64,000 nucleotides of DNA from NCBI GenBank assembly GCA_015229115.1, contig JADGCH010000003.1, positions 1-64,000 on the forward strand, read 5' to 3'. Under the pieces are notes generated by a model, which saw only the letters and a list, made by a program, of their open reading frames with translations, had not been told where the DNA came from and searched no databases. This DNA is from Magnetococcales bacterium (GTDB lineage Bacteria > Pseudomonadota > Magnetococcia > Magnetococcales > JADGCH01). A program made the translations under genes and the position numbers. Shown piece by piece: positions 1-64,000 of this stretch (position 1 is its first letter; each line of letters opens with the position of its first letter).

Positions 1-478
1 CGGCCAGTTTGACATAATAGCGACCGGTCATGAAGCCAAGGCTGCGTTGGCTTTGTAGCCCACCTTCTCCGATCATGACGGCTTCACCCCGATCACCCAT
101 CTCGTCCATCAGCACCCCAAAAGCATGGATCGGCTCGGCCATGTCGTACAGATCGACCACCACCGATGGTTGTGGGCCATCGGTCGGTAATCGGTATTCC
201 GCCACCGCCAGACTGCGAAAACCGGCACCCAGAAAATATTCGGCATGGCCATTGATGTATTCGTACAGGTTGTCTCGGCTGAACAGGCGTACTTCCGCCT
301 GACGTTGCCATTGGTCAGCCTGACGCGGCAGCAGGGCAGCCATGCTGTTGCCACCCGATTTGAAATCGAGCAGCGCCGGGTCGTACTGCTGGCCCTGCCA
401 GTAGATCCCATAGGCCAGCAGGGGCAGCAGGGCCAGCAACAACAGCCGTGCCGCCGATTCAATGCCATCACCTTTCAT
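1..478 (-). CDS. DUF6599-like exported protein, partial (runs off the left edge)
   Basis: Manual reverse-strand translation from ATG at 478: MKGDGIESAARLLLLALLPLLAYGIYWQGQQYDPALL...RLFSRDNLYEYINGHAEYFLGAGFRSLAVAEYRL...; open to the window edge. This frame is absent from the supplied ORF track. Confidence 0.75.
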   Translation of the reverse strand, partial: MKGDGIESAARLLLLALLPLLAYGIYWQGQQYDPALLDFKSGGNSMAALLPRQADQWQRQAEVRLFSRDNLYEYINGHAEYFLGAGFRSLAVAEYRLPTDGPQPSVVVDLYDMAEPIHAFGVLMDEMGDRGEAVMIGEGGLQSQRSLGFMTGRYYVKLA

Positions 479-482
479 CACA

Positions 483-1691
483 TTAGGCGACGGCGGACCA
501 CGATAGGGTGCGATGGGCGGCCTGCAGTTGGCTGGCGACCGGCAGACCATGGTGGCAGGCAGCCGTACAACTCGGTTGCTGGCAGTCGAGACAGGGTGTG
601 GCGGGATGGGTCAAGGCCGCATAACCCTGCATCGCCCGTTTCTCATCACCATAATCTTCAAAGTACATCTGGTGGCGCAGGATATTGGCGATATCGACCC
701 CCTGGGGGCAGGAGTCCATGCAGTCGCCGCAGCCGGTGCGGCAGTAAATCTGGCTATAGCGGCTGGCGTAGCGGTCAAGAGTGCGCTGATCAGCCACCGT
801 GAAGGGTGTACCAGAGGCCTGCAGATAGAGGTTCAGATCCTCTACGGTCTTGATGGTCACCACCAGTCCAGCCACCTGCGGATGTTTCAGCACCCAGCGA
901 AAGGCGGCATGTTCAAAGATGGCCGCTCCGGGTTCGACGTGATTTTCCTTCGCTCCGGCCAGCGTTTTCATGGCGATGATGCCAACGCCTTTTTCAGCGG
1001 CTGTTTTGATCACCTCGGGCAGTTTAGGAAACTTCATGAAATTAAAGGCGGTCATGATCAGATCGAAATGGCCACTGGTCACGGCTTTGGTCAGCAGCGG
1101 TTCAAGATTGTTGGGACCATGGGAGGAGACGGCCAGATAGCGCACCTTACCCGCCTTCTTCAGGGTTTCGGTGGCCAACAACATCGCCTCATCCAGCAGG
1201 CGCTGTTGCTCCTGTTCCAGCGAGGCTGACTTTTCACCGATGGCATGGACAAAAACGACGTCCAGATAGTCCAGATTCATCCGTTTCAGGCTGGCATCGA
1301 CAGCAGCGATGTAATCGGCCTTGCTGGCACCCAGCGCTAGGTGAGCCGGGTAGGGGGTAGGGGAGCAATATTTCGAGGCGATGTAGATTTTATCGCGTTG
1401 CTTGAACCGCGTCATGGCCTCCCCGATCAGGCTTTCGCTGTTGCCATAATCGGGTGCGGTATCGAAATAATTGACGCCCTGGTCGATGGCTCGCAGAATC
1501 ATGGCCGCTGAGGGCAGTTTGCCAGCACCAAAGGAGATGTCGCTCATGTTGATGGCGGTTTTACCCAGAGGCCGGTAGCTTCGGATGCTCGGCTTGTCCG
1601 CCGCCTTGTCGGCTACCGCCAGGGCAGGCAAGCCAGCCGTGCTGGCAGCCACGGCAGCGATGGACGATTGCAGAAATTCACGGCGTTTCAT
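483..1691 (-). CDS. Aldo/keto reductase with Tat-type signal and C-terminal ferredoxin-like Cys motifs
   Basis: N-terminus MKRREFLQSSIAAVAAS (Tat-like); AKR motifs NYFDTAPDYGNSE; C-terminal CRTGCGDCMDSCP. Confidence 0.9.
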   Translation of the reverse strand: MKRREFLQSSIAAVAASTAGLPALAVADKAADKPSIRSYRPLGKTAINMSDISFGAGKLPSAAMILRAIDQGVNYFDTAPDYGNSESLIGEAMTRFKQRDKIYIASKYCSPTPYPAHLALGASKADYIAAVDASLKRMNLDYLDVVFVHAIGEKSASLEQEQQRLLDEAMLLATETLKKAGKVRYLAVSSHGPNNLEPLLTKAVTSGHFDLIMTAFNFMKFPKLPEVIKTAAEKGVGIIAMKTLAGAKENHVEPGAAIFEHAAFRWVLKHPQVAGLVVTIKTVEDLNLYLQASGTPFTVADQRTLDRYASRYSQIYCRTGCGDCMDSCPQGVDIANILRHQMYFEDYGDEKRAMQGYAALTHPATPCLDCQQPSCTAACHHGLPVASQLQAAHRTLSWSAVA

Positions 1692-2014
1692 GACTTGATC
1701 TCCTTACATTTAGCGTGACTCAGTGTGCTACTTGGGCATCATCACCGAACTATTTTTTCGCGCCATTTTTCCATATTGGTCTGCAACATACTTTTTACCT
1801 CCAGTAGGTCAAGGGGCACCCTGGCCTCATCCACCTTATTCCCTGTTCATGGTGCGGGTGGGTGTAGAGCTGATGGTAGATGCTGTCGTGATCAATGGTG
1901 CTGATCAATCCTCCCTGATCGTACCATAGCGCAGCCGTTGCAGGCAATCAATCCGTCGTCATGGTACCGCTATCATCACCTGTCTACACGCACGGCAACA
2001 ACACCTTGCTGCAG

Positions 2015-3937
2015 TTACCGGGAGATCACTATCTGTGATCCAATCGTCACCACCTGACGTGGCGGCAGGTTGAAGAAACTGGGCGCACTCCTGGAAAGAT
2101 GCACCAGCGCCAAAAAGAATCTCAAGCGCCACTGTGGCATCCCGACCCGCTCTCCCGATGGCAGAAACAGGGTGTTACCGGCAAAAAAGGCGGCCTCCTC
2201 CATCATGAATGGCTCGCCATCGAGTTGCAAAGCTTCCAATGCCTTAGGAACATCCGGATGCTCCATAAAGCCAAAGTGAATCACCACACAATAGAATCGG
2301 CTGGCTAATGGTTTTACCTCAATACGTGCCTGTTCCTGGATAAATGGCTTCTCATGAATGTTGACGCTGAGAATGATGCCGGTTTCATGCAGAAACCAGG
2401 CATGCCGCAGCAGTTGCACCAATGGCACAGGAGCCACATCCGGATTCTGAGTCATGTAGACAGCAATCCCGGGTCCCCTTGTCGGGGCATGTTCTTCCAG
2501 TTGGCGCAAGAATGGTCCCAGGGGAATCTGCTCTTTGCGTACCACACGCGACAACAGGTTCTGGCCCTGATGCCAGGTGGACATCAGGAAGTAGATCGTC
2601 CCTCCCAGTAACAACGAGAACCAGCCTCCATCAGGGATCTTGAGTACGTTGGCAATGAAGAAGGTCAGATCCAGTACCATAAAGAAGGTCAATAGCAGCA
2701 GTGTCGTCGGCCAACTCCAGCGAAACAGCTGGCGCAACACGATGGTAAAGGCGAAGAAGGTGACGGTGATCATAGTGCCTGTAACGGCGATGCCATAAGC
2801 CGCTGCCAGATGCCCTGAACTCTGGAACATGAGAATTAGCATGATGACAGCCACCAGCAAGGTCCAGTTGATGGCCGGCACATAAATCTGCCCTTTGTCG
2901 GTATGGGAGGTATGCTTGATGGTCAGGCGTGGCAACAGCCCCAACTGAATGGCCTGAAAACTGGCCGAAAAAGCACCCGATATGACTGCTTGTGAAGCAA
3001 TGACGGTCGCCATGGTGGCTAAGGCAACCATGGGGTAGAGCCCCCATGATGGCACCGACAGATAAAAGGGGTTGGTCACGGCCTCGGGATTGTCCAATAC
3101 CGCCGCACCCTGGCCCAGATAGTTCAGGACCAGCGCCGGAAAAGCGAAACTGACCCAAGCCAGATTGATGGCGCGTCGACCAAAATGGCCCATATCGGCG
3201 TAAAGGGCCTCGGCCCCGGTGACCGCCAGGAATACCGCTCCCAGTACCATCATGGCATGACCCCCCTGGGACAGCAGGAATTTTACGCCATAACGCGGAT
3301 CAAGCGCCTGCAAGACGCCCGGATTGGCGATGATGTGGCTGACACCGATCAGGGCCAGGGAACCAAACCAGGCAATCATGACCGGTCCAAACAGGGCCCC
3401 TACCTTGGCCGTCCCTTTGTACTGGAAAAAAAACAGGATACACAGCACCGTGAGACTGATGGGTACTACAGCGGGCTTGAAAAAGGGAGTCGCTACCTCC
3501 AGACCTTCCACAGCGCTCAGCACCGAGATGGCTGGCGTAATGACCCCATCGCCAAAAAAGAGCGCCACACTGGCCATACCGACAAAAAACACCGCCTTCT
3601 GTATTCTGGGGAACGGGGCCATATTGCGCATCGCCAAGGCCACCATGGCCAGGATACCCCCTTCCCCCTTGTTATCAGCGCGGGTAATAAAAAACTGGTA
3701 TTCGATGGTCAGGATAATGGTCAAGGTCCAGAAAATGAGCGATATGGCGCCATAGACATTATCGGGTGTCACCGTCACGGATCCACTACCCATGACCTCC
3801 TTGAAGGCATAGAGCGGACTGGTGCCAATATCGCCAAAGACAACGCCAATCGCTGCAATCGCCAGTTTGACGACACGATCGTCATGGTTGGCCAATGAGC
3901 TCCCTGATGTTGCTCCATCATGATTCACCATAATCAT
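2015..3937 (-). CDS. kup: KUP-family potassium uptake protein
   Basis: LAIAAIGVVFGDIGTSPLYAFKE, EGGILAMVALA, GDGVITPAISVLSAVEGLEV are characteristic of Kup. Confidence 0.95.
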   Translation of the reverse strand: MIMVNHDGATSGSSLANHDDRVVKLAIAAIGVVFGDIGTSPLYAFKEVMGSGSVTVTPDNVYGAISLIFWTLTIILTIEYQFFITRADNKGEGGILAMVALAMRNMAPFPRIQKAVFFVGMASVALFFGDGVITPAISVLSAVEGLEVATPFFKPAVVPISLTVLCILFFFQYKGTAKVGALFGPVMIAWFGSLALIGVSHIIANPGVLQALDPRYGVKFLLSQGGHAMMVLGAVFLAVTGAEALYADMGHFGRRAINLAWVSFAFPALVLNYLGQGAAVLDNPEAVTNPFYLSVPSWGLYPMVALATMATVIASQAVISGAFSASFQAIQLGLLPRLTIKHTSHTDKGQIYVPAINWTLLVAVIMLILMFQSSGHLAAAYGIAVTGTMITVTFFAFTIVLRQLFRWSWPTTLLLLTFFMVLDLTFFIANVLKIPDGGWFSLLLGGTIYFLMSTWHQGQNLLSRVVRKEQIPLGPFLRQLEEHAPTRGPGIAVYMTQNPDVAPVPLVQLLRHAWFLHETGIILSVNIHEKPFIQEQARIEVKPLASRFYCVVIHFGFMEHPDVPKALEALQLDGEPFMMEEAAFFAGNTLFLPSGERVGMPQWRLRFFLALVHLSRSAPSFFNLPPRQVVTIGSQIVISR

Positions 3938-4108
3938 AACCTCGATACGGATTGATAGCAGTTAATATAAATATCTATACACCTACTTCCTGTTCAGGAT
4001 ACCCCCCGATCGGATCGGTTTGCAATGGCTTTTATTGATTCATCTGGGTATGCTATGCTTCCCCGTTGTATGAATTCTCACATGGAGTCACAGGAGTAGC
4101 GACTTTAC

Positions 4109-5458
4109 ATGAACGTCATCATTTTTGGTGCTGGCATGGTAGGTAACACCGTTGCCAAATTCCTGACCGAACAGGATCACAATGTCACGCTGGTCGATCA
4201 CCGTCCGGAAATCATCCAGGAGATCCAGGAAAGCCTCGATATCCAGACCCTGCTGGGAGAGGCTACCGGTCGAGGCGTCATGCAGCAGGCCGGTCTGGAG
4301 CAGGCGGATCTGGTGCTAGCCGTTACCGACTCGGATGAAACCAATATTGTCCTGTCGCTCATTGTGCAGTCGCAAAACAGGAACGCTCGCACCATTGTCC
4401 GTCTGCGCGGTCAGCATTACATGGAAAACAGTGGCCTGTGGCAAGAACGTAGTCTGGATCGCACGCTGGTGTTCAGTCCAGAACAGGCTGCCGTCGAACG
4501 GTTGCTGGATCTGCTGGAAGTGTCGCGCGCCTTTGAAGTCACCTCTTTTCTGGGTGGAGCAGTACGTATCGCCGGGTTTTCCCTGGATGTATCCAGTCCC
4601 CTGATTGGTCAACCGCTGATGCAGCTTGCCGTTCTGCCAGAAACCCAGACCCTGATCGTGGCCGTGGAACAGCAGGGAGAGATCATCGTGCCGACCGGCA
4701 AAACCGTGTTGCAAGCCGGCGACCGCATTTATGTCACTACCGGCCTTGGCTTCAACAACACCAAGGTACGCAACCTGTTTGGCTTGCACGCCACCAAACA
4801 GCGCAAGGTGCTGCTGGCTGGCGGCGGCTGGATGGGAGCCCGCGTTGCCGAGCAGCTACTCAAGGGGGGCATCGATGTCACCATCATCGAGCGGGACCGT
4901 AGCCGCTGCCGCTGGCTGGCCGAGACCATGGATGGCCTGACCGTCATCAATGGCGGTGCCACCGATCACAATAAAATGCGTGACGAGCTGGATGGGGCTT
5001 CGACTTTCGTTGGTATCACCAACAAACACGAGGTCAATTTCATTGCTGCCTTGATGGCTCACAAACTCAACGTCAAACGAGTCATAGCTGTGATGGACAA
5101 CGAGGCTTATCTCAACATGGCTCCATCGGTGGGGATCGATGCCGCCGTCAGCCCGAAACTGGCGGCGGTGGGCATGATTCTGCGCATTCTGCGTACCGGC
5201 CAAATGATTGACGTTGCCCCGATGTTGAATGGCCGCCTTGAAGCCGTTTTCGTCGAGGTTCGTGCCAACAGCCGTTTGGACCATCACCCGATCAACCGGC
5301 TGGGATTGCCCAAAGGAGTGATTATTGCCGCCGTCATGCGTGACCAGGCCATCTTGATTCCGCACGGTAATCTGATGTTGACACCCGGTGATAAGGCCCT
5401 CTTCATTGCTCCCTCTGGTACCCTGCGCCACATTGGCAGAATGCTGGAGGCAGCATGA
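4109..5458 (+). CDS. trkA: Trk system potassium transporter peripheral protein TrkA
   Basis: Two RCK/TrkA-N Rossmann modules: MNVIIFGAGMVGNTVAKFLTEQ and KVLLAGGGWMGARVAEQLLKG. Confidence 0.95.
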   Translation: MNVIIFGAGMVGNTVAKFLTEQDHNVTLVDHRPEIIQEIQESLDIQTLLGEATGRGVMQQAGLEQADLVLAVTDSDETNIVLSLIVQSQNRNARTIVRLRGQHYMENSGLWQERSLDRTLVFSPEQAAVERLLDLLEVSRAFEVTSFLGGAVRIAGFSLDVSSPLIGQPLMQLAVLPETQTLIVAVEQQGEIIVPTGKTVLQAGDRIYVTTGLGFNNTKVRNLFGLHATKQRKVLLAGGGWMGARVAEQLLKGGIDVTIIERDRSRCRWLAETMDGLTVINGGATDHNKMRDELDGASTFVGITNKHEVNFIAALMAHKLNVKRVIAVMDNEAYLNMAPSVGIDAAVSPKLAAVGMILRILRTGQMIDVAPMLNGRLEAVFVEVRANSRLDHHPINRLGLPKGVIIAAVMRDQAILIPHGNLMLTPGDKALFIAPSGTLRHIGRMLEAA

Positions 5459-6900
5459 ACCTGCGTATGGATTTACGGGTGCTGGCGCTGGTGTCCGGCA
5501 TACTGACCGTCTATCAAACAGTACCCCTGTTGTACGCCGTGGCGGTTGGCGAGTCAGCCGTGGCCATGGAATTGTCGATGCTGTGTTCACTGACCGTTTT
5601 CCTGCTCGGCTGGACTACGACAAGCAGGGCCGACCGGAAGTTATCGGCCAAGGATGGCTTTCTGATTACCAGTGTAGTCTGGTTCATGGCCGCCTTTCTG
5701 GGTGGACTGCCCTATGTCTTTGCTGATCTGCTGGGGTGGATTGATGCCTTCTTCGAGACCGCCTCCGGCCTGACCACCACCGGATCGTCGGTACTGACCG
5801 ATATCGAGGTCTGGCCCAAAAACCTGCTGCTGTGGCGCGCCATGACGCAATGGATTGGAGGCATGGGTATCCTGTTGCTGGCTATTGCTATTCTGCCCTT
5901 TCTCGGCGTCGGTGGCATGCAGCTGATGAAGGCCGAGGTACCCGGACCGAGCAAGGATCGGCTGGTGCCACGCCTAGCCACTACAGCACGCATCTTCTGG
6001 TCAATCTACGTTGGCATCACCCTGGCCGCTGTCATCTGCTTCTACTTTTCCGGCATGTCCCTTTACGATGCCTTCTGTCATGCCTTTACCGCTCTGGCCA
6101 CCGGTGGCTATTCGACCAGGAATGCCAGCTTCGGTGCCTTTTCCCCTGCAGCCCAGTGGTGGTGTACCCTGTTTATGGCCATGGGTGGGGCCAATTTTGT
6201 CATTCACTATCGCGTTTTCATGAGAGGGGATACCGCTGCCCTCTCCGATGTTGAGTTGCGCGGTTACCTGATGTTGATCTGTGGCTTCAGTTTGGTCATC
6301 GCTGCCACACTCTATGCCCAGCAGTTCCCGGGCATGGATACCGTAGAATCCGCCCTGCGTCATGCCTTCTTCCAGGTGGTCTCCATCATGACTACCACCG
6401 GTTTTGCTAGTATTGACTGGGAACAATGGCCAGCCCTGATGCAATTCCTGCTCGTGGCCCTTATGATTCCGGGTGGAATGGCGGGTTCGACCGGTGGTGG
6501 CATCAAGGTGGTACGGCTGCAGATTCTGCTCAGCCTGATACCAGTAACGGCACGGCGCATGATGAAGCCTTCCCAGGTGGTCGTGACAAAAGTTGGCGGC
6601 CATCCGTTGCACAGCGAAATCATCGAAGCCAGCGTCGCCATGACCATCCTCTATCTGCTGATGATGGTTGCTGTTGGCATAGCGCTCAATGTGCTGGGCA
6701 TGGACCTGCCCAGCGCCATGAGTGCTTCACTCACCGCTATTGCCAACGTTGGCCCGGGAGTGGGCGAAGTGGGCGCCATGGATAATTTCTCTGCCGTCCA
6801 TCCACTGGGAAAGGTGCTGCTGGCCTCTCTCATGATTGTCGGTAGGCTGGAGCTGTTCACGGTGATGATCTTTTTCTCATCCTGGTTCTGGAAACGATAG
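5455..6900 (+). CDS. trkH: Trk potassium uptake transporter TrkH
   Basis: Membrane protein with selectivity-filter-like segments (SGLTTTGSSVL, ALATGGYSTRN, TTTGFAS, ANVGPGVG); overlaps trkA by 4 bp. Confidence 0.93.
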   Translation: MNLRMDLRVLALVSGILTVYQTVPLLYAVAVGESAVAMELSMLCSLTVFLLGWTTTSRADRKLSAKDGFLITSVVWFMAAFLGGLPYVFADLLGWIDAFFETASGLTTTGSSVLTDIEVWPKNLLLWRAMTQWIGGMGILLLAIAILPFLGVGGMQLMKAEVPGPSKDRLVPRLATTARIFWSIYVGITLAAVICFYFSGMSLYDAFCHAFTALATGGYSTRNASFGAFSPAAQWWCTLFMAMGGANFVIHYRVFMRGDTAALSDVELRGYLMLICGFSLVIAATLYAQQFPGMDTVESALRHAFFQVVSIMTTTGFASIDWEQWPALMQFLLVALMIPGGMAGSTGGGIKVVRLQILLSLIPVTARRMMKPSQVVVTKVGGHPLHSEIIEASVAMTILYLLMMVAVGIALNVLGMDLPSAMSASLTAIANVGPGVGEVGAMDNFSAVHPLGKVLLASLMIVGRLELFTVMIFFSSWFWKR

Positions 6901-6909
6901 ACCAGCAAG

Positions 6910-7428
6910 ATGCCGAACCAGACCGATCCGATCCAGCCTGTTGGCGAGATCATTCGTTCGGTAGCCAACCGGCTGCTGGAGCATCCCAACAGCCGGGCCC
7001 AGGGACTCTGGAAGTACTGGCACCACATTTTCGGCGATCCCATCGCCCGGCACACCGAGCCAGTACGCCTGACCAACGGCGTATTGGTCATCCGGGTGGA
7101 TCTCTCCACCTGGATGACGCAGCTGACCTTTCTCAAACCGGAAATACTCGACAAGATACAGCAACTGCTGCCGCCGGGCAGTGTACGCGAGATCCGTCTG
7201 CAACAGGGCTCGCTGCGTAGTCGTGGCCAACAGGCCAGCCGCTATCAGTATCAACCCGGTCCGGCATTACCCCCAGCATCAGAACAGGAACAGCTCAAGG
7301 CTGAACAGGCCTGTGCAACGGTGCAGGATGAGACATTGCGCCGTACTCTCTACCGCTTGCTGGTCACCCATCAGGTCTATCAGCGTAGCTTCAGCGACAC
7401 ACAAGTCAGTCCACAAGTCAGTCATTAA
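6910..7428 (+). CDS. DUF721 / DciA-like protein
   Basis: GLWKYWHHIFGDPIARHTEPVRLTNGVLVIRVDLSTWMTQLTFLKPEILDKI resembles the DciA/DUF721 core. Confidence 0.75.
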   Translation: MPNQTDPIQPVGEIIRSVANRLLEHPNSRAQGLWKYWHHIFGDPIARHTEPVRLTNGVLVIRVDLSTWMTQLTFLKPEILDKIQQLLPPGSVREIRLQQGSLRSRGQQASRYQYQPGPALPPASEQEQLKAEQACATVQDETLRRTLYRLLVTHQVYQRSFSDTQVSPQVSH

Positions 7429-9493
7429 TAGCCTGACGCAACGATTCCCTGGCTTGGTGATACTCCTTCTGCGCCGAATGGATCACCTGATTGGCCGACA
7501 GCATTCTCTCCATCGCCGCCTCAATGTCTGTTCCAACCATCATTTGCCTGACACGTTCCACGTCATGCAGAGTGCCCTCCAGCAGGTTGAGATCGCCTTC
7601 ACCTTCCAGTAGTACCGCCAACAGATGGCTACAGACGGCCTCATCTTCCTGCAATTCACAGCTACAGGTAGCGGTCATGTTGGAACCTTCACGACGGAAA
7701 TGGACCCGGTAACCCTCAGGGTGGTCATAGTCCTGCACCAGCAGGGTGATCTCCTGTACCGGCTGCAGCATGGCCTCGTAGTCCTCGACGGCCTCCCTGA
7801 CCGATACATAAAACTGGTAGCTGCCGATGGTTTCTGAAATGCCTACTTTTTTCAACTGGGCCATGAACGGCCTTGGCGTATCGGCAATCTTGATCTCGAT
7901 ACCGGCCGCCTGCATCTCACGATACATTTCAGCAAAGCGCTGTGCGGCGGTGATATCCATGTCGGTAATGGCCTGGGCGTCGATAATGATCCACCGGATG
8001 GGAGGATCGGCCTCAGCGACCAAAGCACGCAGGCGGCTGGTGACATGGCGGGCATTGGCAAAAATGAGCGGGGCATAGAGTCGATAAACCAACAGGCCTG
8101 GCACAGGATCAACATCGGCTGGAATATCACGGCCAAAATCGTGAAACTTTTTCCCTGGCCCCAAACGGTGCAGGATGGCGTCACCAGGACGGGATATCTC
8201 CACGATGATCCCGATCAGGGAGATCAGCAGCCCCAGGATGATACCGGGCACCACACCAGCAACCAGAATCGCCAAGGTTACAGCAACCGACATGAGACAC
8301 TCAAAACGATCGACCCGATAGAGATCGCGCAGGGCGGCCAGTTCCAGCATGCCCATCGCTGTGACAATTAGAATGGCGGCTAGGGCTACCTTGGGCAGAA
8401 AAACCAGCAGATTGGTGCCGTAATAGAGAAACAGCAGCAACCCCCCTGCAGCAACCAGCTGGGCCAGCTGACTCTTGCCCCCAGACGCATCAACGATTGA
8501 GGTACGGGACTGGCTGGCCGATACCGGAAAGCCTTGCCACAGCGCCGCACTGACGTTGGCAATACCCAGGGCTGTCAACTCCCGGTTGGGATGGATCTCG
8601 TAACGATTTTTGTCTGCAAAGGCCTGCGCCAACAAAATGCCGTCCGAGAAAGTGAGAAAGGCTATCGCCAGCGCTGCCGGGGCCAAAGCCGGTATATCGG
8701 CCCAATGCAGAACAGGCATGGCAAAATCGGGCACACCAGCCGGTACCCGACCGACCAAAGCCACTCCCATCTTGCCCAGATCAAGCCAGTAGGTCGATAG
8801 TATGGCCACCACCGAAACCGCTAAGGCTCCCGGAATAAATGGCACGGTACGTGACAGAACGATCATGAACAGGATCAGCAGCACACCGAAAATCAGGGTA
8901 GGCGAATGGGTCGTTGGCAGTCCATCGATAATCTGCTCCAGAATGGGAAAGAAGTCCTCCCCATGCGTCTTGATGGCAAACAGTTTACCTGCCTGAGTGG
9001 CGGCAAGCACCAGGGAGGCCCCGTTCAGATAGCCAATCAGCACCGGACGAGAGAGAAAATCGGCAATGGCCCCCACCCGCAAGTGGGCCGCCAGTATGAG
9101 GATGATCCCAGATAGCAGAGCCAAAGTGGCCGCCAGCATGGCCATCCGACCCGGATCACCCGCTGCCAGTGGCAGAATCGCTGCACCAGCCAGCAACCCA
9201 ATGGCCGCATCGGGACCAGCAATCACATGACGTGATGAAGAAAACAGGGCATAGCCCACCGCCGATGCCAGAGCTGCATAAATACCAGCAATGGGTGGCA
9301 TATGAACCAATTCGGCATAGGCCAGCACGGATGGGATCATGATGACACAGGCCGTCAGACCAGCCACCAGATCCCCTTTTAACCACACCAACTGATAATG
9401 TCGCAACTGGAAAACGATGGGCAACAGCCATCCGGTACGATCTTTAACCCGAAACAGAGACATTGTTCTATCACCCTGGATTCGATTGATCAT
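7418..9493 (-). CDS. SulP-family anion transporter with STAS domain and C-terminal SWIM-type zinc-finger motif
   Basis: SulP motifs (LVAGLTACVIMIPSVLAYAELVHMPPIAGIYAAL; FPVSASQSRTSIVDASGGKSQLAQLV), STAS (WIIIDAQAITDMDITAAQ), then CSCELQEDEAVCSH (CxCx8CxH). Confidence 0.9.
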   Translation of the reverse strand: MINRIQGDRTMSLFRVKDRTGWLLPIVFQLRHYQLVWLKGDLVAGLTACVIMIPSVLAYAELVHMPPIAGIYAALASAVGYALFSSSRHVIAGPDAAIGLLAGAAILPLAAGDPGRMAMLAATLALLSGIILILAAHLRVGAIADFLSRPVLIGYLNGASLVLAATQAGKLFAIKTHGEDFFPILEQIIDGLPTTHSPTLIFGVLLILFMIVLSRTVPFIPGALAVSVVAILSTYWLDLGKMGVALVGRVPAGVPDFAMPVLHWADIPALAPAALAIAFLTFSDGILLAQAFADKNRYEIHPNRELTALGIANVSAALWQGFPVSASQSRTSIVDASGGKSQLAQLVAAGGLLLFLYYGTNLLVFLPKVALAAILIVTAMGMLELAALRDLYRVDRFECLMSVAVTLAILVAGVVPGIILGLLISLIGIIVEISRPGDAILHRLGPGKKFHDFGRDIPADVDPVPGLLVYRLYAPLIFANARHVTSRLRALVAEADPPIRWIIIDAQAITDMDITAAQRFAEMYREMQAAGIEIKIADTPRPFMAQLKKVGISETIGSYQFYVSVREAVEDYEAMLQPVQEITLLVQDYDHPEGYRVHFRREGSNMTATCSCELQEDEAVCSHLLAVLLEGEGDLNLLEGTLHDVERVRQMMVGTDIEAAMERMLSANQVIHSAQKEYHQARESLRQAIND

Positions 9494-9565
9494 GATTCAC
9501 CAGGAAACAGTGTAGCAGACCAAACTGAAGCCAAGTTGAAGCAGGATCGTATTTTGATCGCCTTG

Positions 9566-11221
9566 TTACAACAGCTCACCAAACTCGTCAGCTGACATAG
9601 GACGGCCGTAGAGATAGCCCTGGGCCATATCACAGCCCTGCTCGCGCAGAAAATGCTCCTGCCGCTCGGTTTCCACTCCTTCACCAATCACCTTACGGTG
9701 GAGACTACTGGCCAGTGAGACAATGGCTCGTACCAGCAAGCCGGTCTCCTGGTCCGTCAGGGCATCCGGTGTAAAGGAGCGATCAATCTTGACCCCAGTC
9801 ACGGGTAGCCGCTTGAGAACACTGAGAGAGGAATTGCCAGTACCAAAATCGTCAAGCCACAACTGTACGCCGAGATGACGTAGTTGATGCAGCATGGCCA
9901 TGGCCTTGACCGGGTCTTCAGAGATGATATTTTCGGTAATTTCAAACACCAGTGCTGTTGGCGGCAGCTGGGTTTGTTGCAACAGCTCGGACAATTTATT
10001 GTCGGTCGATAATTCACGGCAGCGCGTACAAGAGAGGTTGAGCGAGATAAACAGATTGCTGCGTTTTTTGGCCACACGCCACTGCTGGGTCTGCTGGCAG
10101 GCGGTCATAATGGTCCATTCGGTGATCTGTCCCAACAGGCCGATCTCCTCGGCCAAGGGCAGAAACAGATCGGGCGACATCAGTCCCCGTGTTGGATGGG
10201 CCCAGCGCAGCAGAGCCTCAGCCCCCACCACACAACGGTTGTGCAAATCAACAATGGGTTGGTAGTGAATGACCAGTTCCTGGCGTTCCAGCACCTTATG
10301 TAGATGTTTCTCCAGCTCCATGCGGTCCTGGGCCTCGGCGTGCATATCCGGCGTAAAGAAGCGGTAGGCGTTACGGCCATCGGATTTGGCATGGTACATG
10401 GCACAGTCAGCATTTTTCAACAGGCCATCCATGTCGTCGGCATCATCGGGAAAGATGGTCACCCCGATCGAACCAGAGATGTAAGCTTCCTGTCCCTCCA
10501 GAACGAAAGGACGCGCCAACTGCTTCAGAATCTGGGACGCCACCCGTTCAGCATGAGGACCACGGGCCATGTCAGGCAGAATAACGGTAAATTCATCACC
10601 ACCCAAACGGGCCACGGTGTCCGATTCACGATGGCAGGCCAGCAGGCGCGCTGCCGCCTCACGCAATAACTGGTCACCGGCAGCGTGCCCCAGGGTATCG
10701 TTAACCCATTTGAACCGATCCAGATCAATGAACATCAGGGCAACCCGACTTTTAGTACGCCTGGCACGTATGATTTCGTGCTGCATGCGGTCGAGGAAGA
10801 GGGCCCGGTTGGGCAGCCCGGTCAGGGCATCGTAGTTGGCCTGACGGCGAATATGTTCTTCCAGTCTGCGTCGATAACGCAGATCATGGGCAATCAACAG
10901 CAGGATGGTCTGTTCATGCAGCACACCCTGGCGCACAGTGACCTCGACTGGGATGGATTCACCGCTGCTACTCAGCAAGGTCGCCTCCAGAACCGCCTCT
11001 GCCGTCTGATGACTGGCTGATTCGAGAATACGGTGATAATCCTCGGTCCGAAACAACTGTTCCAGTGAACACGGCAACCCGTCCTGCCCGGTCATAGGCC
11101 CGATCAGTGTTGTGGCAGAGGGATTGCCGTAAATCACTGTCGATCCCTGTACCAGCAACAACGCATCTGGTAACAGGTCAATCAGATCGTGAAAATCAGC
11201 ATCGAACAATATGGCCATCAA
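9566..11221 (-). CDS. PAS-GGDEF-EAL protein
   Basis: Intact LGGDEFTVIL and GAEALLRWAH motifs; DDFGTGNSSLSVLKRLPVTGVKIDRSF. Confidence 0.93.
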   Translation of the reverse strand: MMAILFDADFHDLIDLLPDALLLVQGSTVIYGNPSATTLIGPMTGQDGLPCSLEQLFRTEDYHRILESASHQTAEAVLEATLLSSSGESIPVEVTVRQGVLHEQTILLLIAHDLRYRRRLEEHIRRQANYDALTGLPNRALFLDRMQHEIIRARRTKSRVALMFIDLDRFKWVNDTLGHAAGDQLLREAAARLLACHRESDTVARLGGDEFTVILPDMARGPHAERVASQILKQLARPFVLEGQEAYISGSIGVTIFPDDADDMDGLLKNADCAMYHAKSDGRNAYRFFTPDMHAEAQDRMELEKHLHKVLERQELVIHYQPIVDLHNRCVVGAEALLRWAHPTRGLMSPDLFLPLAEEIGLLGQITEWTIMTACQQTQQWRVAKKRSNLFISLNLSCTRCRELSTDNKLSELLQQTQLPPTALVFEITENIISEDPVKAMAMLHQLRHLGVQLWLDDFGTGNSSLSVLKRLPVTGVKIDRSFTPDALTDQETGLLVRAIVSLASSLHRKVIGEGVETERQEHFLREQGCDMAQGYLYGRPMSADEFGELL

Positions 11222-11230
11222 CCCATTCCC

Positions 11231-12970
11231 TCATTGAATACCCAGTTCTTTCATGCGACGATAAAGCGTGCTTCGGCTACAACCCAGCGCATGGGCCGCT
11301 CTGGTCACCACCCAGCCATGCTGTTGCAAAATCTGGACAATATGCTGGCGCTCGTCCCGGTGACGATGATGAAGGCCAGCCTGATCTTTGTCAACGTTCT
11401 TCTCCTGTTGCCTGCTTACCACGGCTTGTGCCAATTCTACCGGCAGATGGGGAACATCCAGCACAACCCCCTGACACAGGATGAAGGCATGTTCGATGGC
11501 ATGTTCCAGTTCGCGAATGTTGCCAGGCCAATGGTAACGGAGACAAACGGCCATGGCCTGATCGGTCATGGCCTGGATGATCCTGCCCCTCTGGAACCGC
11601 TGATTGAACCGTTCGATAAAGGCTTCAATCAGCAGTGGAATATCTTCCCTGCGCTCACGCAAGGGAGGAATCATGATTTCAACCACCTTAAGCCGATAAT
11701 ACAGGTCTTCCCGAAACAGGCCCTGTTGTACCTGCTGGCGTAGATCGTGGTGGGTAGCGGCCACCACCCGCACATCAACCCTGATGGTTTTAGTATCGCC
11801 AACACGTTGAAATTCTTTCTTCTGCAACACACGCAGCAGGCGCATCTGCATGGCTGACGAAATGTCACCGATTTCATCGAGAAAAATGGTCCCCCCATCC
11901 GCCATCTGGAACAACCCGTTACGGTCGTGGATAGCGCCAGTGAAGGAACCGCGTACATGACCAAACAGTTCGCTTTCGAGCAAGGTATCGGTCAGGGCTG
12001 AGCAGTTGACCGATACCAGTGGCTGACGGCTGCGCCGCCCCTGGTGATGTAGGGCCTCGGCCACCAGCTCCTTGCCGGTACCACTTTCACCGCGAATCAG
12101 CACCGTACTTTCAACATCGGCCAGTGTCTCAATGAGACCGTAAATCTGCTGCATGGCGTGGCTTTTGCCGATCATACCATGAAACTGGCGCCGCTGACGC
12201 AGATCCCGCTCCAGAGTGGCCAGACGGGTATCATCACGAATAACGACCACCGCGCCAGCAAAGGCAGACATTTCATCCAGCAGAGGCGATGCGGCGATCG
12301 AGAGCATGCGTCTGCTCTGACTGGCATCAACGCACTGGATTGAATGGTTCCGGACAGGACGATGGTCGTTGAACAACTGTGCGACAATCTCACGACAGGC
12401 TACCAGACAAGCGGAACCCTGCTCTGGCAGCGGCTGTCCCACCATGGTATCGCGAAGATCGCACAGCAGGCGGGCAGCCTCATTATACTGATGTAGGCAG
12501 CGCTGTGGATCCACGGTCAGGATGGCATCCTGGACGCTGCGAAAGATCGCTTCCAGATGGCGCCGGTAATTTTCTTTCTCATCGCGCAACCGCTGGTGTG
12601 CCAAGGCAGCATGAACCTGTCGCAACAAAATCTCCGGTGTTACCGGCTTGGTCAGGTAGTCAAACGCACCATAGTGCAAAGCTTCCTGGATGGAATCCAT
12701 GTCAGGATAGCTGGTCATCAGCAGTACGTAGCCATCCAGTTTGCGAATCCGTATCTGACGCAGCAGATCGATACCACTCTGTTCACCGAGCCGAATATCG
12801 GTCAGAATCAGGTCGAACCGCACCGGCTGATCAAGCTGATGCAGCGCAGCCGTCATGCTATCCGCTGTGACGACGTTAAAGCCGTCCTCCGCTAGTACAG
12901 CCGAAAAAAGCAGCAGGATACCAGCGTCATCGTCAACGAGCAGGATGCGTTGTTGCGGGGTGGTCTTCAT
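11231..12970 (-). CDS. Sigma54-dependent response regulator (REC-PAS-AAA+-Fis HTH)
   Basis: REC: RILLVDDDAG; AAA+: GESGTGKELVAEALH and ELFGHVRGSFTGA; Fis-type HTH TRAAHALGCSRSTLYRRMKELGI. Likely start is the internal MKTTPQQ at 12970 (ATGA overlap with the upstream gene), not 13033. Confidence 0.92.
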   Translation of the reverse strand: MKTTPQQRILLVDDDAGILLLFSAVLAEDGFNVVTADSMTAALHQLDQPVRFDLILTDIRLGEQSGIDLLRQIRIRKLDGYVLLMTSYPDMDSIQEALHYGAFDYLTKPVTPEILLRQVHAALAHQRLRDEKENYRRHLEAIFRSVQDAILTVDPQRCLHQYNEAARLLCDLRDTMVGQPLPEQGSACLVACREIVAQLFNDHRPVRNHSIQCVDASQSRRMLSIAASPLLDEMSAFAGAVVVIRDDTRLATLERDLRQRRQFHGMIGKSHAMQQIYGLIETLADVESTVLIRGESGTGKELVAEALHHQGRRSRQPLVSVNCSALTDTLLESELFGHVRGSFTGAIHDRNGLFQMADGGTIFLDEIGDISSAMQMRLLRVLQKKEFQRVGDTKTIRVDVRVVAATHHDLRQQVQQGLFREDLYYRLKVVEIMIPPLRERREDIPLLIEAFIERFNQRFQRGRIIQAMTDQAMAVCLRYHWPGNIRELEHAIEHAFILCQGVVLDVPHLPVELAQAVVSRQQEKNVDKDQAGLHHRHRDERQHIVQILQQHGWVVTRAAHALGCSRSTLYRRMKELGIQ

Positions 12971-14103
12971 ATCGCAGCAAGCAGATGATGGGCCCGTTGC
13001 AACTGCTCCGGAATCACGAGCTGGGCCGGACAACGGGGCAAACAGTCACCACAGCGGTCACAACGATCACCCGGAGCTCCAGGTACCCAGCGATCCCCCG
13101 GACGCATCTGGCCATAACGGTCGTGCGCATAGCTGGATAGGCCAAAACAATCGGCCAGACAGGCCAACCGCAACAATTCCGGAATATCGATCTGTTGTGG
13201 ACAGGGCAAACAGCGCGTACAGCTGAGACAGCCATACCAGGGCGATTGACGGCCGGTCTGATCCAGACGATCAGCCACGTCCTGCTCCACCTCATCCCAC
13301 TCCTTATCGAGCGAGGCCAGATGGATGGCTAGCTGATCCGGTTCGCTCAGACCGATGCTGAGCGTATGCACCTGGGACTGGCGCAATAACCAGCGCTCGT
13401 TGTAGTGGACCGGATGAAGAGGAGCGGTCAACTGCTGCAACCGATGCGATGGCTGATACAGATGGCCACCCTTATCGTTGGGAGAGATAATCAAAACTCC
13501 CATGCCAGCCTGATGCGCCATGGCCACTGCAGGTCGGTTGCCGGGCCGAAAGGCATAGTAGTGCAGGTTGACGAAATCGAATACACCAGTGGCGATCAGT
13601 GGCTCAATCTGTTCAAACGTCGCATGGGTTGAGAAGCCTATATGTCCGATCAATCTCTCGGCCTGAGCCTGCTGCAAACCGGCCAAGGCACGATCCGGCC
13701 CAAAAACAGCCGATCGATCATCGTGGGTATTCAGGCCATGCAGGGCAAAAAAATCGATAAAATCGACCCCAAGACGTTGCAACGATTCATCAATGGCAAG
13801 GCGCATCTGGCGCGCCGACGGCAAGGGAGCGGCCTTGGTCATCAACAGGTAGGAAGAACGGGGCCGACCGATACGGGCCAGGGCGCGACCAATCAGCCGC
13901 TCACTCTTGCCGTAACCGCGCGCCGTCTCAATGAGGTTGATACCAGACTGCAACGCCACCCGTAAGATAGCCTCACTGTTGTGGCAGCTATCCTCAGGCA
14001 AGTCATCGTGCGGGGCATCCCAGCCATGCAGAAAACGCATGGTCCCCAAAGTCAATACCGAGATCTGACGACCAGTGCGATGACCAAACAGGCGGTATTG
14101 CAT
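12967..14103 (-). CDS. Aldo/keto reductase with C-terminal ferredoxin-type Cys motifs
   Basis: AKR fold motifs NLIETARGYGKSERLIG; C-terminal CLSCTRCLPCP and CDRCGDCLPRCP. Confidence 0.88.
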   Translation of the reverse strand: MQYRLFGHRTGRQISVLTLGTMRFLHGWDAPHDDLPEDSCHNSEAILRVALQSGINLIETARGYGKSERLIGRALARIGRPRSSYLLMTKAAPLPSARQMRLAIDESLQRLGVDFIDFFALHGLNTHDDRSAVFGPDRALAGLQQAQAERLIGHIGFSTHATFEQIEPLIATGVFDFVNLHYYAFRPGNRPAVAMAHQAGMGVLIISPNDKGGHLYQPSHRLQQLTAPLHPVHYNERWLLRQSQVHTLSIGLSEPDQLAIHLASLDKEWDEVEQDVADRLDQTGRQSPWYGCLSCTRCLPCPQQIDIPELLRLACLADCFGLSSYAHDRYGQMRPGDRWVPGAPGDRCDRCGDCLPRCPAQLVIPEQLQRAHHLLAAI

Positions 14104-14134
14104 GGTGACTGATGCTGATTATGGATGGCGTTGA

Positions 14135-15709
14135 TTATGGGCGCTGATTATGGATGGCTTCCAGATGAGGCAGCAGATCCCTGGCCAGGATGCCAATAGG
14201 ACCACCACGACTGCTGGCCAAGGCATCAGCCGAAGCACCATGGAGCCAGACGCCGTAACGGCAAGCCTGCTCAGCAGCCATGCCCTGCGTCATCAAGCCG
14301 GCAATAATGCCTGTCAGCAGGTCACCACTACCTCCAACAGCCAAGCTGGGATTGCCGGTGGTGTTGATCCACGCCTGTCCTGCTGGTGTGGCGATAATGG
14401 TTCCAGCCCCTTTCAGCACCACCCACACTTTCCATTCCTGGGCAGTACGCATGGCAATCTCCAGCCGGTCCGACTGGATTTTATCGACCGATAGCCCGAC
14501 CAGCCGCGACATTTCCCCCGGGTGGGGTGTAATCACCAGCGGCGCCTTGCGCTCCCCAGCCAAACGGGCAATGGAAGAGACACCATTGCGCACCAGCAGA
14601 TTGAGAGCATCCGCATCCAGCACCGCCGGAATATCATCCATGCGGGTTAACAATTCCTGCAGCACCACCGACCAACGGCGATTATTGCCCAGCCCGGGAC
14701 CAATCGCCATGGCACGCGGGTGAAAACCGCTGGACAGGATGGTATCGAGGGTGTTGATACCTGGAGACTCATCGCTGTCATAATCGGGCAGTGCCAGAGT
14801 CATCGCCTCGGGTACCTGCACAGCAATCTGTGGCAGAACGGCGCTCGGCGTCGCCACGGTCACCAATCCGGGACCAACACGCAACGCGCCCATGGCGGTC
14901 AGGACGGCAGCACCCGACTTACCCATGCTCCCGGCCAGGATCAGCAAATGGCCAAAGTGGCCCTTGTGCGAGTTGACTGGACGCTGCGGCAACACCAGAT
15001 CATCAGGACGGTTGATAGCTACCCGATGCTCCGGGATGTTGATCAATCGATCTGGAATACCGATGGGCGCCAGAATCACCTCACCACAGTGAGCCGCACC
15101 GGGATGAAGACGATGGCCAATTTTTTCGGCGGCGATAGCGACACTCCAATGAGCCTGTATGGCACAACCCAGAACGCGTCCACTGTCAGCATCAATGCCA
15201 GATGGCAGGTCAATCGCCATCACCGGTACATGGGCAGCGTTGACCATGGTGATCGCATGAGCAGGCAGGTTGTTGATCGGGCGACTGAGACCGGTGCCAA
15301 ACAAGGCATCCACCACCAGGGAAGCATGGGCCAACCAAGTAGGAAACGGTTCCATATCGCCGTTGTTCTGCATCTCAACCAGTTCACCACCGAGAGCCAG
15401 AAAAACTTGGCCGTGAATACGGGCATCACCACTGACCTGATCCATACGACCAAACAGCAACACCTTGACTCGAATGCCATCGGTCAGCAAACGACGAGCC
15501 ACGACAAAACCGTCGCCACCGTTGTTACCCATTCCTGCCAGGATCAGTACCGGACGCAGTTGCTGCAACGATGGCATCCGGCTGTAGATGGCCGCAACCA
15601 CTGCTGCACCAGCATTTTCCATCAGGACAACGCCCGGTAGACCCAGCTCCTCTATGGTGCGACGATCAGCGGCCTGCATCTGGGCTGCAGTCAATAAGCG
15701 ACTCATCAT
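14135..15709 (-). CDS. nnr: Bifunctional NAD(P)H-hydrate repair enzyme (epimerase/dehydratase)
   Basis: N-terminal MENAGAAVV...GNNGGDGFVVAR; C-terminal ADP-hydrate dehydratase motifs VITPHPGEMSRL, NTTGNPSLAVGGSGDLLTGIIAGLMTQG. Confidence 0.93.
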   Translation of the reverse strand: MMSRLLTAAQMQAADRRTIEELGLPGVVLMENAGAAVVAAIYSRMPSLQQLRPVLILAGMGNNGGDGFVVARRLLTDGIRVKVLLFGRMDQVSGDARIHGQVFLALGGELVEMQNNGDMEPFPTWLAHASLVVDALFGTGLSRPINNLPAHAITMVNAAHVPVMAIDLPSGIDADSGRVLGCAIQAHWSVAIAAEKIGHRLHPGAAHCGEVILAPIGIPDRLINIPEHRVAINRPDDLVLPQRPVNSHKGHFGHLLILAGSMGKSGAAVLTAMGALRVGPGLVTVATPSAVLPQIAVQVPEAMTLALPDYDSDESPGINTLDTILSSGFHPRAMAIGPGLGNNRRWSVVLQELLTRMDDIPAVLDADALNLLVRNGVSSIARLAGERKAPLVITPHPGEMSRLVGLSVDKIQSDRLEIAMRTAQEWKVWVVLKGAGTIIATPAGQAWINTTGNPSLAVGGSGDLLTGIIAGLMTQGMAAEQACRYGVWLHGASADALASSRGGPIGILARDLLPHLEAIHNQRP

Positions 15710-15715
15710 ACAGCG

Positions 15716-16660
15716 TTACTCCTCATAAGGAATGGTCGTCAAATGATGTTCTGCCTGCTCGATATCCAGGGCAATCTGGCGCCGCAGGGACTGTACATCG
15801 GGAAAGACCTTCTCATCGCGTAACCGATGGTAAAGGCGGACGCGCACCTTGCGGTGATAGAGTGCAACAGCCGACTGCCTCAACAGATGCACCTCCAGTC
15901 GCAACGGGTGCCAACCAAAAGTCGGGTTGTTGCCCAGATTGGCAATAGCCGGCTGCCACGCAAGTTCCCTTGACGCCATGGCTGCTACGTAGACACCCTT
16001 GGGTGGATGGGTCACACCGGTCATGGGAAGATTGGCGGTCGGATAACCCATCGACCGGCCGCGCTGGTCTCCCTGGTGCACCCTTCCTTCAATCTCGAAT
16101 GGCCAGCCCAGCAACCGACTGGCTGCAGTCAGCTGCCCCTGTTGCACCAGTTGCCGGATACGGGTCGAGGAAACGATGGTACCATCAGTCAGAACATCCG
16201 CAGGCTGCACCACGGTAAAACCGCGCCGCGCACCCATAGTGGTCAAGGTATCGACATGGCCAGCCCCACCGGCACCGAAACGGAAATTGCCACCTACCAC
16301 AACGGCACGCACCGCCAGCGCCTCAACCAGCACCATCTCGACAAACTGCTCAGGGGTCAGCGCTGCCAGTCGTGGTGTGAAGCGCAACAACAGCACGCCA
16401 TCCAGCTGCTGCTGTGTCATACAGCGCAATTTGCCAGACAGTGTCGTCAATCGGTCTGGAACCCTGCCGGACTGCAGCAAAGCCCGGGGATGGGGCTCGA
16501 AGGTGATGGCAATAGCCGGCACGCCATGCTCCTGGGCCAGATACGTCGTGGTCGACAGCAACGACTGGTGACCGCGGTGAACCCCGTCAAAATTACCTAT
16601 GGTGACGACACATCCGCGCCAACCATCAGGGATATGATGCAATCCACGTGCAAGTTTCAT
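15716..16660 (-). CDS. ribF: Bifunctional riboflavin kinase/FAD synthetase
   Basis: VVTIGNFDGVHRGHQSLL; SSTRIRQLVQQG; GYPTANL. Confidence 0.95.
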   Translation of the reverse strand: MKLARGLHHIPDGWRGCVVTIGNFDGVHRGHQSLLSTTTYLAQEHGVPAIAITFEPHPRALLQSGRVPDRLTTLSGKLRCMTQQQLDGVLLLRFTPRLAALTPEQFVEMVLVEALAVRAVVVGGNFRFGAGGAGHVDTLTTMGARRGFTVVQPADVLTDGTIVSSTRIRQLVQQGQLTAASRLLGWPFEIEGRVHQGDQRGRSMGYPTANLPMTGVTHPPKGVYVAAMASRELAWQPAIANLGNNPTFGWHPLRLEVHLLRQSAVALYHRKVRVRLYHRLRDEKVFPDVQSLRRQIALDIEQAEHHLTTIPYEE

Positions 16661-17649
16661 CGGCGCATTTTGCGGGCCATGCGTTTCCCTGCCTGGATGC
16701 TTTCCAGAACAGCCAGCGCCAGAGTCAACACCTTGTGACCCACTCTACCGTCCACTTCGACGGGGAGATGATGGCGCACGGCATGACAGAAGGAACGGAT
16801 CTGCTGTTCCAGGGCATCCTGGTCGTTCACCGGCATGAGGCGTCGGGTCACATCAGAGATCGATCCCTGTGCCGTGGCAGGCGTTTTGGTGGCCAGTTCA
16901 ATCGTTTTGGCGATGAAATCGATGGTAATAGAGCCCTGCTTCTGAAACAGACTCAGGGTTCGCTGCGCTTCATGGGCCACCCGTGAAACATTGAGGTCGG
17001 CCACACAGCCATTGGCAAAAAAGAGACGGGCGGTAGCGATATCGTTGCGGGAGTGATCCAGCATAGACCGACCAAAGGCCTCAATGGATACGACCTCAGC
17101 CCCGGCAAACAGCAGGGCCAGATCGATATCGTGCACCATCAGGTCCAGCACCACATCGACATCAAGACTACGGTCCTTGAAGGGGGCCATGCGATGAGAC
17201 TGGATATAACGGGGACGACGCAGGTAGTCACCCTGACGCACCGCCTCGACACAGGGATGAAACCGCTTGATATGGCCCACCTGCAGCAGACAGTCACGGC
17301 GCTGGGCCAGTTGCACCAGCTTGGCCGATTCTCGTTGGGTCACCGTCATCGGCTTTTCCAGCAGCACATGAATGCCTGCCGACAGACAAGCCTTCGCAAC
17401 GGCAAAATGATGTCGGGTCGGCACAGCAATTGAGACCAGATCAACACGATGATCCAGCAAGGGGCGGAAGTCGTCGGTCCAGGGTATCTGCAGCTCTTCC
17501 CCTACCTGACGCGCCCGCGCGGCATCGGTATCGACCACGGTGACCAGTTCCACGCCAGCGATACGCTTGAATTTCTGGGCATGAAACCGTCCGAGGTGAC
17601 CGACACCAATCACGGCGGCACGCAGCGGCTGTTCTGATTGGGTTAACAT
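16657..17649 (-). CDS. Gfo/Idh/MocA-family oxidoreductase
   Basis: N-terminal Rossmann [40 protein letters not shown]. Confidence 0.9.
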
Positions 17650-19586
17650 ATTTTACCTGTCAGTTTGAAGAAGGAGATAATGGATTGTAATTTATCGGAC
17701 TGCGCTGACAACTCCTCAGCAACAGCAGCCAGCTCCTCCGACATACCCGCTCCCTGCTGGACCGTTTGATCAACCTGCTGAATCGCCTGATTGATCTGGT
17801 TGATGCCCTGACTCTGTTCCAGACTCAGGGAGGCGATCTCCTGCACCAGTTCAGCGGTCTTCTGGATATCAGGAATCAGCTTGTCGATGATACTACCTGC
17901 CTTTTCGGCCGTTTCAACACTGGAGGCCGAGATCTGTCCAATCTGTCCGGCAGCAATCTGGCTGCGTTCCGCCAATTTGCGCACCTCAGCCGCCACAACG
18001 GCAAAGCCCTTGCCATGTTCACCAGCACGGGCCGCCTCAATGGCGGCATTGAGGGCTAGCAGGTTGGTCTGACGCGAAATTTCCTCAATAATGGAGATTT
18101 TATCCGCGATAGCCCGCATCGCCGTCACCGCCTGAGACACGACCTCACCACCCGACACGGCATCGCGCGCTGTCTGGGTGGCAATCTGCTGAGTCTGCTG
18201 GGCATTGTCCGAATTCTGCCGGATGCGATCGTTCATCTCTTCGATGGCAGCGGAGGTCTGCTCAATCGAAGCCGCCTGCGCCGCAGCCGATTGCGACATG
18301 ACGCTGGCCTTTTCAGACAGCTCCTCCCCACTGGTGGTAATCACACCGACCGCCTTGTTGGTTTCGATGGTGACCGAGCAGAGCTTCTGGGCCATGCTGT
18401 TGAGAGACTGGGCCAGTATCCCGGCTTCATCACGCTGTTGGATGTTCAGGGTACCACTCAGATAGCCTTGGGCCACCTGCTGGGCAAATTCGATGCTTCT
18501 GGAGATGGGCCGCACGATGGAACGGGTAATAACCGTCGACAGCAGCAGACCAATCACAGCGGCCAGCAGCGACACAACGATGATGACCGATCGCGTTTGC
18601 TCGGCATTATGGAGCATGACCGATTCCGACATGATATTATCGTTGGTCAACTTGACCAGTTCGTGCAGATGGGACTGTACCGCAGCCAGCTTCGGTTGTG
18701 TTTCGGTAGAGAAGATCTTCTTGGCCTCCGCCTTACCTTTCAGGTTTTCCTGGGACCGGGTCTGCATACGGGCCAGCACCTCGCGTGTCTCGGTCAGTGC
18801 CTTCTGAATGGTACTGGCGTAAAGATCGCGCGCCTTGTTGAGATCACCAGCTACCAAAGCAGCCTTGACCACCGAGCCTCCACCATGCAGTCGCTCGTGC
18901 GGTGCTTTAATCTCTTGCAGCAACTTGGCCAGTTCAGGATCGGAACGGGCCATCTTGTCGCCATCCGCCCCGTACAGGAACAGTCCCAAGCCGCATTTGG
19001 TATGATCCAGTTGAACAGCAAGATCTTTATGCCCCATCATGATAGCCTGCTGAACCTTGTCGGACCACGCCAAGTGATCCACCTCGCGCTTGATCAGGAA
19101 GGAGGGCAGCTGATCGTCGGCTGGATGGTAGCTGGCCTTGATGTGGCCAGCGGAGGCATGCAACAAACGGTGCGGTTCCTCCATCTGCTCCAGCACGGAT
19201 TTCAAGGCTGGCAACTGGGTTTCAGCCTGCCGTCTACCCTCCCCATAAAACCACTTGCCGAAGGCACACTGGGTATGATCCAACTGGACGGTCAGTTCGT
19301 TATGCTCGGTATCGTTGTTGAGAAAGGCTGATACCTTATTGGCCCAGTTGAGGTGATCCACCTCCCGTTGCAGCAATTCGCCACGTAAACGGTTGCCACC
19401 TACCACCTGCAAACCATCGTCGACCATACTGGAGATACCGACAACGCTCCAGATGCTGACAACGGCTAACACCAGCACCATACTGCCAATGCCGACCAGG
19501 ATTTTCTTGCCAAGGCCCAGATTGCTCCAGCTCATTGATGATTCTCCCTTGTAAAAATCGTCCACCTCTGAATCATGATCAACCAT
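17643..19586 (-). CDS. Methyl-accepting chemotaxis protein with two tandem N-terminal CZB-like domains
   Basis: Signalling hairpin [41 protein letters not shown]; repeated modules HLNWANKV...CAFGKWFYG...PHRLLH and HLAWSDKV...CGLGLFLYG...PHERLH. Confidence 0.93.
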
Positions 19587-19820
19587 TATAACAGTATCCC
19601 ATCATCGGTGATAGTCCCCATGATACAGCGACAGCTATACCCGCTATTGTTCCCACGGTAACAATCTGCCCTCAACCCTTTCTGGTCTGGTAGCATTTTG
19701 TTACAACCCTACCCAAATCAGTTGATTGATATTACTATTAATATAAGGTATTTTGAGTTTGGCATGAATCGCGCTGAGTCGAGTCACATGGTCCAGTAAA
19801 ACATAAGGAAAAAATCAGCC

Positions 19821-21512
19821 ATGGGCATCAAATACAACAAGATGGACGAGATAATCCAGAAAATTGATCATTTGGGCCGCTTGCTACGCGACATCCAGCA
19901 CAACCTGCGCAAGGAACGGACCTCACGAAAAAAAATATCGCAGAAACTGCGTGATGCCGAGCGGATGATGACGGTTTTCAGTGGTGTGCACGATGCCTTG
20001 GCCGTAGCCGACACCGAAAGTCAGTATTTGAATCATATCTGCGACCACTTATTGACCCATGGTGACTACGCCTTGGTATGGATCGGTTTCATCAACCAGA
20101 ATGACGACCGGGTTCATCCTGTTGCCAGCGCCGGAGAAGGCAAGAATTATCTCAAAAACCTGGTGATTACCTGGTCTGAAGGACCGCTGGGTAATGGTCC
20201 AACAGGGCGCGCCCTGCGCTTACGCCGGACCCAGATGAGTCGTTACATCCCCAACGACCCTTCCTTTGCACCTTGGAAGAATAAGGCGGAGGCGCAACAT
20301 TTTGCCTCCTCCATCGCCATGCCTCTGCTGTACAAGGAAGAGCTGTTTGGCGTCATTAACCTTTACTCCAGGGATGTCGACAGTTTCGGTGACGAAAAGA
20401 TCATCATCCTGGAGCGCATGGCCAACCATGTGGCTTTTGGTCTGCACTCGCTGCGCGCCACCGTTCTGCACCAGCAGGAAGATGCCCGCTCGCAACGATC
20501 GATGGAATCACGCAACGCCATTTCGGCCCTGCTGGAAACATCCCTGAAGCCCTTTTCGCTGCGGCAACAACTGGATACCGCGCTGGAAATCATTCTCTCC
20601 ATTTCCTGGCTTTCCATCCTTGGCAAGGGTTCCATTTTTCTGGTCAGCCCATCGGGTAACGAACTGGACATGGTGGCACAGAAAAATCTGTCGGCGCCGC
20701 TGCTCAGCCTGTGCCAGCAGATTCCCTTCGGCTATTGCCTGTGTGGACGGGCAGCCCAAAGCAGGCAGATCGTTTTTGCGCCATCGCTGGATCATCAGCA
20801 CGACGTTACCTTTCCCGGCATCGCACCCCATGGCCATTACTGTATTCCTATCGCCATCGACGACCGGCTGTTAGGGGTGCTGAACCTCTACGTGTCCGAT
20901 GGGCACAAGCCGGATGCTGATGAGGAGCTGTTTTTTACCACCATTGCCAACACGCTGGCTGGCATCATCGAACGCAAGACCATCGAGGAAGAAATCTCCC
21001 GATTGGCTCGTTATGACGCACTCACCAACGTGTTTAACCGTCGCACCTTTCAGGAACATCTGGAACATGAGCTGGCCGTGGCGCAACGGGAAAAGCGCGG
21101 ATTTGCCCTGATGTTTCTCGACCTGGACCGATTCAAGCAGGTCAATGACCAGCACGGTCATGGAGCAGGTGACGAACTGCTGCGACAGGTGGTGCAGCGC
21201 CTGTCCAACACGGTGAGGAAGGCCGATATCATTGCCCGTTTTGGCGGTGATGAGTTTTGTATTCTGCTGACGACCTTATCCAACCTGCAGGATATTCTGG
21301 TGGTCGGGCAAAAAATTATCGATACCATTGGACAGGAATTCGATCTTGGCGAAATTTCTTGTCAAATCGGTGTTAGCATCGGTGTCAGCCTGTATCCCAG
21401 CCACGGTAACACCAGCGAAGAACTGCTCGAACACGCCGATCAGGCCCTGTATGCCGTCAAGAAAGCCGGAAGGAATAGCATCCTAGTCTATTCGAGCGAG
21501 ATGGAGGCCTGA
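19821..21512 (+). CDS. Diguanylate cyclase with two GAF-like sensor regions
   Basis: Two GAF-like regions followed by an intact GGDEF domain (DALTNVFNRRTFQEHLEHEL...FGGDEFCIL). Confidence 0.88.
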   Translation: MGIKYNKMDEIIQKIDHLGRLLRDIQHNLRKERTSRKKISQKLRDAERMMTVFSGVHDALAVADTESQYLNHICDHLLTHGDYALVWIGFINQNDDRVHPVASAGEGKNYLKNLVITWSEGPLGNGPTGRALRLRRTQMSRYIPNDPSFAPWKNKAEAQHFASSIAMPLLYKEELFGVINLYSRDVDSFGDEKIIILERMANHVAFGLHSLRATVLHQQEDARSQRSMESRNAISALLETSLKPFSLRQQLDTALEIILSISWLSILGKGSIFLVSPSGNELDMVAQKNLSAPLLSLCQQIPFGYCLCGRAAQSRQIVFAPSLDHQHDVTFPGIAPHGHYCIPIAIDDRLLGVLNLYVSDGHKPDADEELFFTTIANTLAGIIERKTIEEEISRLARYDALTNVFNRRTFQEHLEHELAVAQREKRGFALMFLDLDRFKQVNDQHGHGAGDELLRQVVQRLSNTVRKADIIARFGGDEFCILLTTLSNLQDILVVGQKIIDTIGQEFDLGEISCQIGVSIGVSLYPSHGNTSEELLEHADQALYAVKKAGRNSILVYSSEMEA

Positions 21513-21514
21513 GG

Positions 21515-23272
21515 GTGATCCGTCGCTATGTCCTGCTACTGGTCGGCATTATCCTGGCGTTGTCGCTCTCTCCGACGATCTATCTCTATCTGAGCCATTC
21601 AAGGCTCAATGCACAGGTTGCGATCATCAATCAGTTTCATCTCACATCCGCCAAAATCTGTGATCGTATCAGTGAGGAGTTACAGAGCATTCGGGCTCAC
21701 CACGCTGAGGAACACCTGTCACAAATCGTCTCCTACCAACCCAGGAAAACAACCCTCTACCACAAGGACCATTTCCGAACCATTCAGGCACAGTTTAACC
21801 AGCTCACTACCCTGTGGCAGCAATACCGGGAAGCCAGTGCATCCTATCCAGAGTTGCTGCATTACTACGAGGATGCTAGACGCTGGCTGTGGCAACTCGA
21901 TCCGATCTGGTTGGCAGAGGATCAATATGAGCTGATTGACCCGTTGTTTGAAGCCTCTGTAGAAGCCCTACAGGCCCTTTCTGCTGACATGATGGCGTTG
22001 GAGCGAGGTCATGTGCGCATGGTTGACAAAATGGGTGAGCAGCTCACCCAGGAACGTCAATGGCATGAACGGGTTCTCTATCTGTTGACCCTGCTGTTGG
22101 CAATCATCGGACTGTTCGCTGGCAAAAAAATCATGCAGCTGATAGTCGCGCAGATCAATCAGCGTATAGTTACAGAGCATAAGTTAAGTAAGAATCTTGT
22201 CGAAATCCAGAAAAGTCAACTGGAACGGGATATGCTGCGCCGTTCCAACAGGGCTATGATCATTGCACTGGCTGATCTAGCGGAAAATCGGGATAATAAC
22301 ACTGGAGAGCACGTCCTGCGGGTAGCACGGCTGACCCATGAAATTGCCCTAGAGCTACGAGCAATGGGCGTTACAGCTGTTGATGACCCCTTTCTGGCAC
22401 AGATTGCCTCGTCCAGCATGCTGCATGATGTTGGAAAAGTGAGTACTCCAGACCACATCCTGCTCAAACCAGGGGCACTCAGCGCTGAGGAACGCATCAT
22501 TATGCAACAGCACGCCCAAGCTGGTGGTCATTTTCTGGAAAAAATAGCCTCTTTACAAGAGATGGGCCATCATCTCAATATGGCCGGCCGCATCGCCCGG
22601 TTCCATCACGAACAATACCAAGGCGGCGGCTACCCAGACGGTTTGGTCGGTGAGGACATTCCTCTTGAGGCCCGCATCGTGACAGTAGCCGATGTCTATG
22701 ATGCCCTCACCTCCTGGCGGCCTTACAAAAAGCCCTGGACTCAGGAACAAGCGAATGACTTCATTCGGGAACGTGCAGGCAAGCTGTTTGATCCGAATGT
22801 GGTCCAAGCCTTCTTTGCAGCACAGGCACGTCGGGAAGAAGTGACCGCCTTGCAATGGCAGGAGGAGATGACCGTCGGTATTGCGGTACTGGACAACGAT
22901 CACAGGAAAATCATTTCGCTGATCAATCAAATGACGCGTTGCCAGCAACAACCCGATACGACCATGATCGAGTTGGTGCTCGACGAGCTTTATAATTACA
23001 CGACACGTCATTTACAGCGTGAGGAAGCCTTCTTGCGTGAAATCGGCTTTCCCAGCGCATCAGACCATACACAAAGCCACAACCAGTTTGCCCAACAGGT
23101 TGCCGCAATGCGTCGACGCTATTTCCATGAACAGCGGATCGAAATAGCGGAAGGATTGACGGCGTTGATGACCCGCTGGCTGATTGAGCACATCCTGCGC
23201 GAAGATCAGCTCTATGCCCGCTGGTACGCCGAAATAGGTCAACCAGCTGTCCAATGCCTTCAGGCAACATGA
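21515..23272 (+). CDS. Membrane HD-GYP phosphodiesterase with C-terminal hemerythrin-like domain
   Basis: N-terminal TM; HDVGKVSTPDHILLKPG and FHHEQYQGGGYPDGLVGEDIPLEARIVTVADVYDALTS; C-terminal GIAVLDNDHRKIISLINQM...YTTRHLQREEAFLREIGFP...HTQSHNQF. GTG start 2 nt after the upstream stop. Confidence 0.9.
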   Translation: MIRRYVLLLVGIILALSLSPTIYLYLSHSRLNAQVAIINQFHLTSAKICDRISEELQSIRAHHAEEHLSQIVSYQPRKTTLYHKDHFRTIQAQFNQLTTLWQQYREASASYPELLHYYEDARRWLWQLDPIWLAEDQYELIDPLFEASVEALQALSADMMALERGHVRMVDKMGEQLTQERQWHERVLYLLTLLLAIIGLFAGKKIMQLIVAQINQRIVTEHKLSKNLVEIQKSQLERDMLRRSNRAMIIALADLAENRDNNTGEHVLRVARLTHEIALELRAMGVTAVDDPFLAQIASSSMLHDVGKVSTPDHILLKPGALSAEERIIMQQHAQAGGHFLEKIASLQEMGHHLNMAGRIARFHHEQYQGGGYPDGLVGEDIPLEARIVTVADVYDALTSWRPYKKPWTQEQANDFIRERAGKLFDPNVVQAFFAAQARREEVTALQWQEEMTVGIAVLDNDHRKIISLINQMTRCQQQPDTTMIELVLDELYNYTTRHLQREEAFLREIGFPSASDHTQSHNQFAQQVAAMRRRYFHEQRIEIAEGLTALMTRWLIEHILREDQLYARWYAEIGQPAVQCLQAT

Positions 23273-25437
23273 GTTGCGCTGCTGCCGTCATCACAACCGA
23301 TCTTCTCAACAGCCCGGTCTGTGTGTTGCTGGATCAGATGCCGTTGGGCAAACCGCTATTGCTGCGTCAGCCTCGTGCCATCTACACCGCCCACCAACCG
23401 GACCAGATGATGCCGTTGTTACAGCGGGTGGAACATGAATCGCTGGCCGGTCGCTGGGTAGCCGGACTGGTTCGCTATGAAGCGGCTGCCGTCTTTGGCC
23501 TGCCGGTCCATGCACCAGCGTCCCATGCCCTGCTACCCCTGGCATGGTTTGCAGTATTCGATCAGGCTGAACCCTGCTGTTTCGGTCCATGGCCCATCTC
23601 CCAGCCGCTCTCGCTGCACCCCATGGTCAGCGCTGCCGATCATGCTGCTGCCGTAGCCCGTATTCACGATTACATTACTACTGGTGATAGCTATCAGGTT
23701 AATCTGACGCTACCCATGACCTTGCCAGCATCAACCGATATGGCCGCCCTGTTCCTGAGATTGCAGATGCTGCACCGTTTCCCCTATGGCCTATGGATCA
23801 ACGGTGGTGATTGGCAAGTCGCCTCATTTTCGCCCGAGCTACTGTTTCTGCGTCAGCAGGATCGCATCACCACAGCGCCGATCAAGGGCACTCGCAGTCG
23901 CCATCCCGACTGGCGTATCGACTATCACCAAGCTATGGCCCTGCTACAATCGGACAAAGACCGGGCCGAACATGTCATGATCGTTGACATGGCCCGTAAC
24001 GATCTCGGTCGTATCTGTCAGACCGGCAGCATCACCGTGTCGCATCTGATGGAATGGCGCCAGCTGCCAACCATCCACCATCTGGAAACAGCCGTGACCG
24101 GTCAGCTGTGTTCCCATACCGGACTGGCACAGATTTTTGCCGCCCTGTTTCCGGCTGCCTCGATTACCGGTGCCCCCAAGCATCGCACCATGGCCATCAT
24201 TCGCGAGCTGGAGCCATGGCCACGCGGCATCTATACCGGCAGCGTCGGTGTGCTGTTACCAGGCGGTGATAGCTGTTTCAACGTCGCCATCCGCACGGTG
24301 ACAGCCACTCGCGATAGCGCTCCGACGGTGGGATTGGGTGGTGGCATCGTCATCGACTCACAGGCCGATGACGAGTGGCAGGAATTGCTGCACAAGGCTG
24401 ATTTCTTGCGACCCATCACAACAATTACTGCAACACCACCGGCTCTTCTGGAAACCATGCGGGTGGAACAGACAGGCCTGATCCCGCGTCTGTCGCAACA
24501 TCTGGCACGACTAACGGCTTCGGCACAGACGCTGGGATTCTGCTGCGATCCCGTCACCATCGAACAACAAGCCCGTGATCAAGCGCATCAGTGGGCCCTG
24601 GCCGGACTGACACCCTGCATCCTGCGCCTATCCCTTTCTCACGACGGTGTGGTGACATGGACCAGACGACCACAGCAAGCTGATCCGACAACCGGCCTGA
24701 AGATACGCACGGCGGCCGTACCCGTCGATCGTCTCGACCGCTGGCTGCGACACAAGACCACCCGACGCCAGTCTCTGGACCAGCTGCTGATCGACGCCCG
24801 CCAGGATGGCTATGATGACGTGCTGCTGTGCAACAACCTCGGCTGGATCACCGAAGGAACCATCCGCGCCATTGCTGTACGTTTGGCTAATCGCTGGCTG
24901 GTGCCCCCGAGCGACGCCGGCCTGTTAGCCAGTCTCTGGCGTCAGGAGTGGATGACAGCCCGTCAGGCTACCGAACACCCTCTGACCGTAACCGACCTGA
25001 AGCAGTGCCAGGAAATCTGGATGGGCAACAGTGTCCGCGGCGGCTGTCCGGTGATACAGGTTGACGATCCTGATGGGCAGCCCTTATGGCTTGCCAATAG
25101 GACGCCATCAAAGGTCGCTAACCAACAGCTCTCGTGTGAGCTGGCAGAAATGGAGGGAGTCAACAAGATGCCGTCTTATGTAACCAGTTTTGAGCAGATT
25201 GCCATGGAAAAAGGCATGGAAAAAGGCATGGAAAAAGGCATGGAAAAAGGCATGGAAAAAGGCGAGCAATCGGTGCTGCTGCGCCAACTGCGCCGCCGTT
25301 TTACCACTCTGCCCTCATGGGTTGAACCCAGGGTGCTTAATGCCAGTCTGGATCTGCTTGGGGAATGGACCGACCGCATCCTCGACGCCCATTCGTTGCA
25401 GGATATCTTCGGTGATGAGGCCCAAGCAGCGCATTGA
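23254..25437 (+). CDS. pabBC: Fused aminodeoxychorismate synthase component I / aminodeoxychorismate lyase with appended DUF4351/Rpn-like tail
   Basis: PabB: GDSYQVNLTLP, SPELLF, IKGTRSRH, MIVDMARNDLGRI, GSVGVLLPGG; PabC-like: DDVLLCNNLGWITEGTIRAI; then MPSYVTSFEQIA(MEKG)n...LLRQLRRRFTTLPSWVEPRV. Alternative start at 23269. Confidence 0.85.
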   Translation: MPSGNMSCAAAVITTDLLNSPVCVLLDQMPLGKPLLLRQPRAIYTAHQPDQMMPLLQRVEHESLAGRWVAGLVRYEAAAVFGLPVHAPASHALLPLAWFAVFDQAEPCCFGPWPISQPLSLHPMVSAADHAAAVARIHDYITTGDSYQVNLTLPMTLPASTDMAALFLRLQMLHRFPYGLWINGGDWQVASFSPELLFLRQQDRITTAPIKGTRSRHPDWRIDYHQAMALLQSDKDRAEHVMIVDMARNDLGRICQTGSITVSHLMEWRQLPTIHHLETAVTGQLCSHTGLAQIFAALFPAASITGAPKHRTMAIIRELEPWPRGIYTGSVGVLLPGGDSCFNVAIRTVTATRDSAPTVGLGGGIVIDSQADDEWQELLHKADFLRPITTITATPPALLETMRVEQTGLIPRLSQHLARLTASAQTLGFCCDPVTIEQQARDQAHQWALAGLTPCILRLSLSHDGVVTWTRRPQQADPTTGLKIRTAAVPVDRLDRWLRHKTTRRQSLDQLLIDARQDGYDDVLLCNNLGWITEGTIRAIAVRLANRWLVPPSDAGLLASLWRQEWMTARQATEHPLTVTDLKQCQEIWMGNSVRGGCPVIQVDDPDGQPLWLANRTPSKVANQQLSCELAEMEGVNKMPSYVTSFEQIAMEKGMEKGMEKGMEKGMEKGEQSVLLRQLRRRFTTLPSWVEPRVLNASLDLLGEWTDRILDAHSLQDIFGDEAQAAH
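25204..25263 (+). repeat. Five exact copies of the 12-bp tandem repeat ATGGAAAAAGGC
   Basis: Read directly; encodes (MEKG)5. Confidence 0.98.
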
Positions 25438-25456
25438 GGGTGTTGTCCATCATTCT

Positions 25457-25640
25457 GGCCAACCTTTTGTTCCCGGGGCGATGTCCGGGCTGACCCTGAA
25501 TCGTCCCGCTGGGGCTCCCCTCAACCCCCAACCCCTTCTCCCACAAGGGGCGAAGGGGAGAGACGTGGGAGAGGGTAGGGTGAGGGGTACCCCAACGGAG
25601 CAACATATATTAACCACAGCCTGGTGCAATTCGCCCCAGG
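25457..25640. repeat. Hairpin-rich intergenic repeat, copy A (interrupted by a nested element)
   Basis: GGCCAACCTTTTGTTCCCGGGGCGATGTCCGGGCTGACCCTGAATCGTCCCGCTGGGGC ... TTAACCACAGCCTGGTGCAATTCGCCCCAGG; similar to copy B. Confidence 0.85.
25517..25587. repeat. 71-bp palindromic element nested within repeat copy A
   Basis: CCCCTCAACCCCCAACCCCTTCTCCCACAAGGGG...GTGGGAGAGGGTAGGGTGAGGGG; 7-bp terminal inverted repeats CCCCTCA/TGAGGGG. Confidence 0.75.
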
Positions 25641-25664
25641 CACAACTTTCGGAGAGTCTCTGCC

Positions 25665-26636
25665 ATGGCCACCGCCGTCGCCGTTATCGATACCGCCCTC
25701 ACCGACTATCAATCCCTGGTCGCCAGCCTGCCGCCCGAGCTGGAGATCATCCTGCTCGACCCGCATCAGGATGGCCTCAGCCAGCTGGCCTCCGCCCTCA
25801 CCGGTCGTAGCGGTATCGATGCCATCCACCTCTTCAGCCATGGTGCGCCCGGATCGTTGCAACTGGGCTCCACCACCCTGACTACAGCCAATCTGGCCCG
25901 CTACGCCACCGCGCTCTCCACCATCGGCTCATCCCTGACACCTGATGGCGATCTGCTGCTCTATGGCTGCAACGTCGCTGCCGGTGATACCGGCCTTGCC
26001 TTCATCAACGCTCTAGCCCAATCCACCAGTGCCGATGTGGCCGCCTCAGATGACCTGACCGGCCAGGGCGGAGATTGGTTGCTGGAGCAGCACAGAGGCA
26101 CGGTCACCGCTGCTACCTTTACCCCCAGGTATAGCGGTGCTTTGGCGACCGCGTCGTTTGCTGATAAAGTCAACTATGCTGTTGATGTTGGACCTATTTA
26201 CGCTGCCATTGCTGACGTCAATCATGACAGTTGGCCCGATATTTTGGTGGTTAACTATAACTCCAATGTTGTTTCGGTAATGCGCAACAACGGTAATGGT
26301 ACTTTTGCTGCCAAAGTTGACTACGCTATTGGTGGTCCTAATCCCCATCATATTGTCGCAGCCGATATTAATGATGATGGGTGGTCCGATATTTTGACAA
26401 CCAACCAGGGTGGTAGCACTATCCAGATACTTTATAATAATGGCGATGGCACTTTTGCTTCCAATGTTAGTTATACCGTTGAGCGTTGTTCGTCGTTTCG
26501 GCCAACCTTTAACCCGGGGCGAGTGCCCCGGGCTGATCCTGAATCGCCCCGAAGGGGCAGCCTTAACCACAGCTTGGGGCATCGCCCCAAGAAAGAAGAA
26601 AATCGATTAAAGCAAGGGTTGCCGTTTCTAAGTTGA
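25665..26636 (+). pseudogene. DUF4347 / FG-GAP (VCBS-like) repeat protein, probable 3'-truncated remnant
   Basis: DUF4347-like IHLFSHGAPGSLQLG...LLLYGCNVAAGDTG; FG-GAP units IADVNHDSWPDILVVNYNSNVVSVMRNNGNGTF and AADINDDGWSDILTTNQGGSTIQILYNNGDGTF; the frame then runs into repeat copy B. Confidence 0.75.
26500..26591. repeat. Hairpin-rich intergenic repeat, copy B (three consecutive stem-loops)
   Basis: CCCGGGGC-gagt-GCCCCGGG (26513-26532), GCCCC-gaa-GGGGC (26546-26558), CTTGGGGC-atc-GCCCCAAG (26573-26591). Confidence 0.88.
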
Positions 26637-26702
26637 CAGCCATGGTCTATAATACAGAATGTTCTATAGGATCAAGGCTGCAACAGGAACACAGAAACGG
26701 CT

Positions 26703-28076
26703 ATGGAATCGATTCAAAACACCAAATTATGGGGGGCGCGCTTCGAGCAGGAGACCAACCAGCTGGTCGAACAGTTCACCGCCTCCATCCATTATGACGT
26801 ACGACTGTTTCGTCATGACATCCGCGCCTCCATCGCCCACTGCCGCATGCTGGCACGGCAACAGATCATCCCGCAGGCCGATGCCGAATGCATCGTCACC
26901 GGTCTGGAGCAGATCCGGCAGGAGCTGGAACGGGGGCAGTTGCCGCTTCAGGTCAGGCTGGAAGATATCCACATGCACGTTGAAAGCCGTTTGCATGAGC
27001 TGATCGGCCCGGTGGCTGGCAAACTGCATACGGCGCGCTCGCGCAACGACCAGGTCGCCACCGACCTGCGGCTGTACATGCGCGATGAGATCGACCAGCT
27101 GATTGAGCTGCTCAACCAGTGCCAGTTGGCCCTGCTCGATCTGGCTGAGCGGGAGGTAACCACCCTGCTGCCTGGCTTTACCCATCTGCAGATTGCCCAG
27201 CCGGTCAGTCTGGGGCACCACCTGCTGGCCTACGTCAACATGCTGGCACGCGATCAGCAGCGCTTGCACGATGCCAAGGGCCGTCTCAACCAGATGCCTC
27301 TTGGATCAGCGGCCCTGGCCGGTACCACCTTCCCGGTTGACCGTTTCTGGCTGGCTCAGGAGCTGGGGTTTGCTGCCCCCTGCGCCAACTCGATGGATGC
27401 TGTTTCCGACCGTGACTTTGTCATTGAGACGGCGGCGGCGGCGGCCCTGATCATGACCCATCTGTCGCGCCTGTCGGAAGAGCTGATCCTGTGGATGTCG
27501 CCTCCGTTTGCCTTTATCGATCTGCCGGACGCATTCTGTACCGGATCGAGCATCATGCCGCAAAAGAAAAATCCTGACATTCCGGAGCTGATCCGTGGCA
27601 AGAGCGGCCGTGTCACCGGCCATCTGGTAGCGCTGCTGACGCTGATGAAGGGTCTGCCACTGAGCTATAACCGCGATATGCAGGAGGACAAGGAGGCCAT
27701 TTTCGACACGCTGGATACCGTTAAAGGCTCTCTGGCGCTCTACGCTGCCATGATTCCTGGCATCACTGTCCGCAGTCAGCGCATGGCTGCCATGGCCGGA
27801 GAGGGCTACGCCACTGCGACCGATCTGGCCGATGCCCTGGTACGACAGGGAACGCCCTTCCGCGAAGCCCACGAGATTGTTGGCCGGCTGGTACGATCGG
27901 CGCTGGAGCAGCAGGTCACACTCGATCAACTGGACATCGATGAGGCCATCCGGCCGTTGTTGACCACCGAGGCTTCTGTCAATGCCCGCGATGTTTACGG
28001 AGGAACGGCGCTGCGGCAGGTGCGCGAAGCGATCCAGACTGCCCGCAAGCGCTGTACTGGGAAGGAGCCTGCATGA
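26703..28076 (+). CDS. argH: Argininosuccinate lyase
   Basis: [60 protein letters not shown]. Confidence 0.97.
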
Positions 28077-28234
28077 AGAAGAGACCGACCCTGCTGCTGC
28101 TCACGGTGCTGATCGTGGTTTCCATGACGGCCTGTGGCTATAAGGAAAAGGAACTGCGTCTGCCCGGTCAAAAACCCGGTCAGGAGCAGCAACAGCATCG
28201 GGATTGGCATCAGGACTGGCACGGGAGTCGTTAG
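28073..28234 (+). CDS. lptM: Small LptM/YifL-like lipoprotein, 53 aa
   Basis: Manual translation [53 protein letters not shown]; lipobox-like MTAC followed by [14 protein letters not shown] overlap with argH; lies just upstream of lysA-dapF as yifL does relative to dapF in E. coli. Absent from the supplied ORF track (short). Confidence 0.8.
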
Positions 28235-28240
28235 GCCACC

Positions 28241-29509
28241 ATGGATTATTTTCACTACCTTGAAGATCGGCTCCATTGTGAAGAAGTGCCGCTGGAGGAG
28301 ATCGCCGCCGCGGTCGGCACCCCCTGTTACTGCTACTCGCAGCGCACCCTGATGCGCCATCTGCAGGCCTTCCAACGGGCCTTCGTCGATACGCCCCACC
28401 TGATTTGCTACTCGGTCAAGGCCAACAGCAACCTGACCCTGCTGAAACGGCTGGTCGATCGGGGGGCTGGCCTCGATATTGTCTCCGGTGGTGAACTGGA
28501 ACGGGCCAGACGGGCGGGCTGCCCGGGCGAGCGCGTGGTCTTCTCCGGTGTGGGCAAAAGTCACGACGAGATTAGCGCTGCCCTGGGCTACGGCATCCGC
28601 ATGTTTAACGTCGAAAGCATGCCGGAGCTGTACCGTATCAACGCCATCGCCACCCGACTGGGTGTGCGGGCCCCGGTGGCATTGCGCATCAATCCGGATG
28701 TCGATGCCCATACCCATAGCCACATGACCACCGGCCTGTGGCGCAACAAATTTGGCATCCCCTACGGCCAGGCCATCGATCTGTATCGTCAGGCCAACCG
28801 CTTGGGGCACATTGAAGTGGTCGGGCTGGACTGTCACATCGGCTCCCAGTTGACCACACTCGACCCTTTTGTCGAAGCCATTCAACGCATTGGTGCTTTG
28901 CTGCCGCTGCTGCGTCGCGAAGGTATTCAGCTGCGCTATCTGGATATTGGTGGTGGCCTGGGCATCCCCTATGAGAGTGGCGATCAGCCCCCTACCCCGG
29001 CCCAGCTGGCCGAGGCGCTGCACAGCCAGTTGCAGCAGTTTCCGGACGTCGAACTGATTCTAGAACCAGGACGCGCCATTGTCGGCAATGCCGGTGTGCT
29101 GATGGCACGGGTAGAATATGTCAAACCGGTCGAAGATCGCTGTTTCGTCATCACCGATGCCGGCATGAACGACCTGATCCGGCCAGCGCTGTACAATGCA
29201 TGGCACGGTGTGTTGCCGGTGGTGCGCCATTTCGACAGGAGCGAATGGCTCAGCGATGTGGTAGGTCCGATCTGCGAGTCGGGCGATTTTTTTGCCCGCG
29301 ACCGGCTGCTGCCCGAATTCCAGGAAGGCGAGCTGCTGGTGGTCCGTTCGGCCGGGGCCTATGGTTTCAGCATGAGCAGCCACTATAACAGCCGTCCCGG
29401 TGTTGCGGAGGTGCTGGTCGATGGCAACCGGTTCAGCGTGATCCGGCAGCGTGAAACCATCGAACAACTGCTGGCCCATGAAATGACCGACGAATTGCAC
29501 CGCTCATGA
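28241..29509 (+). CDS. lysA: Diaminopimelate decarboxylase
   Basis: CYSVKANSNLTLLKRLVDRGAGLDIVSGGELERA; GLDCHIGSQL; LDIGGGLGIPY; EPGRAIVGNAG. Confidence 0.97.
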   Translation: MDYFHYLEDRLHCEEVPLEEIAAAVGTPCYCYSQRTLMRHLQAFQRAFVDTPHLICYSVKANSNLTLLKRLVDRGAGLDIVSGGELERARRAGCPGERVVFSGVGKSHDEISAALGYGIRMFNVESMPELYRINAIATRLGVRAPVALRINPDVDAHTHSHMTTGLWRNKFGIPYGQAIDLYRQANRLGHIEVVGLDCHIGSQLTTLDPFVEAIQRIGALLPLLRREGIQLRYLDIGGGLGIPYESGDQPPTPAQLAEALHSQLQQFPDVELILEPGRAIVGNAGVLMARVEYVKPVEDRCFVITDAGMNDLIRPALYNAWHGVLPVVRHFDRSEWLSDVVGPICESGDFFARDRLLPEFQEGELLVVRSAGAYGFSMSSHYNSRPGVAEVLVDGNRFSVIRQRETIEQLLAHEMTDELHRS

Positions 29510-30381
29510 TCCAGCCCACCCACATCCAGTTCGCTAAATTCCACGGTCTTGGTAACGATTTTATCCTGCTTGATCATAGTGACCCTGCTGAGCCATCGGT
29601 CGCCATGACCGGTCAGCTAGCGGCGCTGCTGGCCAACCGGCGCTGGGGTGTTGGCTGCGACCAGATCGTCGAACTGCAACCGGCAGCACCACAACCGCCT
29701 GCTCATGCCAGTCTGCGCATTTACAACGCCGACGGCTCACAGGCCGAGATGTGCGGCAATGCCGTGCGTTGCGTGGCATCCTATCTGCGTCGTCACCGTG
29801 GTCTGCAAGACGCTACCATCCGGCTGCAAACGCTGGCGGGCCTGATTGCCATCGAGTCGGCCGGCACCGAGCGATGGGCTGTCGACATGGGGCCGCCACG
29901 TTTTGAAGGCCGGGAGATCCCCACCATCTGGTCAGGCCGGGTTTATGATCAGCCGCTGTGGCTGGATGGGCGGGAATACCGCATTACGGCGCTGTCGATG
30001 GGCAATCCCCACTGTGTTCTGTTGACCGACCAGGAGACAGAAATTGTCCTGGAGCAGGTCGGACCGCGCCTGTCAGAGCATGAAGCCTTTCCGCAACGCA
30101 TCAACGTTGAGCTGGTGCAAGTGATCGATCGCCACAACATCCGGGTACGGGTCTGGGAACGGGGAGCTGGTCTGACACCGGCCTGCGGTACCGGGGCCTG
30201 TGCCGCGACCGTCGCCGCTGTCTGGCATGGCCTGACGGAACGGCAGGTCAGCGTGCACCTGGATGGTGGCACACTGGAAATTCTTTGGCGCGACGATGAC
30301 CGGGTCATCATGACCGGTCCAGCCACCGAAGTGTTCATGGGCCAAATGGCCATCCCTACTCTCCCTCTTGATGGAGTATAG
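29506..30381 (+). CDS. dapF: Diaminopimelate epimerase
   Basis: FAKFHGLGNDFILLD; RIYNADGSQAEMCGNAVRC; ACGTGACAATVA. Confidence 0.97.
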   Translation: MIQPTHIQFAKFHGLGNDFILLDHSDPAEPSVAMTGQLAALLANRRWGVGCDQIVELQPAAPQPPAHASLRIYNADGSQAEMCGNAVRCVASYLRRHRGLQDATIRLQTLAGLIAIESAGTERWAVDMGPPRFEGREIPTIWSGRVYDQPLWLDGREYRITALSMGNPHCVLLTDQETEIVLEQVGPRLSEHEAFPQRINVELVQVIDRHNIRVRVWERGAGLTPACGTGACAATVAAVWHGLTERQVSVHLDGGTLEILWRDDDRVIMTGPATEVFMGQMAIPTLPLDGV

Positions 30382-30384
30382 TCC

Positions 30385-31491
30385 ATGGAATTTATCGATC
30401 TGCAGGCACAATATCGTGCCTATCGTCCGGAAATCGATGCGGCCATCCGTTCCGTTCTCGAGGCTAGCCGTTACATCAACGGTCCCCAGGTGATCGACCT
30501 GGAAAAACGTCTGGCGGAGTTTGTCGGCAGTGCCCATGGCATCGGTTTCTCCTCGGGTACCGACAGCCTGCTGGCGGTCTTGATGGCCTGGGACATCGGC
30601 CCTGGAGATGAGGTCATCACCACCCCCTTTACCTTTATCGCTACCGCCGAGGCGATTGCCCTGCTGGGTGCCAAGCCGGTGTTTGTCGATATCGAACCCG
30701 ATACCCTGACGCTTGACCCAGCCCTAATCGAGGCCGCGATCACACCCCATACCAAGGCCATTCTACCGGTCAGCCTGTTTGGTCATTGCGCCGACTTTGA
30801 CGCCATCAACGCTATCGCTGAACGGCACGGGCTGCCCTGTCTGGAAGATGCCTGCCAGTCGTTGGGATCGAGCTACCATGGCCGTCGATCGGGTGCGCTG
30901 AGCACGGCGTCAGCGGTGTCGTTCTTCCCGTCCAAGCCCCTGGGCTGCTATGGTGACGGTGGTATGGTGTTCACCAGCGACGATGCCCTGATGGAACGGT
31001 TGCGGGTGCTGCGCGAACATGGCCAGACCATGCGTTACCATCACGCGGTGTTGGGCATCAACGGTCGTCTCGATACCTTGCAGGCTGCCATCCTGCTGGC
31101 CAAACTGCCCCATTTTGAAGCCGAACTGGCCACCCGCCAGCAGCAGGCCGATCATTACTGTGCCGGTCTGCGCGCCTGTGACATGATTCGCTTGCCCACG
31201 ATGCGATCGGAGTGCGTCAGTGTTTTCTCGCAGTTTACCATTCGTATCAGTCAACGCGATGCAGTACAGCGCCGTTTGGCTGAAGAGGGTGTTCCCACCG
31301 CCATCCACTACCCGATTGCCCTGCACCAGCAGCCGGTATTCAGCGCCATGCTGCACCATCAGGAGCAGGATTTTCCGGTCGCTGCCCAGGCGGCCCGGGA
31401 AGTGCTATCGCTGCCGATGCACGCTTTTCTGACGCGCGACCAGCAGGATCATGTCATTGAGGCGGTGATCAAGGCTGTCCGGTCGGCCTGA
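30385..31491 (+). CDS. DegT/DnrJ/EryC1-family aminotransferase
   Basis: FIDLQAQYRAYRPEIDAAI; SSGTDSLLAVLMAWDIGPGDEVITTPFTFIATAEAIALLGAKPVFVDIEPDTL; FFPSKPLGCYGDGGMV. Confidence 0.92.
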   Translation: MEFIDLQAQYRAYRPEIDAAIRSVLEASRYINGPQVIDLEKRLAEFVGSAHGIGFSSGTDSLLAVLMAWDIGPGDEVITTPFTFIATAEAIALLGAKPVFVDIEPDTLTLDPALIEAAITPHTKAILPVSLFGHCADFDAINAIAERHGLPCLEDACQSLGSSYHGRRSGALSTASAVSFFPSKPLGCYGDGGMVFTSDDALMERLRVLREHGQTMRYHHAVLGINGRLDTLQAAILLAKLPHFEAELATRQQQADHYCAGLRACDMIRLPTMRSECVSVFSQFTIRISQRDAVQRRLAEEGVPTAIHYPIALHQQPVFSAMLHHQEQDFPVAAQAAREVLSLPMHAFLTRDQQDHVIEAVIKAVRSA

Positions 31492-31516
31492 TGCCCCGGC
31501 AACAGACGAGCTGCCG

Positions 31517-33775
31517 TTGTTTGCCCAGGTAGCCCTGCCCATTCGCCAGTGTCATCTGCTGACCTATGCCGTCCCTGAGCCGCTCCAGCCCGCATGTCAG
31601 CCCGGCTGTGCGGTACTGGTGCCGGTAGGACAGGGCCACCGCATCGGGCTGCTGTGGCATCTGACCCAGCAGCCGCACTGGCAGGAAGGAGCGATACGGC
31701 CGTTGCAGGCGTTGGTAGACAGCACGCCGCTGTTCGATGAGTCGCTGCGACATCTGCTGGAGTGGATGGCCAGCTACTATCTCTACCCGATCGGAGCTCT
31801 GGTGGAAGCGGCCCTGCCCGGTCATCTGGTGCCACAGCGCAAGCGACGCATCGTCTGGTCGTTAGCCAGCGGCACGGTGAGCGATGCCGCTCTGGCGCAG
31901 CTGTCCGATCCGGTGCAGAGTGTGGCCACAGCCATCGCCCGTCGTCACCATCACGGCCTGTGGCAGGAAAGTCTGGTGGCCCGTTTTGGTCGCAGCGTGG
32001 TCACCAAGGCACTGACCCAGCTCAGCCGCACCGGATGGGTGGTGGTAGAAGAGCGTTGGACCATGCGCTGGTCGAAACCGGAGACGGAATCAGCGTCAGA
32101 CAGCGACGTGACAGCAGACCAGCCACCCTGTTTGACAACAGAGCAGCAGCTGTGCGTGGATAGCCTGTCTGACGCCTTGCAACACCGGCAGTTTGCACCG
32201 TTCCTGCTGCAGGGCATTACCGGCAGTGGCAAGACTGAGGTCTATTTTCGCGCCATAGCCGATTGTCTGGCACGGGGACGGCAAGCGCTGCTGATGGTAC
32301 CGGAAATCGCCCTGACCCCCCAGATCATCGACCGTTTCCGGGCCCGTTTCCAGATCGAACCAGCCATTTTTCACTCCTCCATGACACCGCACAAGCGCTT
32401 TGACCAGTGGCAAAGGGTGCGCTCCGGCGCGGCCCGCGTTGTCATTGGCACCCGCAGCGCCATTTTCGCCCCCTTGACCGAGCTCGGTCTGGTGATCGTC
32501 GATGAAGAGCATGAACGTTCTTACAAGCAGGAAGAGGGCATCCCCTATCACGGCCGGGACATGGCCGTGGTGCGGGCACAACGGGCCAAGGCCGTGGTGC
32601 TGCTGGCCAGTGCCACGCCATCGCTCGAATCACTCCACAACGTCTGTCAAGGTCGTTACCGCGCCCTGCGCCTGACCAGTCGACCGATGGGTGCCCTGCT
32701 GCCCGATGTTCGGCTGATCGATCTGCGCCAGGAACGGGAGCATCAGGCTGCTGATGGCCACAAACGCCGTTCGCTGGTCGGCACAACCTTGCGCCACGCC
32801 ATCGAACAGGTGCTGACCCAGTCGCAACAGGTGTTGCTGTTTCTCAACCGCCGTGGTTACGCTCCAGCCCTGTTGTGCAGCCGCTGTGGTAGCGTGGCCA
32901 CCTGCCCCAACTGTTCTGTCCCTCTGACCTTGCATCGCCAGCCACAACGGTTATTATGTCACTATTGCGATGCTATGCAGCCGATCTACGATATCTGCCC
33001 GATCTGCTGCCAGATGAGCCTGATTGATTTTGGACCGGGCATTGAGCAGCTGGAAGAGGAGGTGCGCCGACTGTTTCCGCGCGCCAGTCTGGCACGGCTC
33101 GATCGCGACGTGGCCATGAAATCGGGTGGAGCGCTGGTCGCCGATACACTGACCGCCTTCCGCAACCGGGAAATCGATATCCTGCTGGGGACGCAAATGG
33201 TGGCCAAGGGGCATCACTTTCCTGGTCTGGCGCTGGTGGGTGTGGTGCTGGCGGAAAGCAGCCTGTGCCAACCCGATTTCCGTGCCGCGGAGCGTACCTT
33301 CCAGCTGCTGACCCAGGTGGCTGGACGTGCCGGCCGTGAGCAGACATCAGGACGGGTGTTGATCCAGAGTTTTGACCCGGACCATTATGCCATGCGCAGC
33401 GCTGTAACACACGACATGGATGGCTTTGCCACCCTGGAACAACGGTTGCGACAGGAAGCGGGTTATCCACCCTGGCATCGCATGGCCCTGGTGCGTTTTT
33501 CCTGCAAGCGGCAGGAAGATGGCGAGCAGCTGTGCCGCCAGATTCGCAACCTGTTGCCAGACCTGACGGCACAGCAACAGGCGGCCCATTACCTTGGGCC
33601 GGCCCAGGCGCCGATTTTCAAGCTGCGCAGCCGTTTCCGCTGGCAACTACTGGTCAAGGAGCGCCAGCAGGGCCAGTTGCACCACGGCCTGCAGCAGTTG
33701 CAACAGCGATTACAGTCGCTGCAGACCGGCCCGGTTCGCATGGAGATTGATGTCGATCCCTATTCATTTTTGTGA
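31517..33775 (+). CDS. priA: Primosomal protein N' (PriA helicase)
   Basis: LLQGITGSGKTEVYFRAIADCLARGRQALLMVPEIALTPQ; VDEEHERSYKQEEGIPYHGRDMAVVRAQ; zinc-binding CSRCGSVATCPNC. Likely TTG start; the true start is uncertain. Confidence 0.95.
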   Translation: MFAQVALPIRQCHLLTYAVPEPLQPACQPGCAVLVPVGQGHRIGLLWHLTQQPHWQEGAIRPLQALVDSTPLFDESLRHLLEWMASYYLYPIGALVEAALPGHLVPQRKRRIVWSLASGTVSDAALAQLSDPVQSVATAIARRHHHGLWQESLVARFGRSVVTKALTQLSRTGWVVVEERWTMRWSKPETESASDSDVTADQPPCLTTEQQLCVDSLSDALQHRQFAPFLLQGITGSGKTEVYFRAIADCLARGRQALLMVPEIALTPQIIDRFRARFQIEPAIFHSSMTPHKRFDQWQRVRSGAARVVIGTRSAIFAPLTELGLVIVDEEHERSYKQEEGIPYHGRDMAVVRAQRAKAVVLLASATPSLESLHNVCQGRYRALRLTSRPMGALLPDVRLIDLRQEREHQAADGHKRRSLVGTTLRHAIEQVLTQSQQVLLFLNRRGYAPALLCSRCGSVATCPNCSVPLTLHRQPQRLLCHYCDAMQPIYDICPICCQMSLIDFGPGIEQLEEEVRRLFPRASLARLDRDVAMKSGGALVADTLTAFRNREIDILLGTQMVAKGHHFPGLALVGVVLAESSLCQPDFRAAERTFQLLTQVAGRAGREQTSGRVLIQSFDPDHYAMRSAVTHDMDGFATLEQRLRQEAGYPPWHRMALVRFSCKRQEDGEQLCRQIRNLLPDLTAQQQAAHYLGPAQAPIFKLRSRFRWQLLVKERQQGQLHHGLQQLQQRLQSLQTGPVRMEIDVDPYSFL

Positions 33776-33786
33776 GTGTTACCGCC

Positions 33787-34305
33787 ATGGCCTTACTACC
33801 GATTCTGACTGCACCGGATGCGCGGCTGAAACAGCGCGCCCAACCGGTTGTTGCCGTTGATGACGCCATCCGCACCCTGATGGATGACATGCTGGCCACC
33901 ATGTATCACGCCTCCGGCGTCGGTCTGGCGGCACCACAGGTTGGCGTGCTGCTGCGTGTCATCGTCATGGACGTGAGCTACGACCAGCAGCAGGGCAACC
34001 ACCACCCGATCTACCTCGCCAACCCGCAGATCAGCGCTTCTGAAGGGGATCTGTCCTGGAAGGAGGGCTGTCTTTCCATCCCCGATACCACCTACGAGGT
34101 CAACCGTCGCGCCCAAATTACGGTCCAGGGACTGGGACGGCATAACGAACCGGTCACCTTGGAAGCGACCGGCTTGCTGGCGGTCTGTCTGCAACATGAA
34201 ATTGACCACCTGGATGGCATCCTGTTCATCGACCACCTGTCGCGACTGAAACGGGAATTAACGCTCAAACGCTTGAGGAAACGTAAAGATGATCATCGGG
34301 AATGA
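33787..34305 (+). CDS. def: Peptide deformylase
   Basis: GVGLAAPQVGVLLRVIVMD; EGCLSIP; CLQHEIDHLDGILFIDHLS. Likely ATG at 33787 rather than the track start 33772. Confidence 0.95.
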   Translation: MALLPILTAPDARLKQRAQPVVAVDDAIRTLMDDMLATMYHASGVGLAAPQVGVLLRVIVMDVSYDQQQGNHHPIYLANPQISASEGDLSWKEGCLSIPDTTYEVNRRAQITVQGLGRHNEPVTLEATGLLAVCLQHEIDHLDGILFIDHLSRLKRELTLKRLRKRKDDHRE

Positions 34306-35269
34306 GGTCCGCTGGCGTGTACTGTTCATGGGCACACCGACCTTCGCCGTACCAGCTCTGGCAGCGCTGTTAGCGGGGCCGGATTGTGTGGTGGGTGTTG
34401 TCACGCAGCCGGATCGTCCTCATGGCAGGGGCATGCAGCTGCGTCCTCCTCCGGTCAAGGAGCTGGCCCTGCAGCAGGGTCTGCCGGTGTGGCAACCCGA
34501 TTCACTGCGTCGTGATGAGGCAGTGCTGGCCGAGATGGCCTCGTTGCGCCCTGATGTCATCGTCGTTGCTGCTTACGGCCAGATCCTACCGGCTGCGGTC
34601 CTTGATCTACCGCCACAAGGCTGCATCAACATCCACGCATCGCTGTTGCCGCGCTGGCGCGGGGCGGCGCCGATCCAGCGGGCCATCCTGGCTGGAGATC
34701 GGGAGACAGGTGTGACCATCATGGCCATGGAAGCTGGCCTTGATACCGGACCAATGTTGGCACAGCGCGTTCTGCCGCTGGATGACCAGATTAGCTGCGG
34801 GACCTTACACGACCAATTGGCCCAGTCGGGAGCCGAGCTGCTGCTGGAAACGCTGGCGGCCTTGAAACAGCCCGGACGCATCGTCCCTGTCCCGCAACAG
34901 GAGTCGCTGGCGGTCTATGCGCACAAGCTGAGCCGTGATGAAGAATGGATTGACTGGCAGCAGCCTGCCCCACAGCTGCTGCGCCAGGTCAGGGCCTTGT
35001 CGCCCTGGCCTGGGGCCAGGGCCCGTCTGGTACAGCTGCCGCAGCAGGAAATCAAGGTCGTTGCCGCCCGTGCCGTAGCGCTACCCGGTTCGGCCATGCC
35101 CGGGCATGTCGTGGCTACCGATGGCGAGGGCCCCTTGGTTGCCTGTGGCGCGGAAACCGCGCTGCTGTTATTGCAATTACAGCCCGCTGGTAAACGGGTG
35201 ATGAGCGGCCGTGAATGGCTGCGTGGTCGTCCTCTTACCCTTAATGAACCAGTGTCGTCGGGGACTTGA
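34289..35269 (+). CDS. fmt: Methionyl-tRNA formyltransferase
   Basis: RVLFMGTPTFAVPALAALL; VVTQPDRPHGRGMQLRPPPVK; NIHASLLPRWRGAAPIQRAILAGDRETGVTIM. Confidence 0.96.
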   Translation: MIIGNEVRWRVLFMGTPTFAVPALAALLAGPDCVVGVVTQPDRPHGRGMQLRPPPVKELALQQGLPVWQPDSLRRDEAVLAEMASLRPDVIVVAAYGQILPAAVLDLPPQGCINIHASLLPRWRGAAPIQRAILAGDRETGVTIMAMEAGLDTGPMLAQRVLPLDDQISCGTLHDQLAQSGAELLLETLAALKQPGRIVPVPQQESLAVYAHKLSRDEEWIDWQQPAPQLLRQVRALSPWPGARARLVQLPQQEIKVVAARAVALPGSAMPGHVVATDGEGPLVACGAETALLLLQLQPAGKRVMSGREWLRGRPLTLNEPVSSGT

Positions 35270-36038
35270 TTTCCTCCGGCTCAGGTAACGACGGACAGTG
35301 CTGTTTTTCGATGCGACAGTTAGCCGCTACCACAATCTGGCGCCATTGGGAAAGCGTCACAAAGCGATAGCCCTTGGCTTGGGCAGCGGTGATGATCTCC
35401 GGCAACGCTACCAGAGACTCAGGCCGATGGCTGTGCAGTAAAATAACCCCACCGGTATGAAACTGCTCAATGACCCGGCGGGCAATGGTGGCCGCCGAAA
35501 TCGCTGTCCAGTCGCGAGGGTCAATGGTCCACAAAATGGTCTCAAGACCCATGGATTGGGCCATGCGCAGGGTGGTAGCATTGAAACTGCCATAAGGAGG
35601 ACGGAACCAGTGCGGCTTGGTACCGACCCGATTCATGGCAGCCACGCCAAGACGGAAATCCTCTTCCTGACTCGCCGACGACATCCAGGCCAACATACGA
35701 TGCTGGTAGCCATGCAGCCCTACCTCGTGGCCAGCATCCAGCAGTTGCTGCACCAAGGCCGTGCGCCCGGATAACCGTGAGCCAATGAAAAAGAATGAAG
35801 CTGGCACATCATACTGCTTGAGCACCGCAGCAATGGCGTGGTCACGATCTTCCGGGCCATCGTCAAAGGTGAGGGCCATGATCTGCTCCTCCGACTGCGC
35901 CAGCCGCTCGGTTGATACCAGTACAGCCCCGCTCGGATAGAGAAAGCGGTTATTAATCCGGATGGTACCGGCCTCAGTGACCGTATGGAGCAACAAACAA
36001 AACAACAGCACCAGCCACCACCCTGCGAATCGACCCAT
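35241..36038 (-). CDS. Polysaccharide deacetylase (NodB-like)
   Basis: LTFDDGPEDRDHAIAAVLKQYDVPASFFFIGSR; GHEVGLHGYQHRML; FRPPYGSFNATT; HTGGVILLHSH. Confidence 0.92.
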   Translation of the reverse strand: MGRFAGWWLVLLFCLLLHTVTEAGTIRINNRFLYPSGAVLVSTERLAQSEEQIMALTFDDGPEDRDHAIAAVLKQYDVPASFFFIGSRLSGRTALVQQLLDAGHEVGLHGYQHRMLAWMSSASQEEDFRLGVAAMNRVGTKPHWFRPPYGSFNATTLRMAQSMGLETILWTIDPRDWTAISAATIARRVIEQFHTGGVILLHSHRPESLVALPEIITAAQAKGYRFVTLSQWRQIVVAANCRIEKQHCPSLPEPEEIKSPTTLVH

Positions 36039-36296
36039 CTTGCCCCAGTTGACTCCCTATACCCATCACCAGATTCCGAAGTTATCACAACCACCCAAAG
36101 CATGCCACTTTGAGGTGAGATAATCAACCTTTCTTAACAATTTACTAATTTGTCAAAAAATGAAGAAAAAACAGCAAAATACAAAATTTATTTTCTAGGA
36201 GATAGTGATCGAATAACTCTTGACAAGATCCATAAAAACGGAGATATAGCGAAATAAGGCATGGCTCTGAGTGTGGTTGAGGAGTGGTCTTGATCA

Positions 36297-36581
36297 ATGT
36301 CCGACGAAACGACCCCATTCGTGTTGGCCAGCGCACTGGTTCAGGTGCAGCCCGAGCGGTTGGATGAGGTGACCTCTGCCATCAGCGACCTGCCCGGTGC
36401 TGAGATCCATCTGGTCTCAGACCACGGTCAAGTCATCCTGACACTTGAGGGGTCCGAATCTGGTGCGCTGATGGACACACTGACCTGCATCAAATACCTG
36501 GACGGTGTCCTGAGTGCCGATTTGGTTTATCAGCATTTCGAAGAGTCCTCTGGCCTGTACAGCAAGGAGATGGTACCGTGA
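36297..36581 (+). CDS. napD: Periplasmic nitrate reductase chaperone NapD
   Basis: Small NapD-like protein ([44 protein letters not shown]), 4-bp overlap with napA. Confidence 0.9.
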
Positions 36582-39064
36582 AACTGACCCGACGCGCCTT
36601 TATCAAAGCCAGCGCTGTTGCAGCTGCAGCCCAGGTAGCGGGCTTGCCTGTTCCGTCCGTGGCCCAGGAGCAAAGCGATGAAAACGACATTCGCTGGGAT
36701 AAGGCGCCCTGCCGTTATTGTGGCACCGGATGTAGCGTACTGGTTGGGACCAAGGCCGGCCGCATCGTAGCGACCCAGGGCGACCCGGACGCTCCGGTCA
36801 ACAGGGGACTGAACTGCATCAAGGGTTATTTCCTTTCCAAGATTCCTTACGGATCCGACCGTCTTACCACGCCGCTGTTGCGCAAGAAAGATGGCCAATT
36901 CGACAAGAATGGCGACTTCACCCCCGTTTCCTGGGATGAGGCCTTCGACATCATGGCCGAAAAATACAAGGCCGCCCTCAAAAAGGGCGGGCCAAGCAGT
37001 GTCGGCATGTTTGGCTCGGGCCAGTGGACCATCTGGGAAGGTGTTGCGGCCGTCAAGCTGTTCAAGGCAGGTTTCCGTTCCAACAACATTGACCCCAATG
37101 CCCGTCACTGCATGGCCTCAGCTGTGGCCGGATTCATGCGCACCTTCGGCATCGATGAGCCCATGGGATGTTATGACGACCTCGAACATGCCGATGCCTT
37201 TGTGCTGTGGGGTTCCAATATGGCGGAGATGCATCCGATCCTCTGGTCGCGCCTGACCAACACCCGCCTGACCAAGCCGAACAGCAAGGTGGTGGTGCTG
37301 TCCACTTTTCAGCACAGGAGTTTTGATCTCGCCGACCTGGGGGTCATTTTCAAGCCCCAGTCTGACTTGGCCATCGCCAACTACATCGCCAACTACATCA
37401 TCCAGTCCGGTAAAGTGAATCAGGAATTCGTCAGCCATTACACCGCCTGCCACAAGGGAGTCACCAACATTGGTTATGGCCTCCGTCCTGCTCACGCCCT
37501 GGAAAAAGAGGCCGCTGATGCCAAGGATGCCAATGTCTCCAACCCCATCCCATTCGATGAGTATAAGGCCTTCGTAGCAGAGTATACCGCGGAGAAGGTG
37601 AGCGAGTTGTCCGGTGTGGCTAAAAAGGATCTGGAGTCGCTGGCTGAGCTGTATGCCGATCCGAAGGTAAAAGTGATGTCGCTATGGACCATGGGCGTCA
37701 ATCAGCATACCCGTGGCACCTGGATGAACAACCTCATCTACAACCTGCACCTGCTGACAGGAAAGATTTCCGAGCCGGGCAACTCGCCCTTCTCTCTTAC
37801 CGGTCAACCCTCAGCCTGTGGGACAGCACGCGAAGTGGGCACGTTCTCCCACCGCCTGCCTGCTGACATGGTGGTCATGAAAAAGGAACACCGTGATGCG
37901 GTCGAAAAACAGTGGAAACTGCCGGAAGGAACCATTCCGGACAAGCCAGGCTACCATGCCGTGGTTCACCACCGTATGCTGAAAGATGGCAAACTCAACG
38001 CCTACTGGGTGATGTGCACCAACAACATGCAGACCGCAGCCAACATGAACGAAGAGGGATTACCTGGCTACCGCAATCCCGAGGCCTTCGTTGTGGTTTC
38101 AGATCCCTATCCGACCGTAACGGCCATGGCTGCCGACCTGATTCTGCCAACCGCCATGTGGGTGGAAAAAGAAGGGGCCTATGGCAATGCCGAGCGACGC
38201 ACCCAGTTTTGGCGACAGATGATCAAGGCGCCTGGCGTAGCCAAGTCCGATTTGTGGCAACTGGTGGAATTTTCCAAACGATTCAAGGTAGAGGAGGTCT
38301 GGCCGCCTGAGCTCATCGCCAAAATGCCGGAATATCAGGGCAAGACCCTGTTTGACGTCCTGTATGCCAATGGCGAGGTCAACAAATATCCCGTCAGCGA
38401 GCTGCAGAAAGGGTTCGACAACGACGAGTCGCGTTATTTTGGCTTCTATATCCAGAAAGGGCTCTTTGAGGAGTATGCTGCCTTTGGTCGCGGCCATAAG
38501 CATGACCTGGCTGATTTCGAGAGCTACCACCAAGCACGTGGACTGCGCTGGCCGGTCGTTGACGGCAAGGAGACACTCTGGCGCTTTCGGGAGGGATACG
38601 ACCCTTATGTCAAAAAGGGAGAGAAAGTCAGGTTTTATGGTAAGCCAGATGGCAAGGCCTGGATTTTTGCCCTGCCCTACCAGCCGCCCGCTGAGTCGCC
38701 GGACAAGGAATATGACCTGTGGCTCGCTACCGGCCGTGTGCTGGAACATTGGCATTCCGGTTCGATGACTCGCCGCGTACCAGAGCTTCATCGTGCCGTT
38801 CCTGATGCGCAGCTGTTCATGCACCCCAACGATGCTGAGAAACGCAATCTGAAACGGGGTATGGTGGCCAAAGTCATTTCCCGTCGTGGGGAGGTGCTCG
38901 CCCGTGTTGAAACACTGGGACGCAATCGACCTCCTGAGGGGTTGATTTACCTTCCCTTCTTCGACGAATCGAGGTTGGTCAATAAGCTGACACTGGATGC
39001 CACCTGCCCCATCTCCAAGGAGACCGACTTCAAGAAGTGCGCGGTCAAGGTGGTTAAGGCGTGA
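36578..39064 (+). CDS. napA: Periplasmic nitrate reductase catalytic subunit
   Basis: Tat signal [18 protein letters not shown]; Fe-[25 protein letters not shown]; full-length molybdopterin oxidoreductase. Confidence 0.97.
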
Positions 39065-39073
39065 TGACCGGCC

Positions 39074-39838
39074 ATGGCGACGCATGGCCGGACGAAAACG
39101 GGATTAGCCGACCTTACCCGGCGTGAATTTCTGCAGCAGGGCAGACCGGCCGCTGTCATGATGGTGGTCGGTTTCCTGTTGTGGTGGCATGCCCGTTCTG
39201 CCGATGCTCTGCCTCCCTGGGCCATTCGTCCTCCAGGGGCCTTGCCGGAACAGCACTTTCTGGGAATTTGCCTGCGCTGTGGGCTGTGTGTGCGGGCTTG
39301 TCCTTACCATTCCCTTGTTCTGGCGGAGATCGGCAGCGGTGTGGTCGCGGGTACGCCCTATTTTCTGGCCCGCCACATACCCTGTGAAATGTGTCCGGAA
39401 ATTCCCTGTGTTAAGGCCTGTCCATCCGGAGCCCTAAGCCCGAAGCTGCAGAAAATTGCTGATGCGCGCATGGGACTGGCGGTGTTGGCAGACCAGGAAA
39501 ATTGTCTGGCTTTTCTGGGGCTGCGTTGTGAGGTGTGCTACCAGGTTTGTCCGGTTACTAATCAGGCGATCACCCTGGAGATGCGTCCCAATGTACGCAG
39601 CGGCAAACATGCGCTGTTTCTGCCTGTCGTCCACTCGGACCACTGTACCGGCTGTGGCAAATGCGAGCAGGCCTGTGTGCTCGAAAGGGCTGCCATTCGG
39701 GTTTTACCACACGCCATGGTGAAGGGAGAATTGGGTAGCCATTACCTGTTGGGCTGGAAAGAGAAGGAAAAATCTGGCCAATCGCTGATACCGGAGTTGT
39801 TGCACCTTCCGGTGCGTCAACCGGAGCCAACGCCATGA
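39074..39838 (+). CDS. napG: Ferredoxin-type protein NapG
   Basis: CLRCGLCVRACPYHSL; CEMCPEIPCVKACPSGAL; CEVCYQVCP; CTGCGKCEQACV. Confidence 0.94.
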   Translation: MATHGRTKTGLADLTRREFLQQGRPAAVMMVVGFLLWWHARSADALPPWAIRPPGALPEQHFLGICLRCGLCVRACPYHSLVLAEIGSGVVAGTPYFLARHIPCEMCPEIPCVKACPSGALSPKLQKIADARMGLAVLADQENCLAFLGLRCEVCYQVCPVTNQAITLEMRPNVRSGKHALFLPVVHSDHCTGCGKCEQACVLERAAIRVLPHAMVKGELGSHYLLGWKEKEKSGQSLIPELLHLPVRQPEPTP

Positions 39839-40698
39839 AACGCTATCCGGGTCCGGAGGCCAGAGAAAAAAAGGGTTGGTGGCTGGCCAACCGTTGGCTG
39901 CTGCTGCGACGGTTATGCCAGCTGTCGGTACTCATCCTGTTTTTGCTCGGTCCCTGGTTGGGGGTGTGGCTGGCCAAGGGCAATCTCTCGTCCAGTAAGA
40001 TCATGGAGCTGCTACCCATGACCGACCTTCTGCTCTTCGCCCAGCTGGTGCTGGCTCATGGGGTCGATGTCGCGCAAGCTGTTCCAGGAGCTCTGGTGGT
40101 GTTGGGACTGTATCTGGTACTGGGGGGACGCTTTTTCTGTGCCTGGGTCTGTCCCATTAACCCGGTGACCGATAGCGCTGCTTGGCTGCGCGCCAGACTT
40201 GGTATCAGCTGGGGATGGCAAGGAACCCGTACCATGCGCCAAGGCATGCTGGTGCTGGTACTGCTGCTGGCCGGTGCAACGGGCATGCTGGTATGGGAAT
40301 GGGTCAACCCGGTAGCGATCGCCCAGAGAAGTATCCTGTTCGGCATGACGTGGGGCTGGTTGGTCATGGCGGCGATTTTTCTGTTCGATCTGCTAATCAG
40401 CCGTCACGGCTGGTGCGGTCGGCTTTGCCCTACCGGTGCCCTCTATGCCCTACTCTCTCCGCTGGCGCTGTTGCGCGTAGGGGCCGCTCACCGGGAGAAC
40501 TGTAACGATTGCATGGATTGCTACCTGGTCTGTCCCGAACCCCAGGTGATTGATCCTGCCCTCAAGGGGGCCAAACGTGGGATAGGTCCCACCATTACAG
40601 CAGTGCAATGCACCAACTGCGGACGTTGTATCGACGTCTGCCCGGAAAGTGTTTACAGGTTCGGCTTTCATTTACCCAACAAATCGAGGGTGCCATGA
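39835..40698 (+). CDS. napH: Quinol dehydrogenase membrane component NapH
   Basis: Membrane protein with CAWVCPINP, CGRLCPTGALY and two 4Fe-4S motifs (CNDCMDCYLVCP, CTNCGRCIDVCP). Confidence 0.95.
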   Translation: MKRYPGPEAREKKGWWLANRWLLLRRLCQLSVLILFLLGPWLGVWLAKGNLSSSKIMELLPMTDLLLFAQLVLAHGVDVAQAVPGALVVLGLYLVLGGRFFCAWVCPINPVTDSAAWLRARLGISWGWQGTRTMRQGMLVLVLLLAGATGMLVWEWVNPVAIAQRSILFGMTWGWLVMAAIFLFDLLISRHGWCGRLCPTGALYALLSPLALLRVGAAHRENCNDCMDCYLVCPEPQVIDPALKGAKRGIGPTITAVQCTNCGRCIDVCPESVYRFGFHLPNKSRVP

Positions 40699-41135
40699 AA
40701 AATTGGATGCGGGCGGTCATAGGGTTGATTTTAGCGGTTGCAAGCGGATTGGCGCAGGCCGAAGAGCTTCAGAGTCTGAGGGGACGGGCCCCTCTGGATG
40801 GAGCAGAACAGCCTCCAGAAATTTCCAGGTGGATGCCGGAGAGTCACGCCCTGCCGCGTAACTACCTCCAACAGCCTCCTCTCATTCCTCACCAGATTGA
40901 AGGCTATAAAGTCGATTTGCGGCAAAATAAGTGTCTTAGCTGTCACAGCTGGAGCAAGGCCAAGGAAACACGTGCCACCAAAATCAGCCTGACCCATTTC
41001 CGTAACCGCTTTGGTACGGAGTTATCGGATGTATCCCCCCAGCGCTACTTCTGTACCCAGTGCCACGTGCCCCAAAAGGACACTCCTCCTTTGGTCGACA
41101 ATACCTTCAAACCAATGGATGCCATTGTAAGGTAG
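40695..41135 (+). CDS. napB: Diheme cytochrome c NapB
   Basis: ATG at 40695 in ATGA overlap with napH; signal peptide; heme motifs CLSCH and CTQCH. Confidence 0.94.
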   Translation: MKNWMRAVIGLILAVASGLAQAEELQSLRGRAPLDGAEQPPEISRWMPESHALPRNYLQQPPLIPHQIEGYKVDLRQNKCLSCHSWSKAKETRATKISLTHFRNRFGTELSDVSPQRYFCTQCHVPQKDTPPLVDNTFKPMDAIVR

Positions 41136-41164
41136 TACAACATTTTTGATGGAAGGAAACTACC

Positions 41165-41746
41165 ATGCGGCTCATTGTAGACTTGGCGCGGATATGCAAC
41201 TGGAGGATCCTGCTGCTCTTTTTTGTCCTGGGCGTTCTGTTCTGGGGTGGCTTTCACTGGAGTTTGGCCGCCACCAACACCGAATCCTTCTGCATCTCCT
41301 GCCATGAGATGAAGGAAAACGTTTTCAAGGAATACCAGGGCACCATTCACTACACCAACCGCACTGGCGTGCGTGCCAGCTGTCCTGACTGTCATGTCCC
41401 CAAGGAATGGCAACACATGATTGTGCGCAAAATCAAGGCCTCCAACGAATTGTGGCATAAGTTCTTGGGGACCATCGATACCGTGGAAAAATTCGAGTCC
41501 AAGCGGCTGGAACTGGCCAGAAGCGTATGGAAGACCATGAAAGACACCGATTCAAGAGAGTGTCGTAATTGCCATAATTACAACTCCATGGACTTCACGC
41601 GGCAAGGGCTGCGAGCCTTCGATCTGCATGAGCGCGGATTCTCCCAGAACAAGACTTGCATCGACTGTCACAAGGGCATTGCCCACTCTATGCCCAAGGG
41701 GATGACCCTACAAGACGATACCAGTCACATCAACGATGATGGCTAG
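41165..41746 (+). CDS. napC: NapC/NirT-type tetraheme cytochrome c
   Basis: One N-terminal TM; four CXXCH motifs (CISCH, CPDCH, CRNCH, CIDCH). Confidence 0.95.
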
Positions 41747-43062
41747 TTAGCCGTTCCCAACTGGTCGAGTTGCTGTTTCAAACCATCCAGCAGGCTGGTG
41801 GCCTGGGGGCCAACCAGAACGGTCACCAAGCGGCTGGGGCAGAGGATCTGACGTGCGATAGGAAGAAGTTGTTGGGGCTGCAGCTGTCGCACCTGTTCCC
41901 AACTCACCGAAAGGGGCTCCACAGCCTGAAACAGGTGATCGGAAACGTAGCGCTCGATCAGATCAAGGGGGTGATCCAGAGAAGTCCTCAGGGAGCTGTA
42001 CCAACGAGTCAGCAACCGCTGCCACTCGTCAGCGTCGGGGGCGGTGTGACACAGCAGCTGACAGTGGTGCATGAGCTCAGCAAATAATTGGGTGAGATTT
42101 TCTGGTGCTACCGAAGCGCCGATTTCAAAACTGCCGGCATCGGAAAAAGCGGTATAGGCCGACCAGATATGGTAAACCAGCCCTTGCTGCTCCCGTACCG
42201 TAGCTTGTAACCGGGATGAAAAACCATCGTCCAGCAGACGGCGCAGAGCCGATAAAGGCAGAAAGAGTGGCGACCGAAAGCCATCAGCACGAAAAAAGAG
42301 GGTCAACGTCAACTGGGCGGTCGGATCATCGACAGCGATCCAGTGAGGTCCGTCGGCCATGGCTGGAGGCTCAGGGGACTGATTAAGCTCCCCGGTCGGC
42401 CAATGGCCCAAGGCCTGTTGGCTCAGGGCCACCACCGACTGGTGTTCCACCGGACCAAAAAAGGCCAGCGCCGTATTACAACCACAGTAACAACGCTCCA
42501 GAAAACGCCTGAGATCAGCCACCCTCATGCGCTGGATGGTCTCACGCTGCCCCAATACCGACCGGGCCAGCGGGTGTCCAGGCCACAGTTTGTGACCGGC
42601 CAGAAGGTTGGGAACGGTGATCTCGCCCCGTTCATTTTCGTCCTCACGCATCTCGGCGATCACAACTTGGCGCTCGACCTCGATATGAGCAAAAGCTGGC
42701 GCCGTAAACATGCTGCAGAAGGTCAGAAAGCCCTCGTCAAGATATTCCGGCGGCAAGGTAATCCAGTAAAGATTATATTCTGGTCCTGTGGAAGCGTTCA
42801 TATTGGCCGCCATGGATTCCAGGTAGGCATGCAGCAACCCTGGATCAGCTATCTGATCGGTCCCCTTGAACAGCATATGCTCCAGGAAGTGGGCCATGCC
42901 AGCCTCCTGTTCCGCTTCATAGCGACTACCCGCCCTGACCAGCAGTACCGCACCCACTTCATGCAGCCACGGCATGGGAAAGCTCGACACCGTCAAACTG
43001 TTGGCCAGCATGGTGGTACGATAGTGGGGCTCGGCGATGACCGCCCTGGTGACATCAATCAC
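41743..43062 (-). CDS. M16-family zinc metallopeptidase
   Basis: [11 protein letters not shown] (HXXEH) motif; M16 architecture. Confidence 0.93.
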
Positions 43063-44762
43063 AGGAATTGCTTGATGACCGGCATGGGCCGGAGCCGGAT
43101 CGGGGTGTGCCGAGCCACATAGCGTGCCACGATATCCCAGACAGGTTGACCCATACGCTCATCACCCAAAATGGCCCACTCAGCCACCGTGTAAACTTTT
43201 TTCGGATCAAGAGCCCTGCCATTCAGTTCAAGATCACGGATACGACGCCCCATGGCAGCAGATGGCTGAATAGCATAACGCAGACCGGTAGCGCGCAACA
43301 TATCGTTGCCTTGATGCCGATAGGGATCCTTGTTGAACAGGGAATCGGCCGCCGCTTCGAGCAAATCCTTGATCTGCGCGCCATTGAGCTGACGCCGGTA
43401 GACATAAGGATAGCTGATGGCGGTCTGGTTATAGATGGCCTCGCGACTGATCATCTGCCCTGGCAGCAGGGCGGTCCCCCAACGAAAGCCCGGAAAGATG
43501 GCCAGTTCGCTCTCCAGTTCCTCGCACAGGGCCAAACCAATGAGGTCATCAAAAGAACTGTTGAAATTATCGCGCCGATACAGCTCCGTCTCACTCTGTC
43601 CCAGCTCCTGACCCAGCATGGCCTCGTGTGGTTCCCGTAGCGCATGGATCAAGTGGGCAATATCCGGTGCCGCCGGTACAAACCGGGGTAACACCGGCAT
43701 GAGCTGGTAACGCCATTCGACAAGACGCCCCTTGCGCACATCCAGATCGATACGACCAAGAAACTTGCCATTGGAACCAGCGTTGCAGACCAGCGTACGG
43801 CCTCCGGCATTGGCGACAACCATCGGTTGGGGTAGTACATCGTGGCTGTGCCCTCCCAGAATGATATCAATACCAACCAGATGGGCCGCCAGTTCGAGAT
43901 CAACCTCCAGGCCATTGTGGGACAGCAGCACCACCAGATGAGCACCCTCACTGCGCGCCGATTCGACCGTTTGCTGCAGGTTGGCCTGGCGCAAACCGAT
44001 CGACCATTTCGGAATCACCCGTCTGGGGTGGGCCACCGTGGTATGGGGGAAAGCCTGACCAATCACTGCAATGCGGTTACCACCCTTTTCGAACAGATGA
44101 TAGTCATTGAAAATAGGCTCTTCCCGTTCGCTGTCACCGACATTATGAGCCAGCAGTTTACCGTGCAACTTGCCGACATTCTCCAGCAACCGGCTGGCAC
44201 CATAGGTGAATTCCCAATGAGCCGTCATCGCCTCGACGCCGAGCCGGTTGCAGATCTGGATCATGTCATCGCCGGCCATGAGCATGGACGTATAGCTGCC
44301 CTGCCAAGTGTCGCCGCCATCGAGCAGCAACACATTGTCATGGCCCCGCTCAGCACGGGTGCGCCGAATCATGGTCGCCATATGGGCCATACCACCCACC
44401 GGACCGATCTCCTGCGCCATGGCAACAAAGTTGACCGGCGTACAAAGATGCGCCGCCAGCGAACCGGAATCGATGGCAAAATGGTCCAGGAACGCCTGCC
44501 CTGTCAAATAGGGGGGCAAACGATGATGCGGATCGTGATGCAGGCGAGTCTGACTCTCGCGTGTATAAACCGGTAGCAGCTGTGCATGGCAATCGGTAAA
44601 ATGGAGTAACGTCACCTGGCCGAGAGCCGGAAAGTGGTAAAAATCGCTGTTATCGGCGCGATCAAGCAGCTGCCAGGGGGTAGCCCATGAGCGCCCAGCC
44701 CCCAACGCGGCCATGGTCAGAGTCGCCACCTCCAGCAGTTCACGTCGTGTCAGTGCCATCAA
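43059..44762 (-). CDS. soxB: SoxB-like thiosulfohydrolase
   Basis: Tat-like TRRELLEVATLTMAALGAG; LLHFTDCHAQLLPVYTRE; DGGDTWQGSYTSML; ILGGHSHDVLPQPMV. Confidence 0.9.
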   Translation of the reverse strand: MMALTRRELLEVATLTMAALGAGRSWATPWQLLDRADNSDFYHFPALGQVTLLHFTDCHAQLLPVYTRESQTRLHHDPHHRLPPYLTGQAFLDHFAIDSGSLAAHLCTPVNFVAMAQEIGPVGGMAHMATMIRRTRAERGHDNVLLLDGGDTWQGSYTSMLMAGDDMIQICNRLGVEAMTAHWEFTYGASRLLENVGKLHGKLLAHNVGDSEREEPIFNDYHLFEKGGNRIAVIGQAFPHTTVAHPRRVIPKWSIGLRQANLQQTVESARSEGAHLVVLLSHNGLEVDLELAAHLVGIDIILGGHSHDVLPQPMVVANAGGRTLVCNAGSNGKFLGRIDLDVRKGRLVEWRYQLMPVLPRFVPAAPDIAHLIHALREPHEAMLGQELGQSETELYRRDNFNSSFDDLIGLALCEELESELAIFPGFRWGTALLPGQMISREAIYNQTAISYPYVYRRQLNGAQIKDLLEAAADSLFNKDPYRHQGNDMLRATGLRYAIQPSAAMGRRIRDLELNGRALDPKKVYTVAEWAILGDERMGQPVWDIVARYVARHTPIRLRPMPVIKQFL

Positions 44763-44765
44763 GCA

Positions 44766-45413
44766 TCACTCCTGCTGTTCCGGGTTTGGCTCAAGCCGGA
44801 GAAGGGTCCCCGTAAACTGTTGGGCACGTGTCCAATTGCTGGTAAAGATCACCACCGCTGTTTGCCACTGCCGGCTGATGTGCTGAAACAACTGCCACCA
44901 CTCCTGCTCAGCTTCAGGAGCCAGATGACAAACCGGCTCATCGGCCAGAAGTACGGCTGGGTGAGCGGCCAGAATCGCGGCCAACGCCACCCTGCGTGAC
45001 TGCGACAGCGAAAGTTGTTGCAATGGGTAATCCTTGGCCTGCGGCCGCAACCCGGCCAATCCAGCCAACATTAAAGCCTCCTCGACACGATCATTGACCT
45101 CGGCCTGTGACAATCCCTGCGCACTGGGTGTCAAGGCCACCTCTTCCCATAATCGGGACGCCAGAAAACGCTGCCCGGCATCCTGGAACAGCACGCCTAA
45201 CCAACCTGCTGTAGCGGGTTGCGGCGGATTGAAGATCACCCCACCCGCATCGGGCAACAACAGACCGGCCATGATACGCAGCAGTGAACTCTTACCACTC
45301 GCCTCACCACCTACAACGGCCCAACAGTCGCACGGATAAAGCGTCAAATTGACCGGATGGTGCAGCCGACGCTGTGGCAACAGGACATCCTGCAGGGTGA
45401 TTAAAGGCGGCAT
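44766..45413 (-). CDS. ABC transporter ATP-binding protein
   Basis: Walker A VVGGEASGKSSLL; signature-like QLSLSQSRRVALA; Walker B AVLLADEPVCHL; no adjacent permease recognised. Confidence 0.85.
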   Translation of the reverse strand: MPPLITLQDVLLPQRRLHHPVNLTLYPCDCWAVVGGEASGKSSLLRIMAGLLLPDAGGVIFNPPQPATAGWLGVLFQDAGQRFLASRLWEEVALTPSAQGLSQAEVNDRVEEALMLAGLAGLRPQAKDYPLQQLSLSQSRRVALAAILAAHPAVLLADEPVCHLAPEAEQEWWQLFQHISRQWQTAVVIFTSNWTRAQQFTGTLLRLEPNPEQQE

Positions 45414-45542
45414 TGAAACGAGTCCATGGCGACGCTGGACAGATGAGCAACCAATCGGTTAGTATAATGATCATGGATGGGGGGAGTCCCCCTCCACCCC
45501 CGACCATGAAACTCACGCTGTGACCTTCATGGTAGTCATGTC

Positions 45543-45616
45543 TGGAGCGGGTGAGGGGAATCGAACCCCCGTCTCAAGCTTGGGAAGCTTGGGCCCTACC
45601 ATTGGACGACACCCGC
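45543..45616 (-). tRNA. tRNA-Gly(CCC)
   Basis: Reverse complement GCGGGTGTCGTCCAATGGTAGGGCCCAAGCTTCCCAAGCTTGAGACGGGGGTTCGATTCCCCTCACCCGCTCCA; cloverleaf assigned by hand; anticodon loop TTCCCAA; CCA encoded. Confidence 0.93.
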
Positions 45617-45665
45617 ACGGTGGCGCCATCATCCCGTTATTTTACCCTGAAGTCAAGGCACGATC

Positions 45666-46205
45666 ATGAACATTGCTCTCATCGGTGCCCGTGGCGTCGG
45701 CAAGTCCAAGGTGGCGCGCCAGCTCTCTTGCCTGATCAAACGCCCGGTCCTGTCAACCGACCTGCTGATCTGTTACGAACAGGGAGGCCGTTCCATTGCC
45801 GAGATCATCGCCGCGTACCGGGGCAACTGGGCTGCGTTTCGTGACATGGAATATGAGGTCGTTGCCAAGGTATCGGCACTGGATGGCCTTATTATCGATT
45901 GTGGCGGTGGCGTGGTCGTCGATGTCGACGCCTATGGTGAAGAATATTTTAGCCAACGTAAAATCGACCTGCTACGCCGGCAAGGACGGGTGATCTGGCT
46001 GCGCTGTGATCCAGCCCTGCTGGCACAGCGCACCGCTAACGACCCACGCCGTCCAGCCCTTCATTCCTCCCTGACGGCCGAACAACTTATTCGTCAGCGC
46101 GCACCGCTGTACGAGCAGGCCGCCGATCAGATCATCGACACCGACGGCCTTACCAGTCGCACTATTGCCAGTCAGTTACAAAGAAGCCTCAATCCATTCC
46201 TGTAA
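45666..46205 (+). CDS. aroK: Shikimate kinase
   Basis: Walker A IALIGARGVGKSKVARQL; ICYEQGGRSIAEI; DCGGGVV; VIWLRCDPALLAQRT. Confidence 0.85.
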   Translation: MNIALIGARGVGKSKVARQLSCLIKRPVLSTDLLICYEQGGRSIAEIIAAYRGNWAAFRDMEYEVVAKVSALDGLIIDCGGGVVVDVDAYGEEYFSQRKIDLLRRQGRVIWLRCDPALLAQRTANDPRRPALHSSLTAEQLIRQRAPLYEQAADQIIDTDGLTSRTIASQLQRSLNPFL

Positions 46206-46502
46206 TTTGGTCTTGGGCATGGCTCCCACCTTGGTGGCCTCAATCTGCCCATTCTTGAACAGGATCAGGGTCGGGATACCACGAATGCCATAACGTCCTG
46301 GGACAGACGGATTGTCATCGATGTTCAGTTTGACAATCCGCACACGTCCCTGCAGCTCAGCCGCCAACTCTGCCAGATGAGGCGCCAGCTGTCGGCATGG
46401 GGCACACCACTCGGCCCAGAAATCAACAACAACCGGCACGGGTGCCTGCAACACCTGTTGATCAAAATCACTGTCGCTGATATTGGTTATATGTTCACTC
46501 AT
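46176..46502 (-). CDS. trxA: Thioredoxin
   Basis: VPVVVDFWAEWCAPCRQLAPHL (WCAPC); GIRGIPTLILFKNG; likely start MSEHITNISDSDF at 46502. Confidence 0.95.
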   Translation of the reverse strand: MSEHITNISDSDFDQQVLQAPVPVVVDFWAEWCAPCRQLAPHLAELAAELQGRVRIVKLNIDDNPSVPGRYGIRGIPTLILFKNGQIEATKVGAMPKTKLQEWIEASL

Positions 46503-46680
46503 CTTAAACGATCGCTCCTCTGGGGGGAAAGAAAGCGGCTTACCGCACCACAAAACAGGACGCCATGGTACGGAGATTGACCGATTGCGTCAAGTATCCG
46601 GAAACGATTTCACTGAAATGGCTTTGACAACACACCCTCCACCAGCTTATGATGCCGCGGTCGACGGTGATAGTCTCAGC

Positions 46681-46758
<78 letters not shown>

Positions 46759-46815
46759 GTCATACCACCCTATGGGCCCCACCGTGCGGGCCACCATCCG
46801 GGGAATCCTGCCAGA

Positions 46816-47640
46816 ATGAATGGTCTCAAGACAACACTGTTGCTGGCCGGTCTGGTCATCCTGTTCACGCTGGTTGGTCATGCCGTTGCGGGGGTGGAAG
46901 GGATGGTGGCTGCCTTGCTGGCAGCCCTTGCCATCAACTTCTTTTCCTGGTGGTTTTCTGATCGACTGCTGCTTTCCCTCTACCAGGCTGAAGAGATCGG
47001 CCCCAACGAGGCGCCGGAATTTTACATGATCGTCGAAGATCTGGCTCACCAGGCTGGTATTCCGATCCCGCGTGTCTACATCATCAACGACCCGGTACCC
47101 AATGCCTTTGCAACAGGACGCAATCCTGACCACGCTGCTGTTGCCGCTACCGTGGGCCTGCTCCACACGCTCGACCAACAGCAACTGACAGCCGTCATGG
47201 CGCATGAAATCGGCCACATCCTTCATCGCGATACCCTGATCGCCACTTTGAGCGCTGTCATGGTGGGAGCACTGACCTCCATCACCCATGTGGCCTCTTC
47301 CAGCAGCCATCGTCACCAAAGTTGGCTACTCATGATCATCGCTCCCGTTGCAGCGCTGATCATCCAGATGGCCATCTCCCGTCAGCGTGAATACGGCGCC
47401 GACGAAGCAGCTGCCCGGCTCAGTGGTGAACCGCTATGGCTGGCCAGCGCCCTGGAGCAGTTATCGATTGCCAACCAGCAGCAGCCGTTGCAAAAGGCCA
47501 TCGATTACCCAGCGACGGCTTCCCTGTTTATTGTTAATCCACTGACAGGCCACGTGTCTCATTTTCTTGACCAGCTTTTTTCGACCCATCCTCCCATGGA
47601 AAAACGGATCAGGCGCTTACAGATGATGGCGGATTTATGA
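46816..47640 (+). CDS. htpX: M48-family membrane metalloprotease HtpX
   Basis: VMAHEIGHILHRD (HEXXH); PVPNAFATGRNPDHAAVAAT; REYGADEAAA. Confidence 0.95.
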   Translation: MNGLKTTLLLAGLVILFTLVGHAVAGVEGMVAALLAALAINFFSWWFSDRLLLSLYQAEEIGPNEAPEFYMIVEDLAHQAGIPIPRVYIINDPVPNAFATGRNPDHAAVAATVGLLHTLDQQQLTAVMAHEIGHILHRDTLIATLSAVMVGALTSITHVASSSSHRHQSWLLMIIAPVAALIIQMAISRQREYGADEAAARLSGEPLWLASALEQLSIANQQQPLQKAIDYPATASLFIVNPLTGHVSHFLDQLFSTHPPMEKRIRRLQMMADL

Positions 47641-48377
47641 CCGATCATACCTTAAAAATAGCCCCTTCCATTCTGTCAGCCAATTTTGCCTGTCTGGGAC
47701 AGGAGATCGCTGCCGTCATCAAGGGTGGTGCCGATTATCTCCATGTTGATGTCATGGACGGCCATTTTGTGCCCAATTTGACCATCGGCCCACCGGTGAT
47801 GGCGTCCCTGAAAAAGTGGCTGAAGCAGCCACAGGCAGGAACGCTTCCCTTCGATGTGCACCTGATGATCGACCCGCCTGTGGATCCACGTTGGATCGAT
47901 GGTTATCTGGAGGCTGGTTTGGATGGTGCTGACTGCATCACCGTTCACGTTGAGGCTATCCGCCATCTGGACCGCGTTCTGAATTACATCCGCGATCGTG
48001 GCGTCCGTGCCGGTGTCGCCCTCAATCCGGCCACACCGATCGACAGTCTGCAACAGGTGCTGCATTTGATCGATCAGGTACTGGTGATGACCGTTAACCC
48101 AGGTTTTTCCGGACAGCCTTTCATCCCGACAGTGGTTGCCAAGATCGCCGCCCTGCGCCGTCAGATCGACCAGCAATCTCGTTCGATTGAAATTGCTGTT
48201 GATGGAGGCATTACGCTTGACAATATTGCGGCCGTCACCCAGGCTGGAGCGACGCTGATCGTCTCCGGATCGACCATTTTCTCCCCTGATTTCTCCCCTG
48301 ATTTCTCTCCTGAAAAGGCCGATTATGGCCCGATTATACGGGATTTACGTCGCAGGGCCATCTCAGATCGTCCGTGA
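47637..48377 (+). CDS. rpe: Ribulose-phosphate 3-epimerase
   Basis: IAPSILSANFACLGQEI; LHVDVMDGHFVPNLTIGPPV; VMTVNPGFSGQPFI; AVDGGI. Confidence 0.97.
   Translation: MTDHTLKIAPSILSANFACLGQEIAAVIKGGADYLHVDVMDGHFVPNLTIGPPVMASLKKWLKQPQAGTLPFDVHLMIDPPVDPRWIDGYLEAGLDGADCITVHVEAIRHLDRVLNYIRDRGVRAGVALNPATPIDSLQQVLHLIDQVLVMTVNPGFSGQPFIPTVVAKIAALRRQIDQQSRSIEIAVDGGITLDNIAAVTQAGATLIVSGSTIFSPDFSPDFSPEKADYGPIIRDLRRRAISDRP
48279..48314 (+). repeat. Three copies of the 12-bp tandem repeat TTCTCCCCTGAT in the rpe 3' region
   Basis: TTCTCCCCTGAT x2 followed by TTCTCTCCTGAA; encodes FSPDFSPDFSPE. Confidence 0.95.
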
Positions 48378-49757
48378 AAAACTTTTCTGCTGCACAGCAT
48401 GGTTGAGGTACCAGTCAAAGACCATGCAGATGTTGCGGATCAGTAACCGGCCAGCTGGCATAACCTGCCAGCTGTTGCCGCTGTCCACCACCAATCCTTC
48501 GTCGACCATGGTCTGTAACGCCTGCTGTTCCGTCTGGAAATAATGGTTGAAATCAAGGTTGAACTGCTCAGAGATGGCAGCACGATCGAGCCTGAAATCA
48601 CACATTAAGCGCGTAATCACCTCACGGCGAATCACATCATCCTGACTCAGTTGCAACCCACGAAAAGTAGCCGGCAAACCAGCATCAATTCGATCATAAT
48701 ATTCGGGTAATGTCTTCAGATTCTGGGCATAACAACGGCCCACCTGGCTGATGGCCGTGGTCCCCAGAGCCAGCAAGTCGCATTCTCCATGGGTGGTATA
48801 GCCCTGAAAGTTGCGGTGCAACTGACCCTGACGCTGTGCCGTGGCCAATTCATCGTCTGGTTTGGCAAAATGATCCATACCGACGTAGCAGTAACCCGAT
48901 TCAGTCAGAACGCGGATGGTTGTTTCAAGAATGCGCAGTTTTTCCTCGGGTGACGGCAGATCCTCCTGGTTGATGCGCCGCTGCGGTGGAAAATATTGTG
49001 GCAAATGAGCATAGTTGAAGATCGCCAAGCGATCGGGATCGAGATGATGGATAACTTCCTGCAGGGTACGATGGAAAGTCTGTTCGGTCTGAAACGGCAA
49101 ACCGTAAATCAGGTCAAGATTGATGGATTGAAAGCCCTGCTTTCTAGCTTCGTCAACCACCTTCTTGGTCAAAGCCATGGGCTGAATGCGATTGACCGCC
49201 TGCTGTACCCGTTCATCGACATCCTGCACACCAATCGAAATGCGGTTAAAACCGAGGGAGGCCAACACGGCGATGGATTCCAGCGGCATTTCTCGTGGGT
49301 CGACCTCAATACCCCATTCCATTAAATCGGACGGTTGGAAATTAAAATGATCACGCAGGCCATGGATCAGTCTTGTTAGCTGTTGTGCATCAAGATAGGT
49401 CGGTGTTCCCCCTCCCAGGTGCAGTTGGGTCACCGCCCTGCTGCTACTGCACAACGAGCCGATCAGCCTGATTTCACGCAACAGCGATTCAAGATAGCGT
49501 TCGGCACGGGAGCGGTCGGTGGTGACGATGCGGTTACAGGCACAGTAATAACAAACTGTATCGCAAAACGGGATGTGCAGATAAAGCGACAGAGGCTTAT
49601 CGGGATGTTCCTGTTCTGACTGCCGAATCTGTTGCCGAAACAGATCGGCGGTGAACGATTCATGAAAATGGGGTGCGGTTGGATAGGAGGTATATCTTGG
49701 ACCAGACTGGTTGTATTTGTTGATCAGCTCCCGGTTAAACAATACGGTCTGGTTCAT
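48363..49757 (-). CDS. hemN: Oxygen-independent coproporphyrinogen III oxidase
   Basis: PRYTSYPTAPHFHESF; radical SAM HIPFCDTVCYYCAC; LHLGGGTPTYL. Confidence 0.96.
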   Translation of the reverse strand: MNQTVLFNRELINKYNQSGPRYTSYPTAPHFHESFTADLFRQQIRQSEQEHPDKPLSLYLHIPFCDTVCYYCACNRIVTTDRSRAERYLESLLREIRLIGSLCSSSRAVTQLHLGGGTPTYLDAQQLTRLIHGLRDHFNFQPSDLMEWGIEVDPREMPLESIAVLASLGFNRISIGVQDVDERVQQAVNRIQPMALTKKVVDEARKQGFQSINLDLIYGLPFQTEQTFHRTLQEVIHHLDPDRLAIFNYAHLPQYFPPQRRINQEDLPSPEEKLRILETTIRVLTESGYCYVGMDHFAKPDDELATAQRQGQLHRNFQGYTTHGECDLLALGTTAISQVGRCYAQNLKTLPEYYDRIDAGLPATFRGLQLSQDDVIRREVITRLMCDFRLDRAAISEQFNLDFNHYFQTEQQALQTMVDEGLVVDSGNSWQVMPAGRLLIRNICMVFDWYLNHAVQQKSFSRTI

Positions 49758-50824
49758 GAGGCCCTGCTTTCTTCCCGAACGACCTTAACCAATGTGGCCA
49801 CCTGTTCAGGCTCAACGTCAGGCGTAATGCCATGACCAAGGTTGAAGATATGGCCAGGATGGGGGCCAAAACGATGAAGAATTTTTTTTGTCTCAGCACG
49901 AATAACCGCCTGTGGAGCATACAGAACAGCTGGATCCATATTACCCTGCAAGGCCACCCGACCTTTGACCTGACGTCTCGCCTTGCCCAGGTCGACTCCC
50001 CAGTCAAGACCGATCACATCACAGTCGCTCTCCATTAATGGCTTCAGACGATGACCACACCCTTTAGAAAAAACGATAACGGGTATGGCCAAGCCGTTGC
50101 GATCAACACGATGCAACCCTGCAATGATTGTGCTAATAAAATTCAGTGAATAAGTCTGAAAAAGCTCAAAAGGCAAAACGCTACCCCAAGTATCGAAGAT
50201 CTGTATCGCTTGAACACCATGACGAATCTGGGCATTCAGATAATCGGTCACAACCGTGGTCAGCTGTTCCAGCAGCAGCAACAAATCCGATGGGTTGTTG
50301 TACATCATTTTTCGGATGGTACCGAAATCCTTGCTGGAACCACCCTCCACCATGTAGGTAGCCAGCGTCCATGGGCTGCCGGAAAAACCAATTAGCGGAA
50401 TCTGATCCTGAAGCAGTGAGCGAATACGCTCAATAGCCTCCATGACATAATCAAGATCGTTGTCCGGGTTAACGGTTGCTTTAAGATGTTCAATATCTTT
50501 TCGACAACGAATGGGGGGATCGAGCATAGGCCCTTCGCCATCGCTGAAGGAAAGCTTTATACCCATTGCTTCTGGCACCACCAGAATATCGGAAAAGAGG
50601 ATGGCCGCATCGAAACCAAACCTCCTGATAGGTTGTAAGGTTACCTCAGCAGCCAATGATGGCGTTTTACACAGGGTGAGAAAATTACCGGCTTGGCTGC
50701 GTACTTGGCGATATTCGGGTAAATAGCGCCCAGCCTGACGCATGATCCAGATTGGAGTCTGGTCAACAGGTCTGGAAAAACAGGCCTGTACAAAGCGGTG
50801 TTGGGGAAAAAGCCTGTTTTTCAC
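49754..50824 (-). CDS. hemE: Uroporphyrinogen decarboxylase (GTG start)
   Basis: DQTPIWIMRQAGRYLPEYRQVR; FGFDAAILFSDILVVPEAMG; GFSGSPWTLATYMVEGG; NLGHGI. Confidence 0.97.
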   Translation of the reverse strand: MKNRLFPQHRFVQACFSRPVDQTPIWIMRQAGRYLPEYRQVRSQAGNFLTLCKTPSLAAEVTLQPIRRFGFDAAILFSDILVVPEAMGIKLSFSDGEGPMLDPPIRCRKDIEHLKATVNPDNDLDYVMEAIERIRSLLQDQIPLIGFSGSPWTLATYMVEGGSSKDFGTIRKMMYNNPSDLLLLLEQLTTVVTDYLNAQIRHGVQAIQIFDTWGSVLPFELFQTYSLNFISTIIAGLHRVDRNGLAIPVIVFSKGCGHRLKPLMESDCDVIGLDWGVDLGKARRQVKGRVALQGNMDPAVLYAPQAVIRAETKKILHRFGPHPGHIFNLGHGITPDVEPEQVATLVKVVREESRAS

Positions 50825-51284
50825 ACAATTCCTTTCTTCAGTTTTTTAGGAATGTATTGGTAATGAAATAAGAATAATGCCTTGTGAATTTGTGAATGAA
50901 GCTAATAGCGTATTGAAAATTAAAATATTTTTATCGTCCGACCAGCTTGACAGCAACATGGATAGCCTGTTGATCAATGATGAAATACCGCACTTGATCA
51001 GCTTGTCGATCAGACGAATAGAACCAATCTCTGTTGATCGATGTGGAATTCATGGCCGTATTACACAACCCCCTGTGAATGAGCAATACCCGCTGGAAAT
51101 GGGTTTCAGACAGCTCCTTCTACTTCATCATGAAAATTTGTATAAACCCTAAAATAAGAATAAAGTCCTGTGAGTTTGTGAGTAAACTGGATAACCTCAT
51201 GAACAGGATCAATTTATATCAGAAACAAGACAAGCTATCCTGTGGGTTTGTGGTTCTGTTGCAACGATTTTTCAAGCTATGCCA
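50825..51284. other. Candidate hemE-proximal replication origin / repeat-bearing regulatory region
   Basis: ~460 bp without a supported gene; paired TGTG repeats at 50883, 51169 and 51241, 35-bp imperfect direct repeat (50866-50900; 51152-51186), AT-rich tract 50911-50934, clustered GATC sites. Position between hemE and an uncharacterised gene, with aroE nearby, resembles alphaproteobacterial origin regions. Origin function is inferred. Confidence 0.45.
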
Positions 51285-52469
51285 TCAACCAATGTCCGTT
51301 TCTGTGGAATTTGTCTGGACTATTCCACCATGGGCTGTGGGTGAAACGGCCGGTTCTTCCGGGTTACGATGATAAGCGACCGGAAAGGCAATGGACGATA
51401 GTTCGTCTTGGTGAATGGGCACAATCGCTTCCTGTAACAGCTTCACCCATTTTTCCCGAATGTTATAGCTCGTCTTCAGCGTCCCATCCGGTGATGGAAG
51501 AGCTGCCTTGGTATGTCCGTAACGCAGCCGCAGGATTACTACCGCACCATGGTTGTGTTGATGAACCAGAAAATGACGACGGATATCCAGGGCGGTACTT
51601 TTACCCCAACTCTTCAGGGCGGCTAATTCATCGGGGTTGAGCTGCAATAGTACATATTGCTCAATGGCTATATTTTGATCCTGACCGTTTGAAGAAAGCA
51701 GCGTCAAGCGCCGGTCCTGTTGTGAAGCCAGGAACACCGTGCCAGTCAGTTTATCCCGCGCCAACAACTGGGCTACCAAGGCAGCTGCAGAACGTCTACC
51801 GGCGGCGTTATGGTAAAAATTGAAATACTCAAAAAATTTGTGTTCAAAAAAATCAATGAACTCATCGCCATGCTCGTATAAGCTGCGCTGAAAATAATTC
51901 AGGTAAACACCCAGACTGCGTAAGGCGCTGTCGGTTAATCGTTCAATCTTGACATGAAAATGACTTAACTGAAAATCTTTCTGGTTGTTATGTTCGTCAA
52001 TAGGCTGTTGAATTAATAATGAAAAATCAAGAGGCAGCAATAATTTCAGCAGATTGCCAAAATTTTCATGGTGCATGTAACGGCTATTGGTTTCATAATG
52101 TTCCAGCCCGGGCAGGTCGGGCGCTATGGTAGAAAGATTTTTTTTGGTGACGCGATTGTTTTCACGGCAGCGGCAATGCTTGCGCAGTTTCGGCGGTAAG
52201 TGACCATCAACCATGACGACCAGAGCGCTGTTGTGCAGCGCATGTTCCTTGGTTTCACCGATGGATCCCGGCCTTAACGACGCAGCAGAAACGAATGGAT
52301 AGGGAACCCGTTCAGCCCTGAATTTATGATAAGAATCAATCAGCGTGTAATGAATCAATAGACGAGTTAATTTTTGTTTTTCGACCGCATAGACCGAACT
52401 TTTTATCTTTGCCTGCTCCTCTGGTAACAAGGTAAAATCTTTGGTGGACATGGTCGAAACGCTCTTCAT
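51285..52469 (-). CDS. Uncharacterised protein, 394 aa
   Basis: Long uninterrupted ORF not shadowing another gene; no confidently recognised family. Contains HCRCRENN and a possible GAF-like C-terminal half, not established. Confidence 0.75.
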   Translation of the reverse strand: MKSVSTMSTKDFTLLPEEQAKIKSSVYAVEKQKLTRLLIHYTLIDSYHKFRAERVPYPFVSAASLRPGSIGETKEHALHNSALVVMVDGHLPPKLRKHCRCRENNRVTKKNLSTIAPDLPGLEHYETNSRYMHHENFGNLLKLLLPLDFSLLIQQPIDEHNNQKDFQLSHFHVKIERLTDSALRSLGVYLNYFQRSLYEHGDEFIDFFEHKFFEYFNFYHNAAGRRSAAALVAQLLARDKLTGTVFLASQQDRRLTLLSSNGQDQNIAIEQYVLLQLNPDELAALKSWGKSTALDIRRHFLVHQHNHGAVVILRLRYGHTKAALPSPDGTLKTSYNIREKWVKLLQEAIVPIHQDELSSIAFPVAYHRNPEEPAVSPTAHGGIVQTNSTETDIG

Positions 52470-52526
52470 ATTCTGGTCAAACTAAAGTAGCCCCAGCATA
52501 CTACAAACAGACAAGGATTTCCAGCC

Positions 52527-53285
52527 ATGGCATCTCTGACGGAGATTGAAACGGTACTGAATCGTGAACTTGACCGGGATTCCTTTACCGACTATGCGCC
52601 TAACGGTGTTCAGGTGCGTGGTCGGGAGCAGGTACAACGGATTGTCACAGGCGTTTCGGCCTGTGTGGCCCTTTTTGAGGCAGCCGTTGATCAAAAGGCC
52701 GACCTGATTCTGGTTCATCATGGCCTGTTCTGGGACAAGGAGTCACGTGTTGTGGCCGGTAGCATGAAACGTCGGTTACAGATCCTGCTGCAGCAGGACA
52801 TCACATTGATGGCCTATCATTTGCCGCTGGATGCTCATCCTCAATATGGCAACAATATCCAGATCATCAAAAAACTGGCCCTGACACCGGTCGCCCCGTT
52901 CGGTTTCTACCGTGGACGTCCACTCTCCTTTATGGCAACAACCGCAGGGCAGCAGGAGTTTTCTGGTTTCGTCGAACGGCTTCAACAGCTTTTTGGTACC
53001 AGCATCACCCTGTTCCCTTTTGGCCCCTCCACCATTCAGCGCATTGCAGTCTGTAGTGGCGGTGCGCCAGAACTGGCCTCAGAGGCGGTTGCCCAACGGG
53101 CTGACCTGTTTCTGACCGGAGAAGTTTCCGAACCGCTGTTTCACTATGCCCAAGAGGAGGGATTGAATGTCATCGGTGCCGGACATCATCAAACAGAACG
53201 ATGGGGTGTCCAGGCCGTTGGGGCTTTTATAGCTGAACGGTTTGGTGTGACGCACCAGTTTATTGACATCAAGAATCCGGTTTGA
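52527..53285 (+). CDS. Nif3/YbgI-like dinuclear metal centre protein
   Basis: DYAPNGVQVRG; DLILVHHGLFW; AYHLPLDAHPQYGNN; ITLFPFG; GHHQTERWGVQAV. Confidence 0.92.
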   Translation: MASLTEIETVLNRELDRDSFTDYAPNGVQVRGREQVQRIVTGVSACVALFEAAVDQKADLILVHHGLFWDKESRVVAGSMKRRLQILLQQDITLMAYHLPLDAHPQYGNNIQIIKKLALTPVAPFGFYRGRPLSFMATTAGQQEFSGFVERLQQLFGTSITLFPFGPSTIQRIAVCSGGAPELASEAVAQRADLFLTGEVSEPLFHYAQEEGLNVIGAGHHQTERWGVQAVGAFIAERFGVTHQFIDIKNPV

Positions 53286-54151
53286 TGCGGATGAACATCA
53301 ACGGTTCAACACGACTGCTGGCTGTCCTGGGCGATCCTGTTGCCCATTCTTTATCACCGGCTATGCACAATTTTGCCCTGTCACAGCTGGGGTTGAACTA
53401 CTGCTATCTGCCGTTTCCTGTTCAGGCAGCGCAGCTGCGGCAGGCTGTTGATGGTTTAGTGGCCCAGAAAGCGCGCGGATTCAACGCTACCATTCCACAT
53501 AAAGAAGCCCTTTTCCATCTGGTTGATCGGCTTGATGAAGGGGCACGCGCCATCGGTGCCGTCAATACGGTTGTCATAGACGACGAGGGCACCACGACCG
53601 GTTATAACAGCGATAGCTACGGGTTTGTCACAGCGCTGGAACAGCGTTTTCCTGGTACTGTAGCAGGTTGTTCTGCCGTCATCATCGGGGCTGGTGGTGC
53701 TACCAAGGCCGTAGTGATGGCCTTGTTGATGGGAGGGGCAGCGCAGATCACCATCGCCAACCGGACCTTGAGCCGATCAGAAGCCCTGCTGCAGCAACTG
53801 TCGCAGACAACAGCCGGCAGGGCGGCTACGCTCTGTCAGGTGGTAGCCCTTGCACCGGAACAGCTGCCCCTGGAACGATGCACCTTATTGATCAACAGCT
53901 CCAGCGTCGGCATGCGTGGCGAACCCATCACAGCAGTCGATGTTAACCGGCTACCTGACCAGGCTGTGGTCTATGATCTCATCTATCGTCCGGCTGTTAC
54001 GCCCCTGCTGGCCCAGGCCTCAGCTCGTGGCCTGCGTACTTTCAATGGCCTCGGCATGCTGATTCATCAGGGCGCGCGCGCTTTTCAGCTGTGGACCGGC
54101 GCCGAGATGCCTGTTGCCGCCGTAACCGATTATCTGATCCGCCATCAGTAG
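53282..54151 (+). CDS. aroE: Shikimate dehydrogenase
   Basis: LAVLGDPVAHSLSPAMHNFAL; FNATIPHKEA; AVNTVV; VIIGAGGATKAV; NGLGMLIHQGARAFQLWTG. Confidence 0.96.
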   Translation: MMRMNINGSTRLLAVLGDPVAHSLSPAMHNFALSQLGLNYCYLPFPVQAAQLRQAVDGLVAQKARGFNATIPHKEALFHLVDRLDEGARAIGAVNTVVIDDEGTTTGYNSDSYGFVTALEQRFPGTVAGCSAVIIGAGGATKAVVMALLMGGAAQITIANRTLSRSEALLQQLSQTTAGRAATLCQVVALAPEQLPLERCTLLINSSSVGMRGEPITAVDVNRLPDQAVVYDLIYRPAVTPLLAQASARGLRTFNGLGMLIHQGARAFQLWTGAEMPVAAVTDYLIRHQ

Positions 54152-54469
54152 TTATATCACCTGCTCGCCGACCACATCGCCACGCAGGGCATCACGGTGG
54201 GCCACGGGGAGCACCCCCTCCTCCCCATCTTCCGGGCTGTAGTAATAGCGTACGGAGCCAACGCGGCCGTAGTGATCGAACAGGCTGTTCCAGCCCTTGA
54301 TGTACATGGAGCATTGATCGTTGAAGCAGACCAGCATTTCGGAGACACAGAAGCCAAGGCCATCCTCAAAATCGTGCTGAGCCGCTTCCCAGCGTAACAG
54401 CTGCTGCTGGCAATGGGGGCAGCAGTAGCGCCCTGTTTCATCACGCAAAACTTTTTTCGTACGGCCCAT
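54152..54469 (-). CDS. Small zinc-ribbon-like protein
   Basis: Start MGRTKKVLRD at 54469; YCCPHCQQQLL...GFCVSEMLVCFNDQCSMYIKGW, ogr/Delta-like Cys arrangement. Confidence 0.75.
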   Translation of the reverse strand: MGRTKKVLRDETGRYCCPHCQQQLLRWEAAQHDFEDGLGFCVSEMLVCFNDQCSMYIKGWNSLFDHYGRVGSVRYYYSPEDGEEGVLPVAHRDALRGDVVGEQVI

Positions 54470-54485
54470 GATCTTCCAACTCCCT

Positions 54486-57140
54486 TTAGCCTTTATTTTG
54501 AATAACGTCGCGGATCCATTCTGGCACAGCAGCAAGGGCAGAGGGCAGATGCTGTGGATCGTTACCACCGCCCTGCGCCATATCGGCCCGTCCACCCCCC
54601 TTGCCGCCTACCCTTTCAGCAATAAAACGGATCAGATGGCCGGCATGGAGCCGTTCCGACCAATCGGCCGTTACGCCAGCGATCAAGACCACCTTATCGC
54701 CATCGACCGTCGCCAGGACGATTACGGCTGATGTCAGGCGATCCTTGAGACGGTCAAGCAGCTCACGCAATCCCTTGATATCGACCTCATCCACCGTTGC
54801 CACCAGCATCGGCACATCGGACACGATCATCAGCTGCTGTACCAGCCGATCCACTTGGCTGGCCAGCGAAAGCGTTTTAGCCTTTTCGACCGTCGATTCC
54901 AGTTCCTTCTGACGTGCCAGCATCCGGTCGATGCCATCGATAATCTGGGTCGGCGCCAGCTTCAGCCGCTGTGCAGCCTGTTGTAACAGCTGGGTATCCC
55001 TTTGGAACGAGCGGCGCGCTGCCGGTCCGCAAACGGCCTCAATGCGTCGCACGCCGGCTGCTACGGAACTTTCGTTGATGATGCGGAACAGGCCGATATC
55101 TCCCGTTCTTTTGACATGGGTACCCCCACATAGTTCCAGACTGGGGCCCAGTCGAACCACACGCACTTCGCTGCCATATTTCTCACCAAACAGGGCCATG
55201 GCCCCGATCGCCATGGCCTGTTCCGGTGCCATGAGCAGGGTTTCCTGAGCCTCGTTGGCAAAGATCAGAGCGTTGACACGGTCTTCGATGTGCAGGATAT
55301 CGGCTTCAGTCAGGGCGGTAAAATGGGAAAAATCAAGGCGCAGACGCTCAGAAGTGACCAGCGAACCAGCCTGTTTGACATGATCACCCAGCTGCTGCCG
55401 TAGGGCATATTGCAGCAAATGGGTGGCCGAATGGTGCAGACGAACGGCAGTACGATGTCCGGCATCCACCTCCAGTGCCAGGGAGTGATGTAGCGTTAAT
55501 TCTCCCTGCTGCAGCTCGCCACGATGGACGATCAGCTCCTGGATCGGTCGCTGACACTCCTGCACCGCAAACAGGCCTCCATCCCAGCGCAGGAGGCCAC
55601 GGTCACCGATCTGCCCGCCAGACTCACCATAGAAGGGGGTCTGATTGACCACGACCGAACCGGATTGACCAGCGGAAAGACGGTCGACCTGACGGCCTTG
55701 CTGATCAATCAGGGCCACCACCTGTCCGTGGCTCTGTTCCGTAACATAGCCGAGGAATTCGGTCACCGGGCAGCCTTGGTCGATGAGATGGTGGTAAAGA
55801 TCGGCTACCTTCTGATCACCCGATCCGGCCCATGCCGCCCGTGCTCGCGCGCGTTGCTCGGCCATACAGCGCTCGAATCCGGTGCGATCCACAGCAATGC
55901 CCCGGTCACGAGCGATATCTTCGGTCAGGTCAACTGGAAAACCAAAGGTATCGTATAGGGAAAAGAGCGTCGTGCCATCCAGGCTATCTCCAGCCGACAG
56001 CGGCGCCATCCGTTCGTCCAGCAGTTTCAGTCCAGCGTCCAGGGTGTCAGCAAAACGCTTTTCCTCTGATTCGATGACCATGGCGATGGTACTACGATGG
56101 ACGGTCAATTCAGGATAGGCCGTTCCCATCACCGACTCCAGCACGGGCAGCAGACGATGGAAAAAAGGTTCCTTAAGACCAAGCAGACGACCATGGCGCA
56201 TGGCACGGCGCATGATGCGCCGCAACACATAGCCTCGTCCTTCGTTGGCAGGTAAAACGCCATCGGCAATCAGAAAACTGGTAGCACGCAAATGATCGGC
56301 AATGACTTGTAAGGAGACCCGTTGCTGTCCATGCTGTTGGGCCTCTATCGGATCAAAAGAGGCCATGGTGGCGGTGGCACTGATGATGGGCTGAAACAGG
56401 TCGGTAGCAAAATTACTGGTTTTACCTTGGGTAATGGCGGCAATTCGTTCCAGGCCGGCACCGGTATCGATGCAGGGGTTGGGTAGCGGAGTCAGCCGAC
56501 CTGTGGCATCGCGGTCATACTGCATGAAAACCAGATTCCAGATTTCGACAAAACGGTCCCCATCAGCCTGATCACTACCAGGTGGTCCTCCTGCTACCGA
56601 TGGGCCAAAATCGTAGAAAATCTCAGAGCAGGGACCACAGGGACCCGTTTCTCCCATCGACCAGAAGTTGTCGTGACTGGCGATACGGATGACCTTATCA
56701 TCGGCCAGACCAATTTTATGACGCCATAGCTGCCAAGCCCGCTCGTCGTCAGCGTAGACCGTCACCAGCAGGCGGTCCAGGGGCAGTTCCAGCACGCCGG
56801 TTACAAATTGCCACGCCAAGGTAATAGCCTCTTCCTTGAAGTAGTCGCCAAAGGAAAAATTGCCCAGCATTTCAAAAAAAGTGTGATGCCGCGCGGTACG
56901 GCCGACATTTTCAAGGTCGTTGTGCTTGCCGCCGGCACGAACACATTTCTGCACCGTGACCATGCGCTTTTCCGGTCGCTGCTCTTCACCCAGGAACAGA
57001 TTTTTGAACTGCACCATCCCAGCGTTGGTAAACAGCAGGGTGGGGTCATTACGAGGGATCAGTGACGACGACCCGGCATGGTGATGCCCATGGCTCTGGA
57101 AAAACTGGATAAACTGCTGACGAATCTCACTGGCATTCAT
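54486..57140 (-). CDS. alaS: Alanyl-tRNA synthetase
   Basis: FIQFFQSHGHHHAGSSSLIPRNDPTLLFTNAGMVQFKNLFLG; RTARHHTFFEMLGNFSFGDYFKEEAI; LHHSATHLLQYALR; CGGTHVKRTGDIGLF. Confidence 0.98.
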   Translation of the reverse strand: MNASEIRQQFIQFFQSHGHHHAGSSSLIPRNDPTLLFTNAGMVQFKNLFLGEEQRPEKRMVTVQKCVRAGGKHNDLENVGRTARHHTFFEMLGNFSFGDYFKEEAITLAWQFVTGVLELPLDRLLVTVYADDERAWQLWRHKIGLADDKVIRIASHDNFWSMGETGPCGPCSEIFYDFGPSVAGGPPGSDQADGDRFVEIWNLVFMQYDRDATGRLTPLPNPCIDTGAGLERIAAITQGKTSNFATDLFQPIISATATMASFDPIEAQQHGQQRVSLQVIADHLRATSFLIADGVLPANEGRGYVLRRIMRRAMRHGRLLGLKEPFFHRLLPVLESVMGTAYPELTVHRSTIAMVIESEEKRFADTLDAGLKLLDERMAPLSAGDSLDGTTLFSLYDTFGFPVDLTEDIARDRGIAVDRTGFERCMAEQRARARAAWAGSGDQKVADLYHHLIDQGCPVTEFLGYVTEQSHGQVVALIDQQGRQVDRLSAGQSGSVVVNQTPFYGESGGQIGDRGLLRWDGGLFAVQECQRPIQELIVHRGELQQGELTLHHSLALEVDAGHRTAVRLHHSATHLLQYALRQQLGDHVKQAGSLVTSERLRLDFSHFTALTEADILHIEDRVNALIFANEAQETLLMAPEQAMAIGAMALFGEKYGSEVRVVRLGPSLELCGGTHVKRTGDIGLFRIINESSVAAGVRRIEAVCGPAARRSFQRDTQLLQQAAQRLKLAPTQIIDGIDRMLARQKELESTVEKAKTLSLASQVDRLVQQLMIVSDVPMLVATVDEVDIKGLRELLDRLKDRLTSAVIVLATVDGDKVVLIAGVTADWSERLHAGHLIRFIAERVGGKGGGRADMAQGGGNDPQHLPSALAAVPEWIRDVIQNKG

Positions 57141-57143
57141 GGT

Positions 57144-57605
57144 TTAACGATCCTCAAACTCTTCTGTATCTGCACGATCTGCCAGAACGTGGCAAACCGT
57201 TTCGTGGTCAAACCCGCGTCGACGCAGGAAGGCGTACTGTTTTTTGACATCGTCACGATAGGACGATCCTCTCAACCGGCGCTGCCAGAGCGCACGCGCC
57301 ACCATCACGACCGGGAACTGCAGCAGCAGCTCCTGCATGACCTCCGTGATCAAGAGGTCGGCTATACCACACTGGCGCAGTTCAGCCCGAATCGGGTCAG
57401 GTCCATAGCCCTGATCAAAACGATGACGGATACGCTGGTCGACAAAGCGCCGATCATCCAGATAACCCACGGCGCGGCAACGATCGATCGCACTATCGAC
57501 TTCATCGCGACTGAGTAGATCCGATCGCAACAGCCGCTGACGCAGCTCCTGCTCGCCATAAGAGCGCCGTGCCAACAGGCGGACGGCCTGTTGATAAGCG
57601 CTCAT
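57144..57605 (-). CDS. recX: Regulatory protein RecX
   Basis: AVRLLARRSYGEQELRQRLL; YLDDRRFVDQRIRHRF; KKQYAFLRRRGFDHETV. Confidence 0.88.
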   Translation of the reverse strand: MSAYQQAVRLLARRSYGEQELRQRLLRSDLLSRDEVDSAIDRCRAVGYLDDRRFVDQRIRHRFDQGYGPDPIRAELRQCGIADLLITEVMQELLLQFPVVMVARALWQRRLRGSSYRDDVKKQYAFLRRRGFDHETVCHVLADRADTEEFEDR

Positions 57606-58693
57606 CGTCTGCTGTCTGCCAGGGGTCGGTATCCCCTGAGGCTGAAGACATAGGCTAACACTTCAGCCACAGCCTTGAACAGTTCTGGCGGTACCATGCG
57701 ATCGAGGTCGACGTCGCGGTAGAGTGTGCGAGCCAGTGGTGGATTGGAGACCAGGGGCACGGCATGTTCACGGGCCGTTGCGCGAATCCGTTCGGCCACA
57801 AAACCGGCTCCCTTGGCTACCAGGGTTGGCGCACTCATTTCCCCAGGTACATAACGCAGGGCCACGGCCACATGGGTGGGATTGGTGATGACGACATCGG
57901 CTTTGGGAACCTCCTGCATCATGCGACGCTGCGCCATTTCGCGCTGGATCTGGCGAATACGGCTTTTCAGCAGTGGATCACCTTCCATCTGCTTCAGCTC
58001 GTCCTTGATCTCCTGCTTGGTCATGCGCAATCCTTTTTGGTACTCGTAGCGCTGATAGAGGAAATCACCCAGTGCCAATGCCAGAAAGGCCAGTACCACA
58101 TGCCACAACATGCTCATCACATCATCGACCAGCAGGGCCATGATCTCCTGAAGACTGGTGTCGGCCAGTCCGACCACACGCAGCTGGCTGTCCTCAATGG
58201 CCCAGTAGACGGCCAGGCCAATGACGATGATCTTGATGACAGACTTGAGCAGCTCGATCAGCGAACGCCAGGAAAAAAGTCGTTTAAACCCCTGGATAGG
58301 GCTGATTTTCGACATGTTTGGGACAATGGTATCGAAGGTAAACAGCCATCCGTGCTGAACCAGGGAGCCGAGTACGGCGATGATGAGGAAGACCAGAAAA
58401 AACGGCATCATGTCGAGCATGAAGCCGTTAATCAGTTCACGCAACAGCACGATGATGCCACCATGGGTCAACTCGCCGTGGATCTGTCCGCCAATCAGAA
58501 AGCGCATCTGGTGCTGCATGTTTTGCCATAGCGAGGGGCCCTGAAAGTGGAACAGGCCAATGGAGGCAGCAAACATCACCGCAGTCAGGACTTCGCGAGA
58601 GCTGGGGACCTGTCCTTTATTGCGGGCGTCCTGTAGCCGCTTGGCCGTTGGTTCCTCGGTTTTCGCCTCTTCATCGGTATCTTCTGCCATCAC
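57602..58693 (-). CDS. flhB: Flagellar export protein FlhB
   Basis: EEPTAKRLQDARNKGQVPSSRE; autocleavage NPTHVAVALRY. Confidence 0.97.
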   Translation of the reverse strand: MMAEDTDEEAKTEEPTAKRLQDARNKGQVPSSREVLTAVMFAASIGLFHFQGPSLWQNMQHQMRFLIGGQIHGELTHGGIIVLLRELINGFMLDMMPFFLVFLIIAVLGSLVQHGWLFTFDTIVPNMSKISPIQGFKRLFSWRSLIELLKSVIKIIVIGLAVYWAIEDSQLRVVGLADTSLQEIMALLVDDVMSMLWHVVLAFLALALGDFLYQRYEYQKGLRMTKQEIKDELKQMEGDPLLKSRIRQIQREMAQRRMMQEVPKADVVITNPTHVAVALRYVPGEMSAPTLVAKGAGFVAERIRATAREHAVPLVSNPPLARTLYRDVDLDRMVPPELFKAVAEVLAYVFSLRGYRPLADSRR

Positions 58694-58704
58694 TTCTCCC
58701 TACG

Positions 58705-59505
58705 TCATACGCCAATCATTCTGAAGGTCAGTATGACAAAAGCATTGATTTCACGCACCAAAACCTGACCAAACAGTGCCATGCTGGTACCGAGCACAGC
58801 AAAACCAACCATCTGGGTCAGTGGCATGGCCAGAAAAAAGACCTGAATCTGTGGTGCGGCACGATTGACCAGGCCCATACCGATGTAAAGCAGTTTGGAA
58901 GCGACAATAACGGGTGCCGCAATCAACAGTGACAACAGGAACATGCGCATCAGAGCCGTAACAGCGTTTTCCAGCAGCAGTTCACGATGGAGACCGGCTC
59001 CTCCAGGTGGTAGAATCTGAAACGAGCGGGCCATGCCTTCCAGCAGCATATGATGACCGTCGATCGTTAGAAAGATCAGCATGGCGGCCATATAGAGCAT
59101 ATTGCTCAGCACGTTCTCCTGCATGCCAGAGGTGGGGTCCATCACCTGAGCCATCGACAGCCCCATCTCGAAGCCGATGATGTTACCGGCGATCTGTACG
59201 GCTGCCAACCCCCAATGGATCAGCATGCCCAGTACAGCACCGATGGACAACTCGATCAGGGCAGCCCAGGCCATTTGTGGAGCGTTGCTGTGACCTTCAT
59301 GACTCCAGGGTGGTACCAAGGGAAACAGCACCACCGCCAGGGCCAGAATCAACACCACCCGAATACGCAGGGGGCCGGCACCACCCGCACGGGAAAAGAA
59401 CGGGGCCGCCAGAAACAGCCCGCTTAAACGGACAACGACCAGAAACAGCCGCTCAGCCTCGCCGGTCGACAATCCGAAAAAATCGAGCAGCGCTGCCGGA
59501 TCCAC
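58705..59505 (-). CDS. fliR: Flagellar export protein FliR
   Basis: Polytopic; VRLSGLFLAAPFFSR; GFEMGLSMAQVMDPTSGMQ; adjacent to flhB and fliQ. Confidence 0.94.
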   Translation of the reverse strand: MDPAALLDFFGLSTGEAERLFLVVVRLSGLFLAAPFFSRAGGAGPLRIRVVLILALAVVLFPLVPPWSHEGHSNAPQMAWAALIELSIGAVLGMLIHWGLAAVQIAGNIIGFEMGLSMAQVMDPTSGMQENVLSNMLYMAAMLIFLTIDGHHMLLEGMARSFQILPPGGAGLHRELLLENAVTALMRMFLLSLLIAAPVIVASKLLYIGMGLVNRAAPQIQVFFLAMPLTQMVGFAVLGTSMALFGQVLVREINAFVILTFRMIGV

Positions 59506-59517
59506 GCTATTCTCCCG

Positions 59518-59802
59518 CTATTCGATCAGGGTTGGGATGGAGCGGAGCAGGTTTTCGAAATAATCAACCAACGTTTGGATCATCCAGGGCAAGGTCAACA
59601 TCAACGCCAGAAAAGTGGCCAGAATTTTTGGAATGAAGGTGAGGGTCATTTCCTGAATTTGTGTGACGGCCTGAAACAGCGAGATAATAATACCCACCAC
59701 CAGCGCTGTCAGGAGCATGGGCGCCGAAATGAGCAGGGCAATCTTGAGTGCTTCAATGACCAGGTTTTGTACGATTTCTATCGACATGCCAAGGGAGTCC
59801 AT
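59518..59802 (-). CDS. fliQ: Flagellar export protein FliQ
   Basis: Small two-TM protein: PMLLTALVVGIIISLFQAVTQIQEMTLTFIPKI. Confidence 0.95.
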   Translation of the reverse strand: MDSLGMSIEIVQNLVIEALKIALLISAPMLLTALVVGIIISLFQAVTQIQEMTLTFIPKILATFLALMLTLPWMIQTLVDYFENLLRSIPTLIE

Positions 59803-59872
59803 CCTTAATAGCAGGGCCAGACGCCCTTACAATACAGTCAGATGGCCCATGGAGCAAGGATTTATCCGGAGG

Positions 59873-61243
59873 CTATTTGCCGATACAGAACCGACTGAAG
59901 ACAGACTGCAACAGTTCCTGGTTGGTCACATGGCCAACCAGCTCTCCCAATGCTGCTAAAGCCTGACGCAGTGGAGGAGCAGCCAGTTCCAGGCTGTTGC
60001 TGTGATGGGATAACAGCCCCTGGCACTCCTTGACGGCTTGCAATAACCGCTGTAGTACCTGCTGCTGCCGTATGGCCATGATGACGGTCCCCTCTCCTTC
60101 ATCACCATCCTGACTCATCAGACGGGCCATGGCCTCCAGCAACGGCTCCATACCCAGTCCAGTCTGGCAGGAACAGAGGATGCGTTCGGCCACCGGCAGG
60201 GCCATGAAGGGCTGCAGGGCCGGTTCATCGGTGGCCAGCAGATCGCATTTGTTGATAACCAGAATGATCTGCCGAGATTCGATCTGGTCAAGAATGGCCT
60301 GGTCTTCGGCCAGCCAGCCCTGCTGAGCCTCCACCATCAGCAAAATCCCATCGGCCTGTGCCACGCACGCACGAGTGCGTTCCATGCCGGCCTGTTCGAT
60401 CCGATCGTGGCTCGGGCGCAGGCCAGCCGTATCGATCAGACGCACCGCGATGCCATCCAGCAGCAGGTCGTGCTCGTTGGTGTCGCGGGTGGTACCCGGA
60501 ATATCGGTGACAATGGCCTTGTCGCGGCCAGCCAAGCGATTGAACAGGCTCGATTTCCCAACATTCGGTCGTCCGGCAATCACCCACTCGACACCTTGAC
60601 GCAATTGCTGGCCAAGACGGGCACTATCCAGCAGTCGAATCGCCCTGTCAGCGACTTGCTGCAACGGCTGCTGCATCTGCTCAAGGCCATCCGGATCAAT
60701 TTCCTCCTCTGAAAAATCGAGGCTGGCTTCCATATGCACCAAAACATGCAGCAGTTGCTGGCGCATTTGTTGTAGCTGTAGCGATAGGGTACCGGTCAGT
60801 TGTCGTGCCGATTGGCGTGCCGATCGTAGCGAGGCTGATTCGATCAGGGCGATGACCGCTTCGGCCTGAAGCAGGTCCATTTTGCCGTTGAGGTAGGCCC
60901 GTTGGGAAAACTCTCCCGGATGGGAGGGCCGTAATCCCTGGCCAACCAGCAACGACAGGATGCGTGTCACCACCACGGGTGCACCGTGACAGTGGATCTC
61001 CACCACATCTTCCCCGGTAAAGGAGTGGGGTTGTGGAAAGAACAGCAGCAGCACCTGGTCCAGCGGGGAGTGGCTATCGGGATCATGAAACTGGGCCAGT
61101 TGAGCTTGACGTGGAGATAGGGTCTCGATAGCGATGAACGGGGCCAATGCCTCAAGGACATGGGCCCCGCTGGTCCGGATGACGGCTACACCAGAACGAC
61201 CAGGTGGCGTAGCAAGGGCAACGATGCCATCGACGTCAGTCAC
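59873..61243 (-). CDS. mnmE: tRNA-modification GTPase MnmE
   Basis: IVALATPPGRSGVAVIRTSG; GRPNVGKSSLFNRLAGRDKAIVTDIPGTTRD; C-terminal FSRFCIGK. Confidence 0.97.
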   Translation of the reverse strand: MTDVDGIVALATPPGRSGVAVIRTSGAHVLEALAPFIAIETLSPRQAQLAQFHDPDSHSPLDQVLLLFFPQPHSFTGEDVVEIHCHGAPVVVTRILSLLVGQGLRPSHPGEFSQRAYLNGKMDLLQAEAVIALIESASLRSARQSARQLTGTLSLQLQQMRQQLLHVLVHMEASLDFSEEEIDPDGLEQMQQPLQQVADRAIRLLDSARLGQQLRQGVEWVIAGRPNVGKSSLFNRLAGRDKAIVTDIPGTTRDTNEHDLLLDGIAVRLIDTAGLRPSHDRIEQAGMERTRACVAQADGILLMVEAQQGWLAEDQAILDQIESRQIILVINKCDLLATDEPALQPFMALPVAERILCSCQTGLGMEPLLEAMARLMSQDGDEGEGTVIMAIRQQQVLQRLLQAVKECQGLLSHHSNSLELAAPPLRQALAALGELVGHVTNQELLQSVFSRFCIGK

Positions 61244-62976
61244 GTCGCTCCCTGAGACGTAGGGCTGATCTGCTTCATCAGGTACATCTGCTGGGCAATG
61301 CCGATGATGTTGCTGACCAGCCAGTAAAGCATCAATCCCGATGGCATGCTCAGGAACATGACCGTAAAAATCAGTGGTAGAAACAGGAACACCTTGGCTT
61401 GAACCGGATCCGCTGGCGTCGGGTTGAGTTTGGTCTGGATCAGCATCGACAGTCCCATCAGGATCGGCAGGACATAATAGGGATCCATGGCGGACAGATC
61501 TTCAATCCAGAGGAAAAAAGGTGCATGACGCATCTCAACGGAGAGGTAGAGCACGTTGTATAAGGCAACAAAGACAGGCAATTGCAGCAGGATCGGCAAA
61601 CAACCCGCCAGCGGGTTGGCGCCGTTCTTCTGGTAAAGCTGCATCATGGCTTGGTTGAGCTGTGCCTTGTCATCGGCATAACGTTTCTTCAGCGCCTCCA
61701 TTTCCGGTTGTAGCTGCTTCATAACGTTCATGGCTTGGGAGCTTTTTTTGGTCAATGGGTAAACAACCAAGCGCACCAGAATGGTTAACAGGATGGTGGC
61801 AATACCATAGTTATGGACGAAACGGTTGAAAAAGTTGAGCAGTTGCTCCAGCGGTTCGGCGAGAAAATGGAACCAACCGTAGTCAATCGAACGCTCCAGG
61901 TCCATGCCTTGCTGTTTGAGCAGATCAAGCCGTTTCGGCCCTATGAACAGGGTGTGGCTGATAATCTGGTTGGAACCGGGCGTAACCAGCTGCTGCGGTG
62001 ATACCACGCCGGTGCGGAATACCGGAGCATCGTAGTCGAAGTAGAACTTCCGGGTCATTTTTTCCGGGGCTGACACCACAGCAGCCATGAAATATTTATC
62101 GCTGAAGCCGATCCAGCCTTTTTGCGCTTCTTCGTGGGCGTCACTCTTGCGTAGCGAGTCGTAGTCCTGCTGGATGCGGCTATCACCGCTTTTTTGCTGC
62201 GACCGGATGTCGCGGAAGAAGCCCATGGGGCCTTCAAATCCCCAGCTGGACTGATCACCGCTATCATGTTTGGCAGGCTGGGTGCGCAGCAGGTGGATGT
62301 AGTGGTGAGCACTAACCGGTAACGTTCCCTGGTTGGTAATGCGGTCTTCGACCTTCAGGATGTAGGAATCAGCCTCAATTTCGTAAATTTTTTCAAACAA
62401 CAGTCCGCTGTTGTTGCTCCACACCAGCCGCAACCGTCCCTGGCCATCGATATGCTGGTTACCCTCAACACGCCATTCTGTCTGTCGGGTTGGCATAGAC
62501 AGGTTGTTGTTGCTCAGAAAACCACCTTCTTCAATGAGGAACTGGGACATATCGGTGCTGAGGAAGTGGACAGGCTGTGCGTCGCTGCCAAGACGCTGCT
62601 TGTATTGCAGCAGTTGCACATCAATCAGTTGGGCACCCGTCAAGGCGATACGGCCACTCATGACCCGATTGCTGAACGAGGCATAGGCACTATCGCTCTG
62701 CCCTTCACGATCCCGGCGTGTTGAGGGCACCAGCTGAGTCAGCTGGGTCGGCGCAGTCAGTGCCTGACTCATCGTATTGCCTGTCACATTTCCAGCGGAT
62801 GGCAACGGTTTCCCGTTGCTTGGAGCAGTGCCCTCCGCAGGAGCCGTTCCCGTCGCTTGCGACAGGGATTGCGTGACGGGTTGCGGTGCAGGGGGAACAT
62901 AGAGTGAGAGATAAACCTGATAAAGCAGCAGCAAAATGAATGATAACGTGAGCGCTAAAAGGGTACGCTGATCCAT
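61240..62976 (-). CDS. yidC: Membrane protein insertase YidC
   Basis: MDQRTLLALTLSFILLLLYQVY; KKSSQAMNVMKQLQPEMEALKKRYADDKAQLNQAMMQLYQKNGANPLAGCLPILLQLPVFVALYNVL. Confidence 0.97.
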   Translation of the reverse strand: MDQRTLLALTLSFILLLLYQVYLSLYVPPAPQPVTQSLSQATGTAPAEGTAPSNGKPLPSAGNVTGNTMSQALTAPTQLTQLVPSTRRDREGQSDSAYASFSNRVMSGRIALTGAQLIDVQLLQYKQRLGSDAQPVHFLSTDMSQFLIEEGGFLSNNNLSMPTRQTEWRVEGNQHIDGQGRLRLVWSNNSGLLFEKIYEIEADSYILKVEDRITNQGTLPVSAHHYIHLLRTQPAKHDSGDQSSWGFEGPMGFFRDIRSQQKSGDSRIQQDYDSLRKSDAHEEAQKGWIGFSDKYFMAAVVSAPEKMTRKFYFDYDAPVFRTGVVSPQQLVTPGSNQIISHTLFIGPKRLDLLKQQGMDLERSIDYGWFHFLAEPLEQLLNFFNRFVHNYGIATILLTILVRLVVYPLTKKSSQAMNVMKQLQPEMEALKKRYADDKAQLNQAMMQLYQKNGANPLAGCLPILLQLPVFVALYNVLYLSVEMRHAPFFLWIEDLSAMDPYYVLPILMGLSMLIQTKLNPTPADPVQAKVFLFLPLIFTVMFLSMPSGLMLYWLVSNIIGIAQQMYLMKQISPTSQGAT

Positions 62977-63000
62977 GGTATATTCCTGACAATGATCACA

Positions 63001-63210
63001 CTAAGGGACCGGATCGACTCCACCCGGGTGAAATGGATGACACTTTAACAGTCTGCCAACGGTCAACCACCCGCCTTTCCAGGCGCCATGGCGGCTAATG
63101 GCTTCGGCTGCATAAACCGAACAGCTAGGCCAGAAGCGGCAGGATGGAGGCAGCCACGGCGAGATAACATACTGGTAGAACCAGACGAGCGCCAACAGCG
63201 GATATTTCAC
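63001..63210 (-). CDS. yidD: Membrane protein insertion efficiency factor YidD
   Basis: [58 protein letters not shown]. Confidence 0.96.
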
Positions 63211-63569
63211 GAGCCAACCCGGTGGCTGAACAACCGCTCAAGCTCATGCCGCAACAGACTGTTGGCTGTTTGAGAAGCTTGTGGGCGGGCGATCAGTACA
63301 TGGTCGGCCGTTGCCGACCAGCGATGGCACTGCAACCGGAAAAACTCGCGCACCACCCGCTTGATACGGTTGCGCTGCACGGCCTTGCCAACCTTTCGGC
63401 TGACGGTGATCCCCAGTCGGTTAACCGGACGCTCATTCTCCATGACATGCAGGGCAAACAGAACGCCGCGCCTGCAGCGTCCATGCCTGAGAACCAACCG
63501 ATAATCAGCGGACGACAGCAGCCGTGACGACTTCGGAAACGACGGATCGACCGTTACGCAAGGCTCCAT
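63207..63569 (-). CDS. rnpA: Ribonuclease P protein component
   Basis: [29 protein letters not shown]. Confidence 0.96.
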
Positions 63570-63589
63570 GAAGTCTCGAATAAGTCCGG

Positions 63590-63724
63590 TCAGACCGCCA
63601 GACGCCGACGCCCACGACGGCGACGACGGGATAGTACTGCCCGTCCGTTACTGGTTTCCATGCGGGTACGAAAGCCATGGGTACGCTTGCGACAAACGTT
63701 GCTGGGTTGAAATGTCTGTTTCAT
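63590..63724 (-). CDS. rpmH: 50S ribosomal protein L34
   Basis: Manual reverse-strand translation [44 protein letters not shown], 44 aa. Missing from the ORF track because of length. Confidence 0.97.
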
Positions 63725-63764
63725 AGTGATTGATTCTCTTTCCAGGTCATCGATTTTCCCTTAA

Positions 63765-63808
63765 GATAGCGGACTGCGCTATCCTGATTCATTCCGTTAG
63801 TCCGGAAT
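63765..63808. promoter_or_regulatory. Two consecutive short hairpins in the rpmH-dnaA intergenic region
   Basis: GATAGCG-GACTG-CGCTATC (63765-63783) and ATTCCG-TTAGTC-CGGAAT (63791-63808), read directly; function unknown. Confidence 0.5.
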
Positions 63809-63869
63809 CGTGCATGATAGTAAATTTTGCTCTCCGTACGCAAGGGTTCTGAATATTTAGAGAAAACGC

Positions 63870-64000
63870 ATGGAAACGATGTGGCAGAAAACGCTGGAGC
63901 TGATGCAGGAACAGGTATCGCGCCAGGTCTTTGATGTCTGGATCAAGCCGCTGCAGCCGGTCGGACAGGTCGAAAATAATGTCCTCGAACTTCTGGTTGA
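63870..64000 (+). CDS. dnaA: Chromosomal replication initiator DnaA, partial (runs off the right edge)
   Basis: METMWQKTLELMQEQVSRQVFDVWIKPLQPVGQVENNVLELLV resembles DnaA domain I; divergent from rpmH-rnpA-yidD-yidC. Absent from the ORF track (truncated). Confidence 0.88.
   Translation, partial: METMWQKTLELMQEQVSRQVFDVWIKPLQPVGQVENNVLELLV

Follow-up and report, generated by a model that had tools for sequence, protein, structure and literature searches.

The chromosomal origins of Caulobacter and Rickettsia represent the Cori type, in which the origin is linked to hemE (PMC1914354). A second point of reference is the basal unwinding system (BUS), a bacterial system that combines tandem DnaA boxes, a spacer and DnaA-trios (PMC6669920, PMC8287927) and that is recognized by tandem boxes, mismatched at no more than two and four positions, by a spacer and by three or more NAN triplets (PMC8287927). 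The DNA considered here, called the window throughout, is a stretch of 64,000 nucleotides from a Magnetococcales bacterium (C118:1-64000, on a contig that extends 40 kb further), for which an initial annotation had proposed a hemE-type origin in the gap upstream of hemE. Like the Cori-type origins, this gap lies directly upstream of hemE, is intergenic and AT-rich with a length of about 400-460 bp and holds DnaA-box-like repeats, and its A+T content (63%, against 44% for the whole contig) is above average, as is characteristic of the Cori type. The Cori type reportedly also has aroE in its neighbourhood, and here, as had been annotated, about 2.5 kb lie between hemE and the start of aroE (53282). 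The window site differs in its boxes, which are non-canonical, in the duplication of the trio-bearing module, and in its other flank, which is COG1806 in the Cori type (COG1253 in the Anaplasmataceae) and a gene for a 394-aa orphan protein with no Pfam match in the window. CtrA sites (TTAA-N7-TTAA) were found neither in the interval nor in the two origin-like arrays of the closed genome G011. Because of the different second flank and the lack of CtrA sites, the site is filed as a candidate hemE-linked origin and not as a strict Cori.

The coordinates of the locus are collected in Table 1. The interval adjoins hemE immediately, as annotated, and appears as a 460-bp gap in a rough map of open reading frames, which has comparable gaps at 36.0-36.6 and 40.7-41.2 kb. 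No Rfam family matched within 50825-51284, and a search of the same genome for a second copy of the whole interval found none. The named relatives of the encoded HemE come from Magnetococcales genomes. The gene dnaA, which the initial annotation had overlooked, begins 130 bp before the end of the window, in a canonical context with yidC, rnpA and rpmH before it and dnaN, recF and gyrB behind; it is only 13 kb from hemE, which raises the question of which of the two genes marks the origin. The 394-aa orphan protein belongs to no family in Pfam or NCBIfam and has no solved relative, and 29 of its 30 matches in the 299 genomes of the phylum searched lie within Magnetococcales. AlphaFold modelled it with low confidence (pLDDT 64), and a fold search with this model gave nothing significant, the weak and non-significant similarity being to diadenylate cyclases (CdaA, CdaM). 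In almost all genomes that have an origin array, the gene is a neighbour of hemE.

Table 1. Features of the hemE-linked candidate origin and its surroundings (window positions unless stated otherwise).
Feature	Position	Strand	Remarks
hemE (uroporphyrinogen decarboxylase)	49754..50824	-	Pfam PF01208, E 1.8e-129; origin flank
Candidate oriC	50825..51284	.	gene-free, 63% A+T; flanked by hemE and the 394-aa orphan gene
Putative module 1	50866..50899	+	AAATAAGAATAA (4 trio-like NAN triplets), spacer, pair TGTGAATTTGTGAATGA; boxes 8 bp apart
AT-rich tract	50911..50934	+	23/24 A/T; candidate extra melting region
Lone DnaA-box-like site TGTGAATGA	51074..51082	+	frequency on its own not above chance
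Putative module 2	51152..51185	+	AAATAAGAATAAAGTCC + TGTGAGTTTGTGAGTAA (5 trio-like triplets); direct repeat of module 1
Third pair TGTGGGTTTGTGGTTCT	51241..51257	+	adjoins 3' end of the 394-aa gene; relatives have a terminal TGTGGATAA there
394-aa orphan protein gene	51285..52469	-	conserved second flank
DUF34/NIF3 gene	52527..53285	+	conserved neighbour; same order in G011
aroE	53282..54151	+	conserved neighbour
dnaA, 5' end	63870..64000	+	PF00308 match C118:64215-64697; ORF runs to contig position 65225

The three pairs of 9-mers on which the origin proposal had been built are all present, starting at 50883, 51169 and 51241, and the lone site and the AT-rich tract were likewise confirmed. 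The paired repeats are real and far beyond chance. Three copies of TGTGRRTTTGTGR occur in the 64-kb window, all of them in the interval and within 371 bp (0.02 expected from dinucleotide shuffles), and the 3.15-Mb, 184-contig assembly holds four copies, three of them in the interval; similarly, three of the four occurrences of TGTGN4TGTG on both strands of the 64 kb fall here. On the 104-kb contig, sites that differ from TTATNCACA at no more than one position are densest in the 500-bp stretch 50701-51300. Four sites of the interval lie within one mismatch of TGTGNATAA, yet none of its 9-mers is within one mismatch of TGTGGATAA. Two of the three pairs are held by a 52-nt direct repeat of 73% identity (50866-50917 and 51152-51203), each copy of which includes the A-rich stretch AAATAAGAATAA, a short spacer and then the pair. 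The interval also contains an 18-nt repeat, CTGTTGATCAATGATGAA / CTGTTGATCGATGTGGAA, at 50967-50984 and 51031-51048, and five GATC sites, or 10.9 per kb as against 7.2 in the window.

By mechanism, as far as the letters can tell, the site fits the basal unwinding system, a match that the initial annotation had also overlooked, since each of the two putative modules has a co-directed box pair, a 4-bp spacer and 4-5 NAN triplets on the expected side. The pair at 50883 carries 3 and 2 mismatches and is accompanied by four triplets, that at 51169 carries 4 and 2 and is accompanied by five, and the spacer is 4 in both. Differences from the BUS are the 2-4 mismatches of the boxes, the triplets, which read AAA/TAA/GAA instead of mostly TAG (3'-GAT-5'), and the presence of two module copies, in direct repeat and 286 bp apart. 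The third pair, at 51241, carries more mismatches than the published limits allow, and the AT-rich tract lies on the opposite side of pair 1 from the trio-like stretch. Module 1 is the top site of the 104-kb contig for an 8-bp pair with at least four trios, and 8-bp pairs with at least three trio-like triplets occur at three places of this contig, two of which are in the interval. Among 3000 dinucleotide shuffles of the interval, none gave two modules with at least four triplets and 0.7% gave one, figures which are somewhat optimistic because the 8-bp box spacing was chosen after the sequence had been seen, and on the model of the B. subtilis origin. The box 6/7 pair of that origin, with the same 8-bp spacing, reads CCTGTGGATTTGTGGATAA.

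Comparison across Magnetococcales, with boxes counted as sites within one mismatch of TGTGGATAA and at most 720 nt from hemE, revealed at least two (two to six) such sites in all 11 relatives that keep hemE adjacent to the 394-aa gene. Where this adjacency is absent, 13 of the 14 genomes have no boxes near hemE, G018 being the only exception. Because canonical boxes are found in every adjacency-keeping relative, the gap is, on the reading of these sequences, a conserved DnaA-box site in Magnetococcales; the window genome is the sole genome that keeps the adjacency without a canonical box in the gap. The boxes recur in an R/R/L/L/R layout in G011 (R188, R251, L320, L354, R369) and G023 (R192, R255, L324, L358, R373), those of L049 lie at 258, 322, L391, L424 and R439, and the layout reaches up to about 440 bp from hemE. 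Several relatives also have an 8-bp-spaced box pair, e.g., TGTGGAAAAGTGGATAA in G026 and TGTGGATATGTGATTAA in G004, and the hemE-side module of G011 shows the same 8-bp spacing, four triplets and a 4-bp spacer. The search for the array in related genomes, which had been suggested as a check of the proposal, thus upheld the box-carrying position (11/11) but not the letters of the window's repeats. The only genome of the same genus, G001 (69% complete), has neither hemE nor the interval.

The closed genome G011 (4,719,581 bp), presumably Magnetococcus marinus MC-1, has two inverted origin-like arrays (L158:3536-3800 and L158:6690-6951; 69-nt inverted repeat, 74%), which flank the aroE-NIF3-394aa trio and have the skew switch between them. 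Its arrays resemble the window site in their flanking genes, module geometry and AT-richness; they differ in that their boxes are canonical (TGTGGATAA) and point both ways, whereas the variant pairs of the window are co-directed, and in that G011 has another, inverted copy next to aroE at a distance of 3 kb, for which the window has no counterpart at its aroE. Two box clusters are also present in G023 (L228, about 6.65 and 9.8 kb). In family f6, a small extra DnaA-box cluster is located between dnaQ and a Rieske/petA-like gene (L227:12051-12232 in G021; L230 near 8072 in G029).

The odd boxes of the window can be accounted for in three ways: either its DnaA accepts another box, or low-affinity boxes suffice, or the origin is decaying. 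The helix-turn-helix of the DnaA encoded by the window genome is ordinary apart from Lys and Gln at two conserved positions, the Lys standing at the equivalent of E. coli R399 and the Gln replacing the first Gly of GGRDHTT. The DnaA of G018 shares that Lys, yet G018 has canonical boxes, which weakens altered DnaA specificity as the cause of the divergence. That the lineage has evolved a box dialect of its own (TGTGRRTNA, read as TGTGRRTTTGTGR pairs) alongside an altered DnaA, with two or three complete modules in direct repeat inside a single origin, is a tentative suggestion, possible though doubtful.

Decay would make the interval a relic, that is, an ancestral hemE-linked oriC whose boxes decayed here after initiation had moved elsewhere. 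In its favour, all syntenic relatives keep a consensus from which the window boxes have diverged. Families f8 and f13 (G008, G017, G013 and others) lack both DnaA boxes upstream of hemE and a skew minimum at that place; their origin seems to be located elsewhere than hemE, so that origin moves seem to happen in the order. Random decay, however, should not yield three pairs that share one variant, two of them with a full module, and the skew of the window contig still switches sign in the neighbourhood, which makes a relic unlikely.

GC skew had been named as a further check, and it bore out the proposal in relatives, where it switches at the site or next to it (G026 and G011), while on the window's own contig it only brackets a broad region. 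On the 134-kb hemE contig of G026 (G026:C11), which has no dnaA, the minimum of the raw cumulative skew, 51675, is 0.24 kb from the array at 51912-52279, the densest box cluster of that contig. The raw minimum of G011 is at 25761 and its orientation-corrected switch at 23.4-25.4 kb, between the two arrays (near 23.6 and 26.9 kb); when the skew was sampled along the chromosome, the reverse switch came out near 2.3 Mb, as would be expected of a terminus. The skew of G021 is compatible with hemE but broad, and that of G018 is uninformative because the contig ends near hemE and is rearranged.

The window contig itself shows a strong sign change of the skew (permutation P below 1/300). About 9 kb are inserted at its recF (L015:6385-16745; C118 66.4-76.7 kb), the order being a recF 5' fragment, a 342-aa gene, a 2548-aa gene and then full recF; the former gene product was named transposase-like (Rpn/PD-(D/E)XK) and the latter FG-GAP/VCBS-repeat with a caspase-like stretch, both by reading the sequence. 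When the insertion is kept, hemE is disfavoured, and a switch at 72 kb obtained from orientation-corrected GC3 skew proved to be driven by the inserted 2548-aa gene. Its removal widened the support to 48.5-82 kb, with the best position at 65 kb, and this range supersedes a switch at 69 kb from a simple two-mean change point. Within this set hemE is included and not favoured, and the skew of the contig cannot separate hemE from dnaA, with a mild preference for dnaA. Many bacteria have their origin next to dnaA, and such an origin here (roughly 63.6-66 kb on C118) would agree with the best insertion-free position and with the canonical rpmH-rnpA-yidC / dnaA-dnaN-gyrB context. It is nevertheless improbable, given that no site within one mismatch of TGTGNATAA occurs around this dnaA (60.3-67.6 kb), that none of 28 Magnetococcales dnaA loci has a box cluster, and that the orientation-corrected skew of G011 rejects dnaA as the switch.

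Five DnaA boxes, three of them exact, lie in 67 bp between convergent genes on another contig of the assembly (C24, L156; G000:C24:2238-2304). The assembly has no other cluster of exact canonical boxes, and the origin could be sought there; such a placement is very improbable, as the cluster has no AT-rich tract or trio-like module alongside, the same-genus genome lacks it at the same gene, it is not conserved next to this gene across the order, and the skew change is seen on C118 instead. A DnaA-titration site, a possible and the simplest reading of the C24 cluster, fits it equally well. That the pairs are operators for a transcription factor at the hemE promoter, with no origin involved, suits an interval that is the hemE upstream region but is scarcely credible where relatives have canonical DnaA boxes in the same gap, in a recurrent layout extending up to about 440 bp from hemE, and skew that switches at the site; regulation of hemE by DnaA in addition may occur and would be compatible with an origin.

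The initial reading of the locus as a hemE-type oriC is supported by the boxes of the 11 relatives and by the skew of G026 and G011. With the site and its repeats, the geometry of the modules, the conservation of the position and the skew of these two relatives established, the interval is quite probably the hemE-linked chromosomal oriC of this Magnetococcales bacterium, equipped with divergent boxes, and DnaA binding to these boxes, unwinding and the start of replication are predicted for the source species. DnaA would bind the paired 9-mers, which are 8 bp apart and in the same direction, and an ATP-DnaA oligomer would grow from the pair over the short spacer onto the trio-like strand AAATAAGAATAA, on the hemE side of each pair. 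The duplex would melt at the A-rich trio-like stretch, and the DnaB helicase would then be loaded on both strands.

No description of an origin for Magnetococcales was found in the literature searched, though a prediction for the closed genome may exist in origin databases. With the present locus, the range of hemE-linked origins grows from Caulobacter, Rickettsia and Wolbachia relatives, for which they have been described, to Magnetococcales. This order is a deep branch next to Alphaproteobacteria, and the locus thus suggests that the hemE location of the origin predates the split of Magnetococcales from Alphaproteobacteria. The open and novel point is the variant box dialect combined with a duplicated module. 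The order offers natural variation, from canonical single arrays and inverted double arrays (G011, G023) to the divergent duplicated modules of the window and the apparent absence of the site in families f8 and f13, and with such variation origin turnover becomes directly testable.
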